The position numbers and the translations under genes are program-made. A DNA stretch of 64,000 bases from Marmoricola sp. URHB0036 (lineage in GTDB: Bacteria; Actinomycetota; Actinomycetes; Propionibacteriales; Nocardioidaceae): positions 372,001 to 436,000 of the forward strand of contig NZ_AUEP01000004.1 of NCBI RefSeq assembly GCF_000426045.1, in the 5' to 3' direction. The first letter of the stretch is position 1. Every line of letters starts with the position of its first letter. The notes under the pieces are model-generated. The model had not been told where the DNA came from. It was given only the letters and a program-made list of their open reading frames with translations, and did no database searches. Shown here piece after piece: positions 1 through 64,000 of the stretch.

Positions 1-491
1 CCATCGCCCACGAGCACGGGTTCCGGCTGCCCGACCGCTACGAGGAGTTCGCCGACCAGGCCCAGCAGATCAAGCGGGCGCTCGGCACCAAGCCCGTCGC
101 CACGGTGCCGTGCAACAACGACCTGCTGGCCGGCAACTTCATCGACGACGGCCAGAAGATCTGGCTGATCGACTACGAGTACGCCGGCAACAACGACCCC
201 TGCTTCGAGCTCGGCAACCTGTGGAGCGAGGCCAACCTGGCCGACGAACAGCTCGACGAGCTGATGGAGGCGTACGACGGCGAGCTGCTCCGTCATCGAG
301 TGGCCCGGGCGAGGCTCTGGGGACTGATGTCCAAGTACGGCTGGACCCTCTGGGGATCGATCCAGAGCTCCGTCAGCACGATCGACTTCGACTTCTGGGA
401 GTGGGCGATGGAGAAGTACGACCGCGCGGTCGCCGAGTTCGACGACCCCGGTTTCGAGAAGGTGCTCGAGCAGGCGACGAGGGACGACTGA
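1..491 (+). CDS. choline/ethanolamine-kinase-like phosphotransferase, C-terminal part (5' end outside window)
   Basis: The reading frame is open from base 3 to a TGA at 489-491, so only the C-terminal 162 or so residues are visible. The fold is that of the APH/choline kinase family. A catalytic-loop segment (PCNNDLLAGNF) is followed by the metal-binding aspartate in WLIDYEYAGNND and by the helix FELGNLWSEA typical of choline kinases. The aspartate expected as catalytic base is present, but the histidine that usually opens the loop (HND) is asparagine here (NND). The next gene starts one base after the stop, so the two are probably cotranscribed. That places the kinase-like protein with methylated-amine catabolism; whether the substrate is choline or another amino alcohol cannot be read from this fragment. 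Confidence 0.8.
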   Translation, partial: IAHEHGFRLPDRYEEFADQAQQIKRALGTKPVATVPCNNDLLAGNFIDDGQKIWLIDYEYAGNNDPCFELGNLWSEANLADEQLDELMEAYDGELLRHRVARARLWGLMSKYGWTLWGSIQSSVSTIDFDFWEWAMEKYDRAVAEFDDPGFEKVLEQATRDD

Positions 492-492
492 C

Positions 493-2946
493 GTGGCGGC
501 CCCACTCCCCGACCGCGCCCGGGTCGTGATCATCGGGGGCGGCGTGATCGGCACCAGCGTCGCCTACCACCTGACCAAGCTCGGCTGGACCGACGTGCTG
601 CTGGTGGAGCAGGGCCAGCTCTCGTCGGGTACGACGTGGCACGCGGCCGGGCTGGTCGGCCAGCTGCGGGCCAACCAGAGCGGCACCCGCATCGTGCAGT
701 ACTCCACCGAGCTCTACTCCCAGCTCGAGGACGAGGTGGGGCTGTCGACCGGCTTCAAGCGCTGCGGCGGCCTGACGGTCGCGCGCACCGAGGACCGGAT
801 GACCCAGCTGCGGCGTACGGCGGCGACGGCGGCTGCCTTCGACCTCGAGTGCGAGCTGCTCACGCCGGAGGAGGCGCACGCCCGGGTCCCGATCCTGCGG
901 GTCGACGACCTGCAGGGCGCGATCTGGCTGCCCGGCGACGGGAAGGCCAACCCCGCCGACCTCACCGGTGCCCTGGCCCGAGGCGCCCGGCAACACGGAG
1001 CACGGGTGGTCGAGCACACCCGCGTGCTCGACGTACTCCTCGAGGACGGCCGGGTCGTCGGCGTCCGCACCGAGGCCGGCGACGTCGAGGCCGAGGTCGT
1101 CGTCAACTGCGCCGGCCAGTGGGCCAAGGCGGTCGGTGCGCTGGCGGGGGTCAACGTGCCGCTCCACTCCGCCGAGCACTTCTACGTCGTCACCGACCCG
1201 TTCGAGGGCGTGCATCCCGACCTGCCGGTGCTGCGCGACCCCGACGGCTACACCTACTTCAAGGAGGAGGTCGGTGGCCTCGTGGTCGGCGGGTTCGAGC
1301 CGGACGCCAAGCCCTGGGTCTCGCCGGACCAGCTCCCCCACCCCTTCGAGTTCCAGCTCCTCGATGAGGACTGGGAGCACTTCGCGCCGCTGATGGAGAG
1401 TGCCGTGCACCGGGTACCGGCGCTGGAGGAGACCGGGATCCGCAAGTTCTACAACGGACCCGAGAGCTTCACCCCGGACAACCAGTTCATCCTCGGCGAG
1501 GCACCGGAGGTCCGCGGGTTCTACGTCGGTGCCGGCTTCAACTCCGTCGGCATCGCGACGGCGGGCGGAGCCGGCCGGGCACTGGCCGAGTGGATCGTCG
1601 AGGGCGAGCCCACCCTCGACCTCACCAGCGTCGACGTACGCCGCTTCGCGCGGTTCAACGGCAACAACCAGTGGCTGCACGACCGGGTGGCCGAGGTGCT
1701 CGGGCTGCACTACGCCGTCCCCTGGCCCAACCGCGAGATGCGCACGGCGCGGCCGTTCCGTCGCTCGCCCCTCTACGCCCACCTGGTCGCGGCCAACGCC
1801 AACTTCGGCAGCAGGATGGGCTGGGAGCGGGCCAACTTCTTCGCGCCGGCGGGCGAGGAGCCGGAGATCGAGTACTCCTGGGGCAAGCAGAACTGGCTGC
1901 CCTGGACCTCCGCCGAGCACGCCAACACCCGCGAGAACGTGACCGTCTTCGACCAGACCTCCTTCTCGAAGTACCGCCTGATCGGGCCGGACGCCGAGGC
2001 CGCCCTGCAGTGGATCTGCACCGCCGACGTCGCGGTGCCGGTCGGCCGCACGGTCTACACCGGCCTGCTCAACTCGCGCGGCACCTACGAGTCCGACGTG
2101 ACGCTGAGCCGGGTCGCGCCCGACGAGTACCTCGTCGTGAGCAGTGCCGCCACCACCGAGCGCGACCAGGACCACATCCGGCGCCAGCTCGGTGACCGCC
2201 GGGCCACCCTCGTCGACGTCACCTCGCAGTACGCCGTCCTCGGGGTGATGGGTCCGAAGTCACGCGAGCTGCTGTCCCGCCTGACCCGAGCCGACCTGTC
2301 CGACGAAGCCTTCCCGTTCGGGTCCAGCCGCGAGATCAGCCTGGGCTACTCGACGGTGCGCGCCACCCGGATCACCTACGTCGGCGAGCTGGGCTGGGAG
2401 CTCTACGTGCCGGTCGAGTTCGCCGTCGGTGTCTACGAGGACCTGTTCGACGCCGGGTCGGACCTCGGCGTCCGCAACGGCGGCTACTACACGATCGACC
2501 AGATGCGGCTGGAGAAGGGCTACCGCGCCTTCGGTCGCGAGCTCACCCCCGACTACGGTCCGCTCGAGGCCGGGCTGCTGTTCACCTGCAAGCTCAAGAC
2601 GGACATCGCGTTCCTCGGTCGTGAGGCCGTCGAGCGCGCCCGTGCGGAGGGACCGCGGCGTCGCCTCGTCTCCTTCGTCGTGGAGAGTGCGGAGCCGATG
2701 CTCTGGGGCGGGGAGCTGGTGCTGCGTGACGGAACGCCGTCGGGCCAGGTGATGTCGGCGGCGTGGGGCGAGACCCTCGGCGCCTGCGTCGGACTGGCCT
2801 ACGTGTGGGACCCCGAGGGCGGGATCGTCGACCGCGACTGGGTGACCAGCAGCAGCTTCGAGGTGGACGTCAACGGCTCCCGCTGGCCCGTCCGGGTCGC
2901 GCTGCGTACGCTGCTCGACCCGGACGGCGAGCGGATCAAGGGCTAG
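493..2946 (+). CDS. FAD-dependent dimethylglycine/sarcosine dehydrogenase-like protein fused to an aminomethyltransferase
   Basis: This 817-residue protein has the full length of the dimethylglycine dehydrogenase/oxidase family. The N-terminal FAD domain has the dinucleotide motif GGGVIG at residues 15-20 and a GTTWHAAGL segment whose His50 is the residue that carries covalent FAD in relatives. A short FAO-type linker (about 370-430) leads into a folate-binding GcvT domain (about 430-710) and a GcvT C-terminal barrel. The family oxidatively demethylates an N-methyl glycine and passes the one-carbon unit to tetrahydrofolate. The start is the GTG at 493, one base after the kinase stop. It ends 9 bp before the convergent FKBP gene. 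The exact substrate (dimethylglycine or sarcosine) is inferred from the family. It would fit downstream of the glycine betaine made by the carnitine operon near 51-53 kb. Confidence 0.88.
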   Translation: MAAPLPDRARVVIIGGGVIGTSVAYHLTKLGWTDVLLVEQGQLSSGTTWHAAGLVGQLRANQSGTRIVQYSTELYSQLEDEVGLSTGFKRCGGLTVARTEDRMTQLRRTAATAAAFDLECELLTPEEAHARVPILRVDDLQGAIWLPGDGKANPADLTGALARGARQHGARVVEHTRVLDVLLEDGRVVGVRTEAGDVEAEVVVNCAGQWAKAVGALAGVNVPLHSAEHFYVVTDPFEGVHPDLPVLRDPDGYTYFKEEVGGLVVGGFEPDAKPWVSPDQLPHPFEFQLLDEDWEHFAPLMESAVHRVPALEETGIRKFYNGPESFTPDNQFILGEAPEVRGFYVGAGFNSVGIATAGGAGRALAEWIVEGEPTLDLTSVDVRRFARFNGNNQWLHDRVAEVLGLHYAVPWPNREMRTARPFRRSPLYAHLVAANANFGSRMGWERANFFAPAGEEPEIEYSWGKQNWLPWTSAEHANTRENVTVFDQTSFSKYRLIGPDAEAALQWICTADVAVPVGRTVYTGLLNSRGTYESDVTLSRVAPDEYLVVSSAATTERDQDHIRRQLGDRRATLVDVTSQYAVLGVMGPKSRELLSRLTRADLSDEAFPFGSSREISLGYSTVRATRITYVGELGWELYVPVEFAVGVYEDLFDAGSDLGVRNGGYYTIDQMRLEKGYRAFGRELTPDYGPLEAGLLFTCKLKTDIAFLGREAVERARAEGPRRRLVSFVVESAEPMLWGGELVLRDGTPSGQVMSAAWGETLGACVGLAYVWDPEGGIVDRDWVTSSSFEVDVNGSRWPVRVALRTLLDPDGERIKG

Positions 2947-2955
2947 GTGCTGGAC

Positions 2956-3927
2956 CTACTTGGCCTTCACCACGTCGATCACGAACCACAGCGTCGCGTT
3001 CGGCGGGATCTTGGCGCCGCTGCCCTGGGCGCCGTACGCGTAGGCCGGCGGGATCTGCAGCAGGACGCGGCTGCCGACCTTCATGCCGGTCAGGCCGATC
3101 TTCCAGCCGGGGATGAGTCCGCTCAGGGGCTGGGTGAACGGCGTGCTGGTGAAGCTCGACTCGAAGGGGCTCTTGGCCTTGTAGGTCTCGCCGAGGTAGT
3201 TGACGGTGACGGTGTCCGACGCCTTGACCGTCGCCCCGGTGCCCTTCTTGAGGACGAGTCGCTGGACCGGGGTCTTCAGCGACGGCTTGGCGATGCCGGA
3301 CCAGTCCAGCGCCGTGGGCTCGCCCTTCGTCTCGACGACCTTCGGCAGCTCGGACGCGGGTGCGTCGTGCGCCTTGTCGTCGGAGGGCGTCGGTGAGACC
3401 GCTGCCTTCTTGACCAGGTCGGCGACCACCACGAGGTTGTCGTTCGCGCCGATGCCGAGCTGCGAGCTGCCGGAGGCGGTGCCGAGCAGGTCGGTCGGCG
3501 TCGTCACGGCCGCCACCCGGGAGCCGTACGTCGCGCCCTCGAAGAGCTTGCCGAGCACGGCACCGAGCTGTCCGTTGTTCGGGATCGACTCGGGAGTGCC
3601 GTTGGCGTAGTCGCTGTAGGCCTCCTTCTTGGTGCTGCCGTTCCCGATCCACAGGTATGCGCTCACCGTGTCACCGCTGGCGATCTTCGGACCGGTGCCC
3701 TTGACCAGCGTGGTGACCTTGGTCGACGTCGGCTTGGAGACCTTCGTGTGCCAGGTCGCCGTGAGGTTCTTGCCCACCTCGCCCTTGATGGAGACCGCGT
3801 CGAGTCCTGCGGTCGCGGAGGACGGGCTGTCCTTGTCGGAGCTGCTGCTGCCACAGGCCGCAAGGGCCGGGACGAGCAGGAGCGCTGTGACGAGGGCGGC
3901 CGCAGGGCGGTGGAGACGACGAAGCAA
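2956..3927 (-). CDS. secreted FKBP-type peptidyl-prolyl isomerase lipoprotein
   Basis: The protein begins with a lipoprotein signal: arginines, a hydrophobic core and the lipobox LAAC followed by a Ser-rich linker. It should therefore be anchored outside the membrane and catalyse proline isomerisation during folding of exported proteins. Two FKBP-like units are visible. The C-terminal one keeps the family pattern VNYLGE, SFTS, LIPGWKIGLTGMKVGSR and YAYG..IPPNATL. The N-terminal one is degenerate. I place the start at the TTG at 3927 because GGAAGG lies 8 nt upstream of it on the minus strand; a TTG at 3960 is also open but has no ribosome site. This choice gives 323 residues with a normal signal length. 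Confidence 0.88.
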   Translation of the reverse strand: MLRRLHRPAAALVTALLLVPALAACGSSSSDKDSPSSATAGLDAVSIKGEVGKNLTATWHTKVSKPTSTKVTTLVKGTGPKIASGDTVSAYLWIGNGSTKKEAYSDYANGTPESIPNNGQLGAVLGKLFEGATYGSRVAAVTTPTDLLGTASGSSQLGIGANDNLVVVADLVKKAAVSPTPSDDKAHDAPASELPKVVETKGEPTALDWSGIAKPSLKTPVQRLVLKKGTGATVKASDTVTVNYLGETYKAKSPFESSFTSTPFTQPLSGLIPGWKIGLTGMKVGSRVLLQIPPAYAYGAQGSGAKIPPNATLWFVIDVVKAK

Positions 3928-4008
3928 GGGTCGGACCTTCCGGTGGGTGGCGTAGCGCAAGGACGATAGCCGCCGACCCTGAACGTCTGCTGTGCGCCAC
4001 CCGTGAGG

Positions 4009-5760
4009 TCAGTCGTCGAGCACGTGCGCCTTCCCGTCGGTCGGGCTGGTCTGCTGGATGCCCATGGCCTTCAGGATCGTCGGCAGCACGTCGGGCGTGC
4101 GGAACTTCTCGCCGGTCGACCGGTCGTCGATCCCCGGTGTCCAGAAGACCATGGGGACCCGCTGCACGGTCTCCTGGGCGCCACCGTGGTCGCCGTACAC
4201 GCCGTAGCTGGTCTTGTCGTGCAGCAGCCCGACCACGTCCGGGCCGTCGTCGGAGGCCATCGTGTCGACGATCTCCTGCCCGTGCGCCTGCCACCACGCC
4301 TTCTCCGAGGAGGTCATCGAGTTGGTCCCACGGAGGGAGAAGTGGTTGCCGTTGTGCCAGTACGACGCGATCACGCCGGGCATCGCCAGCATGGTGGACG
4401 CCTTCGCCTTCTTCTTGTCCGTCGAGTAGTCCCTCAGCCAGGTCTCGATGGCTGTGGACTGGTAGGAGAACTGCACGTTGCCGTCGGCGTCGAGGAGGTT
4501 CTTCACGGCATCGGAGGGGTCGGAGTAGGTCTCCGTGTCCGGCGCCGTGGGCAGGGACCCCGCGTCCCAGACCCCGAGGTCGGACGGTGCGTAGTACCAG
4601 TTGCTGTCGCCTGCGCCGGACGTCTGCTTGCCCAGGAAGTTCTTGCCGTACGTCGCACCGTGGTCGGCCGTGAGCACGACCAGCGTCTTGCCACCCTTGG
4701 CCCGGTCGACCTTCTTGATCTCGTCGAGGATCTTGCCGAGCTGGACGTCGGCGTTCTCGGCAGCGCACTTGACGTGGGTCCGCTCCGCGAGCGTGGAGCA
4801 GTGCTTGGGTGCCACGTCGGCCTGGGCTCCCCACATGTGCGCCGCCTTGTCGATGGCCCCCAGCGTGATGAACATGCCCGACCAGGGCTCCTTCTTCATC
4901 ATCGTGATGGCGGCATCGGCCGCCCAGGTGTCGCCGCCGAGATGCTTCGGATCGTTCCCCGGCCAGTAGCGGTTGCCGTCGGAGGGGTAGAGGTAGGACG
5001 GGAAAGCGTCCTTGGTGCCGTAGTGGTTGGCCGAGTCGGAGTTGATGAAGTAGCGGCCACAGATCGTCGGGTCGGTAGCGTCCCGCTCGAGCAGGTAGGG
5101 CGGGACGTTCTTTCCCGTGGGGCCACGCCACGCCTTGTTGTCCGGGAACCCGGGGATCGCCAGGTTGCTGCAACCGATGGCCGTGGTGTAGTCGGTCTTC
5201 CGGCTCCCGAGGCGCACGGCGATGTCGCCGCTCGCGCCCGTGGCCGTCTCCACGGCGTACGACTTCTCACCGACGGTGATGAACTTCGTGCCCGGCCTGG
5301 CGGTGTGCAGGTAGTCCGCCAGCTTTGGGTAGGGCTGGCCGTGGTACTTCTGGACGGTCGCGAAGTCATCCAGGCTGAAGTCGCCGGTGATGTGCATCTG
5401 GTCGGCGCCCTTGCCGAACAGGTCGCCGTGGTCGCGGTAGGCCTCGTCGGTGTACCCCATGTTCTTCGGCAGCAGGCCCGACGGGATGACGTTGTGCGCG
5501 ATCACCGTCTCCGAGGCCATGTAGCCGAGGTAGGCCTTGTTGTAGTAGACGCCTGCGTCGCGAACCTTGCGGAAGTTGGGCATCCGGAACTGGTCGGCGT
5601 ACTGCGGCAGCATCTGGTCGAACAGCACGATCACCACGCGCTTCGCCGGTGGCGGCCCGTGCTTCGGTCCGCCTGCCGAGGCCCCTGCTGCCATGCCGGT
5701 CAGGGAGAGCGCCGCGGCGACCACCGCCGTGCCGATCGCGAGAATCCTGGTGCTGCGCAT
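4009..5760 (-). CDS. secreted alkaline phosphatase/phosphodiesterase superfamily protein
   Basis: This protein of about 583 residues has a Sec signal peptide (MRSTRILAIG, hydrophobic core, AGASA). Metal-ligand motifs of the type I phosphodiesterase/alkaline phosphatase superfamily follow: VIVLFDQM near the mature N-terminus, a candidate threonine nucleophile in ASETVIAHN, TADHGATYG in the middle and GDHGGAQETV near the end. Such enzymes hydrolyse phosphate mono- or diesters outside the cell. I chose the ATG at 5760 because it directly precedes the signal peptide and has GGGAG upstream; the frame stays open to 5880 without coding character. The adjacent gene is a beta-propeller phytase, which suggests a phosphate-scavenging pair. 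No clear PHO-type repeat is visible upstream, and the precise substrate is unknown. Confidence 0.85.
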   Translation of the reverse strand: MRSTRILAIGTAVVAAALSLTGMAAGASAGGPKHGPPPAKRVVIVLFDQMLPQYADQFRMPNFRKVRDAGVYYNKAYLGYMASETVIAHNVIPSGLLPKNMGYTDEAYRDHGDLFGKGADQMHITGDFSLDDFATVQKYHGQPYPKLADYLHTARPGTKFITVGEKSYAVETATGASGDIAVRLGSRKTDYTTAIGCSNLAIPGFPDNKAWRGPTGKNVPPYLLERDATDPTICGRYFINSDSANHYGTKDAFPSYLYPSDGNRYWPGNDPKHLGGDTWAADAAITMMKKEPWSGMFITLGAIDKAAHMWGAQADVAPKHCSTLAERTHVKCAAENADVQLGKILDEIKKVDRAKGGKTLVVLTADHGATYGKNFLGKQTSGAGDSNWYYAPSDLGVWDAGSLPTAPDTETYSDPSDAVKNLLDADGNVQFSYQSTAIETWLRDYSTDKKKAKASTMLAMPGVIASYWHNGNHFSLRGTNSMTSSEKAWWQAHGQEIVDTMASDDGPDVVGLLHDKTSYGVYGDHGGAQETVQRVPMVFWTPGIDDRSTGEKFRTPDVLPTILKAMGIQQTSPTDGKAHVLDD

Positions 5761-5889
5761 CTGCTGCTCCCGTCGCCCGGTCAGGGACGCGGGGCCCCTG
5801 CTGGTCGCTCGACCGTTGCGGTCGGGCTCTGCGGTGTCAACGGTTGCGTGATGCACAACGCCGCGGTCTAGCCCGAGCAAAGCCGGGCG

Positions 5890-6981
5890 TCAGGGGCGGA
5901 TCTTCTCCAACCGGGTCAGCTTGAAGTCCTGATTGCCTGCCTTGCCCGGAGAGGTGTTCACGTTGTCCTGGCAGATGAAGACACCGTTGGGGAAGTCCGG
6001 TCCCAACGAACGCGAGGTTGCTGCGACGCCGTCGGTGTGCGAGCAGCCGTCGGCCTGCGGGCCGTCGACGATGCGGAAGGCCGAGCGGAAGGCGCCGCTC
6101 CGGCGGTCGAGGATGCTGAAGTAGGACTCGTGCTCCTGGTCGCCCTGGGAGGAGGCGATCAGGAGTCCGTTGCCGGCGCCGTCGTCGACCAGGGTGATCC
6201 CCTCGATGTCGTTGATCTGGTGGCCCTTGGGCTTGACCGCTTCGACCATGGTGCGGTGCTCGCCGGCGGCCGCGTCGGCGCCGTACTTCCAGGTCCCGAC
6301 GTTCTCCTCGTCGATGTAGAGCGCGCGATTCGCGTCGTCGGCCACGCAGCCCTCCGCCTCCGAGCCGACCTTGAAGTGGCGGACCTGCTTGGCGCTGAGG
6401 TGCCCGGTGCCGTCGTCCTCGAGGGCGAACTGACGGGTGTCGCCGGAGATGTTGACCATGAACACGTAGAGCAGGCCGCCCGGCCGGTCGTAGAGGCAGA
6501 CCCCTTCTCCGCCGGCGGTGTCGAGCGACGCACCGCCCGCTGTGATGGGCGACAGCTGCCGGGTGGTGGGGTCGACCTGGTACAGGCGGACTCCGGCATT
6601 GGCCGCGGCCACGACGTCGGCCGTGCCGGCGCCCAGCTCGACGCCCTGCCGGACGTCGACGTTGCCCCAGAACTTGGTGGGCGCCACGATCCTCTGCACC
6701 AGCGAGCCGTCGAGGTCGTAGGTCTCGAGGGCGCCCTGCTTGTCGTTGCCGATCACGAGCGACTTGGCGGGATCCTGGGTGTTCACCCAGATGGCGGGGT
6801 CGTCGGCCGAGTCACCCGAGTGTTGCATCGGCTGGGTCTCGGCGTCGGCGGGCACCTCGACCACCTTCGTCGAGGTCACCCGGCCCCCGTTCGAGGAACC
6901 CGGCTCGTTCTGCGTACCGCAGCCACTGAGCGCGAGCGCCGCCACCACGATCAGTGCGGAAGTCGTGCTGCCGAGTCTCAT
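5890..6981 (-). CDS. beta-propeller phytase-like lipoprotein
   Basis: The 363-residue product starts with a lipoprotein signal whose lipobox is ALSGC. The segment SADDPAIWVNTQDPAKSLVI, followed by a repeated blade pattern (ETYDLDGSLVQRI, GVRLYQVDPTTRQLSPI, GEGVCLYDRPGGLLYVF), is the hallmark of the beta-propeller phytase family (PF02333), which binds calcium and releases phosphate from phytate. Acidic residues for calcium binding recur through the blades. The length is typical of the family. The ATG at 6981 has AAGGGA about 11 nt upstream. The start lies inside the 3' part of the gtrA frame (170-bp same-strand overlap). The phosphatase gene follows after 129 bp, so the two may act together on organic phosphate. 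Confidence 0.85.
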   Translation of the reverse strand: MRLGSTTSALIVVAALALSGCGTQNEPGSSNGGRVTSTKVVEVPADAETQPMQHSGDSADDPAIWVNTQDPAKSLVIGNDKQGALETYDLDGSLVQRIVAPTKFWGNVDVRQGVELGAGTADVVAAANAGVRLYQVDPTTRQLSPITAGGASLDTAGGEGVCLYDRPGGLLYVFMVNISGDTRQFALEDDGTGHLSAKQVRHFKVGSEAEGCVADDANRALYIDEENVGTWKYGADAAAGEHRTMVEAVKPKGHQINDIEGITLVDDGAGNGLLIASSQGDQEHESYFSILDRRSGAFRSAFRIVDGPQADGCSHTDGVAATSRSLGPDFPNGVFICQDNVNTSPGKAGNQDFKLTRLEKIRP

Positions 6982-7489
6982 CGGGTCCCGATCCCTTCGA
7001 TTGGCTCACCAGTACCAACGTCGACTCGTCGGCCGTTGCTCCACCAGCCCCAGTGTGCGCGAACACGAAGGTCTTGTAGGACCAGTAGCGGAACAACGTG
7101 CCGAGCGCGAGTCCCACCACGTTGGCAGAGATGTTGTCAGCAAGCCTGCTGGTGAGCCCGAGCAGGTCGTGCGAGATCGTCAGGGTGAGCACCGAGATGC
7201 TCAGTCCGATCAGGTTGAACACCACGAACAGGCCGACCTCGCGCCGCCGGTTGCCAGAGCTCTCGCCGCGCCAGGTGAACAGGCTGTTGCCGAGGTAGGT
7301 CACGACCATCGCAGCGGCGACGGCGAGGATGCGGGCCACGGACGGGTCCCACGCGCCGAGGGTCGCGGTCGAGCGCAGCAGGTTGAAGACCGCGACGTCG
7401 ACGACGTAACCGGCCCCGCCCACCACGAGGAAGGTGAGCACCTGGGGAGACAGCGGGATCCGTCGTACGACGTCAGGCAACCGCATCAT
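6812..7489 (-). CDS. GtrA family membrane protein
   Basis: The protein has the four hydrophobic helices of the GtrA/DPMS family: VLTFLVVGGAGYVVDVAVFNLL, a second starting ARILAVAAAMVVTYLGN, then the LFTWRGES loop, a third starting VGLFVVFNLIGLSISVL and a fourth ending in GLALGTLFRYWSYKTFVF. GtrA proteins help move or use polyprenyl-phosphate sugars in the cell membrane. Two adjacent ATG codons (7489 and 7486) follow GGTGGG, and the start overlaps the end of the glycosyltransferase gene by 17 bp. Unusually, the frame runs about 85 residues beyond the family's normal C-terminus, and its last 57 codons overlap the phytase start. That tail is hydrophilic and shows no domain, so it may be read-through of a lost stop or a sequence error. 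Confidence 0.85.
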   Translation of the reverse strand: MMRLPDVVRRIPLSPQVLTFLVVGGAGYVVDVAVFNLLRSTATLGAWDPSVARILAVAAAMVVTYLGNSLFTWRGESSGNRRREVGLFVVFNLIGLSISVLTLTISHDLLGLTSRLADNISANVVGLALGTLFRYWSYKTFVFAHTGAGGATADESTLVLVSQSKGSGPDETRQHDFRTDRGGGARAQWLRYAERAGFLERGPGDLDEGGRGARRRRDPADATLG

Positions 7490-8243
7490 GACGACCCACC
7501 GGCTCTGTCGCCGGCGGACCGGAAACCGCGGTCGTCGCACCGGTCAGCTCGCGCCAGCGCCACACCACCACCCGCAGCAGTGCTTCGCGCACGATGGCAG
7601 AGCTCATCTTCGACTCCCCCAGGCCACGGTCGCTGAAGGTGATCGGGACCTCGGTCACGGCGAGGCCTGCACGGCTGGCTCGCCAGGTGTTCTCGATCTG
7701 GAAGCAGTAGCCGTTCGACACCGAGTCGAGGACGTCGATGCGCAGCAGAGCCTCGCGGCGAAAGGCCTTGAACCCGGCCGTCGCGTCGCGCACTGGAAGG
7801 CCGAGAACCAGGCGCACGTAGACGTTGCCGGCCCAGGAGATCAGCCGGCGGCGCAGCGGCCAGTCGCGGACCGCTCCCCCACGGACGTAGCGCGATCCGA
7901 TCGCCACGTCGGCCATGTCCAGTGCCTCCAGCAGGGCGGGCAGCCGGTCCGGCGGGTGTGAGAGGTCCGCATCCATCTGTACGACGGCGTCGTACCCCGC
8001 CTCCAGTGCCCACGCGAACCCGGCGCGGTACGCCGCTCCGAGACCGCCCTTGCCCGGGCGCTCGAGCAGGTGCACGCGGAGGCGGAACTGCGGGTGCGAC
8101 CGCACGCGCGCGGCGGTGCCGTCGGGACTGTTGTCGTCGACGACGAGGACGTCGCAGTCGGGCGAGGCCGCGAGCACTCCGTCGAGGACGGCCGTGACGT
8201 TGGCGGCTTCGCAGTAGGTCGGGATCACGACGACGGGCGTCAT
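7473..8243 (-). CDS. family 2 glycosyltransferase, polyprenyl/dolichyl-phosphate mannosyltransferase type
   Basis: This 256-residue enzyme opens with the GT-A segment VVVIPTYCEAANV. It then shows VVDDNSPDGTA and the DXD-type motif QMDADLSHPPDRLP, followed by IGSRYVRGG, all typical of dolichol-phosphate mannosyltransferase-like enzymes. Such enzymes load a sugar from a nucleotide donor onto polyprenyl phosphate at the inner membrane face. There is no membrane domain of its own; the GtrA gene directly downstream could supply it. The ATG at 8243 overlaps the stop of the upstream GT39 gene (ATGA). The order GT39, GT2, GtrA suggests an envelope glycosylation unit in which the lipid-linked sugar made here feeds the GT39 transferase. 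Confidence 0.9.
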   Translation of the reverse strand: MTPVVVIPTYCEAANVTAVLDGVLAASPDCDVLVVDDNSPDGTAARVRSHPQFRLRVHLLERPGKGGLGAAYRAGFAWALEAGYDAVVQMDADLSHPPDRLPALLEALDMADVAIGSRYVRGGAVRDWPLRRRLISWAGNVYVRLVLGLPVRDATAGFKAFRREALLRIDVLDSVSNGYCFQIENTWRASRAGLAVTEVPITFSDRGLGESKMSSAIVREALLRVVVWRWRELTGATTAVSGPPATEPVGRHDAVA

Positions 8244-9820
8244 GGCAGCAGCTCCTCGAGGGATGTGGTGATCATGGGCGGGGTCGGGGGGACGGGCCCC
8301 AGGAACACAGGTGCGACGCGGCGCAGCCCGTTGCGGAGATAAACGGTGCGACCGTGCAGGTGGGCCACCGGGTGGTAACGCGCAGCCAGCACCCGCGAGA
8401 CGCTGCTGCTGTCCACGCCCCATGAGCCGACGCGCGCCCAGGTGACGAACCAGGTCGGTGCCTGCGGACCGCTGAGCACGTCGGTGAGCGTCTGCAGCTG
8501 CGGGTCGCGCAGCTTGGTCGGCAGGCTCCACAGGTAGGGGTACGGCGAAGAGAGGCCCGTGGCGAAGTCGAGATCAGAGTGGCCGTAGATGGTGACAATG
8601 GTGTCGTCGGGTGCCGACACGGCGCCGATGGCCGACCCGACGCTCGAGGAGAGCGACTTGCCCTGCCAGGGGAAGGCCACCGACCAGGCGATGACGCCCA
8701 CGATCGCCGACGCGACCAGCACGACCCGCGCCGACACCACCGTGCGGGCAGCGGCGACGCCGACCAGCACGGCAAGGGGGCCGACCAGCTGGATCAGGTA
8801 GTGGTCCCAGTAGTTGCCGCCGGCCAGGACCGACACGATCTCGAAGCAGAGGGTGACCGCCAGTGCCCAGACGACGGTCCCGCCCAGGCGACGGCGCCAG
8901 AGCGCCCACGCCGTCACGAGCATGGCGAGGGCGCCGCCGCACATCGACCAGGAGACGAGCAAGGCGTCGAACCGGGCACGCGATCCGAGGTTGGCGGGCG
9001 AGGCCAGCAGCCGGCCCGCCTGGAGGCGGAACGGAAACATGGCGTCGAAGACGCCGCCGAGCGAGGTGCCGTTCGCCACAGTCCAGAGCAGCAGGACGGC
9101 CAGCGCACCGACGGCGCCGAGGACGAACCCGCCGACCAGGGTCCTGGCCCACGCGGCGGTGATCTCTCGCCGCCACAGGGCGATGAGCCCGGCGGCCGCG
9201 GCGAACACCACGACGTCGACGAAGTTCTGCTTGACCATCACCGAGCACACCAGGGAGGCACCCGCGGCAGCCGCCAGCACCCGGGCATGGCGTCCTCCAC
9301 CAAGGGCGTGCACCGCCGCCACGATGCCCCAGATCACGAACGGCGCGGCCAGCAGCTCGCCGTTCACCGACTGGGCGCCGGTCAGCGGGCTGACGAGCAG
9401 GACCCCGGCCGCGAGGGCTGCCCAGCCGGCGGCGCCTGGGCCACCCAGTCGGCGGGCGAGGTGCGCGACGCCCAGGATCGTCAGCACCGTGGCGAGGCAC
9501 CCGAGGATCCGCAGCGGCACCAGGCCGCCGGCGTCGGCTGCGATCCGGAACAGCGTGATCAGCAGGGGCGGCCGGTCGACCCAGTAGTCGCCGTACAACG
9601 ACGTCCCACCGCTGTGCCACTGCCCTCCGACGAGGAGGAAACCTGCCTCGTCCGGGGACGGTGGGCGTGACAGCAGCGGCAGGCGCAGGCCGACCGCCAC
9701 GAGGACGACGACCCACTCGACGGGCAGCCGCCGGGCTCGTCGCAGCCACGGCCTGGCTGGGCCGCTGCGCCGCGACAGTGTTCCGGCGGTGGCCGGACGC
9801 CCGTCGATCGTGCTCGTCAT
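8240..9820 (-). CDS. GT39-like integral membrane glycosyltransferase (ArnT/PMT superfamily)
   Basis: The 526-residue protein has about ten or more hydrophobic helices. The first extracytoplasmic loop contains RPPSPDEAGF, with the acidic pair that GT-C enzymes use, and then GDYWVDRPPLLITLFR. Members take a sugar from a polyprenyl-phosphate carrier and attach it to a protein or envelope glycan outside the cell. The start is the ATG at 9820 (MTSTIDGRP), with GGAG just upstream on the minus strand; a longer open frame to 10009 runs into the divergent regulator gene and lacks coding character. It overlaps the GT2 gene by 4 bp. The acceptor is unknown. Confidence 0.85.
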   Translation of the reverse strand: MTSTIDGRPATAGTLSRRSGPARPWLRRARRLPVEWVVVLVAVGLRLPLLSRPPSPDEAGFLLVGGQWHSGGTSLYGDYWVDRPPLLITLFRIAADAGGLVPLRILGCLATVLTILGVAHLARRLGGPGAAGWAALAAGVLLVSPLTGAQSVNGELLAAPFVIWGIVAAVHALGGGRHARVLAAAAGASLVCSVMVKQNFVDVVVFAAAAGLIALWRREITAAWARTLVGGFVLGAVGALAVLLLWTVANGTSLGGVFDAMFPFRLQAGRLLASPANLGSRARFDALLVSWSMCGGALAMLVTAWALWRRRLGGTVVWALAVTLCFEIVSVLAGGNYWDHYLIQLVGPLAVLVGVAAARTVVSARVVLVASAIVGVIAWSVAFPWQGKSLSSSVGSAIGAVSAPDDTIVTIYGHSDLDFATGLSSPYPYLWSLPTKLRDPQLQTLTDVLSGPQAPTWFVTWARVGSWGVDSSSVSRVLAARYHPVAHLHGRTVYLRNGLRRVAPVFLGPVPPTPPMITTSLEELLP

Positions 9821-9920
9821 GACTCCACGGTCACCCCGACGACCTGAACGCAACCTGACCACTCGTCCCGTGTCCGGCGGCAGGTGCGTGAACGTACGGC
9901 AGCATGGAGGGGTGACGAGG

Positions 9921-10574
9921 GTGGGTGTGGTGGAGGACGACGCGTCGGTACGCCGGGTGCTGTCCGACGCCCTGCGCATGAACGGGCACGAGGTGGTCAT
10001 CGCCCGCAACGGTCAGGAGGCCCTGCGCAACCTGACACCGTCGTCCGGCGTGGACGTCCTGGTGATCGACATCGGCCTCCCCGACGCCGACGGCCGCGAC
10101 GTCTGCCAGGCGCTCCGGACCGAGGGCCAGCACGCACCGGTGCTGTTCCTGACCGCCCTCGACGCCGTCCACGACCGGGTGTCCGGCTTCCACGCCGGGG
10201 GTGACGACTACGTGCCGAAGCCGTTCGCCTTGTCCGAGGTGCTCGTGCGCATCGAGGCACTGCACCGCCGGAGCCGACCGCTCCCGACCGAGGTCACCGG
10301 GCTGCACCTCGACCCGGACCGGTACGCCGTACGGCACGGGGAGCTCGAGCAGCGGCTCACCCCGACCGAGTTCCGGATGCTGGCGGCGATCGCGGCCCAG
10401 CCCGGCACCGTCGTACGACGACGCGCGGCTGTGCTCGCCGGATGGCCCGAGGGCGCCATGGTCAGCGAGAACACCATCGACTCCTACATCCGCCGGCTGC
10501 GCGTCAAGCTGGCCGCGATCGACTCACCGGTCTCGTTGGAGACCGTCCGCGGCGTCGGGTTCGTCCTGCGATGA
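9921..10574 (+). CDS. OmpR-family two-component response regulator
   Basis: The 217-residue protein has a receiver domain with the acidic pocket EDD near the start, phosphoacceptor Asp50 in VLVIDIGLPD, Thr78 in LFLTAL and Lys100 in DDYVPKPF. A winged-helix output domain follows from about residue 125 (LTPTEFRMLAAIA ... TIDSYIRRLRVKL ... VRGVGFVL). It should bind DNA when phosphorylated by the kinase encoded next, whose ATG overlaps its stop. I place the start at the GTG at 9921, about 8 nt after GGAGGGG; a GTG at 9912 is in frame but lies inside that ribosome site. The gene is divergent from the glycosylation genes across a 100-bp gap, so these are possible targets, but that is inference. Confidence 0.92.
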   Translation: MGVVEDDASVRRVLSDALRMNGHEVVIARNGQEALRNLTPSSGVDVLVIDIGLPDADGRDVCQALRTEGQHAPVLFLTALDAVHDRVSGFHAGGDDYVPKPFALSEVLVRIEALHRRSRPLPTEVTGLHLDPDRYAVRHGELEQRLTPTEFRMLAAIAAQPGTVVRRRAAVLAGWPEGAMVSENTIDSYIRRLRVKLAAIDSPVSLETVRGVGFVLR

Positions 10575-11893
10575 GGCGAGCCGGTGGACCGCTCCGGACG
10601 CGGATCGTCATCACGACCGCACTGGTCTCGGCCCTGGCCATGGCGGCGATGGTCAGCACCGTCGTACTCGCCCTGAACGCGATCACCCACAACTCGGTGG
10701 ACGCCTCGCTGAGCGATCAGCTGAGCGTCATCTCGTCCGGGATCGAGAACTCCGCCAACGGACCGGAAGGGGCACTCGAGGCGCCGGACGACTCGATCGA
10801 CGACACCACCTGGCTCTACGACCAGGACGGCGCGACGCTGATCGGGCCCCGGGTGAAGGCCCGCACGCAGGCGGTCGCCGACGAGCTGGGCCAGGTTCAC
10901 CACCGCACGCGCGTCGTGCGCAACGAGCGTGTGTTCCTGGCAGCCCCGGTGGAGATCGGCGGGCCCACGCCCGGCTCCGGGGTGCTGGTGGTCTCCCGCA
11001 GTCTGGAGCCCTACGAGGAGACCCGCACCCAGATCATCATCGGTCTCGTCCTGCTCGGGCTGATCGTCACGGCCGGTGCCACCGGGATCGCGGCCTGGAC
11101 GGTGGGCCGCACCCTCACCCCGGTCGAGGACATGGCTGCCCTGGCGGACGAATGGAGCGAGCAGGCCCTGGATGCCCGCTTCGAGGACCCGGGCAGCGGC
11201 GACGAGATCGCCCATCTGGCGCGCACCCTCAACATCCTGCTCGACCGCGTCGCGGGAGCGCTGCGCAGCGAGCAGCTGCTCACCTCCGAGCTCGCCCACG
11301 AGCTGCGCACCCCGCTGACCGGCATCCGCGGCGAGGCTGAGCTCGCCCTGATGAAGGCGACCGGCGGACCCGAGGTCGAGCACCTCCAGCAGGTGGTCGC
11401 GCTCGTGGACAAGATGGGAGCGACCATCACCGCGCTGCTCCAGATCGCCCGCGGTGGCGAGCACACGGGGACCCGGACGACCGTCCGGGAGGTGGTCACG
11501 GCCGTGCTCGACGCGCACCCCGGGTCGAACGGCCGGCTCCTGGAGGACGTCGGTGCGCCGGATCGTGCGGTGACCCTCGCCGCGACCACGGAGCTGGCCG
11601 CCAGGGCGATGTCGCCCCTGGTGGACAACGCACTGCGACATGCCTCGTCCCGGGTCACCGTGAGCGCCTCGGTCGCCGACCGAACCGCCTCGATCCACGT
11701 GTCCGACGACGGACCCGGGCTCGTCGGCGACCCGGAGAACCTGTTCGGCGCAGGCACCCGGGACGACGCGAGCCCGGGCGCCGGACTGGGCCTCGCCCTG
11801 GCCCGACGGGTGGCGAAGACCCTGGGCGGGCAGGTCGACGTCACCTCGGTGGCGGACCCCACCACCTTCACCCTGACCCTGCCGCGGAGCTGA
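10571..11893 (+). CDS. two-component sensor histidine kinase
   Basis: The 440-residue kinase has a first membrane helix at about residues 11-35 and an extracytoplasmic sensor region of about 115 residues. A second helix (IIIGLVLLGLIVTAGATG) leads into a HAMP linker. The dimerisation box SELAHELRTPL carries phospho-accepting His243. The ATPase domain shows the N box as PLVDNALRHA, the G1 box SDDGPGL and the G2-like GAGLGLALARRV. It phosphorylates the regulator encoded upstream, with which it shares an ATGA overlap. The sensed signal cannot be told from the sensor region. Hairpins follow about 110 bp downstream. Confidence 0.92.
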   Translation: MRRAGGPLRTRIVITTALVSALAMAAMVSTVVLALNAITHNSVDASLSDQLSVISSGIENSANGPEGALEAPDDSIDDTTWLYDQDGATLIGPRVKARTQAVADELGQVHHRTRVVRNERVFLAAPVEIGGPTPGSGVLVVSRSLEPYEETRTQIIIGLVLLGLIVTAGATGIAAWTVGRTLTPVEDMAALADEWSEQALDARFEDPGSGDEIAHLARTLNILLDRVAGALRSEQLLTSELAHELRTPLTGIRGEAELALMKATGGPEVEHLQQVVALVDKMGATITALLQIARGGEHTGTRTTVREVVTAVLDAHPGSNGRLLEDVGAPDRAVTLAATTELAARAMSPLVDNALRHASSRVTVSASVADRTASIHVSDDGPGLVGDPENLFGAGTRDDASPGAGLGLALARRVAKTLGGQVDVTSVADPTTFTLTLPRS

Positions 11894-12002
11894 CGCTTTG
11901 TCCTGAACTAGACCGCGGTGGGCGGTGGCTCGCGCAGGTGCCCCCGAGTGCACCATTCTTTGCCCAGCGTCGAGGGCGACCGAGACGCGATCCAGGTACG
12001 TG

Positions 12003-12035
12003 ACCGCCCGTAGATCCCACGGATCGACGGGCGGT
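12003..12035 (+). terminator. near-perfect 33-nt palindrome, probable terminator of the two-component operon
   Basis: ACCGCCCGT at 12003-12011 pairs with ACGGGCGGT at 12027-12035, and inside them GATCC pairs with GGATC around a CAC loop. One A/G mismatch separates the two stem segments. TTT follows on the plus strand. It lies about 110 bp after the kinase stop. Confidence 0.6.
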
Positions 12036-12050
12036 TTCCCAAACTCACCT

Positions 12051-12070
12051 CGGCATGCTTCGGCATGCCG
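12051..12070. terminator. 8-bp hairpin with TTCG tetraloop
   Basis: CGGCATGC, TTCG, GCATGCCG form a perfect stem closed by the very stable TTCG loop when read on the plus strand. No T-tract follows. It may reinforce the neighbouring terminator or stop convergent transcription from the flavin reductase gene. Confidence 0.45.
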
Positions 12071-12114
12071 GTCTGGGGTTCGGCTCAGAGCTTCCGGCTG
12101 GGCGACGTACGCCG

Positions 12115-12149
12115 CTGGCGCCTCGTGCACCCCCCGCGCGAGGCGCCAG
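12115..12149. terminator. 11-bp inverted repeat with 13-nt loop, probable terminator of the flavin reductase gene
   Basis: CTGGCGCCTCG at 12115-12125 pairs perfectly with CGAGGCGCCAG at 12139-12149, and two further C-G pairs lie beyond a G-T wobble. It begins about 40 bp after the stop of the minus-strand flavin reductase. Between 11894 and 12190 I see no gene, only these three hairpins. Confidence 0.5.
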
Positions 12150-12190
12150 TGGTCCTGGAGGCACCGGGCCGGCTCACCGGGTGTGCGACC

Positions 12191-12688
12191 TCAGACGGCG
12201 AGCTTGCCGAACCCACTCCGGTGGAAGACGAGCGGACTGCTGGTGTCGCTCTGGTCGACGGCATGGAGCCTCAGCAGGACCACGACGTGGTCGCCGGCTT
12301 CTACCTCGGCGTGGATCGTGCACTCGAAACGCGCCAGTCCCCCGTCGAGGGTCACGGCGCCGTCGTCGCTGATCCGCACGGGAACCCCGACGAAACGATG
12401 CTCGGGCGCACCGGCGAGCTGCCGGCACACGGCGCTCTGGTGGTCGGCAAGGACGGTCACCCCGAGGTGCCGTGAACGCCGCAGGTCGGGCCACGTCTTC
12501 GAGGTCCTCGAGATCGAGAACGAGACGAGGGGCGGGTCGAGGCTCACGCTCGTGAACGAGCTCGCTGCCAGGCCCACGAGCAGGCCGTCCACCTCGGCGG
12601 CCACGGCGACGACCCCGGTGGGGAAGATCCCGAACGCCTCGCGCAGCCTGGCGGGGTCGAGGTCCTGGTTGGTGATGAGCTCGGTCAC
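12191..12688 (-). CDS. flavin reductase family protein, probable FMNH2 supplier for the sulfur monooxygenases
   Basis: This 165-residue protein has the flavin reductase-like fold (PF01613): LREAFGIFPTGVVAVAAEVDG, then GLAASSFTSVSLDPPLVSFSI, a Cys-containing middle segment, and the closing pattern FECTIHAEVEAGDHVVVLLRL. Such reductases use NAD(P)H to reduce FMN, which is then passed to a separate monooxygenase. The genome neighbourhood fits this: an SfnB/DszC-like protein and two NtaA/DszA-type monooxygenases, all needing reduced flavin, are encoded on the same strand upstream. It is separated from the acyl-CoA dehydrogenase-like gene by 126 bp that hold its own promoter, with an AT-rich word also seen at other sulfur promoters here. 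The ATG at 12688 has GGGAGG upstream. Confidence 0.9.
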   Translation of the reverse strand: MTELITNQDLDPARLREAFGIFPTGVVAVAAEVDGLLVGLAASSFTSVSLDPPLVSFSISRTSKTWPDLRRSRHLGVTVLADHQSAVCRQLAGAPEHRFVGVPVRISDDGAVTLDGGLARFECTIHAEVEAGDHVVVLLRLHAVDQSDTSSPLVFHRSGFGKLAV

Positions 12689-12717
12689 TGCGCCACCTCC
12701 CGTGCGGACGGCATGAC

Positions 12718-12745
12718 TATTTGTCTACTAGTTTGGTGGTATTAA
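12718..12745 (-). promoter_or_regulatory. AT-rich candidate operator/promoter of the flavin reductase gene
   Basis: The plus strand reads TTTGTCTACTA at 12720-12730 followed by TTTGGTGGTATTA. On the coding strand this gives TAGTAGACAAA about 30 bp before the start codon. It stands out from the GC-rich surroundings and resembles sequences before metX, the leader peptide and the sulfate importer. Confidence 0.4.
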
Positions 12746-12814
12746 CTCCGGAAGGCGAGCCCGGGTGCCGCATCTGACCCACGGAGTCAGGAATCGGGTG
12801 ATAGGCAGAACCGA

Positions 12815-14065
12815 TCACCGCCCTCCCTCCGGGCGCTGCGCCTGCTGCCAGGAACGGCCTATCGCCCCGGCTGGGCTGGTGCCGCTCAGGGCGTGGTCAC
12901 CGACGATGGCCGAGCGGTAGATCACGGGGTTGTGCGACGCCAGGGTGCGGGCGTTGCGCCAGTGCCGGTCCAGGGCGAAGCGGTCGGTCACGGCCGAGCT
13001 GCCGCCGACCTCGAACAGCTCGCTCGTCAGGCCCAGGACGAGGTCGACCACCTGCCCCTGGGCACTGAAGGTGGCCACGTCCGCGGCGTCGTAGAGGTCG
13101 GGCGTCGCGGTCCCCGTCTCCTGGGCCCGGACCACCGCATCGACCGCGTCCACGGCGGCCAGGGTGGTGGCCACGGCCGCGAAGGAGGCAGAGGCCACGC
13201 GACCCACGACCTCCTGCACCTGGGGGTCGTCCTTCGGCGAGGGGAACGCCGGGTTGGCGAGGTTGCGGGTCCGGCCGCGCACGTACGCGACGGTGTCGGC
13301 CACCGCCCGACGACCGATCCCGGCCAGCGTGGCCAGGTGGACCAGCTGGAAGAACGCGATGAGGTGCGTGCCGGGCAGCTCCCCGTTGGGGTAGATCTCC
13401 ACGTCGTCGAGGTGGATCTCCACCTGGTCGAAGACGGTGGTGCCGCTGCCGGTCAGGCGCTGCCCGAAGCCGTCCCAGTCGTCGATCCGGGTCACGCCGT
13501 CCGCCGACGTCGGCACCAGCACGGTGGCACTGTGCTGGGAGTCGACCGTGGCGGTCGTGTGGATCCAGTCCGCGAACAGGCTGCCGGTGGAGTAGAACTT
13601 CTTGCCCGACAGTCGCCAGCCCTTCCCCTCGGGGGCGGGGCTGATGGTGGTCGCGTTCTGCCAGAAGGAGCTGCTGCCCTGCTCGCTCTGCGCGTTCCCG
13701 ACGAGTACGCCGGACGCGATCCGGCGCAGCCAACGGTCACGGACGTCGGCGTCCTGGTGGAACAGCCGGCTCTCGACGAAGCCGACGTGGCCACGCAACA
13801 GCTGCGGGATGTTGGAGTCGCTCTCGCCCAGCTCGATCAGCAGCCGGAAGAACTGCGGCAGGGTGGCGCCGAGCCCGCCGTACTCCCGGGGGACGCGGAG
13901 CTTGCCGAAACCGGCCTCGCGCAGCCACTCGACCTGCTCGAACGGCAACCGTCTGTCGGCCTCACGCTCGGGTGCGCCGGCGGCGATCCTCGCGAAGACC
14001 GGCCCGAAGCGGGCGCGCAGACCGTCGAGATCGGGCGCCTCCTCGCGGACCTGCACCTCCGTCAT
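12815..14065 (-). CDS. acyl-CoA dehydrogenase-like flavin monooxygenase (SfnB/DszC type), sulfur acquisition
   Basis: The 416-residue protein has the three-part acyl-CoA dehydrogenase fold: an N-terminal helical domain (RLPFEQVEWLREAGFGKLRVPREYGG), a middle beta domain (GNAQSEQGSSSFW ... GKKFYSTGSLFADWI) and a C-terminal helical domain (LFEVGGSSAV). The sequence pattern is that of the SfnB and DszC branch, which uses reduced flavin and oxygen on sulfur compounds or acts in sulfone use rather than in fatty-acid oxidation. The catalytic base of true dehydrogenases is not evident. Its ATG overlaps the stop of the ABC ATPase gene (ATGA), so it is the last gene of the importer operon. The exact substrate is unknown. 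Confidence 0.82.
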   Translation of the reverse strand: MTEVQVREEAPDLDGLRARFGPVFARIAAGAPEREADRRLPFEQVEWLREAGFGKLRVPREYGGLGATLPQFFRLLIELGESDSNIPQLLRGHVGFVESRLFHQDADVRDRWLRRIASGVLVGNAQSEQGSSSFWQNATTISPAPEGKGWRLSGKKFYSTGSLFADWIHTTATVDSQHSATVLVPTSADGVTRIDDWDGFGQRLTGSGTTVFDQVEIHLDDVEIYPNGELPGTHLIAFFQLVHLATLAGIGRRAVADTVAYVRGRTRNLANPAFPSPKDDPQVQEVVGRVASASFAAVATTLAAVDAVDAVVRAQETGTATPDLYDAADVATFSAQGQVVDLVLGLTSELFEVGGSSAVTDRFALDRHWRNARTLASHNPVIYRSAIVGDHALSGTSPAGAIGRSWQQAQRPEGGR

Positions 14066-15735
14066 GACGCCTGCTCCAGCCGGGGCAGGGCCGTCAGCAG
14101 GCGCTGGGTGTACGGATCCTGCGGCCGGGTGAAGATGTCGTCGGCAGTCCCGCGCTCCACGACCTTGCCGTCCTTCATGACCAGCACGCGGTCGCTCATG
14201 TGGTGGATGACACCGAGGTCGTGGGAGATGAACAGGTAGCTGACGCCGAGGTCGTCCTGGAGATCGGTCAGCAGATCGAGCACCTGCGCCTGGACCGACA
14301 CGTCGAGCGCGGAGACCGGCTCGTCACACACGATGAGCTCGGGCTCGGGTGCCAGTGCGCGGGCGATGGCGACCCGTTGACGCTGGCCTCCGGAGAGCCG
14401 CAGGGGACCGACGTCCACCTGGTGCTCGCCCAGCCCCACCTTCTGCAGCAGGCCGAGGACCCGCGTGCGTCGCTCCTCGGCGGAGCTGGGCGGGTTCGGC
14501 CCGCGAGAGAGGGCGTCCGCGACGATGCGGCCGACGCTCCAGCGTGGGTCGAAGGAGCTCAGCGGGTCCTGGTAGACCACACCCACCCGGTTGCGCAGGG
14601 GCCGGCGCTCGCGCTGCGTCAGCGTGCTCCACGGCTCCCCGCGCAGCAGCACCTCGCCGCCCTCGGCCTCCAGCATCGCCAGGGCGATCCGGGCGGTGGT
14701 GGTCTTGCCGGACCCCGATTCCCCGACGATGCCGAGCGTCTCGCCGGCGTACAGCTCGAAGGAGACGTCGTCGACGACCGTGCGGTCCACGCCGTCGGGT
14801 CCGCGGTAGACCTTGGTCAGGTGCCGACCCTCGAGCAGTGGCCGGCCGCGGTCGATGGGACGTCGTTCCCGAGGCGTGCTGGGGGAGGTCCCGCGGACCA
14901 GACGGACACCACGGGTGTGCTCGGACGGTACGGCGTCGAGCAGTGCGCGCGTGTACTCGTGCTGAGGGTCGCAGAGCACCTGCCGACTGACGCCGTGCTC
15001 CACGATCTCGCCGTCGCGCATCACCGCGACCTCGTCGGCCAGGCGCGCCACGACGGACAGGTCGTGGCTGATCAGGATGATCGAGGTGCCGCGCTCCTTG
15101 GAGGCCGCGAGCAGGTCGAGGACCTGGGCCTGCACGGTCACGTCGAGGGCGGTGGTCGGCTCGTCGGCGATGACGAGCCGCGGGTCGAGGGCGATCGCCG
15201 AGGCGATCAACGCCCGCTGGCGCAGACCTCCCGACAGCTCGTAGGGGCGCTGCCGGGCACGCATCTCCGGCTCGGGTACGCCGACCGAGGTGAGCAGCTC
15301 GACCACCCGCTCGGGACGGGAGCGCCGGTCGCCCCAGTCGTGCAGCTCGAGCGGTTCGCCGACCTCGGCCCCGACGCGGCGGAGCTGGTCGAGGGAGACG
15401 AGCGCGTCCTGGAGCACGAAGCCGATCTCCTTGCCCCGCGTACGACGCCACGCCCGCTCGCCGAGCGCGAGGAGGTCGGTGCCGTCGAGGTCGAGCCGGT
15501 CGGCCGCGACGCGCGCGTCGCCACCGGTCAGGCCGACCAGGGTCCGTGCCGTCACGCTCTTGCCCGACCCGGACTCCCCCACGATGGCCAGGCAGCTGCC
15601 CGGCCTGGCCGTGAAGGAGATCCCCTTGACGACCTCGGTCTCGCCGAAGGCGACCCGGAGGTTCTGCACGCTGAGCAGCGCCTGCCCCGGGGCGACCTGC
15701 CGGGTGGAGGCCTGCTTCGATGCGACGACCGTCAT
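14062..15735 (-). CDS. ABC transporter ATPase, two fused nucleotide-binding domains (peptide/opine/nickel family)
   Basis: This 557-residue protein contains two complete ATPase halves. The first has Walker A GESGSGKS, signature LSGGLRQRALIAS and Walker B LVIADEPTTALD. The second has [22 protein letters not shown] and LIVCDEPVSALDV. Each ends in an oligopeptide-type C-terminal extension. A single fused ATPase (DppDF-like) serves the two permeases encoded upstream. The ATG at 15735 overlaps the permease stop. The whole operon is solute-binding protein, two permeases, this ATPase and the SfnB-like protein, behind two monooxygenases. The imported compound is therefore probably an organosulfur molecule, although the same transporter family also imports peptides and metal chelates. 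Confidence 0.93.
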   Translation of the reverse strand: MTVVASKQASTRQVAPGQALLSVQNLRVAFGETEVVKGISFTARPGSCLAIVGESGSGKSVTARTLVGLTGGDARVAADRLDLDGTDLLALGERAWRRTRGKEIGFVLQDALVSLDQLRRVGAEVGEPLELHDWGDRRSRPERVVELLTSVGVPEPEMRARQRPYELSGGLRQRALIASAIALDPRLVIADEPTTALDVTVQAQVLDLLAASKERGTSIILISHDLSVVARLADEVAVMRDGEIVEHGVSRQVLCDPQHEYTRALLDAVPSEHTRGVRLVRGTSPSTPRERRPIDRGRPLLEGRHLTKVYRGPDGVDRTVVDDVSFELYAGETLGIVGESGSGKTTTARIALAMLEAEGGEVLLRGEPWSTLTQRERRPLRNRVGVVYQDPLSSFDPRWSVGRIVADALSRGPNPPSSAEERRTRVLGLLQKVGLGEHQVDVGPLRLSGGQRQRVAIARALAPEPELIVCDEPVSALDVSVQAQVLDLLTDLQDDLGVSYLFISHDLGVIHHMSDRVLVMKDGKVVERGTADDIFTRPQDPYTQRLLTALPRLEQAS

Positions 15736-16586
15736 CGGGCCGCTCCTTCCAGTCGGTGCTGCAGGGTGCGGCCCAGTGAGGTGACGGCCAGGGCGAACAG
15801 CACGATGACCAGTCCCGGCAGCACCTCCAGCCACCATGAGGTCGTGATGTAGAGACGCCCGGCGTCGAGCAGCGCGCCCCACTCCGGGCTGGGTGGCGGG
15901 ACCCCGAGCCCGAGGAAGGCGAGGCTGGAGGCCCACACGATCGACTGGCCGACGCCCAGCGTCGCGACGGCGACCAGCGGCCGCATGGCGTTGGGGAACA
16001 GGTGGCGGCGGAGCACCGTCCAGCGGCCGTGGCCGAGGGCATGCGCGGACTCGATGTAGCCGGCCTGCCGCACGTTCAGCACCTGTCCACGCACCATCCG
16101 GGCATAGCCCGGCATCGAGCCGAGCCCGACCGCGACGATCGACGTCGTCACCGAGGGCCCGAAGATCGCGATCACCAGCAGCGCCGCCAGCAGCGCCGGG
16201 AAGGCGAAGAACACCTCGAGGACGCGGGTGATCACGGTGTCGACGAAGCCACCGGCCAGGCCGGCGACGAAGCCGAGGACGATGGCCAGCGACATCGCGA
16301 TGCCGGTGGCCCCGAGCCCGATGCCCAGCGAGAGGCGGGTCCCGTAGATGACCCGGGTGAGCAGGTCACGACCGGCCTCGTCGGTGCCGAACGGGTGGCT
16401 CCACGACGGGGTCGCCAGGGCGTTGGTGAGGTCGATCTGGGTCGGAGTGCCGCTGGCGAGGAGCCCTGGGGCCACGGCTGCGAGCAGCACCAGCGCGACG
16501 AAGGCACCGGCGATGACCGTGGCGGGTCGTACGGCGAGCCGGATGCCGGTCCGCTGACGGGCGGGGCTGAGCGTCGCGGCACTCAT
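15732..16586 (-). CDS. ABC transporter permease, DppC/OppC type
   Basis: The 284-residue protein has the N-terminal OppC-like segment before the first helix (GIRLAVRPATVIAGAFVALVLLAA), then the DppC hallmark GTDEAGRDLLTRVIYGTRLSL. The permease domain has about five more helices and the EAA-type loop SAHALGHGRWTVLRRHLFPNAM, which contacts the ATPase. It pairs with the DppB-type permease encoded upstream, with ATGA overlaps on both sides. Confidence 0.93.
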   Translation of the reverse strand: MSAATLSPARQRTGIRLAVRPATVIAGAFVALVLLAAVAPGLLASGTPTQIDLTNALATPSWSHPFGTDEAGRDLLTRVIYGTRLSLGIGLGATGIAMSLAIVLGFVAGLAGGFVDTVITRVLEVFFAFPALLAALLVIAIFGPSVTTSIVAVGLGSMPGYARMVRGQVLNVRQAGYIESAHALGHGRWTVLRRHLFPNAMRPLVAVATLGVGQSIVWASSLAFLGLGVPPPSPEWGALLDAGRLYITTSWWLEVLPGLVIVLFALAVTSLGRTLQHRLEGAAR

Positions 16587-17590
16587 GACGCACGCAGCCT
16601 CGGGTCGACGGCGGCGTACGCGAGATCGACCAGCAGGTTGGCCACGATGTAGACCGCTGCCACCACCAGCACGATCCCGGCGACGGTCGGGACGTCGCGG
16701 GTGTTGACCGCGGTCACCAGGACCTGCCCGATGCCCGGACGACCGTAGATGTTCTCGGCGATGACCGCGCCCGAGATCAGCGCCCCGAGCGCCCAGCCCG
16801 ACAGCGTGATCGCCGGCAGCACCGCGTGACGCAGGGCGTGCCGCAACCGGATCGCGGTGTCGCCCATCCCGCGGGCGCGGGCCGTGGTGATGAACGGCTG
16901 GTCGAGCACCTTGTCGAACTCGTCGCGCGTGACCTGGCCCAGGAACCCGGACAGCGGGATGGCCAGCGTGAGCACCGGCAGCACCGTGCCCCAGAGCCCG
17001 TCACCGCCGATCACCGGGAAGATCGGGATCTTGACGGCGAAGACCACGAGCAGGATCACCCCGACCCAGTAGTGCGGCAGGCTGGCGGTGAAGGCCTCGA
17101 ACGAGGAGCCGATGCCCGTCACCGCCCGGCCCCGCCTCACCGTGAGCACGGTGACGACGAGCGCGAAGATCCAGGCCACCACCAGGGCGCCGACGGTGAG
17201 CACGAGGGTCGGCAGGATCTGGGCGCCGATCACCGAGGTCACCGGCCGGTACTGCGTGTACGACGTGCCGAGGTCGCCCTTGAAGAACCCACCGACGTAG
17301 TGCAGGTACTGCGTGAGCAACGGATGGTCGAACCCGAACTTCTCGTTGACCGGCGACAGCTCCGAGCTCGACCACTTCTGCTCGCGGCCGTTCTGGAGGT
17401 TGAGGATGATCGTGGCGCGGTCACCCGGGATGGCCAGCTGGGCGAAGAACGTCACGGACGCCGCGGCGATCAGCACCGCCACTGCCGAAGCCGCCTTGAG
17501 AGCGGCCCGGCGGGCCGCCCGCACGGAGCGTCGTGCGGGCAGCGCCGTCGGGGTCACCGGGGCGAGCACGTCCGGAGCGAGAGTCGTCAT
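16583..17590 (-). CDS. ABC transporter permease, DppB/OppB type
   Basis: This 335-residue protein has an unusually long Ala/Arg-rich N-terminus (about 30 residues) before the first helix AVAVLIAAASVTFFAQLAIPGD. It then shows the DppB features: an extracytoplasmic loop with GDLGTSYTQYRPV, further helices and the EAA loop TTARARGMGDTAIRLRHALRHA. It forms the import channel with the DppC-type partner, whose ATG overlaps its stop. It begins 7 bp after the solute-binding protein gene. Confidence 0.92.
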   Translation of the reverse strand: MTTLAPDVLAPVTPTALPARRSVRAARRAALKAASAVAVLIAAASVTFFAQLAIPGDRATIILNLQNGREQKWSSSELSPVNEKFGFDHPLLTQYLHYVGGFFKGDLGTSYTQYRPVTSVIGAQILPTLVLTVGALVVAWIFALVVTVLTVRRGRAVTGIGSSFEAFTASLPHYWVGVILLVVFAVKIPIFPVIGGDGLWGTVLPVLTLAIPLSGFLGQVTRDEFDKVLDQPFITTARARGMGDTAIRLRHALRHAVLPAITLSGWALGALISGAVIAENIYGRPGIGQVLVTAVNTRDVPTVAGIVLVVAAVYIVANLLVDLAYAAVDPRLRAS

Positions 17591-17597
17591 CTCGACC

Positions 17598-19247
17598 TCA
17601 CTTCACGAAGTAGGCGTCGGAGAAGATCGGCTCGCCCTGGCTCTTCTCCACCCAGAACCCCTTGAGGTCGTTGGCCACGGCGATCAGCGTGTTCTGGGTG
17701 TAGAGACCGACGCCGGCTGCGTCGTCCTGGATGATCTGCTGCGCCTGCTGGTAGAGCGTCGAGGCCTTGGCCGCATCGGTCTGGGTGTTCGCGGCCTGGA
17801 TCACCTTCGAGAGCTGGTCGTTGTTGTAGAAGGAGCGGTTGTTGCCGTTCGGTGCCTTCTCGGTGTTCGGACGCCAGACGATCCAGAGGATGGCCGGGCT
17901 CGGGCTGGTCCAGTACGACGGCGTCGCGTCGAAGGTCGACGGGTCGGCGTACTTGCCACCCCACAGCTCGGCCATCGTCGCGGGGACGAGCTTGACGTCG
18001 AAGCCGACCTTCTTCCACTGCTCCTGGAGGGCCTGGAGCACGGTGGCTCCCTCGGAGGTGAAGATGAAGCCGGCGCCGTACACGAGCTTGACGGTCAGCG
18101 GCTTGCCGCCCTTGGTGCGCACTCCGTCGGCGTTCTTCTTCCACCCGGCCTGGTCGAGCAGCTGGTTGGCCTTGTCGGGGTCGTAGGCGTAGGCCTTGGC
18201 CGCCTGCTCGTTGTAGTCGGGCGTCGACTGGCTGACCGACGGGTTGCCCTCGTAGGGGATGACGCCGTGGAAGCCGGCCTCGACCGCACCCTTGCGGTCG
18301 GCGCCGTAGGCGAAGGCCTGCCGGACGAGCTTGTCGGTGAAGACGCCGGCCTTGGTGTTCAGGTAGAAGGAGACGGGCTTGCCGGGCGTGATGTAGCGGA
18401 TCGTGTTGCTGAACCTCGACTGCGCGTCCTTCCAGTTCACCGTCGGAACCTCGTAGATGACGTCGCTCTGGCCGGTGGTCAGCGAGGCGTAGCGCGAGAC
18501 ACCGTCCGGGACGAACTTCCACTTGATCTCGTCGACGTACGCCGGGCCCTCGTGCTTGGCCGTCGACGGCCACGAGGTGTAGTTCGGGTTCCTCTTGAAG
18601 ATGACCTCCTGGCCCTTCTTCCACTTCTCGACCGTGAAGGCGCCGGAGCCGATCGGCTTCTCGCAGTTCTCCTCCTTGGACCGGGTCTTGAGCGCCGTCG
18701 GCGACTCGATGCCGAAGTAGCCCTGCGTGATCAGGGTGAGGAACTGCGGGTAGGGCTGGGTGAGATGGATCGCCACGTGCGTGGGGTCGATCGCCTCGGC
18801 GGACTTGTAGTAGGGTTCCATCGACACCTTCGCGGTGCCGTTGAGGTCGGTGTTCTCGAACTGGTCGAAGTTGTAGGCCACGGCGGCGGCGTCGAGCGGG
18901 GTGCCGTCGGTGAACTTCACACCGTCCTTGAGGGTGAAGGTGTAGGTCAGGCCGTCCGGGGAGACGTCCCACGAGGTCGCCAGCCACGGCTTGACGGAGC
19001 CGTCCTGGTCCTCGGTGACGAGGCCGTCGAGGACCTGGCGCGAGATGTAGGCCTGCTGGATCCAGCCACCGAAGATGCACGGCGGCTCCTGGACGTGGGC
19101 GTAGGTGATCGTTCCACCCTTGACCCTGGTGCCACCCCCTTCGGCGGCGGCGGCGCCGCACGCGGTGAGGCCGGAGGCGAGCAGGACGAGGCCTGCGAAC
19201 CCGGCCACCACGCGGCGGGTACGGCGGAGCGGGAACGGACTGGTCAT
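17598..19247 (-). CDS. ABC transporter solute-binding lipoprotein (peptide/opine/nickel family, SBP_bac_5)
   Basis: The 549-residue protein starts MTSPFPLRRTRRVVAGF and has the lipobox LTAC, so it is tethered outside the membrane. The SBP_bac_5 fold is recognised by YTFTLKDGVKFTDGTPLDAAAVAYNFD, VAIHLTQPYPQFL, PIGSGAFTVEKWKKGQEVIFKRN and PVSFYLNTKAGVFTDKLVRQAFAYG. It captures the compound imported by the permeases encoded immediately downstream. The ATG at 19247 is chosen because it opens the signal peptide. Earlier in-frame codons overlap the monooxygenase gene and have no coding character. It lies 25 bp after the monooxygenase gene, in the same probable operon. Confidence 0.92.
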   Translation of the reverse strand: MTSPFPLRRTRRVVAGFAGLVLLASGLTACGAAAAEGGGTRVKGGTITYAHVQEPPCIFGGWIQQAYISRQVLDGLVTEDQDGSVKPWLATSWDVSPDGLTYTFTLKDGVKFTDGTPLDAAAVAYNFDQFENTDLNGTAKVSMEPYYKSAEAIDPTHVAIHLTQPYPQFLTLITQGYFGIESPTALKTRSKEENCEKPIGSGAFTVEKWKKGQEVIFKRNPNYTSWPSTAKHEGPAYVDEIKWKFVPDGVSRYASLTTGQSDVIYEVPTVNWKDAQSRFSNTIRYITPGKPVSFYLNTKAGVFTDKLVRQAFAYGADRKGAVEAGFHGVIPYEGNPSVSQSTPDYNEQAAKAYAYDPDKANQLLDQAGWKKNADGVRTKGGKPLTVKLVYGAGFIFTSEGATVLQALQEQWKKVGFDVKLVPATMAELWGGKYADPSTFDATPSYWTSPSPAILWIVWRPNTEKAPNGNNRSFYNNDQLSKVIQAANTQTDAAKASTLYQQAQQIIQDDAAGVGLYTQNTLIAVANDLKGFWVEKSQGEPIFSDAYFVK

Positions 19248-19272
19248 GGGCGGTGTCTTCTCTTTCTCGGGG

Positions 19273-20724
19273 TCAGGCGCTGAGCTGCTGCTCGGCCCGG
19301 GGCGGGGTGTCGCTGGGGGTGTCGCTGGGGGTGTCGCTGGTGGCTGGTGAGACAGGGAGGTGGGCGCCGCCTCGGTAGCGGGCGCCGTGGTGCCGTTCGG
19401 GGAGGCGGTCGCCCTCGCCGAAGATCCGGTCGCGCAGGGACTCGCTCTCGTCGTACGACGCACGCAGCCGGCCACGCTCGCGCAGCACGGGCACGACGAG
19501 CTCGATGAAGTCCCTGGCCGTGTCGAAGGTGTGGTACTGGAGGAGGTTGATGCCGTCGATGCCGACCTCGTCGAGCCAGTGCTCGATCGCGTCTGCCGCC
19601 TGGTCCGGCGTACCGACGACGAACAGGGGGTGCCGCGCGAGGTCACCGAAGCCGGCCAGGAAGTCACCGACGGTCTGGCCCGCCTCGACCTGGCGGAACC
19701 GCCCGACCCGACCCTCGGCCAGGTCCGGCACCTGGTCGACCGGCAGGTCGGCGGGGTAGCTGGTGGGGTCCCACGGCAGCCCGGCATGGGCGAGGTAGCC
19801 CTCCGGGTCGGACAGCTCCTGGAACCGGGCCAGCTTGGCCCGCGCCTCTTCCTCGGTCGGTGCCACGATCACGCCGGCCGTGGTGATCACCTTGAGGTCG
19901 CCGGGTGCCCGGCCGGCGTCGACGGCCGCCTGCTTCAGCGACGCGGCCGTCCGCTTCACGAACTCCTCGCTCGGGCCGCCGGTGAAGACGACCTCGGCGT
20001 GCTTGCCCGCGAAGGCGGTCCCCGCCGCCGACTGCGTGGCGGTGAACAGCACCGGTGTGCGCTGCCGGCTCGGCGAGGGAAGGTGCGGGCCCTCGACCTT
20101 GAAGTAGGTGCCCTCGTGGAAGATCGGGCGGATCTTCGCCGGGTCGGCGAAAACGTTGTTCTCGTGGTCGGCCGTGATCGCGTCGTCGTCCCAGGACCCC
20201 TCCCACAGCTTGTAGAGCACGTCGAGGTACTCGTCGGCCCGCTCGAACCGGTTGTCGTGCTCGACCTCGCCCTCCAGGCCGTGGTTGCGCGCGGCGTTGG
20301 GCAGGTACGACGTGACGATGTTCCAGCCCACGCGGCCCTTGGTCAGGTGGTCGAGGGTCGAGGCGCGACGAGCCCACGCGAACGGCGGCTCGTAGGTCGT
20401 GGAGAAGGTGATCCCGAAGCCGAGGTGCTTGGTCACCGCGGCCATGGCGGGTACGACGACCGACGGGTCGTTGTTCGGGATCTGCAGTCCCTGCCGGATC
20501 GCGGTGTCAGCCGATCCCCGGAAGGTGTCGTAGGTGCCCACCACGTCGGCCAGGAACACCGCGTCGAAGCCGCCGGACTCCAGCAGCGTGGCCAGCTCCG
20601 TCCAGTACTCGATGTCGTTGAACCGCTCGCGGTTGTTGTCGGGAAGGCGCCACAGGCCGTGGGTGATGTGGCTGACGCAGTTCATCTCGAACAGGTTCAG
20701 CACCAGTCTCTTGGGCTCGGTCAC
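19273..20724 (-). CDS. FMN-dependent monooxygenase of the NtaA/SnaA/DszA family (first of two)
   Basis: The 483-residue protein belongs to the bacterial luciferase-like superfamily. Family features are the N-terminal LNLFEMNCVSHITHGLWR, FDAVFLADVVGTYD, the FMN-site segment STLDHLTKGRVGWNIVTSYLPNAARN, RADEYLDVLYKLWEGSWDDDA and RQRTPVLFTATQSAAGTAFAGKHAEVVFTG. These enzymes use FMNH2 from a separate reductase and oxygen to cleave C-S or C-N bonds. Sulfur use is inferred from the leader peptide, LysR gene and metXY nearby; nitrilotriacetate/EDTA-like substrates are the alternative. The GTG at 20724 overlaps the stop of the second monooxygenase gene. The C-terminus carries a Ser-Asp-Thr-Pro repeat encoded by a 12-bp tandem repeat. 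Confidence 0.9.
   Translation of the reverse strand: MTEPKRLVLNLFEMNCVSHITHGLWRLPDNNRERFNDIEYWTELATLLESGGFDAVFLADVVGTYDTFRGSADTAIRQGLQIPNNDPSVVVPAMAAVTKHLGFGITFSTTYEPPFAWARRASTLDHLTKGRVGWNIVTSYLPNAARNHGLEGEVEHDNRFERADEYLDVLYKLWEGSWDDDAITADHENNVFADPAKIRPIFHEGTYFKVEGPHLPSPSRQRTPVLFTATQSAAGTAFAGKHAEVVFTGGPSEEFVKRTAASLKQAAVDAGRAPGDLKVITTAGVIVAPTEEEARAKLARFQELSDPEGYLAHAGLPWDPTSYPADLPVDQVPDLAEGRVGRFRQVEAGQTVGDFLAGFGDLARHPLFVVGTPDQAADAIEHWLDEVGIDGINLLQYHTFDTARDFIELVVPVLRERGRLRASYDESESLRDRIFGEGDRLPERHHGARYRGGAHLPVSPATSDTPSDTPSDTPPRAEQQLSA
19304..19339. repeat. three perfect tandem copies of a 12-bp unit in the monooxygenase 3' end
   Basis: GGGGTGTCGCTG occurs three times without a gap (19304-19315, 19316-19327, 19328-19339). 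It encodes a repeated Ser-Asp-Thr-Pro in the dispensable-looking C-terminal tail. Copy number may vary by slippage without breaking the frame. Confidence 0.85.
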
Positions 20725-22115
20725 AACGCGCTCGCCACCCGGACGGGAGCGAACGCGCCGCGATAGCGCGCGGCCTGGTGTCGCTCGGGCAACCGGTCCC
20801 CCTGGCCGAAGAGCTTGTGGCGCAGCGTCCCCTCGGCGTACTCCGTCTGCGCCAGGCCGCGTGCCTGGAGCACCGGGACGACCTGGTCGACGAAGTCCTC
20901 ATAGCTGCCGGGGATCTCGGCGTTGACCAGGTTGATGCCGTCGACCCCGGCGGCCTGCCACTTCGCGAGCCGGTCGGCGATCTGCTCCGGCGTACCGACG
21001 ATGCGGCTGTTGGTCGCGGTGTAGTGGGCGACGTCGCGCAGGGTGGCCGGCCGGTCGGTCACGAGGTCCTTGATCCAGCCGACGATCGACTGGACCCCTT
21101 CGGTCCGCAGCTCGCCGATCGGCTTGTCGAGATCCTCGTGGCCGAAGTCGATGCCGACCGCCCCGGACATGTGCGAGAGCTGGGCGTCGTAGTCGATCCA
21201 CTCGTCGAGCTCGGCCGCGATCCGCTTGGCCTCTTCCTCGGTGGAGCCCGGGACGACGTACAGGCCCTGGAAGAACTTGAGGTCCTCCGCGCGACGACCG
21301 TGCTGCACCGCGCGTGAGCGGATGTCGCTGGTGTCGCGGGCAGCCGAGTCGAGGTTGGGCGACTGGATGAACACGGCCTCGGCGTTCTTCGCAGCGAACG
21401 TGCGCCCTGCCTCGGACGCGCCGGCCTGGAAGAGGAGGGGGGTGCGCTGCGGTGACGGGGTGACGAGATGAGGGCCCTCGACGCGGTAGCGCGGCCCCTC
21501 ATGGTTGATCCGGTGGACCTTGTCGTAGTCGGCGTGGATGCCGGTCACCGGGTCCTGGAGCAGTGCGTCCTCCTCCCACGACCCTTCCCACAGCTTGTAG
21601 GTGACGTCGACGTACTCGTCGGCCCAGGCGTAGCGCTCGTCGTGCGCGGTGAGGCCCTCCAGGCCGAAGTTGCGCGAGGCGTTGGGCAGGTAGTTGGTGA
21701 CGATGTTCCAGGCGATCCGGCCCTTGCTGGCGTGGTCCAGGGTGGAGATCCGCCGGGCGAAGTTGAACGGGTGCTCCTGCAGGATCGAGGCGGTGAAGGC
21801 GATGCCGAGGTGCTCGGTGGCATACGCGATCGCGCTGGCCAGCACCGACGGGTCGTTGCTCGGGACCTGCAGCCCGGCTTCGAAGTACTTCCGCTCGTCC
21901 CCGCGGTACGGCGCGTAGAGCCCGACGACGTCGGCGAAGAAGATCGCGTCGAACTTGCCGCGCTCCAGCGTCTTCGCAAGATCGACCCAGTGGTCGAGAC
22001 TGTTGAAGTCGGTCTGCCGGGCGTGGGGGCGGCGCCAGGTTCCCTGGACGATGTGGCCGGTCGTGTTCATCACGAACGCGGCGAAGTGGAGGGGGCGGGG
22101 AGGGTTCTGGGGCAT
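20721..22115 (-). CDS. FMN-dependent monooxygenase of the NtaA/SnaA/DszA family (second), first gene of the operon
   Basis: This 464-residue paralogue of the next gene shows the same motifs: FAAFVMNTTGHIVQGTWRRP, FDAIFFADVVGLYAPY, STLDHASKGRIAWNIVTNYLPNASRN, YVDVTYKLWEGSWEEDALL and RTPLLFQAGASEAGRTFAAKNAEAVFI. It should oxygenate an imported sulfur compound with FMNH2. I chose the ATG at 22115 (MPQNPPRP), which has GGAG 7 nt upstream; the open frame to 22172 has no ribosome site. That GGAG lies in one arm of a 9-bp stem, and a Cys-containing leader peptide is encoded 81 bp upstream. Translation or transcription is therefore probably tuned to cysteine supply. The two paralogues differ enough that they may handle successive steps or different substrates. 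Confidence 0.9.
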   Translation of the reverse strand: MPQNPPRPLHFAAFVMNTTGHIVQGTWRRPHARQTDFNSLDHWVDLAKTLERGKFDAIFFADVVGLYAPYRGDERKYFEAGLQVPSNDPSVLASAIAYATEHLGIAFTASILQEHPFNFARRISTLDHASKGRIAWNIVTNYLPNASRNFGLEGLTAHDERYAWADEYVDVTYKLWEGSWEEDALLQDPVTGIHADYDKVHRINHEGPRYRVEGPHLVTPSPQRTPLLFQAGASEAGRTFAAKNAEAVFIQSPNLDSAARDTSDIRSRAVQHGRRAEDLKFFQGLYVVPGSTEEEAKRIAAELDEWIDYDAQLSHMSGAVGIDFGHEDLDKPIGELRTEGVQSIVGWIKDLVTDRPATLRDVAHYTATNSRIVGTPEQIADRLAKWQAAGVDGINLVNAEIPGSYEDFVDQVVPVLQARGLAQTEYAEGTLRHKLFGQGDRLPERHQAARYRGAFAPVRVASAL

Positions 22116-22122
22116 GGCGTGT

Positions 22123-22187
22123 CTCCGGGCTGTCGGGGTCTCTCGGGGGACTGGGCGGATCACCAACCGCATCCGGAGAGCCCGGAG
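22123..22187 (-). promoter_or_regulatory. attenuator-like stem that masks the monooxygenase ribosome site
   Basis: On the minus strand CTCCGGGCT (22187-22179) pairs perfectly with AGCCCGGAG (22131-22123). A further CTC/GAG-type pairing lies inside. The distal arm contains the GGAG that serves the ATG at 22115. The proximal arm starts 8 bp after the leader peptide stop, so ribosomes on the leader could decide whether the stem forms. Confidence 0.55.
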
Positions 22188-22195
22188 CGATCAGC

Positions 22196-22282
22196 TCAGT
22201 GACACAGACAGCTGGCGGTCAGGAGGAGGTCGACGTGCAGCCGCACCGTGGTGCGGAACAGCAGCAGCTGGTTGACGGGCAT
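22196..22282 (-). CDS. 28-residue Cys-containing leader peptide of the sulfur monooxygenase operon
   Basis: A very strong ribosome site, AAGGAGGTGGT at 22299-22289, stands 6 nt before the ATG at 22282. The peptide reads MPVNQLLLF, RTTVRLHVDLLL, TASCLCH. The RLHVDLL core and the closing Cys-x-Cys match the short leader peptides that precede sulfur-assimilation genes in many actinobacteria. Both cysteine codons are TGT, the rarer one in a genome of this GC content, which would make the ribosome sensitive to charged tRNA-Cys. The stop at 22198 is 81 bp before the monooxygenase start, with a stem masking that gene's ribosome site in between. The likely role is regulation in cis, with no function for the peptide itself. 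It is too short for usual gene callers. Confidence 0.82.
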   Translation of the reverse strand: MPVNQLLLFRTTVRLHVDLLLTASCLCH

Positions 22283-22337
22283 GTGACGACCACCTCCTTG
22301 CGTAGACGAGTCGTGGGGGTTCCTGTGTCATGAAAGA

Positions 22338-22358
22338 CGATAGACTTAGTAGATATTG
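22338..22358. promoter_or_regulatory. AT-rich candidate operator in the monooxygenase/lysR divergent promoter
   Basis: The plus strand reads GATAGACTTAGTAGATATTG here. The TTAGTAGA core resembles the flavin reductase promoter word. It lies about 60 bp before the leader peptide on one side and about 70 bp before the lysR start on the other, a position suitable for control of both. Confidence 0.4.
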
Positions 22359-22426
22359 AAACCCGAATCGGACGCGCTCGGTTCTGCCGATCACCCCGTC
22401 GTGTCCACCGATCACCTGGAGCCCTG

Positions 22427-23377
22427 ATGCGCATCGAGCAGCTTCAGTACGTCGCCGCGGTCACCCAGTACGGATCACTGCGTCGTGCCAGCGAGCACCT
22501 GCACATCTCCCAGCCGGCCCTCAGCGAGTCGCTGACCAAGCTGGAGAAGGAGCTCGGGGTGACCCTGCTCGACCGGCGGCGCTCGGGCACCCGGATCAGC
22601 GCCACCGGACGCGAGCTCCTCCAACACATCGTCGAGGTGCTCGACGCCGCCGAGCGGCTGCGCGCTGCCGCCGGCGACCAGACCGCAGCCGTGCGGGTGA
22701 TGCGGATCGGTACCGTCAACGCCGGCACGTCCACCCTGTTGCTGCCGGCGATCCAGGCCTTCCAGCAGCGGTTCCCCGGCGTCAGCGTCGAGGTCCGCAA
22801 CCTGCAGCATGCCGAGATCCACCGGGACCTGCTCGAGGGCACACTCGACATCGGGATCATCAACCTGCTCGGCGGCGACGACGTGTCCCCCGAGCTCGCC
22901 GGCATCGAGCTCCTGCAGGGCAGCCCGGTGGCGGTGCTGTCCTGCGACCATCCCCTCGTCGAGCAGGCCGAGGTCACGGTCGACGACCTCCGGGCCGAGC
23001 GGTTCGTCGCGATGCGGTCGGGCTACCTGATGTACCGGTTCGCCCACCGGCTCTTCGGCGCCCAGCTGCCCGCCAGCTGGCACAGCACCGACGGTGCCGA
23101 GATGGGCAAGGTGATGGTCGCCGATGGGCTCGGCGTCACCGTGCTCCCCGACTACAGCGTCGCCGGCGACCCGCTCGAGCGCGTCGGACTGATCACCACC
23201 CGGCCGATCGCCGGCGACCGCACGGTGGTGCGGCTGAGCCTGCAGCACCGGCGTCAGCGGGTGATCCCCGACGCGGTCGCGGCCCTCATCGCGGAGTTCC
23301 AGCTCCGCGCACAGCAGCTGAGGTCGGAACGAGCCGGGCGCGACGAGGACCTCGGGCGCACGGCGCAGGTCGGGTGA
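22427..23377 (+). CDS. LysR-type transcriptional regulator, probable control of the sulfur operon
   Basis: The 316-residue protein has the N-terminal winged helix-turn-helix of LysR regulators: MRIEQLQYVAAVTQYGSLRRASEHLHISQPALSESLTKLEKELG. The co-inducer domain follows from about residue 90 (RIGTVNAGTSTLLLPAIQAF ... LDIGIINLLGG ... VADGLGVTVLPDYS). LysR proteins often sense sulfur status or an aromatic ligand and act on the divergent promoter. Here that is the monooxygenase operon with its leader peptide. The ATG at 22427 is 311 bp from the monooxygenase start. The last 20 or so residues are Arg-rich and lie outside the family fold. Confidence 0.92.
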   Translation: MRIEQLQYVAAVTQYGSLRRASEHLHISQPALSESLTKLEKELGVTLLDRRRSGTRISATGRELLQHIVEVLDAAERLRAAAGDQTAAVRVMRIGTVNAGTSTLLLPAIQAFQQRFPGVSVEVRNLQHAEIHRDLLEGTLDIGIINLLGGDDVSPELAGIELLQGSPVAVLSCDHPLVEQAEVTVDDLRAERFVAMRSGYLMYRFAHRLFGAQLPASWHSTDGAEMGKVMVADGLGVTVLPDYSVAGDPLERVGLITTRPIAGDRTVVRLSLQHRRQRVIPDAVAALIAEFQLRAQQLRSERAGRDEDLGRTAQVG

Positions 23378-23420
23378 CGCGTGCCGGACCCCCCACAGCG
23401 CCTCGAGCGAGCAGCGGGCG

Positions 23421-23678
23421 AAGTACGCGGAGTACGCGGAGGCGCGCCTCGCCCGGACGACCACACCGCAGGGTCCCGGCCGGTTGATGTTCGCACCCGA
23501 CCTGGTCGGCACGTCAGACCAGATCGCCGAGGAGCTCTAGGCGCACGCCGGGTTCCGTGAGGTCGACGAGGTCGCCTTCGCGCTGCCCTTCTCCTTCGAG
23601 CACGCCGACTACGTCCAGATCCGCACCGACATCGCGACCAGGCTCGGGCCTGCCCTCGGCTGGCGACCGGGCTGCTAA
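23421..23678 (+). pseudogene. remnant C-terminus of a luciferase-like (LLM) flavin monooxygenase
   Basis: Read in one frame this stretch gives AKYAEYAEARLAR, then LMFAPDLVGTSDQIAEEL, an in-frame TAG at 23538-23540, AHAGFREVDEVAFALPF, ADYVQIRTDIATRLGP and a TAA at 23676-23678. The VGT..QIAEEL and DEVAFALPF patterns are those of the C-terminal barrel of LLM-class oxidoreductases, a family different from the two NtaA-type genes nearby. The N-terminal two thirds are missing and the remainder is broken by a stop, so this is a decayed gene between lysR and the convergent flavoprotein monooxygenase. Confidence 0.75.
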
Positions 23679-24943
23679 CGACCACCGGCCAGGTGACCGG
23701 CGAGGTGGTCGATCACCTCGCGCGCGTCGTCCTCGATGCCGTGGATGAAGGTCGACTTGCGCCGCCGCAGCACCGGCAGGCCGAGCACGTACACACCCGG
23801 ACTGTCGACGACCCCGCCGTCGTGGATCAGATGGCCCTTGGCGTCGAGCACCGGCACCTCCAACCAGGAGTAGTCGGGCCGGTAGCCGGTCGCCCAGAGG
23901 ACAGAGCTGATCTCGCCGCTGTTCAGGTCCAGCTGCCACCGCGTCGACGACGGCACCCGCGTGGGCTCGGGCCGCTCGGGCGGGTCGAGCTCGGCGTCGA
24001 GCAGCTGCTCTCGTGCCCAGTCGTCGAAGGTGCCGAGCAGGCGCTGCATCTTGAGGTCCGCGAGCGAGAACACGTTGCGCAGCCCGCCGGAGAACAACGC
24101 GGTGCCGTCGCGCACGGTCGCCCAGCGACCCACGAGCTCGACACCGAGGTCCTGCAGGGCGTTCAGGTCGAGCGTGGCTCGTTCGGGGGTCCCGACCAGC
24201 TGGGGCGAGGGCAGCCGCCGGGCCCGTTCGAGGTCGTCGACCTCGTCGTACCGCTCGCTCCAGACCCCGGAGGCATCCATCCACCAGAGCACGTCGCGGC
24301 CGCGGTAGGTGCGCGGCAGGCGGACGTGCTCCCCCACTGACAGCGTCACCGGCCGACCCGATCGACGGATCTCCGCTGCGAGCTGGACACCGGTCGCCGA
24401 CGCCCCCACGACCAGGACGCCACCGTCGGGCAGCTGCTCGGGACTCCGGTAGTCGAAGGTGGTCAGCTGCTCGACCGAGGCCGGCACCGCGTCACTGAAC
24501 CCCGGCACCGCGGGCACGTTGCAGGCACCGGTCGCGATCACCAGCGCGCGACAGCGGAGGTCACCCCGACTGGTCGTCACGGCGTACCCGTCGTCGGTAC
24601 GACGAACCGACGTGACGTTGGTGGCGGTGCGCACGGGCGCGTCGGCGAGCTTGGCGAAGCGCTCGATGAGCTCGACCACCTCGGCCATGCTCAGGTAGCC
24701 GTCCGGGTCCGGGCCCTCGTAGCGAAGGCCCGGAAGACGGGTCTGCCAGTTGGGGGTGAGCAGCCGCAGCGAGTCCCAGCGTTCGTGCCGCCAGGAGTTC
24801 GCCACGTCGCCGCGCTCGAGCACGACGTGGTCGATCGACCGCTCGCTGAGGACCTGGCTGGCGGCCAGTCCCGCGTGGCCGGCACCGATGACGACGGTGG
24901 AAACCCGCTCGGGGGCCTCCTGTCGCGACACGTCCTCAGACAA
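23675..24943 (-). CDS. flavin-containing monooxygenase-like NAD(P)/FAD protein
   Basis: The 422-residue protein has an FAD-binding GAGHAG motif near residue 20, then LERGDVANSWRHERWDSLRLLTPNW, which is typical of the CzcO/YUCCA-like branch of class B monooxygenases. A central ATGACNVPAVPGF segment and a second dinucleotide motif GASATG for NADPH follow, with the closing ATG motif as VLWATGYRPDY. Members oxygenate nitrogen, sulfur or ketone compounds. It overlaps the upstream OsmC gene by 8 bp and is probably translated with it. The TTG at 24943 is the start that fits best with the conserved VVIGAGHAG segment, but it has no good ribosome site. Its place between the monooxygenase operon and metX suggests a role in sulfur oxidation; the substrate is unknown. 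Confidence 0.83.
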   Translation of the reverse strand: MSEDVSRQEAPERVSTVVIGAGHAGLAASQVLSERSIDHVVLERGDVANSWRHERWDSLRLLTPNWQTRLPGLRYEGPDPDGYLSMAEVVELIERFAKLADAPVRTATNVTSVRRTDDGYAVTTSRGDLRCRALVIATGACNVPAVPGFSDAVPASVEQLTTFDYRSPEQLPDGGVLVVGASATGVQLAAEIRRSGRPVTLSVGEHVRLPRTYRGRDVLWWMDASGVWSERYDEVDDLERARRLPSPQLVGTPERATLDLNALQDLGVELVGRWATVRDGTALFSGGLRNVFSLADLKMQRLLGTFDDWAREQLLDAELDPPERPEPTRVPSSTRWQLDLNSGEISSVLWATGYRPDYSWLEVPVLDAKGHLIHDGGVVDSPGVYVLGLPVLRRRKSTFIHGIEDDAREVIDHLAGHLAGGR

Positions 24944-25484
24944 CCGCGACAGTCACGTCCGTGGGGTTGGTGAGGGCGTCGAACACGGCCGAGCGCTTCT
25001 GCGACTGGGCGACCAGGGCCTCGATCTCCTCCGGCGACGCATCGGCGTCGATGGAGAAGTTCACCTTGATGTCGTTGAAGCCGTTGCGCACGTCGCTGTC
25101 GGCTCCGAGGATCCCGCGGATGTCGTGGTTGCCCTCGATGGTCGCCTTCACCGAGCGCAGCTGGATGCCCCGGTTCTGCGCCACCGAGGCGACCCCGGCA
25201 GTCAGGCAGCTGGTCAGCCCGACGAGGAGGTACTCGATCGGCGTGATGGCGTCGTCGGGTGCCGCGAAGACCTCGGGGTGGTCGGCGTCCAGCACCGTCT
25301 CGGCCTTGTGGTTCTGCTCCGCGCCGAGCCCGAAGAAGTTCTGGATCTTCGTGGTGGTGTGCACGCCGTTCTGCCACTCCGAGGTGGCCTTCCAGGTGAA
25401 CTGGGCGGCTTCTGGCGCGCCCTTCAAGACCTCGCGTGCATCGAGCAGCGCCTGGACGTTGACGCCGTTGTCGGTGGTGGTCAT
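24936..25484 (-). CDS. OsmC family protein
   Basis: This 182-residue protein has the OsmC fold: an N-terminal helix and strand (QFTWKATSEWQNG), PDDAITPIEYLLVGLTSCLTAGVASVAQ with the conserved Cys of the central helix, and RSVKATIEGNHDIRGILG. The second cysteine expected in thiol-peroxidase members is not seen (the C-terminal segment is DALTNPTDVTV), so it may not act as a classic peroxidase. OsmC-like proteins of this branch recur in sulfur-starvation gene sets. It is divergent from metX across 88 bp that include an AT-rich candidate operator. The monooxygenase gene downstream overlaps it. Confidence 0.88.
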   Translation of the reverse strand: MTTTDNGVNVQALLDAREVLKGAPEAAQFTWKATSEWQNGVHTTTKIQNFFGLGAEQNHKAETVLDADHPEVFAAPDDAITPIEYLLVGLTSCLTAGVASVAQNRGIQLRSVKATIEGNHDIRGILGADSDVRNGFNDIKVNFSIDADASPEEIEALVAQSQKRSAVFDALTNPTDVTVAVV

Positions 25485-25506
25485 GTCGCGTGATACCCCT
25501 TTTCAG

Positions 25507-25536
25507 CCTTTTGTCTATTTACCCGATAGGGTTACC
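25507..25536. promoter_or_regulatory. AT-rich candidate operator between osmC and metX
   Basis: The plus strand has TTTTGTCTATTTA at 25509-25521 and then CCCGATAGGGTTA. Aligned with the flavin reductase promoter it shares TTGTCTA, a later G.T.G and TTA at the same spacing. It is placed to control the divergent osmC and metX genes. There is no room for a SAM riboswitch before metX. Confidence 0.4.
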
Positions 25537-25572
25537 GGAGAATATACCGGCGAGGCGGATACGATCGCGCAC

Positions 25573-26784
25573 ATGGCGGCCTCCTCCACGAGCATGACGG
25601 GCTCGGTCGGAAGTGTCGAGACGCAGTACGTCGACCTGCCGGAGCCGGTGCGCCTCGACTGCGGGCGAGACCTCCACCCGGTCCGGGTCGCCTACGAGAC
25701 CTACGGCGCCCTCTCCCCCGAGCGCGACAACGTCATCCTGGTCTGCCACGCGCTCAGCGGCGACGCGCATGCCGCTGGGGTCTCGAAGACCCCGCCCGAG
25801 GAGAGCACCCGCGACGGGTTCGCCGCCGAGGAGCGCGATGGGGCGGCTCCCAAGGGACTGGGCTGGTGGGACGGGATGATCGGCCCCGGCAAGGCGTTCG
25901 ACACCGACCGCTACTTCGTGGTCTCGACCAACCTGCTCGGCGGTTGCAAGGGCACGACGGGGCCGTCCTCGATCGACCCGGCGACGGGAGCGCCGTACGG
26001 CGCGGACTTCCCGGTGATCACGGTCGCCGACATGGTGCGCACCGAGCGCGCCTTCCTCGACGTCCTCGGGATCGAGCGACTGGCGGCGGTGGCCGGCGGC
26101 TCGCTCGGCGGCATGCAGGCGCTCGAGTGGTCGATCCTCCATCCCGACCAGGTCGACGCCGTCGTCGCGATCGCCAGCACGCACGCGCTGCACCCTCAGG
26201 GCATGGCCTGGAACGCCATCGCGAGGGAGTCGATCCTGCGCGACCCGGCCTGGCAGGACGGGCAGTACTACGGCACCGATCGCCGGCCCGACTCCGGCAT
26301 GGGCGTGGCGCGCATGGTCGGCCACGTGACCTACCTGTCGGCGCCTGCGCTGGACGACAAGTTCGGCCGCCGGCTGCAGTTCGCCGACGACATCCGCTAC
26401 ACGGTCACCGAGCCCGAGTTCGAGGTGGAGAGCTACCTCGACCACCAGGCCGACTCGTTCGTGAAGCGGTTCGACGCCAACACCTACCTCTACACCTCGC
26501 GCGCGTTGACCTACTTCGACCTCGCCCGCCAGCACGGCGGCGGATCGCTCGCCCGGGCCTTCGAGCACGTCACCGCCCGCACGCTGCTGATCGCGTTCAG
26601 CTCCGACTGGCTCTACCCGCCGTCGGCGTCCCGCGAGATCGACTCCGCGCTCCGCTCCCTCGGCAAACCGGTCGAGCTGCACGTGATCGACGCGCCCTAC
26701 GGCCACGACTGCTTCCTGCTCGAGGAAGCCCGACAGACTCCACTGATCCGCAGCTTCCTGACCGCGGACTGGGCGAGCAGATGA
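25573..26784 (+). CDS. metX: homoserine O-acyltransferase (MetX), methionine synthesis
   Basis: The 403-residue alpha/beta hydrolase has the full MetX pattern: LVCHALSGDAH, WWDGMIGPGKAFDTDRYFVVSTNLLGGCKGTTGPSS, and the nucleophile elbow GGSLGGMQALEW with Ser177. Asp345 in FSSDWLYPP and His378 in YGHDCFL complete the triad. It transfers an acetyl (possibly succinyl) group from CoA to homoserine, giving the substrate of MetY encoded 22 bp downstream. The first ATG (25573) is chosen; another in-frame ATG lies at 25594. Direct sulfhydrylation by MetX and MetY lets the cell put sulfide released by the neighbouring monooxygenases straight into homocysteine. Confidence 0.93.
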   Translation: MAASSTSMTGSVGSVETQYVDLPEPVRLDCGRDLHPVRVAYETYGALSPERDNVILVCHALSGDAHAAGVSKTPPEESTRDGFAAEERDGAAPKGLGWWDGMIGPGKAFDTDRYFVVSTNLLGGCKGTTGPSSIDPATGAPYGADFPVITVADMVRTERAFLDVLGIERLAAVAGGSLGGMQALEWSILHPDQVDAVVAIASTHALHPQGMAWNAIARESILRDPAWQDGQYYGTDRRPDSGMGVARMVGHVTYLSAPALDDKFGRRLQFADDIRYTVTEPEFEVESYLDHQADSFVKRFDANTYLYTSRALTYFDLARQHGGGSLARAFEHVTARTLLIAFSSDWLYPPSASREIDSALRSLGKPVELHVIDAPYGHDCFLLEEARQTPLIRSFLTADWASR

Positions 26785-26806
26785 CACCACGGAAGAAGAG
26801 GCCCTC

Positions 26807-28141
26807 GTGACCGACCAACCCGCTCGACCCGAGGACGACCACGTCTTCGGGTTCGAGACCCGACAGCTGCACGCCGGGCAACGGCCGGACCCGAACACCG
26901 GTGCCCGGGCGGTGCCGATCTTCCAGACGACCAGCTATGTCTTCGAGGACCCGGAGTCGGCGGCGGCGTACTTCAACCTCCAGGAGTACGGCAACACCTA
27001 CTCGCGCATCATGAACCCCACGGTCGCGGTCTTCGAGGAGCGGGTCGCGAACCTCGAAGGGGGTGCGGGAGCCGTCGCGTTCGCCAGCGGGCTGGCCGCG
27101 CAGGCCGCCGCCCTGTTCACGCTGCTGGAGCCGGGCGACCACATCGTCTCCTCCTCGGCGCTGTACGGCGGGACGGTGAACCAGTTCAAGCACCTCCTGC
27201 GCAAGCTGAGCATCGAGGTCTCGTGGGTCGACCCCGACGACCCGGACGCCTGGCGCCGGGCCGTCAAGCCGAACACCAAGGCCTTCTTCGGCGAGACGAT
27301 CGGCAACCCCGGCGGCAACGTGCTGGACCTCGAGGCCCTCTCGACGATCGCGCACGAGCACGACCTGCCGCTGGTCGTGGACAACACCTTCGCCACGCCG
27401 TACCTCTGCCGGCCCATCGAGTGGGGCGCCGACATCGTCATCCACTCCGCGACCAAGTTCATCGGCGGCCACGGCACCAGCATCGGCGGCGTCGTCGTCG
27501 AGGCCGGCACGTTCGACTGGTCCAACGGCCGGTTCCCCGTGGTCGCGGACCCGTCACCGGCGTACCACGGGCTGCAGTTCCACGAGACGTTCGGGACCTA
27601 CGGCTACCTGATGAAGCTGCGGGCAGAGACGCTGCGCGACCTGGGCGCCGCCCTCTCGCCGTTCAACGCATTCCTGCTCCTGCAGGGCCTGGAGACGCTG
27701 TCGCTGCGGATGGACCGGCACGTCACCAACGCGCGGGCGGTGGCGGAGTTCCTCGAGTCGCACGAGCTGGCCTCGAAGGTGACCTACCCGGACCTCCCCG
27801 GCAGCAAGTACCGCTCGCTGGTCGACAAGTACCTGCCGCTCGGTGCCGGTGCGGTCTTCTCGTTCGACGCGGCTGGTGGTCGGGCCGGCGGTCTCGGGCT
27901 CATCGGCGGCGTGACCCTCTGGTCGCACCTCGCGAACGTGGGGGACGCCAAGAGCCTGATCATCCACCCGGCCAGCACCACCCACCGGCAGCTGAGCGAC
28001 GAGGAGCTGCGAGCGGCAGGCGTCGGCCCGGGGACGGTGCGGCTCTCGGTCGGCCTCGAGTCGCCCGACGACCTGGTCTGGGACCTCCAGCAGGGATTCG
28101 CCGACGTCGCCGCAGCGGCCGGGAAGGCGGGTGTCTCATGA
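26807..28141 (+). CDS. metY: O-acetylhomoserine sulfhydrylase (MetY), PLP enzyme
   Basis: The 444-residue protein belongs to the Cys/Met PLP-dependent family and has the longer size of O-acetylhomoserine sulfhydrylases rather than cystathionine enzymes. Visible motifs are [39 protein letters not shown], and the PLP lysine Lys217 in [11 protein letters not shown]. It condenses O-acylhomoserine with sulfide to give homocysteine in the cytoplasm. The GTG at 26807 follows a GGAAGAAGAGG ribosome site. Its stop overlaps the ATG of the CoA-binding protein gene. Confidence 0.94.
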
Positions 28142-28620
28142 CCGACCTGAGCCGCTACCAGGACCCGTTGACGATCCAGCGAGTGCTCAACACCGCGAAG
28201 ACGATCGCGGTCGTCGGCCTGTCCAACAACCACCTGCGGGCCAGCTACTTCGTTGGCTACTACCTCAAGCGCCACGGCTACCAGGTCATCCCGGTCAACC
28301 CGCGCGAGACGGAGATCCTCGGCCAGACCTGCTACCCGAGCCTGCGCGACGTGCCCGAGCACGTCGACATCGTGAACGTCTTCCGCGCACCGGACGCCCT
28401 GCCCGACATCGCCCGTGAGGCGGTGGAGATCGGCGCCGACGCGCTCTGGTGCCAGTTCGGCGTCATCAACGAGGAGGGCGCGCAGATCGCGGAGGACGGC
28501 GGCGTCACGGTGATCATGGACCGCTGCCTCAAGGTCGAGCACGCGCGCTACGTCGGCCGGATGCACTGGCTGGGCTTCAACACCCAGCGCATCACCTCCG
28601 TGCGTGCCGGCCTCCAGTGA
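28138..28620 (+). CDS. CoA-binding domain protein (YccU type)
   Basis: This 160-residue protein is a single CoA-binding Rossmann domain: IAVVGLSNNHLRASYFVGYYLKRHGYQVIPVNP, then LPDIAREAVEIGADALWCQFGVINEEGAQIAEDGGVTVIMDRCLKVEH. The family binds CoA or a related nucleotide; its reaction is not known. The ATG overlaps the metY stop (ATGA), a pairing seen in other actinobacteria, which hints at a link with methionine or sulfur metabolism. It converges with the hydrolase gene 3 bp away. Confidence 0.9.
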   Translation: MTDLSRYQDPLTIQRVLNTAKTIAVVGLSNNHLRASYFVGYYLKRHGYQVIPVNPRETEILGQTCYPSLRDVPEHVDIVNVFRAPDALPDIAREAVEIGADALWCQFGVINEEGAQIAEDGGVTVIMDRCLKVEHARYVGRMHWLGFNTQRITSVRAGLQ

Positions 28621-28623
28621 CGG

Positions 28624-29502
28624 TCAGGCCGAACGGGACAGGTGACCCAGGAGGAGCCCGTTGACCTGATCGGGCTCCTGCTGGTGGACCCAGTGCCCGG
28701 CTCCCTCGACGACGACCTGCTCGAGGGCACGGAAGGACGAGGCTGCGTTCTCGGCCGACATGAACAGTGCCACCGGGTCACGGGAGCCGGTCACGAACAG
28801 TGACGGCGCCTCGATCACGCCTGCTCCGCGCTGCTCGGCCAGGCGCCAGTTGGGGTCGAGGTTGCGGTAGTAGTTGAGCGCCGCGGCGAAACCAGTCCGC
28901 CGGAAGGCAGCGACGTACTCGTCGAAGACGTCCTGCGGCAGCCACGTCGGGCGGTCGACGGCGACGTCGGGTCCCGGGTCGTCGAGCCGGCCGTTCAGGA
29001 TGAGGGCGACGGTGCGGGCGGGATCGCGCTCGAGCTCGGGGATCGCGTCGTCGCTGTGGAACCGGAGCATGTAGAAGTCCTCGCCCAGCCGCTTCCGGAA
29101 GATCTCGGTCGGCGGCGCCGGCGACGGCGGTGTGTAGGGGACGCTGAGGCCGGTCAGCGACAGCACCCGGTCGGGATGGGTCAGTCCGAGCGGCCACAGG
29201 CTGGAGGCACCCCAGTCGTGCCCGACGAAGTGGGCCCGCTCCACGCCCTCGTGGTCGAGCAGTCCGACCAGGTCCTCGCCGACCACGTCGCTGCGGTAGG
29301 CCTCGACCGGCTCGGGGCGCGCGCTGCCGCCGTACCCGCGCATGTCCGGAGCCACCACGCGGTAGCCGGCGGCGACCAGCGCGGGCACCTGCAGCCGCCA
29401 GGTCAGCGCCAGGTCAGGGAACCCGTGGGCGAGCACGACGAGCGGCCCCGACCCCTCGGCCAGCACCGACAGCTCGATGCCGTTGACGGACCACGTCTCC
29501 AT
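28624..29502 (-). CDS. alpha/beta hydrolase, epoxide-hydrolase-like
   Basis: The 292-residue protein has the oxyanion segment VVLAHGFPDLALTWR, the nucleophile elbow GHDWGASSLWPL with Asp as nucleophile, and the final histidine in EGAGHWVHQQEPD. An Asp nucleophile after HD-W is typical of epoxide hydrolases and haloalkane dehalogenases. No signal peptide is present. The ATG at 29502 has GGAGGA upstream. The substrate is unknown, and nothing in the neighbourhood points to one. Confidence 0.88.
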   Translation of the reverse strand: METWSVNGIELSVLAEGSGPLVVLAHGFPDLALTWRLQVPALVAAGYRVVAPDMRGYGGSARPEPVEAYRSDVVGEDLVGLLDHEGVERAHFVGHDWGASSLWPLGLTHPDRVLSLTGLSVPYTPPSPAPPTEIFRKRLGEDFYMLRFHSDDAIPELERDPARTVALILNGRLDDPGPDVAVDRPTWLPQDVFDEYVAAFRRTGFAAALNYYRNLDPNWRLAEQRGAGVIEAPSLFVTGSRDPVALFMSAENAASSFRALEQVVVEGAGHWVHQQEPDQVNGLLLGHLSRSA

Positions 29503-29589
29503 CGCTCCTCCTCCACCGTGCTTCTCCCAGGCCAAAGTCTGTCGCAACGCCCGTGGCCGTCGCCTCGCCGGTCCTGCGATGCTGTCGGG

Positions 29590-30108
29590 ATGGAACAGGT
29601 CTGGCTCTTCGACCGGCTCGCCGTCGCCGTCTTCCGCATCGACTTCCTCGATCCCGCGATCTCCGAGCAGCCCGACGCTCGCGAGCGCGGGGTCAGGATC
29701 GAGATCAAGCCGGCGGCCTCGACGTACGACGGATCGGTGTACTCCTCGAGCACCAACCTGGTGAGGCCGGCGGTCTGCCGGATCGACCTGCTCGAGTCGG
29801 TCCCCCACGCCGCGGACCGGATGCACTGGCACCCGACGATGTCCGACGGTGAGCCCGGTGACCGCGTCTTCGACCCCGCGATCGGCGCCGACCCGATCGC
29901 CTGGCTCACCGACCAGCTGACGCACCTCCGCCGTCTGCTCGAGCGGGCCGGCGTCGACGACCCCGACGGCTACGCCGCCGACATCGCCGCCGTCAGCGCG
30001 GCCGCCGCGGAGATCACCGCCTCCGTCGCGGGCGGGCTGGCCTGGGCCCGCGAGTCTCCGTGGCCCGAGGTGACCCGCGACGAGCGTGGCCTGGCCGCTG
30101 TTTCCTGA
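29590..30108 (+). CDS. conserved hypothetical protein
   Basis: The 172-residue product has no domain I recognise. It starts [21 protein letters not shown], has no signal peptide or membrane helix, and ends in an Ala-rich helical region ([31 protein letters not shown]). Codon use matches its neighbours and it is divergent from the hydrolase gene across 87 bp, so it looks like a real gene. It converges with tRNA-Tyr. Confidence 0.7.
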
Positions 30109-30117
30109 CTGTCTGGC

Positions 30118-30203
30118 TGGTGGCAGGTGCAGGATTCGAACCTGCGAAGGCATACGCCGACGGATTTACAGTCCGCTTCCATTGGCCGCTCGGACAACCT
30201 GCC
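30118..30203 (-). tRNA. tRNA-Tyr, anticodon GTA
   Basis: On the minus strand the acceptor arm GGCAGGT pairs with ACCTGCC, followed by A and an encoded CCA. The anticodon loop is CTGTAAA between GCGGA and TCCGT, giving anticodon GTA. A long variable arm, expected for class II tRNA-Tyr in bacteria, is present. The T arm GCAGG TTCGAAT CCTGC is perfect. Confidence 0.97.
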
Positions 30204-30296
30204 GTGCTCGCGGACCACGTAGTGTGGGGCCGCAGCGCAAGCGAGGATAGCGCAGCACCGACGCCATACTTAAATCGGATGGAGGACCCCGTAGCC

Positions 30297-30788
30297 ATGG
30301 CCGACTCGTCGTTCGACATCGTCAGCAAGCTCGACCACCAGGAGGTCGACAACGCGCTGTCCCAGGCGGCGCGTGAGATCGCGCAGCGCTACGACTTCAA
30401 GGGCACCGGAGCCGAGATCAAGTGGTCCGGCGAGACCGGGATCGAGATCTCCGCCAGCGCCGACGACCGCGCCAGCGCGGTGCTCGACGTGTTCAAGGAG
30501 AAGCTGGTCAAGCGCCAGCAGTCGCTGAAGATCCTCGATGCCTCCGAGCCGCGGCAGTCCGGTCGCGAGTCCAGGATCAGCATCGCCCTCAAGGAGGGCA
30601 TCAGCTCCGAGGACGCCAAGAAGATCGGCAAGCTGATCCGCGACGAGGGTCCCAAGGGCGTCAAGGTGCAGGTGCAGGGCGACGAGCTCCGCGTCAGCAG
30701 CAAGAAGCGCGACGACCTGCAGGCCGTGCAGCAGCTGGTGCGGGGACAGGACTACGACTTCGCGGTGCAGTTCACCAACTACCGCTGA
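30297..30788 (+). CDS. YajQ family nucleotide-binding protein
   Basis: This 163-residue protein matches YajQ along its length: [33 protein letters not shown] at the N-terminus, then a middle region of two RNP-like ferredoxin folds ([32 protein letters not shown] ... [12 protein letters not shown]-type segment), ending [14 protein letters not shown]. Family members bind nucleotides (cyclic di-GMP in some species) and RNA. The ATG at 30297 follows GGAGGA. The next gene starts on the last base of its stop (TGATG), so the two are probably cotranslated. Confidence 0.95.
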
Positions 30789-31243
30789 TGGCGCATCCCG
30801 CGGCGTCGGTCACGATCGACGCCCCGCTCGACGAGGTGTGGGCGGTGATGCTCGACACCGCGTCGTACGGGGACTGGAACCCGTTCGTCGAGAAGGTCGA
30901 GTGTGCGGCCGCGGCGGTCGGCGAGCCGATCGTGCTGCACGTGCGCTGGGCCAACGGAGGTACGACGACCAGCCCCGAGCGGATCAGCGTCGTCGACCCG
31001 CCCCACGACGACTACGGCGTACGACGGGCCACGCTCGCCTACGTCTACGAGGGACTCCCGGCCAAGCTCGGCCTGGTGAAGGGCACCCGCTACCAGCGGC
31101 TGGCGCAGGAACCCGGTGGCCCGACCCGCTACGACACCGTCGAGGAGTTCTCGGGCCCGCTGGTCAGGCTGGCCGGCCCCCAGCGCGTCGAGGACGGGTT
31201 CCGACGTCACGCCGAAGCGCTCAGGGGCCGCTGCGAGGGCTAG
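30788..31243 (+). CDS. SRPBCC (START-like) family protein
   Basis: The 151-residue protein begins with the polyketide-cyclase/START pattern ASVTIDAPLDEVWAVMLDTASYGDWNPFVEKVE and ends with VEDGFRRHAEALR, which caps the binding cavity by a helix. These proteins bind a small hydrophobic ligand; none is indicated here. Its ATG overlaps the yajQ stop by one base. A long inverted repeat follows 25 bp after the stop. Confidence 0.88.
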   Translation: MAHPAASVTIDAPLDEVWAVMLDTASYGDWNPFVEKVECAAAAVGEPIVLHVRWANGGTTTSPERISVVDPPHDDYGVRRATLAYVYEGLPAKLGLVKGTRYQRLAQEPGGPTRYDTVEEFSGPLVRLAGPQRVEDGFRRHAEALRGRCEG

Positions 31244-31267
31244 CGGTTCTCCGCTCCGCCCCCCGGG

Positions 31268-31330
31268 CATGCGAATGTGACAGGAGGGGTCGTTGGACGC
31301 CTCTGCAGCCCGTCGCGTCACATTCGCATG
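31268..31330. terminator. 14-bp perfect inverted repeat between convergent genes
   Basis: CATGCGAATGTGAC at 31268-31281 pairs with GTCACATTCGCATG at 31317-31330 across a 35-nt spacer. It lies between the stops of two convergent genes, so a bidirectional terminator is the simplest reading. The long spacer is unusual for that role. Confidence 0.5.
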
Positions 31331-31375
31331 TTCAGAGCCGGAGTTGGAGTCCGAACGGAGCCAGCCGAGGCGGCA

Positions 31376-31906
31376 CTAGCGACCGGTCGTCGCCATCCCG
31401 CCCCTGACCCGGACGGGTGGCAGTCCGATCTCGCTGGCCAGCCGGGCGTCGATCGTGAGCGACAGGCGCGGCTCCGGGTCGCAGGTGGCTTCCCGGACCG
31501 TGACCTTCCCCGTGGCCTCCTCCACCGAGCCGGACAGCTCGTTCTTCCTGCGCGCGTCCAGCGCGAACAGGGTCAGGTCGGAGGGGCCGGCATCGTCGTC
31601 CCGCTCGTGCAGCGGCAGCGGGTAGTCGCCGGTGACCCCCGGCAGTGCCTCGACCATGAAGAACGGTGGCCGGTGCGAGTCCTCGACGTCCGCGGGCGCT
31701 AACAGGCGGACGACGTCGACACCCGCCTTCTGCTCGCTGGGGGTGCAGGTCGCCACCGCGTCGAGGAGCTCGTACGACGAACCGTCGGTGCGCGTGAACA
31801 CCAGCCCGTCGGCCGCGCGCTCCGGGTTGGTCGGCTCGACCGTCGCGAAGTCGTCGCCGCACGCCGCGACGACGCAGACCAGGAGGAGCAGTCCGAGAAC
31901 CCGCAT
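31376..31906 (-). CDS. small secreted lipoprotein of unknown function
   Basis: The 176-residue product starts MRVLGLLLLVCVVAACGDD, a clear lipoprotein signal with lipobox VAAC. The mature part has no recognised domain; it has two cysteines (ATCTPS and EATCDPE) that could form a disulfide. The ATG lies 2 bp after the stop of the upstream lyase/mutase gene, so they are probably cotranscribed, although no functional link is apparent. Confidence 0.8.
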   Translation of the reverse strand: MRVLGLLLLVCVVAACGDDFATVEPTNPERAADGLVFTRTDGSSYELLDAVATCTPSEQKAGVDVVRLLAPADVEDSHRPPFFMVEALPGVTGDYPLPLHERDDDAGPSDLTLFALDARRKNELSGSVEEATGKVTVREATCDPEPRLSLTIDARLASEIGLPPVRVRGGMATTGR

Positions 31907-31908
31907 GG

Positions 31909-32724
31909 TCAGGTCAGGTGCTGCCTCGTGCTCGGGTCGACGCCGCCACCGCGATGGATGTTCTCCACCAGCTTCTGCAGCGCGGTCAACGCCACCCGTT
32001 GGGGTTGCGGCCCGTAGGAGATCCGCGCGACACCGAGCTCGGCGAGCCGGTCCAGAGCCACGCTGCCGGGGAAGCCGATGACCGTCAGCTTCTGCGGTCC
32101 GAAGGCCTCGACCAGGGTGGAGATCTGTTCTTCGTCGAGCAGACCGGGAACGAACACGGTCGGCGCACCCGCTTCGAGATAGGCCTTGCCCCGCTCGACG
32201 GCATCGGCGAGCACGTCGGCCGGGTCGCGGTCCTTGCCGCGGACGAAGGCGTCGGTGCGGGCGTTGAGCACGAAGTCCGGAACGCCCTCGCTGATGGCCG
32301 CGTCCATGATCGCCGCCACGTTGCGGACGGCCTCGTCGAGCGGCCGCATCTGGTCCTCGATGTTGGCGCCGACGACTCCGACACCGATGGCCTTGCGGAT
32401 GGTGCCGGCTGGATCGCCGTACCCCGCCTCGAGGTCTGCGGTGACCGGCAGCGTGGTCGCCTCGACGATGCGGCCCACGGCCCCGATCATCGTGTCCACC
32501 GGGATCTTCTCGCCGTCGGGATAGCCCCAGGACGCAGCGATCGCGTGGCTGGCGGTCGCGATGGCGGCCGTGCCCGGGGTGTCGGCCACCACCTTGGCGC
32601 TGATCGAGTCCCACACGTTGACGACGGTCAGCAGGGTGGGGTCCTGGTGCAGCCGCAGCAGCTCGGCCGCCTTGTTCTCCAGGCTGTCGTCGGTGCTGTT
32701 CTCGTTGGTGCCCTCAGAGGTCAT
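31909..32724 (-). CDS. isocitrate lyase/phosphoenolpyruvate mutase family protein
   Basis: This 271-residue TIM-barrel protein shows NVWDSISAKVV, then ATASHAIAASWGYPDGEKIP, PVTADLEAGYGDPAGTI with the metal-binding DLEAGYGD, GANIEDQ and VLNARTDAFVRG. The short length and lack of the KKCGH loop of isocitrate lyase place it with carboxyphosphonoenolpyruvate mutase-like or oxaloacetate decarboxylase-like members. It should act on a C-C or C-P bond of a small oxoacid. The ATG at 32724 is chosen over a longer frame to 32754 that begins in Arg-rich sequence. Confidence 0.85.
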   Translation of the reverse strand: MTSEGTNENSTDDSLENKAAELLRLHQDPTLLTVVNVWDSISAKVVADTPGTAAIATASHAIAASWGYPDGEKIPVDTMIGAVGRIVEATTLPVTADLEAGYGDPAGTIRKAIGVGVVGANIEDQMRPLDEAVRNVAAIMDAAISEGVPDFVLNARTDAFVRGKDRDPADVLADAVERGKAYLEAGAPTVFVPGLLDEEQISTLVEAFGPQKLTVIGFPGSVALDRLAELGVARISYGPQPQRVALTALQKLVENIHRGGGVDPSTRQHLT

Positions 32725-32762
32725 GCGTTCGAGCCTAGACCGACGCGAGGACATCGGTCCCG

Positions 32763-33746
32763 TCAGTTGACCGCCCGGATCGGGGACTGCGTGCGAGCGC
32801 CGTTGGTCGGGGAGACCCAGATACGCAAGCCCTCCTCGAGGTTGAGGTGGCGCTGCGTCGCTCGCGTGACGGTGACCTCGACGTCCGGGTGATCGGCCTC
32901 CTCGAGCTCAACGGTCAGTCGCACCTCGAAGCCGACGCGGAGGAGGCGGACGATCTTGCCCGCCTTGCCCAGCGAGTCCTCCGGCGTCGTGTGCACGTCG
33001 ATGTCGTGCGGCCGCACCAACCGGCCGTTGAGCTTGGTGACCGGGCCGAGGAAGCTCATCACGAACTCGCTGGCCGGCTCGTCGTAGAGCTGGTCGGGCG
33101 TGCCGACCTGCTCGATGCGGCCGTCGTTGATGACCACGATCTCGTCGGCGACCTCGAGGGCCTCCTCCTGGTCGTGGGTCACGAACACGGTGGTCACGTG
33201 CACCTCGTCGTGGAGCCGGCGCAACCAGTCGCGCAGCTCCTTGCGGACCTTGGCGTCCAGCGCGCCGAACGGCTCGTCGAGCAGCAGCACGGTCGGCTCG
33301 ACGGCCAGCGCCCGCGCCAGCGCCATCCGCTGGCGCTGCCCGCCGGACAGCTGGGCCGGAAGACGGTGGGAGAACTGCGAGAGGTGCACCAGCTCGAGCA
33401 GCTCCGCGACCCTCTTCTCGGTCTCCGCCTTGGGACGCTTGCGGATCTCGAGTCCGAACGCGACGTTCTTGGCGACGCTCATGTGCTTGAAGGCGGCGTA
33501 GTGCTGGAAGACGAACCCGACGTTGCGCTTCTGCGGCGGCAGGTGGGTCGCTTCGTTGCCCTCGATGGTGACGGTCCCGGAGTCGGCGTCCTCGAGACCC
33601 GCGATGATCCGCAGCAGCGTGGACTTGCCGCCGCCGCTGGGCCCGAGCAAGGCGGTCAGCTGTCCCTTGGGCAGGTCGACGCTGATGTCGTCGAGGGCGA
33701 CGAAGTCACCGAACTTCTTGGTGACGCCGCTGACTTTGATGCTCAT
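32763..33746 (-). CDS. cysA: sulfate/thiosulfate ABC importer ATPase
   Basis: The 327-residue ATPase has Walker [11 protein letters not shown] loop [22 protein letters not shown], signature [16 protein letters not shown], Walker [21 protein letters not shown] and the switch His in [12 protein letters not shown]. The [16 protein letters not shown] segment is characteristic of CysA. A short C-terminal TOBE-like domain follows. It powers uptake of sulfate with the two permeases and binding protein encoded upstream. The ATG overlaps the cysW stop. Confidence 0.95.
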
Positions 33747-34645
33747 TGTTCTTCATCCTTCGGGCGGAGGAGCGAGACGACCACCAGGCAGGCCATGGCG
33801 ATCAGGGCGAGCAGGGCGGCCACGGCGTACGCCGTGCCCTGCTGGAAGTTCTGGTAGGCGTCCTCGACCTGCTGCGAGGCCGTCATGGTCTGCCCGGCGA
33901 TGTTGCCCGAGACGATCTTGACGGCGCCGAACTCGCCGATGGACCTGGCCAGGGAGAGCACCACGCCGTAGAGGACGGCCCACTTGATGCCCGGCAGCGT
34001 GATCCGGCGGAAGGTCTGGCCCCAGTTGGCACCGAGGCTCTGCGCGGCCTGCTCCTGGTCGTCGCCGATCTCCTCGAGCACGGGCACCACCTCGCGGATG
34101 ACGAGCGGCAGCGCCACGAAGACGGTGGCCATGATCATGCCGGGCGAGGCGAAGATGACCTGGAACCCGGCCTTCTCCAGCGACTGGCCGAACCAGCCGT
34201 CGCGACCGTTGTAGACGAGCACGAGGGCGAGGCCGACGACCACTGGCGAGATCGACAGCGGTATGTCGAGGAGGGTGCTGAGGATCCGCTTGCCCGGGAA
34301 GTCGTAGCGCACGAGCAGGATCGACATCGTCAGGCCGAAGACCGTGTTGATGAGTACGGCGAAGAAGGTCACGTAGAGCGTGAGGTAGAGCGCGTGCACG
34401 ACCTCTGGCTCACGCAGCGAGTCGATGGCCGCGCCGAGGCCGGGCTCGAGGGCGCGCTGGAAGACGAGCACTGTCGGCCAGGCGACGAGCATCACGACGT
34501 ACGCCACGGCGATGACGCGCAACGTCCACCGGACGCCGGCCGGCTCGCGGGTGTAGCCGGTCCGCCCCGTGGGCTTGCGCCGCCGCGAGGAGGTCGCTGG
34601 TTCGGTGGGCTCCGCGGAGGCGGGGTTCAGGGTGTCAGTCGCCAC
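33743..34645 (-). CDS. cysW: sulfate ABC importer permease CysW
   Basis: The 300-residue protein has six membrane helices after a hydrophilic N-terminus of about 45 residues. CysW features are the EAA-type loop [30 protein letters not shown] and the closing [33 protein letters not shown]. It forms the channel with CysT. The start overlaps the cysT end by 11 bp. The N-terminal extension contains two Pro/Thr- and Arg-rich stretches and may start later than the ATG at 34645. Confidence 0.93.
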
Positions 34646-35486
34646 GACGGGCCAACCTCCTCTGGAGGATGTCGAGCGCCACGATGACGAGCAGCGCCAC
34701 GATCAAGAGGATGGCCGCGATCGCGGAGGCCGAGGCGCGGTTGCCGTCCTGGTTGAAGCCGTAGATGCGCACGGAGGCGACCTCGGTGCGGTAGGGCAGG
34801 TTGCCCGACAGCAGCACGAGCGAGCCGTACTCGCTGATCGCACGGGCGAAGGCCAGGGCGGCACCCGCGGCGATGGCCGGGACGAGGGAGGGCAGGATCA
34901 CCCGACGGAACGTGGTCAGCCGACCAGCGCCGAGCGAGGCGGCCGCCTCCTCGACGTCGCGCTCCAGCGACTCCAGCACCGGCTGAGCGGTCCTGACCAC
35001 GAACGGCAGGGTCACGAACGCCAGCGCGAGGAAGACAGCCCACCGGGTGTTGTTGGCGTGCATGCCGAGCGGGGACTTCGGGCCGTAGAGAGTGAGCAGG
35101 ACCAGGCCGGCCACGATGGTCGGCAGGGCGAACGGCACGTCGATGAAGAGGTCGAGCAGCCGCTTGCCCGGGAACCGGTCGCGGACCAGCACCCACGCCA
35201 GCATGGTGCCCATCACGACGTTGAGCAGGGTGACGGCGATGGACTCGAGGACCGTCAGCCTCAGGGCCGCGAGCGTCTGGGGCTGGGTGACGACGTCCCA
35301 GAACCCCTTGAGCCCGAGATCGGCGGCGGAGAGCAGGACGGCGGTGAGCGGGATGAGCACGAGCAGGCTCAGCCAGACCACCGAGATGCCCAGGGCGAGC
35401 CCCGAGCCCGGTGTCAGGGAGCGCCGGCTCCGGGTACGCCGCTGGTGCGGCGTACCCGGAGTCGTGGCAATGCCAACTGAAGCCAT
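34635..35486 (-). CDS. cysT: sulfate ABC importer permease CysT (CysU)
   Basis: The 283-residue protein has six membrane helices and the loop SLERDVEEAAASLGAGRLTTFRRVILPSLVPAI, then AISEYGSLVLLSGNLPYRTEVASVRIYG, typical of CysT/CysU. It partners CysW. The ATG at 35486 overlaps the sbp stop by one base (TGATG). The first 25 codons include a perfect 15-bp inverted repeat that would form a hairpin in the mRNA just after the start. Confidence 0.94.
   Translation of the reverse strand: MASVGIATTPGTPHQRRTRSRRSLTPGSGLALGISVVWLSLLVLIPLTAVLLSAADLGLKGFWDVVTQPQTLAALRLTVLESIAVTLLNVVMGTMLAWVLVRDRFPGKRLLDLFIDVPFALPTIVAGLVLLTLYGPKSPLGMHANNTRWAVFLALAFVTLPFVVRTAQPVLESLERDVEEAAASLGAGRLTTFRRVILPSLVPAIAAGAALAFARAISEYGSLVLLSGNLPYRTEVASVRIYGFNQDGNRASASAIAAILLIVALLVIVALDILQRRLARRGD
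35428..35461 (-). promoter_or_regulatory. intra-operon hairpin at the start of cysT
   Basis: CTCCGGGTACGCCGC (35428-35442) and GCGGCGTACCCGGAG (35447-35461) are perfect complements around a TGGT loop. The stem lies 25 to 58 bp inside cysT. It could protect the sbp message end or slow translation of the permease relative to the abundant binding protein. Confidence 0.6.
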
Positions 35487-36520
35487 CAGGACTTGCCGGA
35501 GGCCGCGATCAGCTTGGTGACGATGCCGTTGTCCTCGTCGAAGTACTTCTTGTTGGCGTCGGCCCAGCCACCGAAGTCACCGTCGATGGTCAACAGCGTC
35601 TTGGGCACCGGGAAGGCGTCGGCCGGGTCGTTGGCACCCTTGACGTCGACCTTGATGGAGTCGTCGAGCGGACGGAAGCCCTGCTTGGCGTAGTCGGTCT
35701 GACCGGCCTTGCTGAGCTGGAAGTCGAGCCAGGCCTTGGCGGAGGAGTTCGCGTCCTTGGTGACCGCGGCCGGGTTCTGGATGAGCAGGGTCTGCTCGGG
35801 GATGAAGTAGTCGAAGTCCGCGCCGGCGGCACGAGCCTGGATCGCCTCGTTCTCGTAGGACAGCAGCACGTCACCGGTGCCGCCCTCGAAGGCCGTGGTC
35901 GCGTCCTTGCCGCTGCCCGGGAAGGCGGCGACGTTGGCGAGGAACTTCTTCAGGTAGGCCTGGGCGTCGGCCTCGCTGCCACCGTTGGCGAGCACGTGGC
36001 CGTACGCCGCCAGGATGTTCCACTTCGCCGAGCCGGACGAGCCCGGGTTGGGGGTCACGATCTTGACGCCCGGCTTGGCCAGGTCGTCCCAGCCCGTGAT
36101 CTTCTTCGGGTTGCCCGGACGGGTCACGATCGCCACCACGGACTGGGTGGCGATGCCCTTGGTGGGGCCGCTCTTCCAGTCCTGGTCGACGAGGTTCTCG
36201 TCGGTGAGCTTGGTCATGTCGGGCTCGAGGGACAGGTGCACCTCGTCGGCCTTCAGACCGGCGATGACGGCCCGGGCCTGGTCACCGGAGGCCCCGTAGG
36301 ACTCCTTGAACTCGACGTCCTTGCCGGCCTTGGTCTTCTGGAAGTCCGCGATGACCTGCTTGTTGGCGGTCTTCAGGATCGAGAAGCCGACGATGCTGAC
36401 CTGCTTCTTGTCGCCACTGCTGCTGCCGGAGGCGGGGTCGGAGCACGCGGAGGTGCTGGCGAGGACGGTGAGGGAGAGGGCGGCTGCGCCGAACCACTTC
36501 AGTGGCGTCGTGCGAGTCAT
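35486..36520 (-). CDS. sbp: sulfate/thiosulfate-binding lipoprotein
   Basis: The 344-residue protein starts MTRTTPLKWFGAAALSLTVLAS and has a lipoprotein cleavage region before SACSDPASG. The mature part matches sulfate-binding proteins: VSIVGFSILKTANKQVIADFQKTKAGKDVEFKESYGASGDQARAV, TRPGNPKKITGWDDLAKPGVKIVTPNP, SGSAKWNILAAYGH and DVLLSYENEAI. It captures sulfate outside the membrane for CysTW. The ATG at 36520 is chosen because it opens the signal peptide. It is the first gene of the sulfate operon and diverges from korA across 351 bp. Confidence 0.95.
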   Translation of the reverse strand: MTRTTPLKWFGAAALSLTVLASTSACSDPASGSSSGDKKQVSIVGFSILKTANKQVIADFQKTKAGKDVEFKESYGASGDQARAVIAGLKADEVHLSLEPDMTKLTDENLVDQDWKSGPTKGIATQSVVAIVTRPGNPKKITGWDDLAKPGVKIVTPNPGSSGSAKWNILAAYGHVLANGGSEADAQAYLKKFLANVAAFPGSGKDATTAFEGGTGDVLLSYENEAIQARAAGADFDYFIPEQTLLIQNPAAVTKDANSSAKAWLDFQLSKAGQTDYAKQGFRPLDDSIKVDVKGANDPADAFPVPKTLLTIDGDFGGWADANKKYFDEDNGIVTKLIAASGKS

Positions 36521-36561
36521 GGGGAGGGCCTTTCGTTCGGGTGGGGCAGACACGCTTGTGT

Positions 36562-36579
36562 TAGTGGCGTAACTTACTA
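36562..36579 (-). promoter_or_regulatory. candidate operator of the sulfate importer operon
   Basis: TAGT at 36562-36565 and ACTA at 36576-36579 form an inverted repeat with a 10-bp spacer inside an AT-rich stretch about 40 bp before sbp. On the coding strand the sequence reads TAGTAAGTTACG, close to the TAGTAGA word of the other sulfur promoters. The rest of 36521-36770 holds no gene that I can see. Confidence 0.35.
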
Positions 36580-36770
36580 CGAATTATTAATCTGACCGCC
36601 TTTTGAGACAGTGAGTCGGCTCACCTGTCTAGATCGGTCGATTCCGGACCGGGGACGACCGCGCCGCCGTCTTGATGCTGAGACGTTGTGCCTGCTCAGG
36701 CGCGGCGGACTATCGTGTCTCCTTGTGTCGGGCTCCGTCTCGACCGTGCACCGATCAGCGGGGGGCGGGT

Positions 36771-36786
36771 GTAGAACCTGTTCTAC
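36771..36786 (+). promoter_or_regulatory. KstR-like palindromic operator before korA
   Basis: GTAGAAC, CT, GTTCTAC is a perfect 7-bp inverted repeat. It fits the TNNAACNNGTTNNA consensus known for KstR-type TetR repressors of actinobacterial steroid and lipid catabolism. A TACAAT -10-like hexamer lies at 36796-36801, so the palindrome would cover the -35 region. Confidence 0.6.
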
Positions 36787-36871
36787 TTTTCGGCGTACAA
36801 TCGGTGCGTACCATCGGTATGTGAACGGTGACGGGGCCCAGCCGATGTCGAGGAGAGAAGGAAGCGTCACG

Positions 36872-38791
36872 GTGGCCAAGCAGGTCAAGCAGCTCGACCG
36901 GGTGATCATCCGGTTCGCGGGTGACTCCGGCGATGGGATGCAGCTCACAGGTGACCGGTTCACCCAGGAGTCGGCTGCCTTCGGCAACGACTTGATGACG
37001 TTGCCCAACTTCCCGGCCGAGATCCGCGCTCCGCAGGGCACCCTGCCCGGCGTCTCGTCCTTCCAGGTCCACTTCGCCGACCACGACATCCTCACCGCCG
37101 GCGACTCCCCCGACGTGCTGGTCGCGATGAACCCGGCCGCACTCAAGGCCAACCTGCCCGACATGAAGCCGGGCACCTCGCTGATCGTGGACAGCCACGA
37201 CTTCACCGCCCGCAACCTGACCAAGGCGGGGTACGCCGACAACCCGCTCGAGGACAGCTCCCTGGCCGACTACGCGCTCAGCGTGGTCGACCTGACCGGC
37301 ATGACCGTCGAGGCGGTCAAGGAGTTCGGCCTGTCCCGCAAGGACGCCGCCCGCGCGAAGAACATGTTCGCGCTCGGGCTGCTGTCCTGGATGTACGGCC
37401 GCCCGATCGAGACCACGCTCGCCTTCCTCGAGAAGCGCTTCGCCAAGGCTCCCGACATCCGCGACGCCAACCTCACCGCATTCAAGGCCGGCTGGAACTT
37501 CGGCGAGACCACCGAGACGTTCGCGGTGCAGTACGAGATCAAGCCCGCCCCGATGTCGGCCGGCACCTACCGCAACATCACCGGCAACCTCGCCCTGGCC
37601 TACGGGCTCGTGGCCGGTGGCGTGCAGTCCGGGCTGCCGATCTTCCTGGGCACCTACCCGATCACACCGGCCTCCGACATCCTCCACGAGCTCAGCAAGC
37701 ACAAGCGGTTCGGCATCACCACCTTCCAGGCCGAGGACGAGATCGCCGGCATCGGTGCCGCGCTCGGTGCCTCCTTCGCCGGCTCGCTGGGCGTCACCAG
37801 CACGTCCGGGCCCGGTATCGCGCTGAAGTCGGAGACCATCGGCCTCGCGGTGATGACCGAGCTGCCGCTGCTGGTGATCGACGTCCAGCGCGGGGGCCCG
37901 TCGACGGGCCTGCCCACCAAGACCGAGCAGGCCGACCTGCTGCAGGCGATGTTCGGCCGCAACGGTGAGGCGCCGGTGCCGATCGTGGCGCCGCAGTCAC
38001 CCGGCGACTGCTTCGACGCAGCCGTCGAGGCGATCCGGATCGCGGTCACCTACCGCACGCCCGTGATGCTGCTCTCCGACGGCTACCTCGCCAACGGCTC
38101 CGAGCCCTGGCGCATCCCCGAGCTCGACGAGCTGCCCGAGATCGACCCTGCCTTCGCGACCGGCACCAACCACGAGAGCGTCGACAAGGAGGGCAACGCC
38201 AAGCCCGACTTCTGGCCGTACCTGCGCGACGAGGAGACCCTCGCGCGTCCGTGGGCGATCCCCGGCACCGCCGGGCTCGAGCACCGCATCGGCGGTCTCG
38301 AGAAGGGCGACGGCCACGGCAACATCTCCTACGACCCGGGCAACCACGACTACATGGTCCGCATCCGGCAGGCCAAGGTGGACCGCATCGCCGACTCGCT
38401 GCCTCCGCTGGAGGTCGACGACCCGTCGGGGAAGGCGAAGGTGCTCGTGCTGGGCTGGGGCTCGACGTACGGCCCGATCGGCGCTGCCTGCCGCCGCGTG
38501 CGCAAGGCGGGGTACGACGTCGCGCAGGTGCACCTGCGTCACCTGAACCCGTTCCCCAAGGACCTCGGCGAGATCCTCAAGCAGTACGACGCCGTGATGG
38601 TCCCGGAGATGAACCTCGGACAGCTCTCCCTGCTGATCCGCGCCAAGTACCTCGTCGACGTGGTCGGCTACAACCACGTGCGCGGCCTGCCGCTGAAGGC
38701 GGCCGAGCTGGCCGAGTCGATCACCGACCTGATCAGCACCACCACCGGCACCCTCGACCACGACGTCCACCAGGAGGAGGTCGCCCGATGA
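36872..38791 (+). CDS. korA: 2-oxoglutarate:ferredoxin oxidoreductase, alpha (fused gamma-alpha) subunit
   Basis: The 639-residue protein starts with the gamma domain (RVIIRFAGDSGDGMQLTGDRF), which is fused to the alpha pyrimidine-binding domain (GTYPITPASDILHELSKHKRFGITTFQAEDEIAGIGAALGAS, then SGPGIALKSETIGLAVMTELPLLVIDVQRGGPSTGLPTKTEQADL). The C-terminal domain ends in LNPFPKDLGEILKQYDAVMVPEMNLGQLS. With KorB it oxidises 2-oxoglutarate to succinyl-CoA and reduces ferredoxin, an alternative to 2-oxoglutarate dehydrogenase in actinobacteria. I chose the GTG at 36872, which has AAGGAA about 9 nt upstream; an ATG at 36845 is in frame but poorly placed. A KstR-like palindrome in the promoter suggests induction during lipid or steroid catabolism. 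Confidence 0.93.
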   Translation: MAKQVKQLDRVIIRFAGDSGDGMQLTGDRFTQESAAFGNDLMTLPNFPAEIRAPQGTLPGVSSFQVHFADHDILTAGDSPDVLVAMNPAALKANLPDMKPGTSLIVDSHDFTARNLTKAGYADNPLEDSSLADYALSVVDLTGMTVEAVKEFGLSRKDAARAKNMFALGLLSWMYGRPIETTLAFLEKRFAKAPDIRDANLTAFKAGWNFGETTETFAVQYEIKPAPMSAGTYRNITGNLALAYGLVAGGVQSGLPIFLGTYPITPASDILHELSKHKRFGITTFQAEDEIAGIGAALGASFAGSLGVTSTSGPGIALKSETIGLAVMTELPLLVIDVQRGGPSTGLPTKTEQADLLQAMFGRNGEAPVPIVAPQSPGDCFDAAVEAIRIAVTYRTPVMLLSDGYLANGSEPWRIPELDELPEIDPAFATGTNHESVDKEGNAKPDFWPYLRDEETLARPWAIPGTAGLEHRIGGLEKGDGHGNISYDPGNHDYMVRIRQAKVDRIADSLPPLEVDDPSGKAKVLVLGWGSTYGPIGAACRRVRKAGYDVAQVHLRHLNPFPKDLGEILKQYDAVMVPEMNLGQLSLLIRAKYLVDVVGYNHVRGLPLKAAELAESITDLISTTTGTLDHDVHQEEVAR

Positions 38792-39870
38792 CCACCACCG
38801 AGCTCCCGTTCCCCGGCCTCTCCGGCGTACCCACGACCGAGGACAAGCTGACCGGCAAGGACTTCACCTCCGACCAGGAGGTGCGCTGGTGCCCTGGGTG
38901 CGGCGACTACGCCGTGCTCAAGGCCGTGCAGTCGTTCCTGCCCGACCTCGGACTGCGCCGCGAGAACATCGTGTTCGTCTCGGGCATCGGCTGCTCCTCG
39001 CGGTTCCCCTACTACCTCGAGACCTACGGGATGCACTCCATCCACGGCCGCGCGCCCGCGATCGCCACCGGCATCGCCACCAGTCGCGAGGACCTCTCGG
39101 TGTGGGTGGTCACCGGTGACGGCGACGCGCTCTCCATCGGCGGCAACCACCTCATCCACGCGATGCGGCGCAACGTGAACCTGAAGATCCTGCTGTTCAA
39201 CAACCGGATCTACGGCCTCACCAAGGGCCAGTACTCCCCCACCTCCGAGCCCGGCAAGGTCACCAAGTCCACCCCGGCCGGGTCCGTGGACCACCCGTTC
39301 AACCCCGTCTCGCTGGCCCTCGGCGCCGAGGGCACGTTCGTGGCCCGCACCGTCGACTCCGACCGCAAGCACCTCACCTCCGTGCTCTCGGCCGCGGCCG
39401 CCCACCGAGGCACGGCGCTGGTGGAGATCTACCAGAACTGCCCGATCTTCAACGACGGCGCGTTCGACGCGATCAAGCAGCCCGACACCAAGGCCGACGC
39501 GATCATCCCGCTCGTCCAGGGCGAGCCGATCCGCTTCGGGGTCCCCCAGGAAGACGGCAAGGGGAGCAAGGGCATCGTGCGCTCGGCCTCCGGCGGGGTC
39601 GAGGTCGTGCAGACCGCTGACGTCGCCGAGTCCGACCTGCTGGTCCACGACGCCCACGCCGACGACCCGTCCACGGCATTCGCGCTCTCCCGGCTCACTG
39701 ATGCCGGTGTCCTGCACCAGTCGCCGATCGGCATCTTCCGGCAGGTGCAGCGTCCGACGTACGACGACCAGGCCCGCGAGCAGATCGTCACCGCCTCGGC
39801 CGGCCAGGGCGACCAGCGCCAGGCGCTGGCCAGCCTGATCAGCGGCGGGGACACCTGGACCGTCGTCTGA
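38788..39870 (+). CDS. korB: 2-oxoglutarate:ferredoxin oxidoreductase, beta (TPP-binding) subunit
   Basis: The 360-residue subunit carries WCPGCGDYAVL, whose cysteines with that of SGIGCSSRFPYY help bind the [4Fe-4S] cluster, and the thiamine diphosphate motif GDGDALSIGGNHLIHAMRRNVNLKILLFNNRIYGLTKGQYSPTS. It catalyses decarboxylation of 2-oxoglutarate in complex with KorA. The ATG overlaps the korA stop (ATGA). No ferredoxin gene is next to it. Confidence 0.94.
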   Translation: MTTTELPFPGLSGVPTTEDKLTGKDFTSDQEVRWCPGCGDYAVLKAVQSFLPDLGLRRENIVFVSGIGCSSRFPYYLETYGMHSIHGRAPAIATGIATSREDLSVWVVTGDGDALSIGGNHLIHAMRRNVNLKILLFNNRIYGLTKGQYSPTSEPGKVTKSTPAGSVDHPFNPVSLALGAEGTFVARTVDSDRKHLTSVLSAAAAHRGTALVEIYQNCPIFNDGAFDAIKQPDTKADAIIPLVQGEPIRFGVPQEDGKGSKGIVRSASGGVEVVQTADVAESDLLVHDAHADDPSTAFALSRLTDAGVLHQSPIGIFRQVQRPTYDDQAREQIVTASAGQGDQRQALASLISGGDTWTVV

Positions 39871-39879
39871 GGACCTGGT

Positions 39880-40350
39880 TCAACCAGCGATTGACTGGTC
39901 CTCGGCAGCGGTCTTGAGCCGGGCCAGGCCCTTCTCGAAGTCGGGTCCGATCAGCTTGTCCATCTTCATCAGCTTGCCGAAGACGGCCATCATGCCCTTC
40001 TGCTCGCCGGTCATCCGCCAGGTCACCTCGGTCTGCTCGCCGTGCGGCGCGAACCGGAACAGGGTGGTGCTGGTGGACTTGAACGGCTTGAGGAACTCCA
40101 GCGCGATGACGATCTCCTCGGCGCTGGACCGGGTGATCTCCATGCTCCCGACGCCGGCCTTCTTGTTGCCCGACCACGCGTAGTGGGCGCCGACCCCGTG
40201 GTCGGCACCGGAGTAGCGGCGCTCCAGGTCGGGGTCGAGGTCCTCCCACGGTGACCAGCCCGGCCAGTGGTGGAAGTCGTCCACCAGCCCGTGCACCCGG
40301 GACGCCGGCGCCTTGACGGTGATGGTGCGTTCGACGGAGTAGCTGCCCAT
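39880..40350 (-). CDS. SRPBCC (polyketide cyclase-like) family protein
   Basis: The 156-residue protein shows the START-like pattern YSVERTITVKAPASRVHGLVDDFHHWPGWSPWEDLDPDLERRYSG, followed by ALEFLKPFKSTSTTLFRFAPHGEQTEVTWRMTGEQKG and a closing helix with DFEKGLARLKTAAED. It likely binds a small hydrophobic ligand. It is convergent with korB (9 bp) and divergent from rarD across a palindrome-rich gap. Confidence 0.9.
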   Translation of the reverse strand: MGSYSVERTITVKAPASRVHGLVDDFHHWPGWSPWEDLDPDLERRYSGADHGVGAHYAWSGNKKAGVGSMEITRSSAEEIVIALEFLKPFKSTSTTLFRFAPHGEQTEVTWRMTGEQKGMMAVFGKLMKMDKLIGPDFEKGLARLKTAAEDQSIAG

Positions 40351-40388
40351 GACGACACCCTAGGAGCAGTCGGAGACTCGGCATGCTG

Positions 40389-40478
40389 CGGTTTGGCCGG
40401 GCGCCCGGCTGAACATGCAGTGGAGGGGTGCAATTTCACCCCTCCACTGACAGTTTGGACGGCCGCCCGGCCAAACCG
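40389..40478. repeat. nested palindromes in the SRPBCC/rarD divergent promoter region
   Basis: An outer 15-bp inverted repeat (CGGTTTGGCCGGGCG at 40389-40403, CGCCCGGCCAAACCG at 40464-40478) encloses a 13-bp one (CAGTGGAGGGGTG at 40418-40430, CACCCCTCCACTG at 40437-40449, 6-nt loop). GTTTGG(C/A)CGG also repeats directly at 40391 and 40453. The element sits between two promoters, not between gene ends. Confidence 0.7.
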
Positions 40479-40558
40479 GGTCACCGCCCGCTGCTCCCCC
40501 GACCCAGTCGCAGACACCCTCGGAACTGTCAGGAGTGTCTTGCCAGTACGGTGATGAC

Positions 40559-41467
40559 GTGTCCGAGCAACGTCGTGGCTTCCTGATGGGTGTTGCGGCG
40601 TACGGCATGTGGGGGCTGTTCCCGCTCTACTGGCGGCTCCTCGAGCCGGCCGGAGCGGTGGAGATCCTGGCCCACCGGGTCGTCTGGTCGCTGCTGACGA
40701 TGGTGGTGCTCACGGCCGCCCTGCGACGTACGCCGTACCTGCGCGCGATCGTCCGCGACCGCCGGGTCGTCGTCCTGCTCGTGGTCGCGGCGATCGTGAT
40801 CGGGTTCAACTGGGGCGGGTTCATCTACGGCGTCAACGCCGGTCGGGTCGTCGAGGTCTCCCTCGGCTACTTCATCAACCCGCTCGTCACCGTGCTCCTC
40901 GGCGTGCTGGTGCTGGGCGAGCGGCTGCGTCCGCTGCAGTGGTGGGCGATCGGCATCGCCGCCCTCGCGGTGGTGATCCTGACGGTGGACTACGGCCACC
41001 CGCCGTGGATCGCGCTGCTGCTCGCGGGCTCGTTCGGCACCTACGGGCTGGCCAAGAAGAAGGCCAACGTCGGCGCGGTCGAGAGCCTCACCTTCGAGAC
41101 GGTGCTCCTGGCGCCGATCGCCCTGGGCTACATCTGGTGGCTGACCGCCACCGGTGAGAGCAACTTCGCCAGCCACGGTGCCGGCCACGCCGTCCTGCTC
41201 GCCTCCACCGGGTTGGTCACCGCCGTGCCGCTGATCTGCTTCGGGGCCGCGGCGATCCGGATCCCGATGACCACCCTCGGCCTGCTGCAGTACCTCGCCC
41301 CGACCATCCAGTTCGCGCTCGGCCTGGTCGTCTTCGACGAGCAGATGACGGCCGTGAAGTGGATCGGGTTCGCCCTGGTCTGGCTGGCCCTGGCGATCTT
41401 CACCGTCGAGGCGTTGCGCCGTCGTCGTACCCAGCTGCGCATGGTCGTCGAGGCGAGCGCGGTCTAG
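40559..41467 (+). CDS. rarD: RarD/EamA-type membrane transporter
   Basis: The 302-residue protein has ten hydrophobic helices in two EamA halves. RarD-specific features are GVAAYGMWGLFPLYWRLLEPAGAVEILAHRVVWSL, NWGGFIYGVNAGRVVEVSLGYFINPLVTVLLGV and the closing GLLQYLAPTIQFALGL. RarD proteins belong to the drug/metabolite transporter superfamily; the substrate is not known. I place the start at the GTG at 40559; no strong ribosome site is visible, and a GTG at 40535 is in frame. Its TAG is followed directly by the ATG of the sulfatase, so the two may share a transcript. Confidence 0.9.
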   Translation: MSEQRRGFLMGVAAYGMWGLFPLYWRLLEPAGAVEILAHRVVWSLLTMVVLTAALRRTPYLRAIVRDRRVVVLLVVAAIVIGFNWGGFIYGVNAGRVVEVSLGYFINPLVTVLLGVLVLGERLRPLQWWAIGIAALAVVILTVDYGHPPWIALLLAGSFGTYGLAKKKANVGAVESLTFETVLLAPIALGYIWWLTATGESNFASHGAGHAVLLASTGLVTAVPLICFGAAAIRIPMTTLGLLQYLAPTIQFALGLVVFDEQMTAVKWIGFALVWLALAIFTVEALRRRRTQLRMVVEASAV

Positions 41468-43837
41468 ATGGTGGCGACGCGCGGCCCGGCGTGTGATTCG
41501 ACGCGAGGGCATCCTCGGGTCCACGATGCACCCGTGCCAGATCGCCGCCACCTGCCCCTCGACGTCAGCGGGCTCCCGGTCGAGCCGGTGCAGCCGCCGG
41601 CGGGCGCTCCCAACGTGGTCGTCGTCGTCATCGACGACATGGGCTTCGGCGCCCCCAGCCCGTACGGCGGACCGTGCAACCTCCCGACCGCCGAGCGACT
41701 GGCCGACAACGGCCTGCGCTACAGCCGGTTCCACGTCACGGCGCTCTGCTCGCCCACGCGACAGGCGTTGATGACCGGGCGCAACCACCACTCCGTGGGC
41801 ATGGGCGTCACCACGGAGATGGCCACCAGCCACCCCGGCTACACCGGCTTCCGGCCGGCCAGCGCCGCCACCCTCGCGCAGATCCTGCGCGGTAACGGCT
41901 GGAGCACGGCGGCGTTCGGCAAGTGGCACCAGACCCCGTCGGTGGAGGTGACCGCGTCGGGCCCGTTCACCCGCTGGCCGACCGGAGAGGGCTTCGACAC
42001 CTTCTACGGCTTCATGGGTGCCGAGATGAACCACTGGTACCCGCAGCTGTACTCCGGCACCACTCCCGTCGAGCCCGACCGGCTGCCCGAGGAGGGCTAC
42101 CACCTGACCGAGGACCTGGTCGAGCACGCCGTCGACTGGGTGCGCACGCAGCAGTCGCTGACACCGGAGCGACCGTTCTTCACCTACCTCGCGCTCGGCG
42201 CCACCCACGCGCCGTTCCACGTGGCGGAGGAGTGGATCCAGCGCTACGAGGGCAGCTTCGACCAGGGCTGGGACGTCATGCGCGAGGAGATCCTCGAGCG
42301 CCAGAAGCGGCTCGGCATCGTCGCGCCCGACACCGAGCTGGCGCCGTGGGCCGACGGCGTGCCGCACTGGGACGAGCTCGACGACGCGGCCAAGCGGGTG
42401 GCGATCCGGCTGATGGAGACCTATGCCGGCTTCGCCGAGCACGCCGACCAGCAGGTCGGTCACCTGGTCGACGCGCTCGACGAGCTCGAGGTGCTCGACA
42501 ACACGCTGTTCGTCTACCTGCTCGGCGACAACGGCGCCTCGGGCGAGGGCGGTCCCGAGGGCACCATCCGGGAGCACCTGGTCGGGCACGGCATCGCCGA
42601 CGACGTCACCGACATGGACGCGCGGATCGACGAGATCGGTGGCCCGACGACGTACGCCATGTACCCGGTGGGCTGGGCGCTGGCCATGAACACGCCGTAC
42701 CAGTGGACGAAGCAGGTCGCCTCGCACTTCGGCGGCACCCGCGACGGCCTGGTGGTGCACTGGCCGTCCGGCATCACCGCGCGCGGGGAGGTGCGCCACC
42801 AGTTCCACCACGTCATCGACGTGCTGCCGACGGTGCTCGATGCCGCCGGCCTGCCGTTGCCCGAGACCGTCGAGGGGGTGCCCCAGCAGCGGATGGAGGG
42901 CACCTCGATGCGTTACAGCTTCGACGACCCGGCGGCCGCGGACCGTCGCCGGACGCAGTACTTCGAGATGGTCGGCAACCGCGGCATCTACCACGAGGGC
43001 TGGACAGCCGTCACCCGTCACGGCGTCCCGTGGAAGATGACCGAGGAGCCGCGGCCGTTCGACCACGACACCTGGGAGCTCTACGACGTCGGCGCCGACT
43101 GGTCGCAGTCCCGCGACCTCGCCGCCGACGACCCCGAGCGGCTGGCCCGGCTGCAGGCGCTCTTCGACGAGGAGGCGACCAAGCACCAGGTCTTCCCCCT
43201 CGACGACCGGGTCACCGAGCGCGAGAACCCCGAGCTCGCCGGTCGCTACGACCTGCACCACGGCCGCACCCGGATGGTCCTCGGTCGGCACACCGGCCGG
43301 CTGTCCGAGGAGGCCGCGCCCAACGTCAAGAACCGCTCGCACCGCATCGCGGTCCAGCTCGACATCCCGGCCGACCACCCGCCGCAGTCGACAAACGGCG
43401 TGCTCGTCGCGCAGGGCGGGCGCTTCGGCGGCTGGTCCTTGTACGTCGTCGCCGGTCGACCCCACTACGCCTACAACCGCTACGGCAAGGACCTCACGGT
43501 GGTGCGCGCCGGCTCGGTGCTGTGGCCCGGTGAGCACGAGGTGGTGCTGGACTTTGCGTACGACGGCGGCCCGCCCGGCAGCGGCGGTCGGGCCAGCATC
43601 CTGATCGACGGGACCCTGGTCGGCCGTGAGCGGATCGAGGAGACCACGGCGTACTACTTCGCCTTCGACGAGTCGTTCAACGTCGGCATCGACCGGGGCA
43701 GTCCGGTGGTGGACGACTACCCGCCCCTGCGCAACGCGTTCACCGGCGACATCCGCAGCGTGGTGGTCGACCTCGACGAGGGCACGGTGCTCGACGACGA
43801 GGCCAACGCCATGCTGGCCAGCCGGGCAGCCGACTAG
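41468..43837 (+). CDS. type I (formylglycine) arylsulfatase-like enzyme
   Basis: The 789-residue protein has the metal-binding aspartates in VVVVIDDMGFG (Asp56, Asp57) and the formylglycine signature TALCSPTRQALMTGR, where Cys94 of C-x-P-x-R would be oxidised to formylglycine. HHSVGMG, FGKWHQTP and the late LLGDNGASGEGG follow. A beta-sandwich C-terminal part extends beyond the usual sulfatase length. It hydrolyses a sulfate ester to release sulfate. No signal peptide is evident, so it probably works in the cytoplasm after substrate import. The ATG at 41468 abuts the rarD stop; a GTG at 41534 gives a start closer to that of relatives. The gene for the activating enzyme lies at 53522-54433, at the end of the neighbouring catabolic operon. 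Confidence 0.92.
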   Translation: MVATRGPACDSTRGHPRVHDAPVPDRRHLPLDVSGLPVEPVQPPAGAPNVVVVVIDDMGFGAPSPYGGPCNLPTAERLADNGLRYSRFHVTALCSPTRQALMTGRNHHSVGMGVTTEMATSHPGYTGFRPASAATLAQILRGNGWSTAAFGKWHQTPSVEVTASGPFTRWPTGEGFDTFYGFMGAEMNHWYPQLYSGTTPVEPDRLPEEGYHLTEDLVEHAVDWVRTQQSLTPERPFFTYLALGATHAPFHVAEEWIQRYEGSFDQGWDVMREEILERQKRLGIVAPDTELAPWADGVPHWDELDDAAKRVAIRLMETYAGFAEHADQQVGHLVDALDELEVLDNTLFVYLLGDNGASGEGGPEGTIREHLVGHGIADDVTDMDARIDEIGGPTTYAMYPVGWALAMNTPYQWTKQVASHFGGTRDGLVVHWPSGITARGEVRHQFHHVIDVLPTVLDAAGLPLPETVEGVPQQRMEGTSMRYSFDDPAAADRRRTQYFEMVGNRGIYHEGWTAVTRHGVPWKMTEEPRPFDHDTWELYDVGADWSQSRDLAADDPERLARLQALFDEEATKHQVFPLDDRVTERENPELAGRYDLHHGRTRMVLGRHTGRLSEEAAPNVKNRSHRIAVQLDIPADHPPQSTNGVLVAQGGRFGGWSLYVVAGRPHYAYNRYGKDLTVVRAGSVLWPGEHEVVLDFAYDGGPPGSGGRASILIDGTLVGRERIEETTAYYFAFDESFNVGIDRGSPVVDDYPPLRNAFTGDIRSVVVDLDEGTVLDDEANAMLASRAAD

Positions 43838-43856
43838 GTCGGGTCAGCGTTCGGCG

Positions 43857-44669
43857 TCAGCGAGGAGCCATCTTGGCCGCGGCCTCGATGGTGATCGCGC
43901 CCAGGGCCGGGAAGCGCTCGGGGACGACCCGTGGCGGCGGACCCCAGATGCTCAGCACGGCGAGCAGGCGGCCGGTGCGGTCGAGCACCGGGGCCGAGAC
44001 GCCCCACGCCGAGACGTCGAACTCGCCGTGACAGGTGGCATAGCCACGCTCGCGCGTGCGATCGAGGTCCTCCTGGAGGGCGACCCGGTCGGTGATCGTC
44101 GTGTCGGTGTAGCGCTCGAGCTTCCTCGGCATCAGCCGGGCCAGCTCCTCCTCGGTCGACCAGGCGAGCACGACCTTGCCGGTCGAGGTCGCGTGCAGGC
44201 TGACCGGCTGTCCGGACCAGCTGGCCGAGACGATCGCGGTCGGGGCCACCTCGTCGACGTAGGTCAGCGACCCGTGGCGCAGCACCGCCAGCGCGGCGGT
44301 CTCCCCGACCTGGAGGGCCACGCTCTCGAGCACCTCGTGCACGTCGCGCAGGACGACGTCGGACCCGGCCGACCTCGCCATGTCGACCAGTCCGGGTCCG
44401 AGGCTCCAGCGTCCGGAGGCCCGGTCGCTGACCACCAGGCCGTGGGTCTCCAGCGTGGAGAGCAGCCGCCACGCGGTGGCCCGGTTGATCCCGCACCGCT
44501 CGCTCAGGGCCACGGTTGCGGCGCCGCCGGACCCCGCGTCTGCCACGGCCCGCAGCAGCGAAACCGCTCTGTCTACCGACTGGACCCGGGAGGAGGACAG
44601 GGGGGCGCGCGACTTGTCTGGACCAGCTGGCCCTCCCGTCGGCTTCTTGGCCGACACGCGTGCCCTCAC
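43857..44669 (-). CDS. IclR family transcriptional regulator
   Basis: The 270-residue protein has an IclR helix-turn-helix domain (VQSVDRAVSLLRAVADAGSGGAATVALSERCGINRATAWRLLSTLETHGLV) and an effector domain (DVHEVLESVALQVGETAALAVL ... HATSTGKVVLAWSTEEELARL ... RERGYATCHGEFDVSAWGVSAPVLDRTG). It lies between the sulfatase gene (convergent, 19 bp) and the catabolic operon (divergent, 64 bp), so it most likely controls the operon in response to its substrate. The GTG at 44669 has GGAG 7 nt upstream. Confidence 0.92.
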   Translation of the reverse strand: MRARVSAKKPTGGPAGPDKSRAPLSSSRVQSVDRAVSLLRAVADAGSGGAATVALSERCGINRATAWRLLSTLETHGLVVSDRASGRWSLGPGLVDMARSAGSDVVLRDVHEVLESVALQVGETAALAVLRHGSLTYVDEVAPTAIVSASWSGQPVSLHATSTGKVVLAWSTEEELARLMPRKLERYTDTTITDRVALQEDLDRTRERGYATCHGEFDVSAWGVSAPVLDRTGRLLAVLSIWGPPPRVVPERFPALGAITIEAAAKMAPR

Positions 44670-44733
44670 GAGCTCACTCCTTGACGTGGCCGGTGGGCCA
44701 CTTTAGGTTCGCATCATAGACGGAGGTGTTCGG

Positions 44734-46320
44734 ATGACGAACGACAACGGTTCCACCCCCGAAGGCGCACGGTTCTCGCGCCGTCAGGTCTTCCAGTACT
44801 CCGGCATCGCCGCGGCTGCGGTCGGTGGAGCCTCGCTCCTCGACGCCTGCGGCTCCGACTCCGGCGGCGGAGGTGGTGGCGGAGGCACCGGCGGCATCCT
44901 CGTCCACGGGGCGACCGGTGGTAGCGCCAAGGACACCCTCGACGCCCACCGCCCGGTGCAGAACGCCGACATCGCGCGCTGCTTCCAGCTCTACGAGCCG
45001 CTGCTCTACTGGGACCACAACTACGAGGTGCAGTCCGCCGTCGCCGAGTCGGTGACGCCGTCCGCCGACGCCAAGACCTGGACGATCAAGCTGCGCCAGG
45101 GCGTCACCTTCCACAACGGCAAGGACGTCACCCCCGAGGACGTGCTGTTCACCCTCCAGCGGGTGGCCGGCAAGGAGCCGACCTCGGCCGGCGTTGCGCT
45201 CGCGCCGATCATCGACTTCGACGGCACCAAGAAGGTCGACGCCTCGACGGTCGTCATCAAGCTCAAGACGCCGTACGCCGTGCTCCAGTACCTCCTGGCG
45301 GAGTACACCCTCGGTGTCGTTCCCGCCGACTACGACCCGGCCAAGCCGGTCGGCACCGGCCCGTTCAAGTACAAGTCGTTCAGCCCCGGCAAGAACAGCG
45401 TCTTCGTGCGCTACGACGACTACTGGGGCGACAAGGCCAAGGTCGACGAGGTGCACATCCAGGACTTCGCCGACCCGAGCGCCCAGGTCAACGCGCTCCA
45501 GGCCGGTCAGGTGCAGACGATCGACAACCTGCCCTACAACCTGATCAACACCGTCAAGGGACAGGCCGGCCAGATCATCGAGGCCGAGTCCGGCGCCTGG
45601 GTGCCGTTCACCATGCGGGTCGACTCGGCTCCGTTCACCGATGTCCGCGTCCGCCAGGCCATGCGGCTGATCTGCGACCGCCAGCAGATGATCGACAACG
45701 CGCTGAGCGGCAAGGGCCGGGTCGGCAACGACATGTACGCCCCGTTCGACCCGGCCTACGCCAAGGACCTGCCCCAGCGTGAGCAGGACATCGACCAGGC
45801 CAAGTCGCTGCTCAAGGCGGCTGGCCAGGAGGGCCTCCAGGTCCAGCTGTTCACCGGCGACGACATCGGCTCGGTGGCTCCGGCCAGCGCCGCGCTGTTC
45901 GTGGAGCAGGCCAAGAAGGCCGGCGTCGACGTCAAGGTGGTCAAGAAGAACCCCTTCTACGGTGACGACTACCTCTCCTACCCGTTCGGCCAGGACTTCT
46001 GGAACACCCGCAACTACCTCCCGCAGGCCGCGGTGGGTGTGCTCAAGGGCGGCACCTACAACGAGACCCACTGGGACAAGGCGCCGGAGTACCCGAAGTA
46101 CGCCCAGCTGGTCGCCTCGGCCGCAGCCGAGGTCGACGAGACCAAGCGCAACTCCATCCTCCAGGACGCCCAGAAGATCGAGTACGACAGCGGCGGCTAC
46201 ATCATCTGGGGCTTCCGCACCCAGGTCGACGCCGTCTCGCAGAAGGTCCAGGGACTCAAGCCCAGCAAGTTCCAGCCGCTGGGCAACTACGACTTCAAGA
46301 CGATCTCGATCTCGAGCTGA
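44734..46320 (+). CDS. ABC solute-binding lipoprotein (SBP_bac_5) of the carnitine-type operon
   Basis: The 528-residue protein carries a Tat-like N-terminus (FSRRQVFQYSGIAAAAVGGASLL) with a lipobox LLDAC and a Gly-rich linker. The SBP_bac_5 fold is seen in TWTIKLRQGVTFHNGKDVTPEDVLFTLQRV, YDPAKPVGTGPFKYKSFSPGKNSVFVRYDDYWG and DVRVRQAMRLICDRQQMID. It would bind the compound degraded by the enzymes of the operon. The ATG follows GGAGGTGTTCGG. It is the first gene; the permease follows after 5 bp. Confidence 0.93.
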   Translation: MTNDNGSTPEGARFSRRQVFQYSGIAAAAVGGASLLDACGSDSGGGGGGGGTGGILVHGATGGSAKDTLDAHRPVQNADIARCFQLYEPLLYWDHNYEVQSAVAESVTPSADAKTWTIKLRQGVTFHNGKDVTPEDVLFTLQRVAGKEPTSAGVALAPIIDFDGTKKVDASTVVIKLKTPYAVLQYLLAEYTLGVVPADYDPAKPVGTGPFKYKSFSPGKNSVFVRYDDYWGDKAKVDEVHIQDFADPSAQVNALQAGQVQTIDNLPYNLINTVKGQAGQIIEAESGAWVPFTMRVDSAPFTDVRVRQAMRLICDRQQMIDNALSGKGRVGNDMYAPFDPAYAKDLPQREQDIDQAKSLLKAAGQEGLQVQLFTGDDIGSVAPASAALFVEQAKKAGVDVKVVKKNPFYGDDYLSYPFGQDFWNTRNYLPQAAVGVLKGGTYNETHWDKAPEYPKYAQLVASAAAEVDETKRNSILQDAQKIEYDSGGYIIWGFRTQVDAVSQKVQGLKPSKFQPLGNYDFKTISISS

Positions 46321-46325
46321 CCTCG

Positions 46326-47363
46326 ATGTCCGTCGACGTCGCGCCCGTAGAGCACGCCTTCGAGGAAGTCGCGCCACCGAAGGGGCGACACGGCGCGGCA
46401 GCGTGGGTGTCGTGGATCGCCCGGCGCCTCGGGCTGGCCGTGCTCACGCTGTGGCTGGTCTCGATCCTGGTCTTCGTCGCCACCACGGCGCTCGGTGACC
46501 CGGTCCGCGCCATCCTCGGCAAGGACTACAACTCCGACAAGGCCCGCGTCGCGCAGCTGACCGCGCAGCTCAACCTCGACGAGTCACTGGTCACCCGCTA
46601 CTTCCACTGGCTCGGCAACTTCCTGACCGGCGACTTCGGCACCTCGATCGCCAACCAGCAGCCGGTGGCCGGCCAGATCGGCGACAACGTGGTCAACACG
46701 CTGGTGCTGGTGGCCATTTCCGCGATCGTGATGATCCCGGTGGCGTTCGGCATCGCGATGATCTCGACCAACTACCGCCGCCGCCGGCCCGACACGGTCA
46801 TCCAGACCATCCTGCTGATGCTCGCGGCGCTCCCCGAGTTCGTCGTCGGCATCCTGCTGGTGGCCATCTTCTCCACCACGGTCTTCCACTGGCTGCCGGC
46901 GGTGACGATCAGCGGGCCCGGCCAGCACCCGTGGAACGAGCCCAAGACGATGATCCTGCCGGTGGCCACGCTCGTGCTGGCCGTGGCTCCCTACGTCTCC
47001 CGCATCGTGCGGGCCAACCTGCTCGAGGTGCTCGACAGCGACTACGTCGAGCTGGCCCGCCTCAAGGGCATCCCCGAGCGCGTGGTGATGCGCAAGCACG
47101 CACTGCTCAACGCGATCGTCCCCGGCATCCAGGTGATCGCCCTCCAGCTGGCCTGGCTGGCCGGCGGCGTCGTGCTCGTCGAGAAGGTCTTCAACTATCC
47201 CGGCGTCGGCAACCAGCTCGTCGACTCGGTGCAGAACCACGACGTGCCGATGGTGCAGGCGCTGACCTTGATCATCGCCGGCGTCTACGTCGTGGTGAAC
47301 CTCGTCGCCGACCTGCTCTCGATCCTGCTCACCCCTCGCGCGAGGACGGCGATCTCCTCATGA
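46326..47363 (+). CDS. ABC transporter permease, DppB type (carnitine-type operon)
   Basis: The 345-residue protein has a hydrophilic N-terminus, a first helix (RLGLAVLTLWLVSILVFVATTALGDP), the loop LDESLVTRYFHWLGNFLTGDFGTSIANQQPV typical of DppB, and the EAA loop EVLDSDYVELARLKGIPERVVMRKHALLNAIVPG. Its stop overlaps the ATG of the second permease. It forms half of the import channel for the substrate bound by the preceding protein. Confidence 0.93.
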   Translation: MSVDVAPVEHAFEEVAPPKGRHGAAAWVSWIARRLGLAVLTLWLVSILVFVATTALGDPVRAILGKDYNSDKARVAQLTAQLNLDESLVTRYFHWLGNFLTGDFGTSIANQQPVAGQIGDNVVNTLVLVAISAIVMIPVAFGIAMISTNYRRRRPDTVIQTILLMLAALPEFVVGILLVAIFSTTVFHWLPAVTISGPGQHPWNEPKTMILPVATLVLAVAPYVSRIVRANLLEVLDSDYVELARLKGIPERVVMRKHALLNAIVPGIQVIALQLAWLAGGVVLVEKVFNYPGVGNQLVDSVQNHDVPMVQALTLIIAGVYVVVNLVADLLSILLTPRARTAISS

Positions 47364-48232
47364 GCGCTACCGCAGACCGGGCCACCCCGGCACCGACTCC
47401 GGCCCCGGCCGAGCGCTCGACGTTCCAGAAGATGCTGCGCCAGAAGCGGTTCGTCTTCGGTGGGATCATCACGCTCGCGGTGGCGCTCTTCGCCCTGTTC
47501 GGGCCACTGTTCGCGCCGTACGGCGAGAACGAGGTGGTGGGTCCGCCGTACAGCTCACAAGGCGTCTTCGGCACCGACTACCTCGGTCAGGACGTCCTCT
47601 CCCGGCTGATGTACGGCGGCACCGAGGTCCTCATCATCGCCCTCCTCGCCACGGTCCTCAGCACCGTCTTCGGCACCCTCATCGGTGTCATCGCGGCGTA
47701 CGGCGGCGGCTGGTGGGACGAGGTCATCATGCGCCTCAACGACGTGCTGCTCTCCTTCCCGCAGATCCTGCTGGCCCTGGTCGTGCTGACCTCCATCGCC
47801 CAGCCCAAGGCATGGATGCTGGTCGTCCTCGTCGGCCTCTCCAACGCTCCCCGCACCGCCCGGATCGCTCGCGGCGTGGCGCTCGGGCTGGTCTCCCGCG
47901 ACTTCGTGCACGCCGCCGAGGCACTCGGCGAGAAGCGCTCGCGGGTGATCGTGGCCGAGGTGCTGCCCAACATGAACGCTCCCCTGCTCGCCGAGGCCGG
48001 CCTGCGGCTGACGTTCTCCATCGGCCTGGTCGCCGCCATCGGGTTCCTCGGCATCACCACCGACCCGAGCGCTGCCAACTGGGGACAGATGATCAACGAG
48101 AACCGGCTGGGACTCGCCACCCAGGCGTGGGCCGTGCTGGCGCCCGTGTTCGTCATCGCCTTGTTCACCATCGGCACCAACCTGACGGCCGACGGCATCG
48201 CCCAGGTCAACCAGCGAGGAGGTGACGACTGA
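47360..48232 (+). CDS. ABC transporter permease, DppC type (carnitine-type operon)
   Basis: The 290-residue protein has a Pro/Ala-rich N-terminus, helix FVFGGIITLAVALFALFGPLFAPYG, the DppC hallmark GTDYLGQDVLSRLMYGGTEVL and the EAA loop FVHAAEALGEKRSRVIVAEVLPNM. It pairs with the DppB-type subunit. The ATG at 47360 overlaps the upstream stop (ATGA), and its own stop overlaps the ATPase ATG (TGATG). Confidence 0.94.
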   Translation: MSATADRATPAPTPAPAERSTFQKMLRQKRFVFGGIITLAVALFALFGPLFAPYGENEVVGPPYSSQGVFGTDYLGQDVLSRLMYGGTEVLIIALLATVLSTVFGTLIGVIAAYGGGWWDEVIMRLNDVLLSFPQILLALVVLTSIAQPKAWMLVVLVGLSNAPRTARIARGVALGLVSRDFVHAAEALGEKRSRVIVAEVLPNMNAPLLAEAGLRLTFSIGLVAAIGFLGITTDPSAANWGQMINENRLGLATQAWAVLAPVFVIALFTIGTNLTADGIAQVNQRGGDD

Positions 48233-50037
48233 TGAGCACAGCCGCCCAGGAACCCACAGCGACACGCACCACCAGCGGGATCGCCATCGAGGACCTCCGC
48301 ATCGGCCTGACCGCACGCCCCGGCGTCGACGTCGTCGACGACATCGACCTGGTGCTGCGTCCCGGCGAGGTGGTCGGCCTGGTCGGTGAGTCCGGCAGTG
48401 GCAAGACCACCGTCGGCACCGCCCTGCTCGGCTACACCCGGGCCGGCGCGGCCATCGAGCGCGGCAAGATCCTCTTCGAGGACAAGGACGTCCTGGGGCT
48501 CCCCTGGCAACAGGTGCGCCAGCTGCGCGGGGAGGAGATCGCCTACGTCCCGCAGGACCCCGCGTCGGCCCTCAACCCCGCCATCCGCATCGGGCGCCAG
48601 ATCGTGGAGCTGATGGAGCTGCGCGGCCTCGGCACCGACGAGAGCCGGCTCCAGGGTGCACGCGACGGGCTGGCCGAGGTGGGCCTGCCCAACGACGACG
48701 AGTTCCTGCGCCGCTACTCCCACCAGCTCTCGGGAGGGCAGGTGCAGCGCGTCGCACTCGCGATGGCCTTCCTGCCCAAGCCCAAGGTGCTCGTCCTCGA
48801 CGAGCCCACCACCGGCCTGGACGTCACCACCCAGGGCATGGTGCTGCAGACGATGGGCGAGCTGTGCCGTACCCACGGCGTCGCCGCCCTCTACGTCACC
48901 CACGACCTGGCCGTGATCGCCAACATCGCCGACCGGGTCGCCGTGATGTACGCCGGCCAGATCGCCGAGCTCGGTGATCGCGACACGATCTTCCAGAGCC
49001 CCACGCACCCCTACACGCGTGCGCTGCTCGACTCGATCCCCCACCTCAGCCAGGCACGCGCGCTGAGCGGCATCCCCGGGCGGACCCCCGCCCCCGGCGC
49101 TCGGCCGTCCGGCTGCCGCTTCAACGACCGCTGCGAGTACGCCATCGACGAGTGCCGCGCGGCCGTGCCCGAGCTCCACGACGTCACACCCGGGCACAGC
49201 GTGCGCTGCATCCGGGCCGGCGAGATCGGCACCTGGGACATCTCCCGCGGAACGGTTCCCGACACCGACCCCGACAAGAAGCGCGACATCATCCTCAGCC
49301 TCGAGGACCTCGGCGTCTTCTACGGCCACAAGCAGGTCGTCTTCGATGTCAACTTCGACCTGGGCAGGGCCGAGGTCGTTGCGCTGGTGGGTGAGTCGGG
49401 CTCGGGCAAGACCACCATCTCCCGCTGCGTCGGTGGCCTGCACAAGGAGTGGACCGGCACCATCGCGTTCGAGGGCAACCAGCTCGGCCACGGCTCGCGC
49501 AAGCGCAGCGTCGACGACCGCAAGCGGATCCAGTACATCTTCCAGAACCCCTACCTGTCGCTGAACCCACGGCTGACGATCGAGCAGATCGTGAAGCGGC
49601 CGATGGAGCTGTTCGGCATCGCCTCCGGCAAGGCCGCCACCGAGCGGGTGGTGGAGCTGCTCGACCAGGTCGCTCTCGGACCGGCGGTGCTGAAGTACCA
49701 GGCGAGTCGGCTCTCCGGCGGTGAGCGCCAGCGGGTGGCCATCGCCCGGGCGCTCGCGGCCGAGCCCGACGTACTCGTCTGCGACGAGATCACCTCGGCC
49801 CTCGACGTCTCCGTCCAGGGCTCGATCGTCGCCCTCCTGGAGTCGCTGCGGGTCTCCCGCGGCATCAGCATGCTCTTCGTCACCCACAACCTCGCGCTGG
49901 TGCGCTCCATCGCCGACCGGGTGCAGATCCTCAACACCGGCCGCGTCGTGGAGTCTGGCCCGGTCGTCCAGGTGATGGAGTCTCCGCAGGAGGAGTACAC
50001 CAAGCGTCTGCTGGCGAATAGTCCGCGAATCGATTGA
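48232..50037 (+). CDS. ABC transporter ATPase with two fused nucleotide-binding domains (carnitine-type operon)
   Basis: The 601-residue protein has two ATPase halves. The first has Walker A GESGSGKTT, signature LSGGQVQRVALAMA, Walker B VLVLDEPTTGLDV and a Cys-containing oligopeptide C-terminal extension (CRFNDRCEYAIDECRAA). The second has GESGSGKTTISR, LSGGERQRVAIARALA and VLVCDEITSALDVS. It drives both permeases. The gene overlaps its neighbours on both sides, which points to one polycistronic unit with the following hydrolase and catabolic enzymes. Confidence 0.94.
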   Translation: MSTAAQEPTATRTTSGIAIEDLRIGLTARPGVDVVDDIDLVLRPGEVVGLVGESGSGKTTVGTALLGYTRAGAAIERGKILFEDKDVLGLPWQQVRQLRGEEIAYVPQDPASALNPAIRIGRQIVELMELRGLGTDESRLQGARDGLAEVGLPNDDEFLRRYSHQLSGGQVQRVALAMAFLPKPKVLVLDEPTTGLDVTTQGMVLQTMGELCRTHGVAALYVTHDLAVIANIADRVAVMYAGQIAELGDRDTIFQSPTHPYTRALLDSIPHLSQARALSGIPGRTPAPGARPSGCRFNDRCEYAIDECRAAVPELHDVTPGHSVRCIRAGEIGTWDISRGTVPDTDPDKKRDIILSLEDLGVFYGHKQVVFDVNFDLGRAEVVALVGESGSGKTTISRCVGGLHKEWTGTIAFEGNQLGHGSRKRSVDDRKRIQYIFQNPYLSLNPRLTIEQIVKRPMELFGIASGKAATERVVELLDQVALGPAVLKYQASRLSGGERQRVAIARALAAEPDVLVCDEITSALDVSVQGSIVALLESLRVSRGISMLFVTHNLALVRSIADRVQILNTGRVVESGPVVQVMESPQEEYTKRLLANSPRID

Positions 50038-51194
50038 TGTCCCCCATCCAGGGGGACCTGGAGACCGGGCCGCAGCTCTCCAGGATGTCGTTCATCGACC
50101 CCCAGCACGACGCCGACCGGCAGCACGTCACGGTGCCCGCCACCCGGCCCCGGCCGCTCCCCCGCGAGCTGCGCCTGCTCCGCGCCGAGGTCCCCGGGGC
50201 CGGCCGCACCCGTGACCTCGGCCAGTGGGTGGTCGAGACCCACACCACCGCCCTGCTGGCGCTCGACGGTCCGCTGGGCCGGGGCACCGTCGTGCACGAG
50301 TGGTACGCCGACGGGGTCGACGCCGACTCGCTGCTGCTGGGCGCTTCGATGACCAAGTCGGTGCTGGCCCATCTCGTCGGCAACGCCATCGCCTCCGGAA
50401 GCCTGCGGCTCGAGGACCCTGTCGTCGAGCACGTGCCGGAGCTGGCCGGCACCGGGTACGCCGACTGCCTCGTCGAGCACCTGCTGACCATGACGACCGG
50501 CACCGACTGGGTCGAGGACCACCGCGACCCAGCGGGCCCGGCGACGCGGCTGATCTCCTGCTTCACCGGTGCGGGCGGCACCTCCCGCGACCTGTTGGCG
50601 GCGGTCGATCCACAGGACCCACCGGGCACGCGCTGGGAGTACAGCACCGCCGACTCCCAGGTCCTCGACTGGGTGCGCGAGCGGGCCACCGGCACCACCT
50701 ACACCGACGGGCTGGCCGAGCTGTGGCGCGTGCTGGGCTGTGTCCGGGACGCCGTCGTGGGAGTCGACGCGGCAGGAGTCGCGCTGGCCGGCGGCGGGCT
50801 GGCGGCGTGCGCGGAGGACTGGCTGCGGCTGGCGGCGCTGCAGCTCACCGGCACGGCGTACGACGCACGGGTGCTGGGGCCTGACTGGGTGACCCGCTCC
50901 TCGACCCCACCCGCACCCTGGATGCGACCCGGCCGGCTGCCCAGCTCGATCACCACCCACGCCGGGTTCGGCTTCCACTGGTGGCCGCTGACCGACGACG
51001 GCGTCCGGGTGACCTCCGACGGCAGCCGGGGTCAGTTCGGCTACGTCGACCGCGACCTCGAGGTCGCGGTGCTCAAGACCTCGCTCTGGCCGTACGACGA
51101 CTGGCTCGTCGACCGCCAGCAACGGGACCTGTCCTACCTGGGACTCCCCCTCGTCGCAGCCGCGGCGCGGGACCAATCCGGCAACGAAGCCTGA
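50037..51194 (+). CDS. serine hydrolase, class C beta-lactamase/esterase family
   Basis: The 385-residue protein has the active-site motif SMTK (S-x-x-K) about 105 residues in, followed by [33 protein letters not shown] and the second motif region [11 protein letters not shown], as in 6-aminohexanoate-dimer hydrolase and EstB-like esterases. No signal peptide is visible, so it probably acts on the imported compound in the cytoplasm. In an operon for carnitine breakdown it could remove an acyl ester or amide from the imported molecule; this is inference from position only. Its ATG overlaps the ATPase stop by one base. Confidence 0.86.
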
Positions 51195-51214
51195 TCACCA
51201 CGGAGGTGGCCCTC

Positions 51215-52117
51215 ATGAGAACTGTGATGAACCGGAAGGTCATCATGACGTGTGCGCTGACCGGAGCCGGCGACACCGTCGGCAAGTCCGAGCACGTGCC
51301 GGTCACCCCCGAACAGATCGCCGAGTCCGGCATCGCCGCGGCTCGGGCCGGCGCCACCGTGATCCACGTGCACGTGCGCGAGCCCTCGACCGGCAAGGGA
51401 TCACGCGAGGTGTCCTACTATCGCGAGGCAGTCGAGCGCATCCGCGCGAGCGGCGTCGACGTCATCATCAACACCACCGCCGGCATGGGCGGCGACCTGA
51501 TGCTCGACCCGCACGACCCCACCACCTTCGTCGAGGGCACCGACCTGGTCCCCGGGGTCGAGCGCCTCAAGCACGTCGAGGAGGTCATGCCCGACATCTG
51601 CACCCTCGACTGCGGCAGCCTGAACTTCGGCGAGGGCAGCCTGGTCTACGTCAGCACCCCCGACATGCTGCGCGAGGGCGCCAAGCGCATCCAGGAGCTC
51701 GGCGTGCGCTGCGAGATGGAGATCTTCGACACCGGTCATCTGTGGTTCGGCCGACAGCTCGTAGAGGAAGGCCTGATCGACGCGCCGCCGCTGTTCCAGC
51801 TCTGCATGGACATCCCGTACGGCGCTCCGGCCGACCCGTCGCTCCTCGCCGCGATGGTGCAGCAGCTGCCGGAGGGATCGCACTGGGCCTCGTTCGCGCT
51901 GGGCCGGATGCAGATGCCATGGGTGGCCCAGTCGGTGCTGCTCGGCGGTCACGTCCGCGTCGGCCTCGAGGACAACCTCTACCTGAGCAAGGGGGTCCTC
52001 GCGACCAACGCCCAGCTGGTCGAAAAGGCGCGCACCATCATCGAGGCCATGGGCGCCAGCGTGGCCACCCCCGACGAGGCCCGCGAGATGCTCAACCTCA
52101 AGCCGAGGGTCGCATGA
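51215..52117 (+). CDS. beta-keto acid cleavage enzyme (BKACE), probable 3-dehydrocarnitine:acetyl-CoA transferase
   Basis: The 300-residue TIM-barrel protein matches the BKACE/Kce family: [28 protein letters not shown], the metal-binding HVHVRE segment (the two His), [17 protein letters not shown] and the conserved Glu in [14 protein letters not shown] enzymes transfer the acetoacetyl part of a beta-keto acid to or from acetyl-CoA. Next to a carnitine dehydrogenase and a betainyl-CoA thioesterase-like gene, the expected reaction is dehydrocarnitine plus acetyl-CoA to betainyl-CoA plus acetoacetate. The ATG at 51215 follows GGAGG by 8 nt. The next gene overlaps it (ATGA). Confidence 0.9.
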
Positions 52118-53061
52118 CGACTCCACCTGTGGCTGTCGCCGATGTCCGCACCGTCTGCTGTGCAGGCACCGGCGTCATCGGCGGCGGCTGGGCGGCGTAC
52201 TTCCTGGCCCACGGGTACGACGTGGTCGCCTGGGACCCCGCACCGGGAGCCGAGGAACGACTGCGTCACCTCGTCGACGCCGCCTGGCCGGCGCTGACCG
52301 AGCTCGGCTTGTCGGAGGGCGCCGACCGTTCCCGACTCACCCTCGAGCCCGACCTCGCCACCGCCCTGGCGGGAGCGGAGTTCGTGCAGGAGAGCGCGCC
52401 GGAGGACCTCGACCTCAAGCGCCGACTGCTGGCGGACATCGACGCGGCGGCACCCGAGGGCATCGTGATCTCCTCCTCGACGTCGGGCTACGGCATGAGC
52501 GAGATGTACACCTCGTGCCAGAACCCCGAGCGCCTGGTGGTCGGACATCCGTTCAACCCGCCGTACCTGATCCCGCTGGTCGAAGTGGTCGGCGGCGAGA
52601 AGACCTCCGCCGAGGTGGTCGCGTGGACCTCCGACTTCTTCCGGCATGCCGGCAAGTCGGTGATCACCATGGAGCGCGAGGTCCCGGGCTTCATCGCCAA
52701 CCGGCTGCAGGAGGCACTGTGGCGCGAGGCCCTGCACATGGTGGCCGCGGGTGAGGCCACGGTCGAGCAGATCGACCTGTCCATCACCGACGGGCCGGGG
52801 CTGCGCTGGCCGGTGCAGGGACCGATGCTCACCTTCCACCTCGCCGGTGGCCAGGGCGGGATGGCCCACATGCTCGACCACTTCGGGCCCTCGCTCAAGT
52901 CGCCGTGGACGCGGCTGATCGCGGCCGAGCTCACTCCCGAGCTGCGCGACGCCGTGGTGGCGGGCTGCGACCGGGAGGCTCACGGTCGCACGATCGACGA
53001 CCTCGTCGCCGAGCGCGACGCGGGCGTGATCGCGGTGCTGCGGGCCCTGGGACGCACATGA
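52114..53061 (+). CDS. L-carnitine 3-dehydrogenase-like enzyme
   Basis: The 315-residue protein is a 3-hydroxyacyl-CoA dehydrogenase-family oxidoreductase with the NAD motif [26 protein letters not shown], then [33 protein letters not shown], the catalytic region [20 protein letters not shown] and a helical C-terminal domain with [22 protein letters not shown]. The pattern and length fit L-carnitine dehydrogenase, which oxidises carnitine to 3-dehydrocarnitine with NAD. The upstream BKACE gene and the downstream thioesterase gene complete the known pathway to glycine betaine. ATGA overlaps exist on both sides. Confidence 0.9.
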
Positions 53062-53525
53062 GCCAGTCACCCCTGTGCACGTGGTCCGAGCCGGTCCTCG
53101 ACGAGTGGATCGACTACAACGGGCACCTCTCCGAGCCCTACTACGTGCTGGTGCTCGGCCACGCCACCGACGAGGTGATGGACACGATCGGCCTGGGGCC
53201 GGCGTACCGCGAGAGCACGGGTGCCTCGCTGTACACCGTCGAGGCGCACGTCCGCTACCTCGACCAGGTCGGCCCGGGTGCGTTGCTCGAGGCCCGCTCG
53301 TGGGTCATCGGCGCCACCGGCAAGCTGCTGTGGATCTGGCACGAGCTCTGGGCCGGTGGCACCTTGCGGGCCACCGAGGAGATCCTCGGTCTCCACGTCG
53401 ACAGCGGCACGGTGAGCGGCCAGGCCAGCAGCTCCCCCTTCCCCGACGAGGTCGCGGCCCGGATCCAGTCCGCGTTGGTGCCGCCCGGCCCCAACGCGTC
53501 CAGGTCGATCCGCGTCGGCTCATGA
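53058..53525 (+). CDS. hot-dog thioesterase, probable betainyl-CoA thioesterase
   Basis: The 155-residue protein has the 4-hydroxybenzoyl-CoA thioesterase-like hot-dog pattern: LDEWIDYNGHLSEPYYVLVLGHATDEVMDTIGLG, then TVEAHVRYLDQVGPGALLEARSWVIG. In other bacteria this domain is fused to or encoded beside carnitine dehydrogenase and releases glycine betaine from betainyl-CoA. It is translationally coupled to the dehydrogenase upstream and to the formylglycine-generating enzyme downstream. The function is strongly suggested by context; the substrate has not been shown. Confidence 0.87.
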   Translation: MSQSPLCTWSEPVLDEWIDYNGHLSEPYYVLVLGHATDEVMDTIGLGPAYRESTGASLYTVEAHVRYLDQVGPGALLEARSWVIGATGKLLWIWHELWAGGTLRATEEILGLHVDSGTVSGQASSSPFPDEVAARIQSALVPPGPNASRSIRVGS

Positions 53526-54433
53526 GTGCCTGCTGCTCACCCGGCTCGGAGGCGCGCGGACCTGCGCCCGTAGTGACGACTGCCGTCCCGACGACATCGG
53601 TCACCGACTGGTCGCCGGACGCCGGCCTCCGGCTGCTGCCGTTGCGGGGTGGCTCCTTCGCGATGGGTTCCGACGACGCGGACGCCGTGCCGGGCGACGG
53701 TGAGGGTCCGGTCCGCGAGGTCCACATCGAGCCGTTCGCCATCGACGCCCACTGCGTGAGCAACGAGCGCTTCCAGGCCTTCGTGAACGCCACCGCTCAC
53801 GTCACCGACGCCGAGCGGTACGGATGGTCGTTCGTGTTCGAGGGGTTCCTGCCCGCCCGCCTGCGCGACTCCGACCGTGCCGTCGAGGCTCCCTGGTGGG
53901 CAGCGGTCGCGGGTGCCACCTGGCGCGCTCCCGAGGGTCCCGGCAGCGACCTCGACGGCCGCCACGACCACCCCGCGGTGCACGTCTCCTGGAACGACGC
54001 CCTCGCCTACTGCCGCTGGGCCGGGGTCCGGCTGGCCACCGAGGCCGAGTGGGAGTACGCCGCCCGCGGAGGTCTCGAGCAAGCCCGCTACGCCTGGGGC
54101 GACGACCTGCTGCCCGACGGCCGGCACGCCTGCAACATCTGGCAGGGCAGCTTCCCCGTCACGAACACCCTCGAGGACGGCTGGTTCGGCACCGCGCCGG
54201 TGGACGCCTTCGAGCCCAACGGCCTCGGGCTGTTCAACGTCGCCGGCAACGTCTGGGAGTGGACCGCCGACGCGTGGTCGGTGGCCGAGGCGACCGACCC
54301 CGGCGCCCGAGTCATCCGGGGCGGCTCGTACCTCTGCCACGCGTCGTACTGCAACCGCTACCGGGTCGCCGCCCGCACCTTGAGCACCCCGGACTCCTCG
54401 ACCGGCCACCAGGGCTTCCGCGTCGCCCTGTGA
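53522..54433 (+). CDS. formylglycine-generating enzyme (sulfatase-activating)
   Basis: The 303-residue protein has the FGE-sulfatase fold: LLPLRGGSFAMGSDD, VHIEPFAIDAHCVSNERFQAFVNAT, HPAVHVSWNDALAYCRWAGVRLATEAEWEYAARGG and GLFNVAGNVWEWTADAW. The active-site segment GGSYLCHASYCNRYRVAAR places the catalytic pair at Cys272 and Cys277, as I recall for the Streptomyces enzyme. It oxidises the Cys of a C-x-P-x-R motif to formylglycine; the obvious client is the sulfatase encoded at 41.5-43.8 kb (Cys94). It is the last gene of the carnitine-type operon (ATGA overlap), so sulfatase activation appears to be switched on together with substrate uptake. The N-terminus is rich in Cys and Pro, as in actinobacterial relatives. 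Confidence 0.94.
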   Translation: MSACCSPGSEARGPAPVVTTAVPTTSVTDWSPDAGLRLLPLRGGSFAMGSDDADAVPGDGEGPVREVHIEPFAIDAHCVSNERFQAFVNATAHVTDAERYGWSFVFEGFLPARLRDSDRAVEAPWWAAVAGATWRAPEGPGSDLDGRHDHPAVHVSWNDALAYCRWAGVRLATEAEWEYAARGGLEQARYAWGDDLLPDGRHACNIWQGSFPVTNTLEDGWFGTAPVDAFEPNGLGLFNVAGNVWEWTADAWSVAEATDPGARVIRGGSYLCHASYCNRYRVAARTLSTPDSSTGHQGFRVAL

Positions 54434-54439
54434 CCTCCG

Positions 54440-54731
54440 TCAGAACGCGGTGTCGTTCGAGCTGTTCACCGCTGCGAAGAAGATCACGACGTAGATGACG
54501 CAGCACGAGCGTGAGCGCCCCGCAGACGATGCCGATGAAGGGGATCCAGCAGAGGAACAGCCCGATCAGCCCCGACACGAGCGAGGTCACCGGAGCGAGG
54601 CTGGTGTTGTTCGAGTTGTCGGCGTTCACGACGTAGATCGGCTGCTGCGCACCCGTCGACGGCGCTCCTGCCCCTGCTCCGACGAGTATCCCGAGGGCGG
54701 CGCCTGCGAAGCAGCGGTCACGGGGATCCAC
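54440..54731 (-). pseudogene. decayed DUF4190-like small membrane protein gene
   Basis: On the minus strand one frame reads QQPIYVVNADNSNN, then SLVSGLIGLFLCWIPFIGIVCGAL, a typical first helix. A different frame then gives CVIYVVIFFAAVNSS up to a TGA at 54440-54442, a typical last helix. The two frames do not join (292 nt), and the middle part expected between the helices is absent, so an internal deletion with frameshift is likely. An upstream ATG at 54801 with a ribosome site opens only 18 codons. Confidence 0.65.
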
Positions 54732-54848
54732 TGGAGGTCGGTCGTCAGGACTTAGCCGTCACGACGTCGCCGCGCTTGTACGGAGTCGGTCCTTCAGTCA
54801 TGCGTCGGCTCCCCGGTGAGGTCTGTGATGGCACCGGCACATTTCACG

Positions 54849-54938
54849 GTGCGCGGCCGCCTGACCGGTAATCCGTCGGCACGGCAGCGTCCCGACAACT
54901 CTTCGACAGGCAGCCAGGGCTTCCGCATCGCCTTGTGA
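54849..54938 (+). pseudogene. 3' fragment of a second formylglycine-generating-enzyme-like gene
   Basis: The frame ending at the TGA 54936-54938 reads RPDNSSTGSQGFRIAL, closely similar to the C-terminus of the intact enzyme about 500 bp upstream (TPDSSTGHQGFRVAL). The DNA is also alike around CAGGGCTTCCGC. Only about 30 codons remain and no upstream domain is visible, so it is a remnant of a duplicate or related FGE domain gene. From 54940 to 55098 I see nothing else. Confidence 0.65.
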
Positions 54939-55098
54939 CTCGGTCGCCCGGCCGAGGGCATCAACGCCGCCGTTTGGTGTCACCTGGTGGCTGCAAGCCG
55001 CGGCGTATCGGATCCATGCGGCTTCCCAGAGCGCGTCACGGAGCGCGGATCAGGCACTCACTTTGGGCCGCACCAGCCGAGCAGAGCGCTCGAGCGCC

Positions 55099-55146
55099 TT
55101 GACGGAACGTTCCAACAACCGCGTGTTTGTTGGAACGTACCGTCAA
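55099..55146. repeat. 20-bp imperfect inverted repeat resembling a pair of TetR-type operators
   Basis: The left arm TTGACGGAACGTTCCAACAA (55099-55118) and the right arm (55127-55146) are reverse complements except for one A/A mismatch, with an 8-nt spacer. The left arm contains the palindrome GGAACGTTCC. No regulator gene is adjacent. It precedes the small membrane protein gene by about 110 bp. Confidence 0.65.
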
Positions 55147-55257
55147 CGTGGACGGAGTGTGCGTGCCGGATCTGGGCACGACCGCACGGTCAGCGGCATG
55201 AGAGTCCGTCTTCACGTTCGATGCCTGTCACGAAGCCCTTGGGTGACACTCGTGCGC

Positions 55258-55500
55258 ATGTCTTCCGAGTCGAGCACGGTGCTTACCTTCGTGGTGGGCG
55301 CGGCATTGACGCTGCTCTGGCTGGCAGCCCTTGTCCAAGCATGGCGGATGTCAGACGCTGCGTTCGCCTCGCAGCGGGAGCGCGAAGTCGTGTTCGTCGC
55401 GATGGTGATCTTCGGGTGGCTAGCGGCCGTGGTGTGGTTCGTCTGGTACCGGCGGCAACTGCAGGACGAGCTCAATCGAAAGAGCCTGGTCGACCTGTAG
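55258..55500 (+). CDS. small two-helix membrane protein of unknown function
   Basis: The 80-residue product has two hydrophobic segments (VLTFVVGAALTLLWLAALVQAW and VVFVAMVIFGWLAAVVWFVWY) with an acidic-basic loop between them and a charged tail. This is the pattern of small actinobacterial integral membrane proteins with PLDc_N-like topology. The ATG at 55258 follows an in-frame GTG at 55252; neither has a strong ribosome site. No function can be assigned. Confidence 0.6.
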   Translation: MSSESSTVLTFVVGAALTLLWLAALVQAWRMSDAAFASQREREVVFVAMVIFGWLAAVVWFVWYRRQLQDELNRKSLVDL

Positions 55501-55514
55501 CCGCGGAGCTTTGC

Positions 55515-56010
55515 CATCGGCATGACCGAGCGGATCGCGGCATGTCAGGACGAATGGCAAACCGACGGTCACCCGCACCGACGTGCGGCAAGATGGGCGA
55601 ACCAGGTTCGTAGCGAGCTGGGGGCAGTGGGGGTCTGATGGATCGGAAACGCTGGTGGTGGCTCGTGTCGGCTCTGATCGCTGCCGCGTTGTTGGTCGGC
55701 GTCGCTGCTCAGTTGGCATACGTCCATTCGGGGACGGGCCATTGGGGGCTCTCTGTCTCGGCGGCCGAAGCACCTTCGCGTGTGCAATATGACGGGCGCT
55801 ACTACGACCAGGGCGACCGCGCGAAGGTGCCTCACGACGCGGTGCGTCGCGGTCACACCGACAGTGGAGCCAGCGTGTTCAAGCCCGCCGGCGATGAGAA
55901 GACCTTGTCGGTCATCATCTACGTCACCACAGGTGACAAGGCGTGGAAGTACGGCATCGTCGGCGGCCCATAAGTCACTCGTTCATCGGCATGCCCGCGC
56001 GGATTTCGGC
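55515..56010 (+). repeat. 27-bp direct repeat downstream of two small genes
   Basis: CATCGGCATG(A/C)CCG(A/C)GCGGAT plus CGGC occurs at 55515-55541 and again at 55984-56010 with 4 differences in 27. Each copy lies 10-15 bp after the stop of a small membrane-type protein gene. This suggests that the two gene units share an old duplicated 3' module. Confidence 0.5.
55638..55973 (+). CDS. small membrane-anchored or secreted protein of unknown function
   Basis: The 111-residue product starts MDRKRWWWLVSALIAAALLVGVAAQ, a signal anchor or uncleaved signal. A soluble domain rich in Tyr, Asp and Gly follows (SRVQYDGRYYDQGDRAKVPHDAVRRG ... SVIIYVTTGDKAWKYGIVGG). No family is recognised. The ATG at 55638 and coding bias support a real gene. 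Confidence 0.6.
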   Translation: MDRKRWWWLVSALIAAALLVGVAAQLAYVHSGTGHWGLSVSAAEAPSRVQYDGRYYDQGDRAKVPHDAVRRGHTDSGASVFKPAGDEKTLSVIIYVTTGDKAWKYGIVGGP

Positions 56011-56290
56011 CAATGGTTGGGTCGTGCTCGCGAGCTCCCGTGTGTCATGCGCCTGGCGCTCTCGAAAGAGCGCTCCTGTGACACGAGGCTGCACCTCGAC
56101 CACCACGAGTTGAGTTGGGTGTTCATCGGCCCTGCTGAAGGGTGCCCGGGCGCGTACCAGTGAGGCGCCGCACCGACCCAGGCATGACCGGACGAAACGC
56201 GGCGAGGGGGTGTTGCACGCAAGAGTTGTGTCACAGAAGGACTGGCCACCATTCGTATGACTCAAAGCACGTCCGGCCAGCGGGGTGCGG
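55974..56290. other. gap without a supportable gene
   Basis: A minus-strand frame is open through most of this stretch but has Cys- and Thr-rich, low-complexity content and no ribosome site. The only feature I see is the second copy of the short direct repeat at its start. Confidence 0.5.
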
Positions 56291-56632
56291 TCAGTGCTTC
56301 CGCGGGGCGTCGATCACGCCGGTGACGGTCAGCACGATCAGGACGATGCTCATGGCACAGCTGAGGATGCCGAGTACGACGCCGGAGGTGGCGAGCCGCA
56401 TACCTCCCTGGAGCCCGGCACTGGCCGCGATCTCGGCCCGTGCCACGCGGCCCAGCACGATGGCGGGCACGCCCATGACGATCCCGATCCCGCAGCAGAA
56501 GAGACCCAGGAACACGGCGGCGATGCCGAGCACCAGTGACGAGGTTGCCTTCCCGTTGGTGACCCGCCGGGCCGGATCGTTCCCCGCGGGTGGCTCCTCG
56601 GGGTTCGAGGACGACGCATAGCTCCTGGACAT
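56291..56632 (-). CDS. DUF4190 domain membrane protein
   Basis: The 113-residue protein has a polar N-terminus (about 28 residues) and the DUF4190 pair of helices: SSLVLGIAAVFLGLFCCGIGIVMGVPAIVLGRVARAE, then GGMRLATSGVVLGILSCAMSIVLIVLTVTGVI. The linker GRVARAEI...G is typical. The function of the family is unknown. It is an intact example of the family whose remnant lies at 54.4-54.7 kb. It starts 9 bp after the polyprenyl synthase gene ends, on the same strand. Confidence 0.85.
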   Translation of the reverse strand: MSRSYASSSNPEEPPAGNDPARRVTNGKATSSLVLGIAAVFLGLFCCGIGIVMGVPAIVLGRVARAEIAASAGLQGGMRLATSGVVLGILSCAMSIVLIVLTVTGVIDAPRKH

Positions 56633-56641
56633 CGATCGAGG

Positions 56642-57634
56642 TCAGCTCGAGCGGGTCGCGACCGCGTCGGCGAAGGCCTCGAGGGCCGTGCGCACCGTGC
56701 TCTCGGGAAGGACCTTGAGCAGGCCCTTGGCCTCGGCCGCCAGGGACACCACGTAGGCGCGCGCCTCGGCCATCGCCGGGTGGACGCGCAGCAGGGCGAG
56801 CGCCTCGGCGTGGGGGGCGTCCTCGGTCAGGTCGGAGCCGAGCAGCTCGAGCAGCCGCGCGTCCGCCGGGTCGGTCGAGCGCTGGGCGATCAGCACGGGC
56901 AGCGTCGGCACACCCTCGCGGAGGTCGGTACCGGGTGTCTTGCCCGAGTCCTCGGTCTCGGAGACGATGTCGAGGATGTCGTCGGAGAGCTGGAAGGCCA
57001 CACCGACCTTCTCGCCGTACTCCGTGAGCGCCTCGACGACGTCGGTCGGTGCGTCGGCGAACATCGCGCCGTAGCGGGCCGAGGTCGCGATCAGCGAACC
57101 GGTCTTGCCGGCCACGACGCGCAGGTAGTGCTCGAGCGGGTCCTGGTCGTCCTGCGGTCCGAGGGTCTCCAGGATCTGTCCCTCGACCAGGCGGGTGAAG
57201 GTGCGGGCCTGGAGCCGGACGGCCTCGGGTCCGAGGTCGGCGGTCAGCTCGGAGGACTTCGAGAACAGGAAGTCACCGGTCAGGATCGCGACGTGGTTGT
57301 CCCAGCGGGCGTTGGCCGAGGCGGCACCGCGGCGCAGGTCGGCCTCGTCCATGACGTCGTCGTGGTAGAGCGACGCGAGGTGGGTCAGCTCGACCACGCA
57401 CGCCGAGGTGAGCACGCCAGGAGCACCGGCGTCCCCGGTCTCGGCGGCCAGGAGCACGAGCAACGGCCGGAACCGCCGGCCACCTGCCTCCATCAGGTGC
57501 CGCGCCGCCCGGGTCACGAAAGGCGCCTCGCTCTCGACGTGGTGGAGGAGCGCGTCCTCGACCTCGGCCATGCGGGCGCGCAGGCGCGCCTCGAGGTCGT
57601 CGTCGAGGATCGGCACGGCGAGTGCGGAGGTCAT
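56642..57634 (-). CDS. polyprenyl diphosphate synthase (menaquinone side chain)
   Basis: The 330-residue enzyme has GGRRFRPLLVLLAAE, the first aspartate-rich motif in LYHDDVMDEADLRRG, GKTGSLIATSARYGAM and the second aspartate motif in AFQLSDDILDIV. It is a long-chain trans-polyprenyl diphosphate synthase that condenses isopentenyl units onto an allylic primer. Its place directly after nuoN is typical for actinobacteria and suggests the product is the menaquinone side chain used by complex I. The ATG at 57634 is chosen; the longer frame to 57667 lacks conserved sequence. Confidence 0.92.
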   Translation of the reverse strand: MTSALAVPILDDDLEARLRARMAEVEDALLHHVESEAPFVTRAARHLMEAGGRRFRPLLVLLAAETGDAGAPGVLTSACVVELTHLASLYHDDVMDEADLRRGAASANARWDNHVAILTGDFLFSKSSELTADLGPEAVRLQARTFTRLVEGQILETLGPQDDQDPLEHYLRVVAGKTGSLIATSARYGAMFADAPTDVVEALTEYGEKVGVAFQLSDDILDIVSETEDSGKTPGTDLREGVPTLPVLIAQRSTDPADARLLELLGSDLTEDAPHAEALALLRVHPAMAEARAYVVSLAAEAKGLLKVLPESTVRTALEAFADAVATRSS

Positions 57635-57686
57635 GCGGAGTCCCGGGTGGTCGGGTACGACGCGCACGGGCGTCGTACGGAGTGGC

Positions 57687-59279
57687 TCACCTGATGAATA
57701 CTCCCACGCGACCGAGGAGGTCGATGAGGGCGCCCGGGACCAGGCCCAGGAGCAGGGTGACCGCCACGCCGACCGCGATGACCGTCCCGGTCAGCACGCT
57801 CGGGGTGGTGACGCTCGGGCCCTCGCCGATCGGCTCGGCGAAGAACATCAGCACGATCACACGGACGTAGAAGTACGCCGCCACCGCCGACATCAGCACC
57901 GCCACGACCACCACCGGCCACGCCCCGGCCGACATGGCGGCTGCGAACACGGCCCACTTGCCGGTGAAGCCGCTGGTCAGCGGGATGCCGGCCATCGCCA
58001 GCAGCAGGAACGCGAACAGGCCCGCCACCAGGGGCGACTCCTTGCCCAGTCCCTGCCAGCGCGACAGGTGGGTGGCCTCGCCACCGGCGTCGCGGACGAC
58101 CGTGACCAGGGCGAAGGCCGCGAGGGTCGTGAAGCCGTAGGTGGTCAGGTAGAACAGCACGGCCGAGACACCGGTGAGGCTGCCGCCGGCGACCTCGTTG
58201 AGCGACCGGATGCCGAGGAAGCCGGTGAGGATGAAGCCCGCGTGCGCGATCGAGGAGTAGGCCAGCATCCGCTTGATGTCGGTCTGGGTCAGCGCCAGCA
58301 CCGAGCCGACCACCATGGTCAGGATCGCGACCACCCAGATCATCGGCGTCCAGTCGGTGCGGTTGGCGCCGAAGGCGACGTAGAACAGCCGCAGCAGTGC
58401 ACCGAACGCGGCCACCTTGGTGGCGGCCGCCATGAACGCGGTCACGGCCGTCGGAGCGCCCTGGTAGACGTCCGGAGTCCAGGCGTGGAACGGCGCGGCG
58501 CCGATCTTGAACAGCAGGCCGACCGAGAGCATGGCGATACCGCCGAGCAGCAGCCCTTCGCTGCCGGTCGAGCTGACCACCGCCTGCGCGATCTCGGCGA
58601 ATCCCATCGAGCCGGCGTACCCGTAGACCAGCGCGATGCCGTAGACGAAGAACCCGGAGCTGAAGGCGCCGAGCAGGAAGTACTTCATCGCGGCTTCCTG
58701 GCTCAGCAGCCGCCGGCGACGGGCGAGGCCGCAGAGCAGGTACAGCGGCAGCGACAGCACCTCGAGCGCGACGAACATCGTGAGCAGGTCGTTGGACGCC
58801 GGGAACATCAGCATGCCGCCGACGGCGAACAGCATCAGCGGGAAGACCTCGGTGTGCTCGAGGCCCCTCGTCGAGGCCTCGCGCTCCGCCTCGGTGCCGG
58901 GCAGCGCCGCGGCCTGGCCGGCGAAGGAGAGTACGCCGCCCTCGAGGTGGCGTTCGGCGAAGAGCAGCACGCTGAGCACCGCGAGCACCAGGATCAGCAA
59001 CCAGCAGAACAGCGCCGGTCCGTCCACGGCCAGCGCACCCTCGGCCACCACCTTGCCGGACTTCGGCGAGTCCGAGCCCGGGTTCAGGTCGAGGAAAACC
59101 ATCACCGAGGTGACGATCGCGGCGAGCAGCCCGAGCAGGGCGAGCACGACCTGGACGCCGTAGCGGCGGCGACGCGGGACGAAGGCCTCGACGAGTACGC
59201 CGAGCACAGCGACGCCGAGCACGATCAGGATCGGCGAGACCTGGAAGTACTCGATCTTCGGGGCGTCGAAGCCGTTCAC
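57687..59279 (-). CDS. nuoN: NADH-quinone oxidoreductase subunit N
   Basis: The 530-residue antiporter-like subunit has about 14 membrane helices. The proton_antipo_M core includes LLFKIGAAPFHAWTPDVYQGAPTAVTAFMAAATKVAAFG and MLAYSSIAHAGFILTG, with the helix-breaking prolines and lysines that form the proton path. It is part of the membrane arm of complex I. It overlaps nuoM by 4 bp. Confidence 0.97.
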   Translation of the reverse strand: MNGFDAPKIEYFQVSPILIVLGVAVLGVLVEAFVPRRRRYGVQVVLALLGLLAAIVTSVMVFLDLNPGSDSPKSGKVVAEGALAVDGPALFCWLLILVLAVLSVLLFAERHLEGGVLSFAGQAAALPGTEAEREASTRGLEHTEVFPLMLFAVGGMLMFPASNDLLTMFVALEVLSLPLYLLCGLARRRRLLSQEAAMKYFLLGAFSSGFFVYGIALVYGYAGSMGFAEIAQAVVSSTGSEGLLLGGIAMLSVGLLFKIGAAPFHAWTPDVYQGAPTAVTAFMAAATKVAAFGALLRLFYVAFGANRTDWTPMIWVVAILTMVVGSVLALTQTDIKRMLAYSSIAHAGFILTGFLGIRSLNEVAGGSLTGVSAVLFYLTTYGFTTLAAFALVTVVRDAGGEATHLSRWQGLGKESPLVAGLFAFLLLAMAGIPLTSGFTGKWAVFAAAMSAGAWPVVVVAVLMSAVAAYFYVRVIVLMFFAEPIGEGPSVTTPSVLTGTVIAVGVAVTLLLGLVPGALIDLLGRVGVFIR

Positions 59280-60808
59280 TTCTGGGCCTCCCCTTCAGTC
59301 ACGGCCGGTTTCGGATCGCTCGTGCCCACCTGCGACATGGTGTGGTCGACGGACGGGTTGATCACGGAGAGCAGGGGCTTCGGGAAGAACCCGAGCACCA
59401 GGATCAGCAGCAGCAGCGGTGCGACCGCGAAGATCTCGCGCGAGTTGAGGTCGCGCATCCCGACGACGCCCTCACGGACGGGGCCGGTCATGATGCGCTG
59501 GTACATCCAGAGGATGTAGATCGCGACCAGGACAATCCCGAGCACCGCGAACGAGGCGGCCCACGGCGAGTGCACGAACGCGCCGACCATGACGAGCAGC
59601 TCGGAGACGAACGGCGACAGGCCGGGCAACGAGAGTGCGGACAGGCCGGAGACCAGGAACAACCCGGCGAGCACGGGCGCGACCTTCTCGACACCTCCGA
59701 AGTCGCCGATCTCTGCCGAGCCGCGCCTCCTGATCAGGTAGCCGGAGACCAGGAACAGCGCGGCCGTGGAGAGGCCGTGGTTGAACATGTAGAGGTTGGC
59801 GCCCGACAGGCCCTGGCTGTTCATCACGAAGATGCCCAGCACGATGAAGCCGAAGTGGCTCACCGACGAGTACGCGATCAGGCGTGGGATGTTCGAGGAC
59901 CCGATCGCCATCATCGCGCCGTACAGGATGCTGAAGATGGCAAGTACGACGACCACGGGTGTCGCCCACCTCGACGCCTCGGGGAACAGCTCGAGGCAGA
60001 ACCGGATCATCCCGAAGGTGCCGATCTTGTCGAGCACGCTGACCAGCAGCACCGAGGTGCCGGGTGTCGCGTTCTCCGCGGTGTCCGGCAGCCAGGTGTG
60101 CACCGGGAACATCGGCGCCTTGATCGCGAAGGCGATGAAGAAGCCGAGGAACATCCAGCGACCCACGTCGGTGCCGAAGTCGATCTTGGACAGCTCCGAG
60201 ACGAGGTACGTCGGTCCGCCCTTCGTCTTCGCCGACTCGACGTAGAGGCCGACCACCGAGGCGAGCATGACCAGTCCGCCGAGCAGCGAGTAGAGCAGGA
60301 ACTTCACCGCGGCCTTCACGCGCTGCGGACCGCCGTACCCCGCGACCAGGAAGTAGACCGGGATCAGCGTCGCCTCGAAGAAGACGTAGAAGAGGAACAC
60401 GTCGGTGGCCGCGAACACCCCGATGGAGAGGCCCTCGAGGGCGAGGATCCAAGCGAAGAAGCCCTTCGCGCCCCACGCGCCGTGGTCGCCGTCGTTCCAC
60501 GACGCCAGCATCACGATGGGGGTCAGGATCACCGTCAGCATCACCAGCGCCAGGCCGAGGCCGTCGAGCCCCAGGGCGTAGTGGGCGCCGAACAGCTTGA
60601 TCCAGACGACGTCCTCCTCGTACTGGTAGCCGCCGCCTGGCTCGTAGCCGATGGCGAGGGCGATGCCGAGCAGCAGCGTCACGACCGAGAAGCCGATCGC
60701 CACCTGCTTGGACAGGCTGGAGGACGTGCGGGCAGGCAAGAACGTCAGCACGACCGACCCGAGGATCGGGATCAGCAGCAGGATGGTCAGCCAGGGAGCG
60801 TTGTTCAT
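59276..60808 (-). CDS. nuoM: NADH-quinone oxidoreductase subunit M
   Basis: The 510-residue subunit has about 14 helices. Family markers are YALGLDGLGLALVMLTVILTPIVMLASW, FLFYVFFEATLIPVYFLVAGYGG with the conserved Glu, and KAPMFPVHTWLPDTAENATPGTSVLLVSVLDKIGTFGMIRFCL. It is one of the three proton-translocating antiporter-like subunits of complex I. The ATG overlaps the nuoL stop. Confidence 0.97.
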   Translation of the reverse strand: MNNAPWLTILLLIPILGSVVLTFLPARTSSSLSKQVAIGFSVVTLLLGIALAIGYEPGGGYQYEEDVVWIKLFGAHYALGLDGLGLALVMLTVILTPIVMLASWNDGDHGAWGAKGFFAWILALEGLSIGVFAATDVFLFYVFFEATLIPVYFLVAGYGGPQRVKAAVKFLLYSLLGGLVMLASVVGLYVESAKTKGGPTYLVSELSKIDFGTDVGRWMFLGFFIAFAIKAPMFPVHTWLPDTAENATPGTSVLLVSVLDKIGTFGMIRFCLELFPEASRWATPVVVVLAIFSILYGAMMAIGSSNIPRLIAYSSVSHFGFIVLGIFVMNSQGLSGANLYMFNHGLSTAALFLVSGYLIRRRGSAEIGDFGGVEKVAPVLAGLFLVSGLSALSLPGLSPFVSELLVMVGAFVHSPWAASFAVLGIVLVAIYILWMYQRIMTGPVREGVVGMRDLNSREIFAVAPLLLLILVLGFFPKPLLSVINPSVDHTMSQVGTSDPKPAVTEGEAQK

Positions 60809-62763
60809 CCGAGATTCACCACCAGGAGCGCGAGGAGGACGAGCGCGGCACCGCCGAGCAGTCCGAGCGCGTAGGAGCGGACGAAACCGTTCTGGGCCAG
60901 TCGCAGCCGGCCGGAGAGGCCGCGGAACGCGGAGGCGGTACCCATGGCCCCGCCGTCGACGAAGCCGTTGTCGAAGGCCGCCAGCCCGACGTTGAAGCGC
61001 TTGCCGGGGCCGACGATGATCGCGTCGTTGAAGGCGTCACCGTAGAGCTCGTTGCGGCCGGCGGTGGTGAACACCGAGACCTTGGTCGGCGCGGTCCGCG
61101 GCACGTCGCGCCGCGAGAAGACCATCCAGGCGATGGCGACGCCGACCGCGACGACGAGCACAGCGATCACGCTGAGCACGACGGCCGGGAGCGGCGGTTC
61201 CTCGTGGGGGGCGACACCGGTGACCGGCGAGAGGAAGTCGACGATCCAGTCGTTGAGCAGCAGCAGGCCACCGAGCAGCGACAGGGCGGCGAGGACCATC
61301 AGCGGGATCGTCATCACCTTCGGCGACTCGTGCGGGTGTACGCCGTCCTCCCAGCGTGACTTGCCGAAGAACGTCATCAGCATCAACCGGGTCATGTAGA
61401 AGCCGGTGACGCCGGCACCGAAGAGTGCGCACAGTCCGAGCCAGACGTTCTGGGTCAGCGCGACCTCGATGATCTTGTCCTTGGACCAGAACCCGTCGAA
61501 GCCGGGGAACCCGATGATCGCGAGGTAGCCCATCGTGAAGGTCAGGAAGGTCACCGGCATCGCCTTGCGCAGGGCGCCGTAGTGGCGCATGTCGACGTCG
61601 TCGTTGGTGCCGTGCATGACCGACCCGGCTCCGAGGAACATGTTGGCCTTGAAGAACCCGTGCATGAGCAGGTGGAAGATCGCGAACGCGTAGCCGGCCA
61701 CGCCGAGGCCGGCGGCCAGGACCATGTAGCCGATCTGGCTCATCGTCGAGCCGGCGAGGACCTTCTTGATGTCGTCCTTGGCGCACCCGATCCAGGCACC
61801 CATCAGCAGCGTGATGGTGCCGATGACGGCGACGGCTAGGCGGGCGTCGGAGGTGTACTCGAAGATGAACTGCGAGCGCACGATCAGGTAGACACCGGCG
61901 GTCACCATCGTCGCCGCGTGGATCAGCGCCGATACGGGGGTCGGGCCCTCCATGGCGTCCAGCAGCCAGGTCTGCAGCGGGAACTGCGCCGACTTTCCGC
62001 AGGCGGCCAGGAGCAGGAGCAGGCCGATGGCGGTCATCACTCCGCCCGAGGCGCCGGAGGTCAGCTCGGAGACCCGGGCGAAGGACGTCGTACCGAAGGT
62101 GGCGAAGATGAGCCCGACGCCGAGCGAGAGCCCGATGTCACCGACCCGGTTGATCACGAAGGCCTTCTTGGCGGCGGCCGCGGCGGTCGGCTTGTACTGC
62201 CAGAAGCCGATCAGCAGGTACGACGCCAGGCCGACGCCCTCCCAGCCGAGGAAGACACCCACGTAGTCGGAGGCGAGGACCAGCATCAGCATGGCCGCGA
62301 CGAACAGGTTGAGGTAGCCGAAGAACCGGCGACGCCTCTCGTCGTGCTCCATGTAGCCGATCGAGTAGACGTGGATCAGCCCGCCGACGCCGGTGATCAG
62401 CAGCAGGAACAGCGCCGACAGCGGGTCGTAGAGCAACCCGAACTGCACCTTCCAGTCACCGGTGCTGAACCACGTCCAGAGGTCGAGGCCGACCTGCCGG
62501 TCGGAGGCGTCGCGACCCAGGATCGTGATGAACAGGATCACTGAGCACACGAAGGACGCGGCCACGGTGAGGCACCCGAGCAGATGGCCCCAGCGGTCGG
62601 TCAGCCGGCCGCCGAGCAGCAGCACCGCGGCACCGAAGGCCGGCAGCGCGATGACGAGCACCAACGGCAGGGCCATCGACCCGGCCGCGCCGGGATCGAC
62701 GACGGGAACGTGGTGCCCTTCCTCGGCGAGCACGCTCATGGCAGATGAGATCAAGGCGGTCAC
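60805..62763 (-). CDS. nuoL: NADH-quinone oxidoreductase subunit L
   Basis: The 652-residue subunit has the N-terminal antiporter core (LYDPLSALFLLLITGVGGLIHVYSIGYM, GWEGVGLASYLLIGFW, GKSAQFPLQTWLLDAMEGPTPVSALIHAATMVTAGVYLI) and the C-terminal extension that forms the lateral helix and last anchor. It is the distal proton pump of complex I. The frame starts with a GTG at 62763 directly after the nuoK stop, but a strong ribosome site is lacking. The ATG at 62739 is an alternative start. Confidence 0.96.
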   Translation of the reverse strand: MTALISSAMSVLAEEGHHVPVVDPGAAGSMALPLVLVIALPAFGAAVLLLGGRLTDRWGHLLGCLTVAASFVCSVILFITILGRDASDRQVGLDLWTWFSTGDWKVQFGLLYDPLSALFLLLITGVGGLIHVYSIGYMEHDERRRRFFGYLNLFVAAMLMLVLASDYVGVFLGWEGVGLASYLLIGFWQYKPTAAAAAKKAFVINRVGDIGLSLGVGLIFATFGTTSFARVSELTSGASGGVMTAIGLLLLLAACGKSAQFPLQTWLLDAMEGPTPVSALIHAATMVTAGVYLIVRSQFIFEYTSDARLAVAVIGTITLLMGAWIGCAKDDIKKVLAGSTMSQIGYMVLAAGLGVAGYAFAIFHLLMHGFFKANMFLGAGSVMHGTNDDVDMRHYGALRKAMPVTFLTFTMGYLAIIGFPGFDGFWSKDKIIEVALTQNVWLGLCALFGAGVTGFYMTRLMLMTFFGKSRWEDGVHPHESPKVMTIPLMVLAALSLLGGLLLLNDWIVDFLSPVTGVAPHEEPPLPAVVLSVIAVLVVAVGVAIAWMVFSRRDVPRTAPTKVSVFTTAGRNELYGDAFNDAIIVGPGKRFNVGLAAFDNGFVDGGAMGTASAFRGLSGRLRLAQNGFVRSYALGLLGGAALVLLALLVVNLG

Positions 62764-63063
62764 CTAGTACTTGAGGAGGCTGGCGTCGTCGACCGAGGCC
62801 GACCGACGCGTGCGGAAGATGGTCATGATGATCGCGAGCCCGACGACCACCTCGGCGGCGGCCACGACCATCACGAAGAACGCCGCGATCTGGCCGTCGA
62901 GGTTGCCGTTGACCCGCGAGAACGTCACGAGCGCGAGGTTGCTGGCGTTGAGCATCAGCTCGACGCACATGAACACCACGATGGCGTTGCGCCGGGTGAG
63001 CACGCCGACGGCGCCGATCGTGAACAGGATCGCGGACAGCACGATGAAGGGGGTGGCGCTCAT
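62764..63063 (-). CDS. nuoK: NADH-quinone oxidoreductase subunit K
   Basis: The 99-residue protein has three membrane helices: [42 protein letters not shown] with the two conserved Glu-containing positions, then [24 protein letters not shown]. Its size and motifs are standard for NuoK. The ATG overlaps the stop of a 30-codon ORF (ATGA) rather than that of nuoJ. Confidence 0.96.
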
Positions 63064-63152
63064 ACGGGGTCCCCGATCGAGTGTGAGCGGAGCTGCAAGG
63101 CAACCCGCGCCAGTGCAGGGCCTCGGAGCGAGCAGTCGATTGGGGTGTTCAT
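63060..63152 (-). CDS. 30-residue ORF locked between nuoJ and nuoK
   Basis: An ATG at 63152 overlaps the nuoJ stop (ATGA), and the frame ends with a TGA at 63062-63060 that overlaps the nuoK ATG (ATGA). It encodes [30 protein letters not shown]. The product resembles no NuoJ or NuoK segment and has no membrane helix. GGAAGG lies about 9 nt before the ATG. It may be a small protein or merely a coupling frame that carries ribosomes across the 85-bp gap between the two subunit genes. Confidence 0.5.
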
Positions 63153-63943
63153 CTGCCGGAACCTCCCTGGTCGGCGGAGTCGTCACGGGGCGGCACCGAC
63201 GTGTCGTCGCCTCCGATGCGCTCGACCTGGGTGGCACTGCCCGGCGACCGGTTGACCGAGCCGCGGGCCGCGAGCACGCGCGAGATCGAGGCCTCCGACA
63301 CACTGCCGTCCGGCAACAGCGCCGGAGTGTCGACCGCGTTGTGGCGGGCGAAGACTCCGGGTGGAGGCAGCGGGCCGAGGTGCTTGCCGTGCTCGGCGTA
63401 GTCGCGCATCCGCTGCGCGGCGGCAGCACGCTGCGTCGGCTTCGGGGTGAGGCGTTCGCGGTGAGCGAGCACCATCGCGCCGAGGGCGGCGGTGATCAGC
63501 AGCGCCGAGGTGACCTCGAAGGCGAAGACGTACTTGGTGAACAGCACCTGGGCGATCGCCGGGACGTTGCCGTCCTCGTTGGCCTTGGTCAGGCCGGTGA
63601 CCGCGCCGATGCCCACCTGGGCGACACCGAGCACGAGGGTCACCCCGAAGACCAGGCCGAAGCCGGCGGCCAGCAGGCGCTGGCCGCGGATCGTCTCCAC
63701 GACCGAGTCGGAGGCATCGACGCCGACGAGCATCAGCACGAACAGGAACAGCATCAGGATGGCGCCGGTGTAGACGATGATCTGCACCGCGAACAGGAAG
63801 GGCGCGTCCTGCACGGCGTACAGCACCGCCAGGCTGATCATCACGACCGCGAGCAGCAGGGCGCAGTGCACGGCCTTGCGGGCGAACAGCAGCCCCAGCG
63901 CGCAGACCACCATGATCGGGGCCAGTATCCAGAAGGCGGTCAT
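63149..63943 (-). CDS. nuoJ: NADH-quinone oxidoreductase subunit J
   Basis: The 264-residue protein has five membrane helices in its first 165 residues ([69 protein letters not shown] is the segment spanning the first three, read in parts). An extra-long hydrophilic C-terminus of about 95 residues follows, common in actinobacterial NuoJ. It sits at the junction of the membrane arm and the quinone site. The ATG overlaps the nuoI stop. Confidence 0.95.
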
Positions 63944-64000
63944 GCGCTGCCCTCCTCGTGCTGGACCTCGTCCTGGCGACGCAGGGTGCCGCGGTAGTAG
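63940..64000 (-). CDS. nuoI: NADH-quinone oxidoreductase subunit I, C-terminal end (partial)
   Basis: The last 19 codons ([19 protein letters not shown]) before a TGA at 63942-63940 match the C-terminal tail expected of NuoI after its iron-sulfur domains, in particular the YYRG segment. The start lies beyond the window. The stop overlaps the nuoJ ATG. Confidence 0.8.
   Translation of the reverse strand, partial: YYRGTLRRQDEVQHEEGSA

Follow-up and report, generated by a model that had tools for sequence, protein, structure and literature searches.

In Mycobacterium smegmatis, short ORFs ahead of cysteine genes are reportedly leaderless and polycysteine, and ribosomes stalled on them are said to block structures that hide the ribosome site. 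A first-pass annotation of the DNA studied here (a 64,000-nt stretch of Marmoricola sp. URHB0036, referred to below as the window) had proposed a scheme close to this model, a cysteine-responsive switch acting on a monooxygenase operon. The Cys-rich leaders of M. smegmatis are also taken up in the excerpted text of PMC13236596 and PMC9094748, both citing Canestrari et al. 2020, and the excerpt of PMC13236596 describes the cysteine genes of this species as translation-attenuated with reference to the same work. The excerpted part of PMC1262725 describes leaders rich in Cys that precede cys operons, with no conserved terminators.

Comparison with these and related leaders makes it likely that a 28-codon ORF upstream of the monooxygenase gene in the window acts in cis as a cysteine-responsive leader of the RxHVDL...C type, at whose last TGT codon a scarcity of charged tRNA-Cys would pause the ribosome and raise downstream expression. 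Literature searches returned no paper on such a leader before this monooxygenase.

Locus layout and distribution of the leader

The leader ORF and the genes around it are arranged as follows:

22299-22293, minus strand: Shine-Dalgarno sequence of the leader, AAGGAGG
22282-22196, minus strand: leader ORF, MPVNQLLLFRTTVRLHVDLLLTASCLCH, 28 codons plus TGA
22210-22208, minus strand: Cys25 codon, TGT, offset +7 from the motif Asp (TGT or TGC in orthologs)
22204-22202, minus strand: Cys27 codon, TGT, offset +9 from the motif Asp, putative sensor codon
20721..22115, minus strand: first gene after the leader, NtaA/DmoA-family FMN-dependent monooxygenase (TIGR03860, 515.5 bits, cut-off 279.7)
19273..20724, minus strand: second NtaA/DmoA-family monooxygenase (TIGR03860, 469.6 bits, over cut-off)
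22337..22350, minus strand: promoter-like box ACTAAGTCTATCGT, its core conserved in the alignment of nine leader-bearing upstream regions
22427..23377, plus strand: divergent LysR-type regulator (PF03466 and PF00126)

The ORF, its Shine-Dalgarno sequence, the RLHVDLL core and the two TGT codons at its end are thus all present as first annotated. The leader stop lies 80 nt upstream of the monooxygenase ATG (22115-22113). Both monooxygenase genes are followed on the same strand by genes for a peptide/nickel-type ABC transporter (a substrate-binding protein, two permeases and an ATPase with two matched stretches) and for an SfnB-like acyl-CoA-dehydrogenase-type protein (TIGR04022, E 1.9e-80, below cut-off). 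From gene order and strand, we infer that the monooxygenase, transporter and SfnB-like genes form one operon. Judged by sequence family, sulfur-metabolism genes lie directly downstream of the leader, and the operon probably serves sulfur scavenging or sulfur acquisition. More sulfur genes occur in the neighbourhood, namely a metX-like homoserine O-acetyltransferase and an O-acetylhomoserine sulfhydrylase at 25780-28141. Two further observations concern the same region: an OsmC-domain protein is encoded at 24936-25484, where the NCBIfam model for an OsmC-related (seleno)protein matches below its cut-off, and the frame at 23382-23678, which reads GRLMFAPDLVGTSDQIAEEL, an internal stop and then AHAGFREVDEVAFALPFSFEHADYVQI, resembles by eye the end of a decayed flavin monooxygenase gene.

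TATCGT within the promoter-like box may be a -10 element; a consensus scan gave no sigma-70 match. The gap between leader and LysR gene (22337-22426) holds a conserved ACTAAGTCTATNGT box and repeated GTGATCGG words, common to orthologous loci including some without a leader, and these may be promoter and LysR sites. Across the whole window, Rfam models at their gathering scores matched only a tRNA.

We then compared the upstream regions of monooxygenase orthologs, keeping the best 80 of 177 relatives. Among those found, 14 distinct loci besides the window are close orthologs with 83-91% identity (L077 only over residues 7-338); the duplicates L088 (of L008), L089 (of L009), L095 (of L010) and L098 (of L012) were left out of this count. 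The search for homologous leaders before such operons, proposed in the first-pass annotation, proved productive: eight of the 14 carry one (L007, L008, L009, L010, L011, L012, L015 and L096), and apart from L096 these come from records of Nocardioides/Marmoricola, Frankia, Sphaerisporangium and Streptosporangiaceae. No leader was seen upstream of the other six (L013, L014, L051, L067, L077 and L097), so it is dispensable. Because the motif scans missed the leaders of L007 and L008, which were found by eye, leader hits among more distant loci are a lower bound. The promoter-like box is clear before the leader-lacking L051 and L067 and degenerate before L013 and L016, the latter a 69% relative. 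At L051 the gene begins within ~40 nt of the box, and at L013 and L016 it follows the degenerate box within about 30-40 nt, as if the leader module were absent from all three. Plasmid relatives of the monooxygenase numbered 329 records, every one below 60% identity.

All nine leaders of the monooxygenase set have a GGAG- or AGGAG-type site on their 5' side, and the peptide core is conserved across genera. Within its 15 codons, pairwise differences among the nine amount to 64, 96 and 243 at codon positions 1, 2 and 3, respectively, a predominance of third-position changes expected for a translated peptide under selection.

We scored the peptides against family models. The window ORF has the RxHVDL core and a Cys about nine residues after the Asp, near the stop, that characterize the NCBIfam family NF042934 ('putative leader peptide', cis_reg_atten), and its peptide matches this model with E 2.4e-4 and 20.7 bits, short of the cut-off of 27. 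Seven of the eight orthologous leaders exceed that cut-off (L015 by 0.1 bit) and L008 falls below it, some ortholog peptides having been scored in slightly altered form; these seven also hit two models named after M. smegmatis, Ms5788A and Ms4527A, with scores below cut-off, and the window peptide matched neither of these two at E 0.01. Of the genomes of 118 relatives, 61 have an NF042934 match at E 0.001; in a sample of 394 genomes from the class the number is 232 at E 1e-4, and neither limit gives a match in any of the 14 control genomes. The window's own genome contains two further leader-like ORFs, L002 (18.9 bits) and L003 (16.3 bits), and it counts against the leader reading that these two and the window peptide all score under the family cut-off. 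At the loose limit that admits L002 and L003, 10 of the 14 control genomes also match, so that the two rest on the motif seen by eye and on the genes behind them, a nitrite/sulfite reductase after L002 and a DUF4395 protein (Pfam) after L003. The gene following the leader was scanned with Pfam at eight leader loci, the remaining downstream genes being read by eye only. At other leader loci the scan gave an NMT1-type binding protein (L103), the sodium:dicarboxylate symporter family (L112), rhodanese (L121), TauE/SafE (L126), an ABC permease (L129) and acyl-CoA-dehydrogenase domains, of which one scores under cut-off (L136).

Codon use at the putative sensor cysteine

We examined cysteine codons in leader loci L101-L130, L131-L225 and L226-L294. 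A first set of 127 loci yielded 114 leaders, 12 lying outside the motif expression and one not being leader-like (L118 is the same leader as L009); a class-wide draw of 69 loci yielded 63, six being unmatched, four of which have a readable RRVHMDL leader outside the expression. The first set comprises 81 distinct core peptides and the second 60 distinct peptides. The Cys at +9 from the motif Asp is encoded by TGT in 114/114 leaders of the first set, in 9/9 of the monooxygenase set, window included, and in 62/63 of the class-wide draw (the exception, L278, has TGC), counts whose effective number is lowered by kinship because related loci are not independent. The loci were chosen by protein profile, which can introduce no bias of TGT over TGC, although the +9 spacing is partly imposed by the profile. 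In the longest downstream ORFs, picked by rule, TGT accounts for 28 of 166 Cys codons and TGC for the other 138.

Other leader cysteines follow different patterns. In the first set, offset +2 has TGC 27 times and TGT twice (of 29), offset +7 has TGT 11 times and TGC three times, offset +10 has TGT in 16/16, and offsets +11 and +12 combined have TGC in 7/7. The class draw gave TGC 18 and TGT 5 at +7, and TGT 6 and TGC 5 at +10, with the Asp misplaced in some rows. Codons ending in G or C make up 83% of the other leader codons and 86% of those in the longest downstream ORFs, and among the codons tabulated, those of the three commonest residues per position, the third base is fixed at no other core position. 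The Cys cluster at the C-terminus thus prefers TGT, and at +9 this codon is nearly invariant. Literature searches found no paper on a fixed TGT sensor codon.

Translation of the leader and a response to cysteine are likely. Sensing of cysteine by ribosomes stalling at the Cys codons appears well supported by comparison, through the likeness to a known family, the core conserved across genera and the TGT at the last Cys of all nine monooxygenase-set leaders. UGU is read by tRNA-Cys(GCA) via wobble, and a slower UGU codon would sharpen the stall. The +9 Cys keeps UGU even where other leader cysteines are UGC, so sensing may be tied to this one codon. The conserved RxHVDLxR core would be superfluous in a sensor of tRNA supply alone, and combined with the fixed UGU it suggests a hybrid sensor, a speculative and rather unlikely arrangement in which the nascent core in the exit tunnel would prime the stall at a slow UGU placed at a fixed distance.

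In the leader mechanism we favour, scarcity of charged tRNA-Cys would make the ribosome pause at the last TGT codon (UGU, wobble pairing), the monooxygenase and transporter genes would be expressed more strongly, and organosulfur compounds would be scavenged. With ample cysteine the ribosome would finish and leave, and expression would be attenuated. The output might be a structure other than the 9-bp stem discussed below that hides the ribosome site of the gene, or untranslated C-rich RNA that would let Rho terminate unless a paused ribosome shields it.

Candidate outputs and competing explanations

We looked for signals between leader and gene. No terminator-like site (0) was found at 21900-22600 of the window, which speaks against a classical transcription attenuator. 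The 60 nt after the leader stop contain 43% C and 26.5% G, the C-rich, G-poor composition that a Rho site would have, with C exceeding G in 108/114 loci (38/114 before the leader). Such a stretch could be a Rho loading site whose start is shielded by a ribosome paused at the Cys codons, so that termination is prevented, and the excerpted part of PMC1262725 does propose Rho for cys leaders, yet calls the prediction rather weak. The mean difference C minus G after the leader is 0.168, above the 0.067 of 24 GC-rich control gaps (p 1.5e-4; 0.061 over all 33 gaps), but the leaders are not independent and the control set is small, drawn from other loci with rule-called genes. The difference is 0.135 in 61 class loci (p 0.009) and 0.159 in the monooxygenase set (p 0.04). 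On the other side, stretches further downstream, within the downstream region, also have C above G in 81/114, the window spacer has the smallest C excess of the nine (a mere 0.06-0.07, with 0.11 in its own gene), and a paused ribosome would shield only the first nucleotides. We regard Rho shielding as possible but doubtful.

The second candidate is the output put forward in the first-pass annotation, in which the monooxygenase GGAG is sequestered in a 9-bp stem until stalling on the TGT codons places a ribosome over the proximal arm and so releases the GGAG:

22187-22179, minus strand: proximal arm, CUCCGGGCU / CTCCGGGCT
22131-22123, minus strand: distal arm, AGCCCGGAG, with the monooxygenase GGAG (22126-22123)

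The stem itself is exactly as annotated. Its arms are perfectly complementary over nine Watson-Crick pairs, with the GGAG ending the distal arm, and its length exceeds chance, since after shuffling the spacer with its dinucleotides preserved just 4 of 1000 sequences gave a helix of at least nine pairs over the Shine-Dalgarno sequence. Taken as a whole, the region has no unusual amount of structure (z -0.79; 42/200 shuffles fold at least as well), and Shine-Dalgarno pairing is no greater than with shuffled spacers. In the ribosome-free ensemble the named stem has a mean pair probability of 0.00 and the GGAG is 0.25 unpaired.

The geometry argues against the proposed opening. A ribosome covers ~12-13 nt past the first base of its A-site codon, and the distance to the start of the proximal arm is 17 nt when counted from the first base of the last Cys codon and 11 nt from that of the stop, so that a ribosome at Cys27 misses the arm and one at the stop just touches it. 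We folded the region with the ribosome footprint masked, setting its leading edge at +10, +12, +14 and +16. With the ribosome at Cys27, the stem probability was 0.73, 0.73, 0.73 and 0.86, respectively, and the GGAG was 0.01-0.02 unpaired. At Cys25 the corresponding values were 0.15, 0.04, 0.08 and 0.82 for the stem and 0.13, 0.07, 0.07 and 0.01 for the unpaired GGAG; at the stop they were 0.88, 0.17, 0.00 and 0.00 for the stem, with the GGAG 0.01-0.05 unpaired. In these models, stalling does not expose the GGAG, and a ribosome at Cys27 lets the stem close, the reverse of what had been claimed. The stretch from GGAG to ATG does become more open, its mean unpaired probability being 0.36 in the absence of a ribosome, 0.54-0.57 when one stands at Cys27, 0.55-0.64 for Cys25 and also 0.40-0.60 for the stop.

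The same picture was obtained across the nine leader regions, where the accessibility of the GGAG (AGGA in L015) gained at most 0.01 in the stalled over the free state and was clearly lower when stalled in the window, L010 and L096. We extended the accessibility test to 98 of the 114 leader loci of the first codon set, in which the unpaired probability of the Shine-Dalgarno sequence was 0.270 in the free state, 0.345 when a ribosome was placed at the sensor codon and 0.352 when it stood at the stop. Stalled exceeded free by a mean of +0.075 (p 3e-4; 28 loci up by more than 0.1, six down), but there was no difference between stall and stop (mean -0.007, p 0.49), nor was the rise from the free state larger than with shuffled spacers (p 0.21). 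With start codons chosen by rule this test is weak, and it lends no stall-specific support.

Conservation of the stem is likewise scant. L008 is the sole relative keeping part of it, with seven pairs despite a diverged loop, a length that 9/100 shuffles also reach. The longest helix over the Shine-Dalgarno sequence has seven pairs in L015 (11/100 shuffles) and 4-6 pairs in the other six regions (38-96/100 shuffles). The spacers are too diverged for alignment as a set, and alifold run on the leader stretch of the nine leaders found no conserved RNA structure (-0.94 and -4.31 kcal/mol for two stretches), nor any conserved structure with compensating changes of the kind a translation attenuator would show. 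A structure inside the leader, such as its Shine-Dalgarno sequence pairing with the HVDL codons, was also rejected, being present in a single fold and absent from the nine-sequence consensus. The excerpt of PMC13236596 gives a similar rationale for cysteine genes of mycobacteria. On geometry, masked-ribosome folding and lack of conservation we nevertheless reject the 9-bp stem as the switch and judge this output quite unlikely. Of the cysteine switch first proposed for the monooxygenase operon, the Cys leader and its sensing hold up by comparison, and the stem as its output does not.

Very improbable, finally, is that the ORF is here a functionless relic kept with a transferred operon, for which the six leaderless orthologs and the departure of the sub-cut-off window peptide from the ortholog consensus (RRHVDLLRTASCLCR versus RLHVDLLLTASCLCH) would speak, and against which stand the intact frame, the strong Shine-Dalgarno sequence, the retention of both TGT codons and the mostly third-position differences among orthologs.

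Relation to known cysteine leaders

The cysteine-responsive leader that we favour shares with NF042934 leaders the RxHVDL core, a Cys near the stop and a position upstream of sulfur genes; the window copy differs in its longer N-terminus, in a Leu in place of Arg after DLL and in a His after the last Cys. With the Cys-rich leaders of M. smegmatis (Ms4527A/Ms5788A) it has in common Cys codons near the stop of a short ORF that lies ahead of cysteine or sulfur genes, and a presumed stalling of the ribosome. Unlike the polycysteine sORFs of that species, it has no Cys run but a C-x-C tail, its two Cys codons being split by a Leu codon. The conserved Shine-Dalgarno sequence would argue against a leaderless start, and the target here is a monooxygenase/ABC-transporter gene set.

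The tnaC leader differs in that it senses free tryptophan through its nascent chain. It and the leader described here may share an output in which a paused ribosome sits beside a Rho site, the tnaC-type shielding named in the excerpted part of PMC1262725. The cys-operon and cbs leaders of Mycobacterium, Propionibacterium acnes and Bifidobacterium described there resemble the present one in having Cys near the stop and no conserved terminator hairpin, but they contain runs of Cys codons and precede other downstream genes.

The leader behaves as a module that some loci have upstream of the monooxygenase and others (L013, L016 and L051) lack, which offers a natural comparison, and the near-invariant TGT codon is the part most worth following. 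From its sequence, the leader is probably a known actinobacterial device set here on another target, a monooxygenase/transporter gene set of organosulfur type that would join the actinobacterial genes apparently read out by ribosome pausing on cysteine codons.
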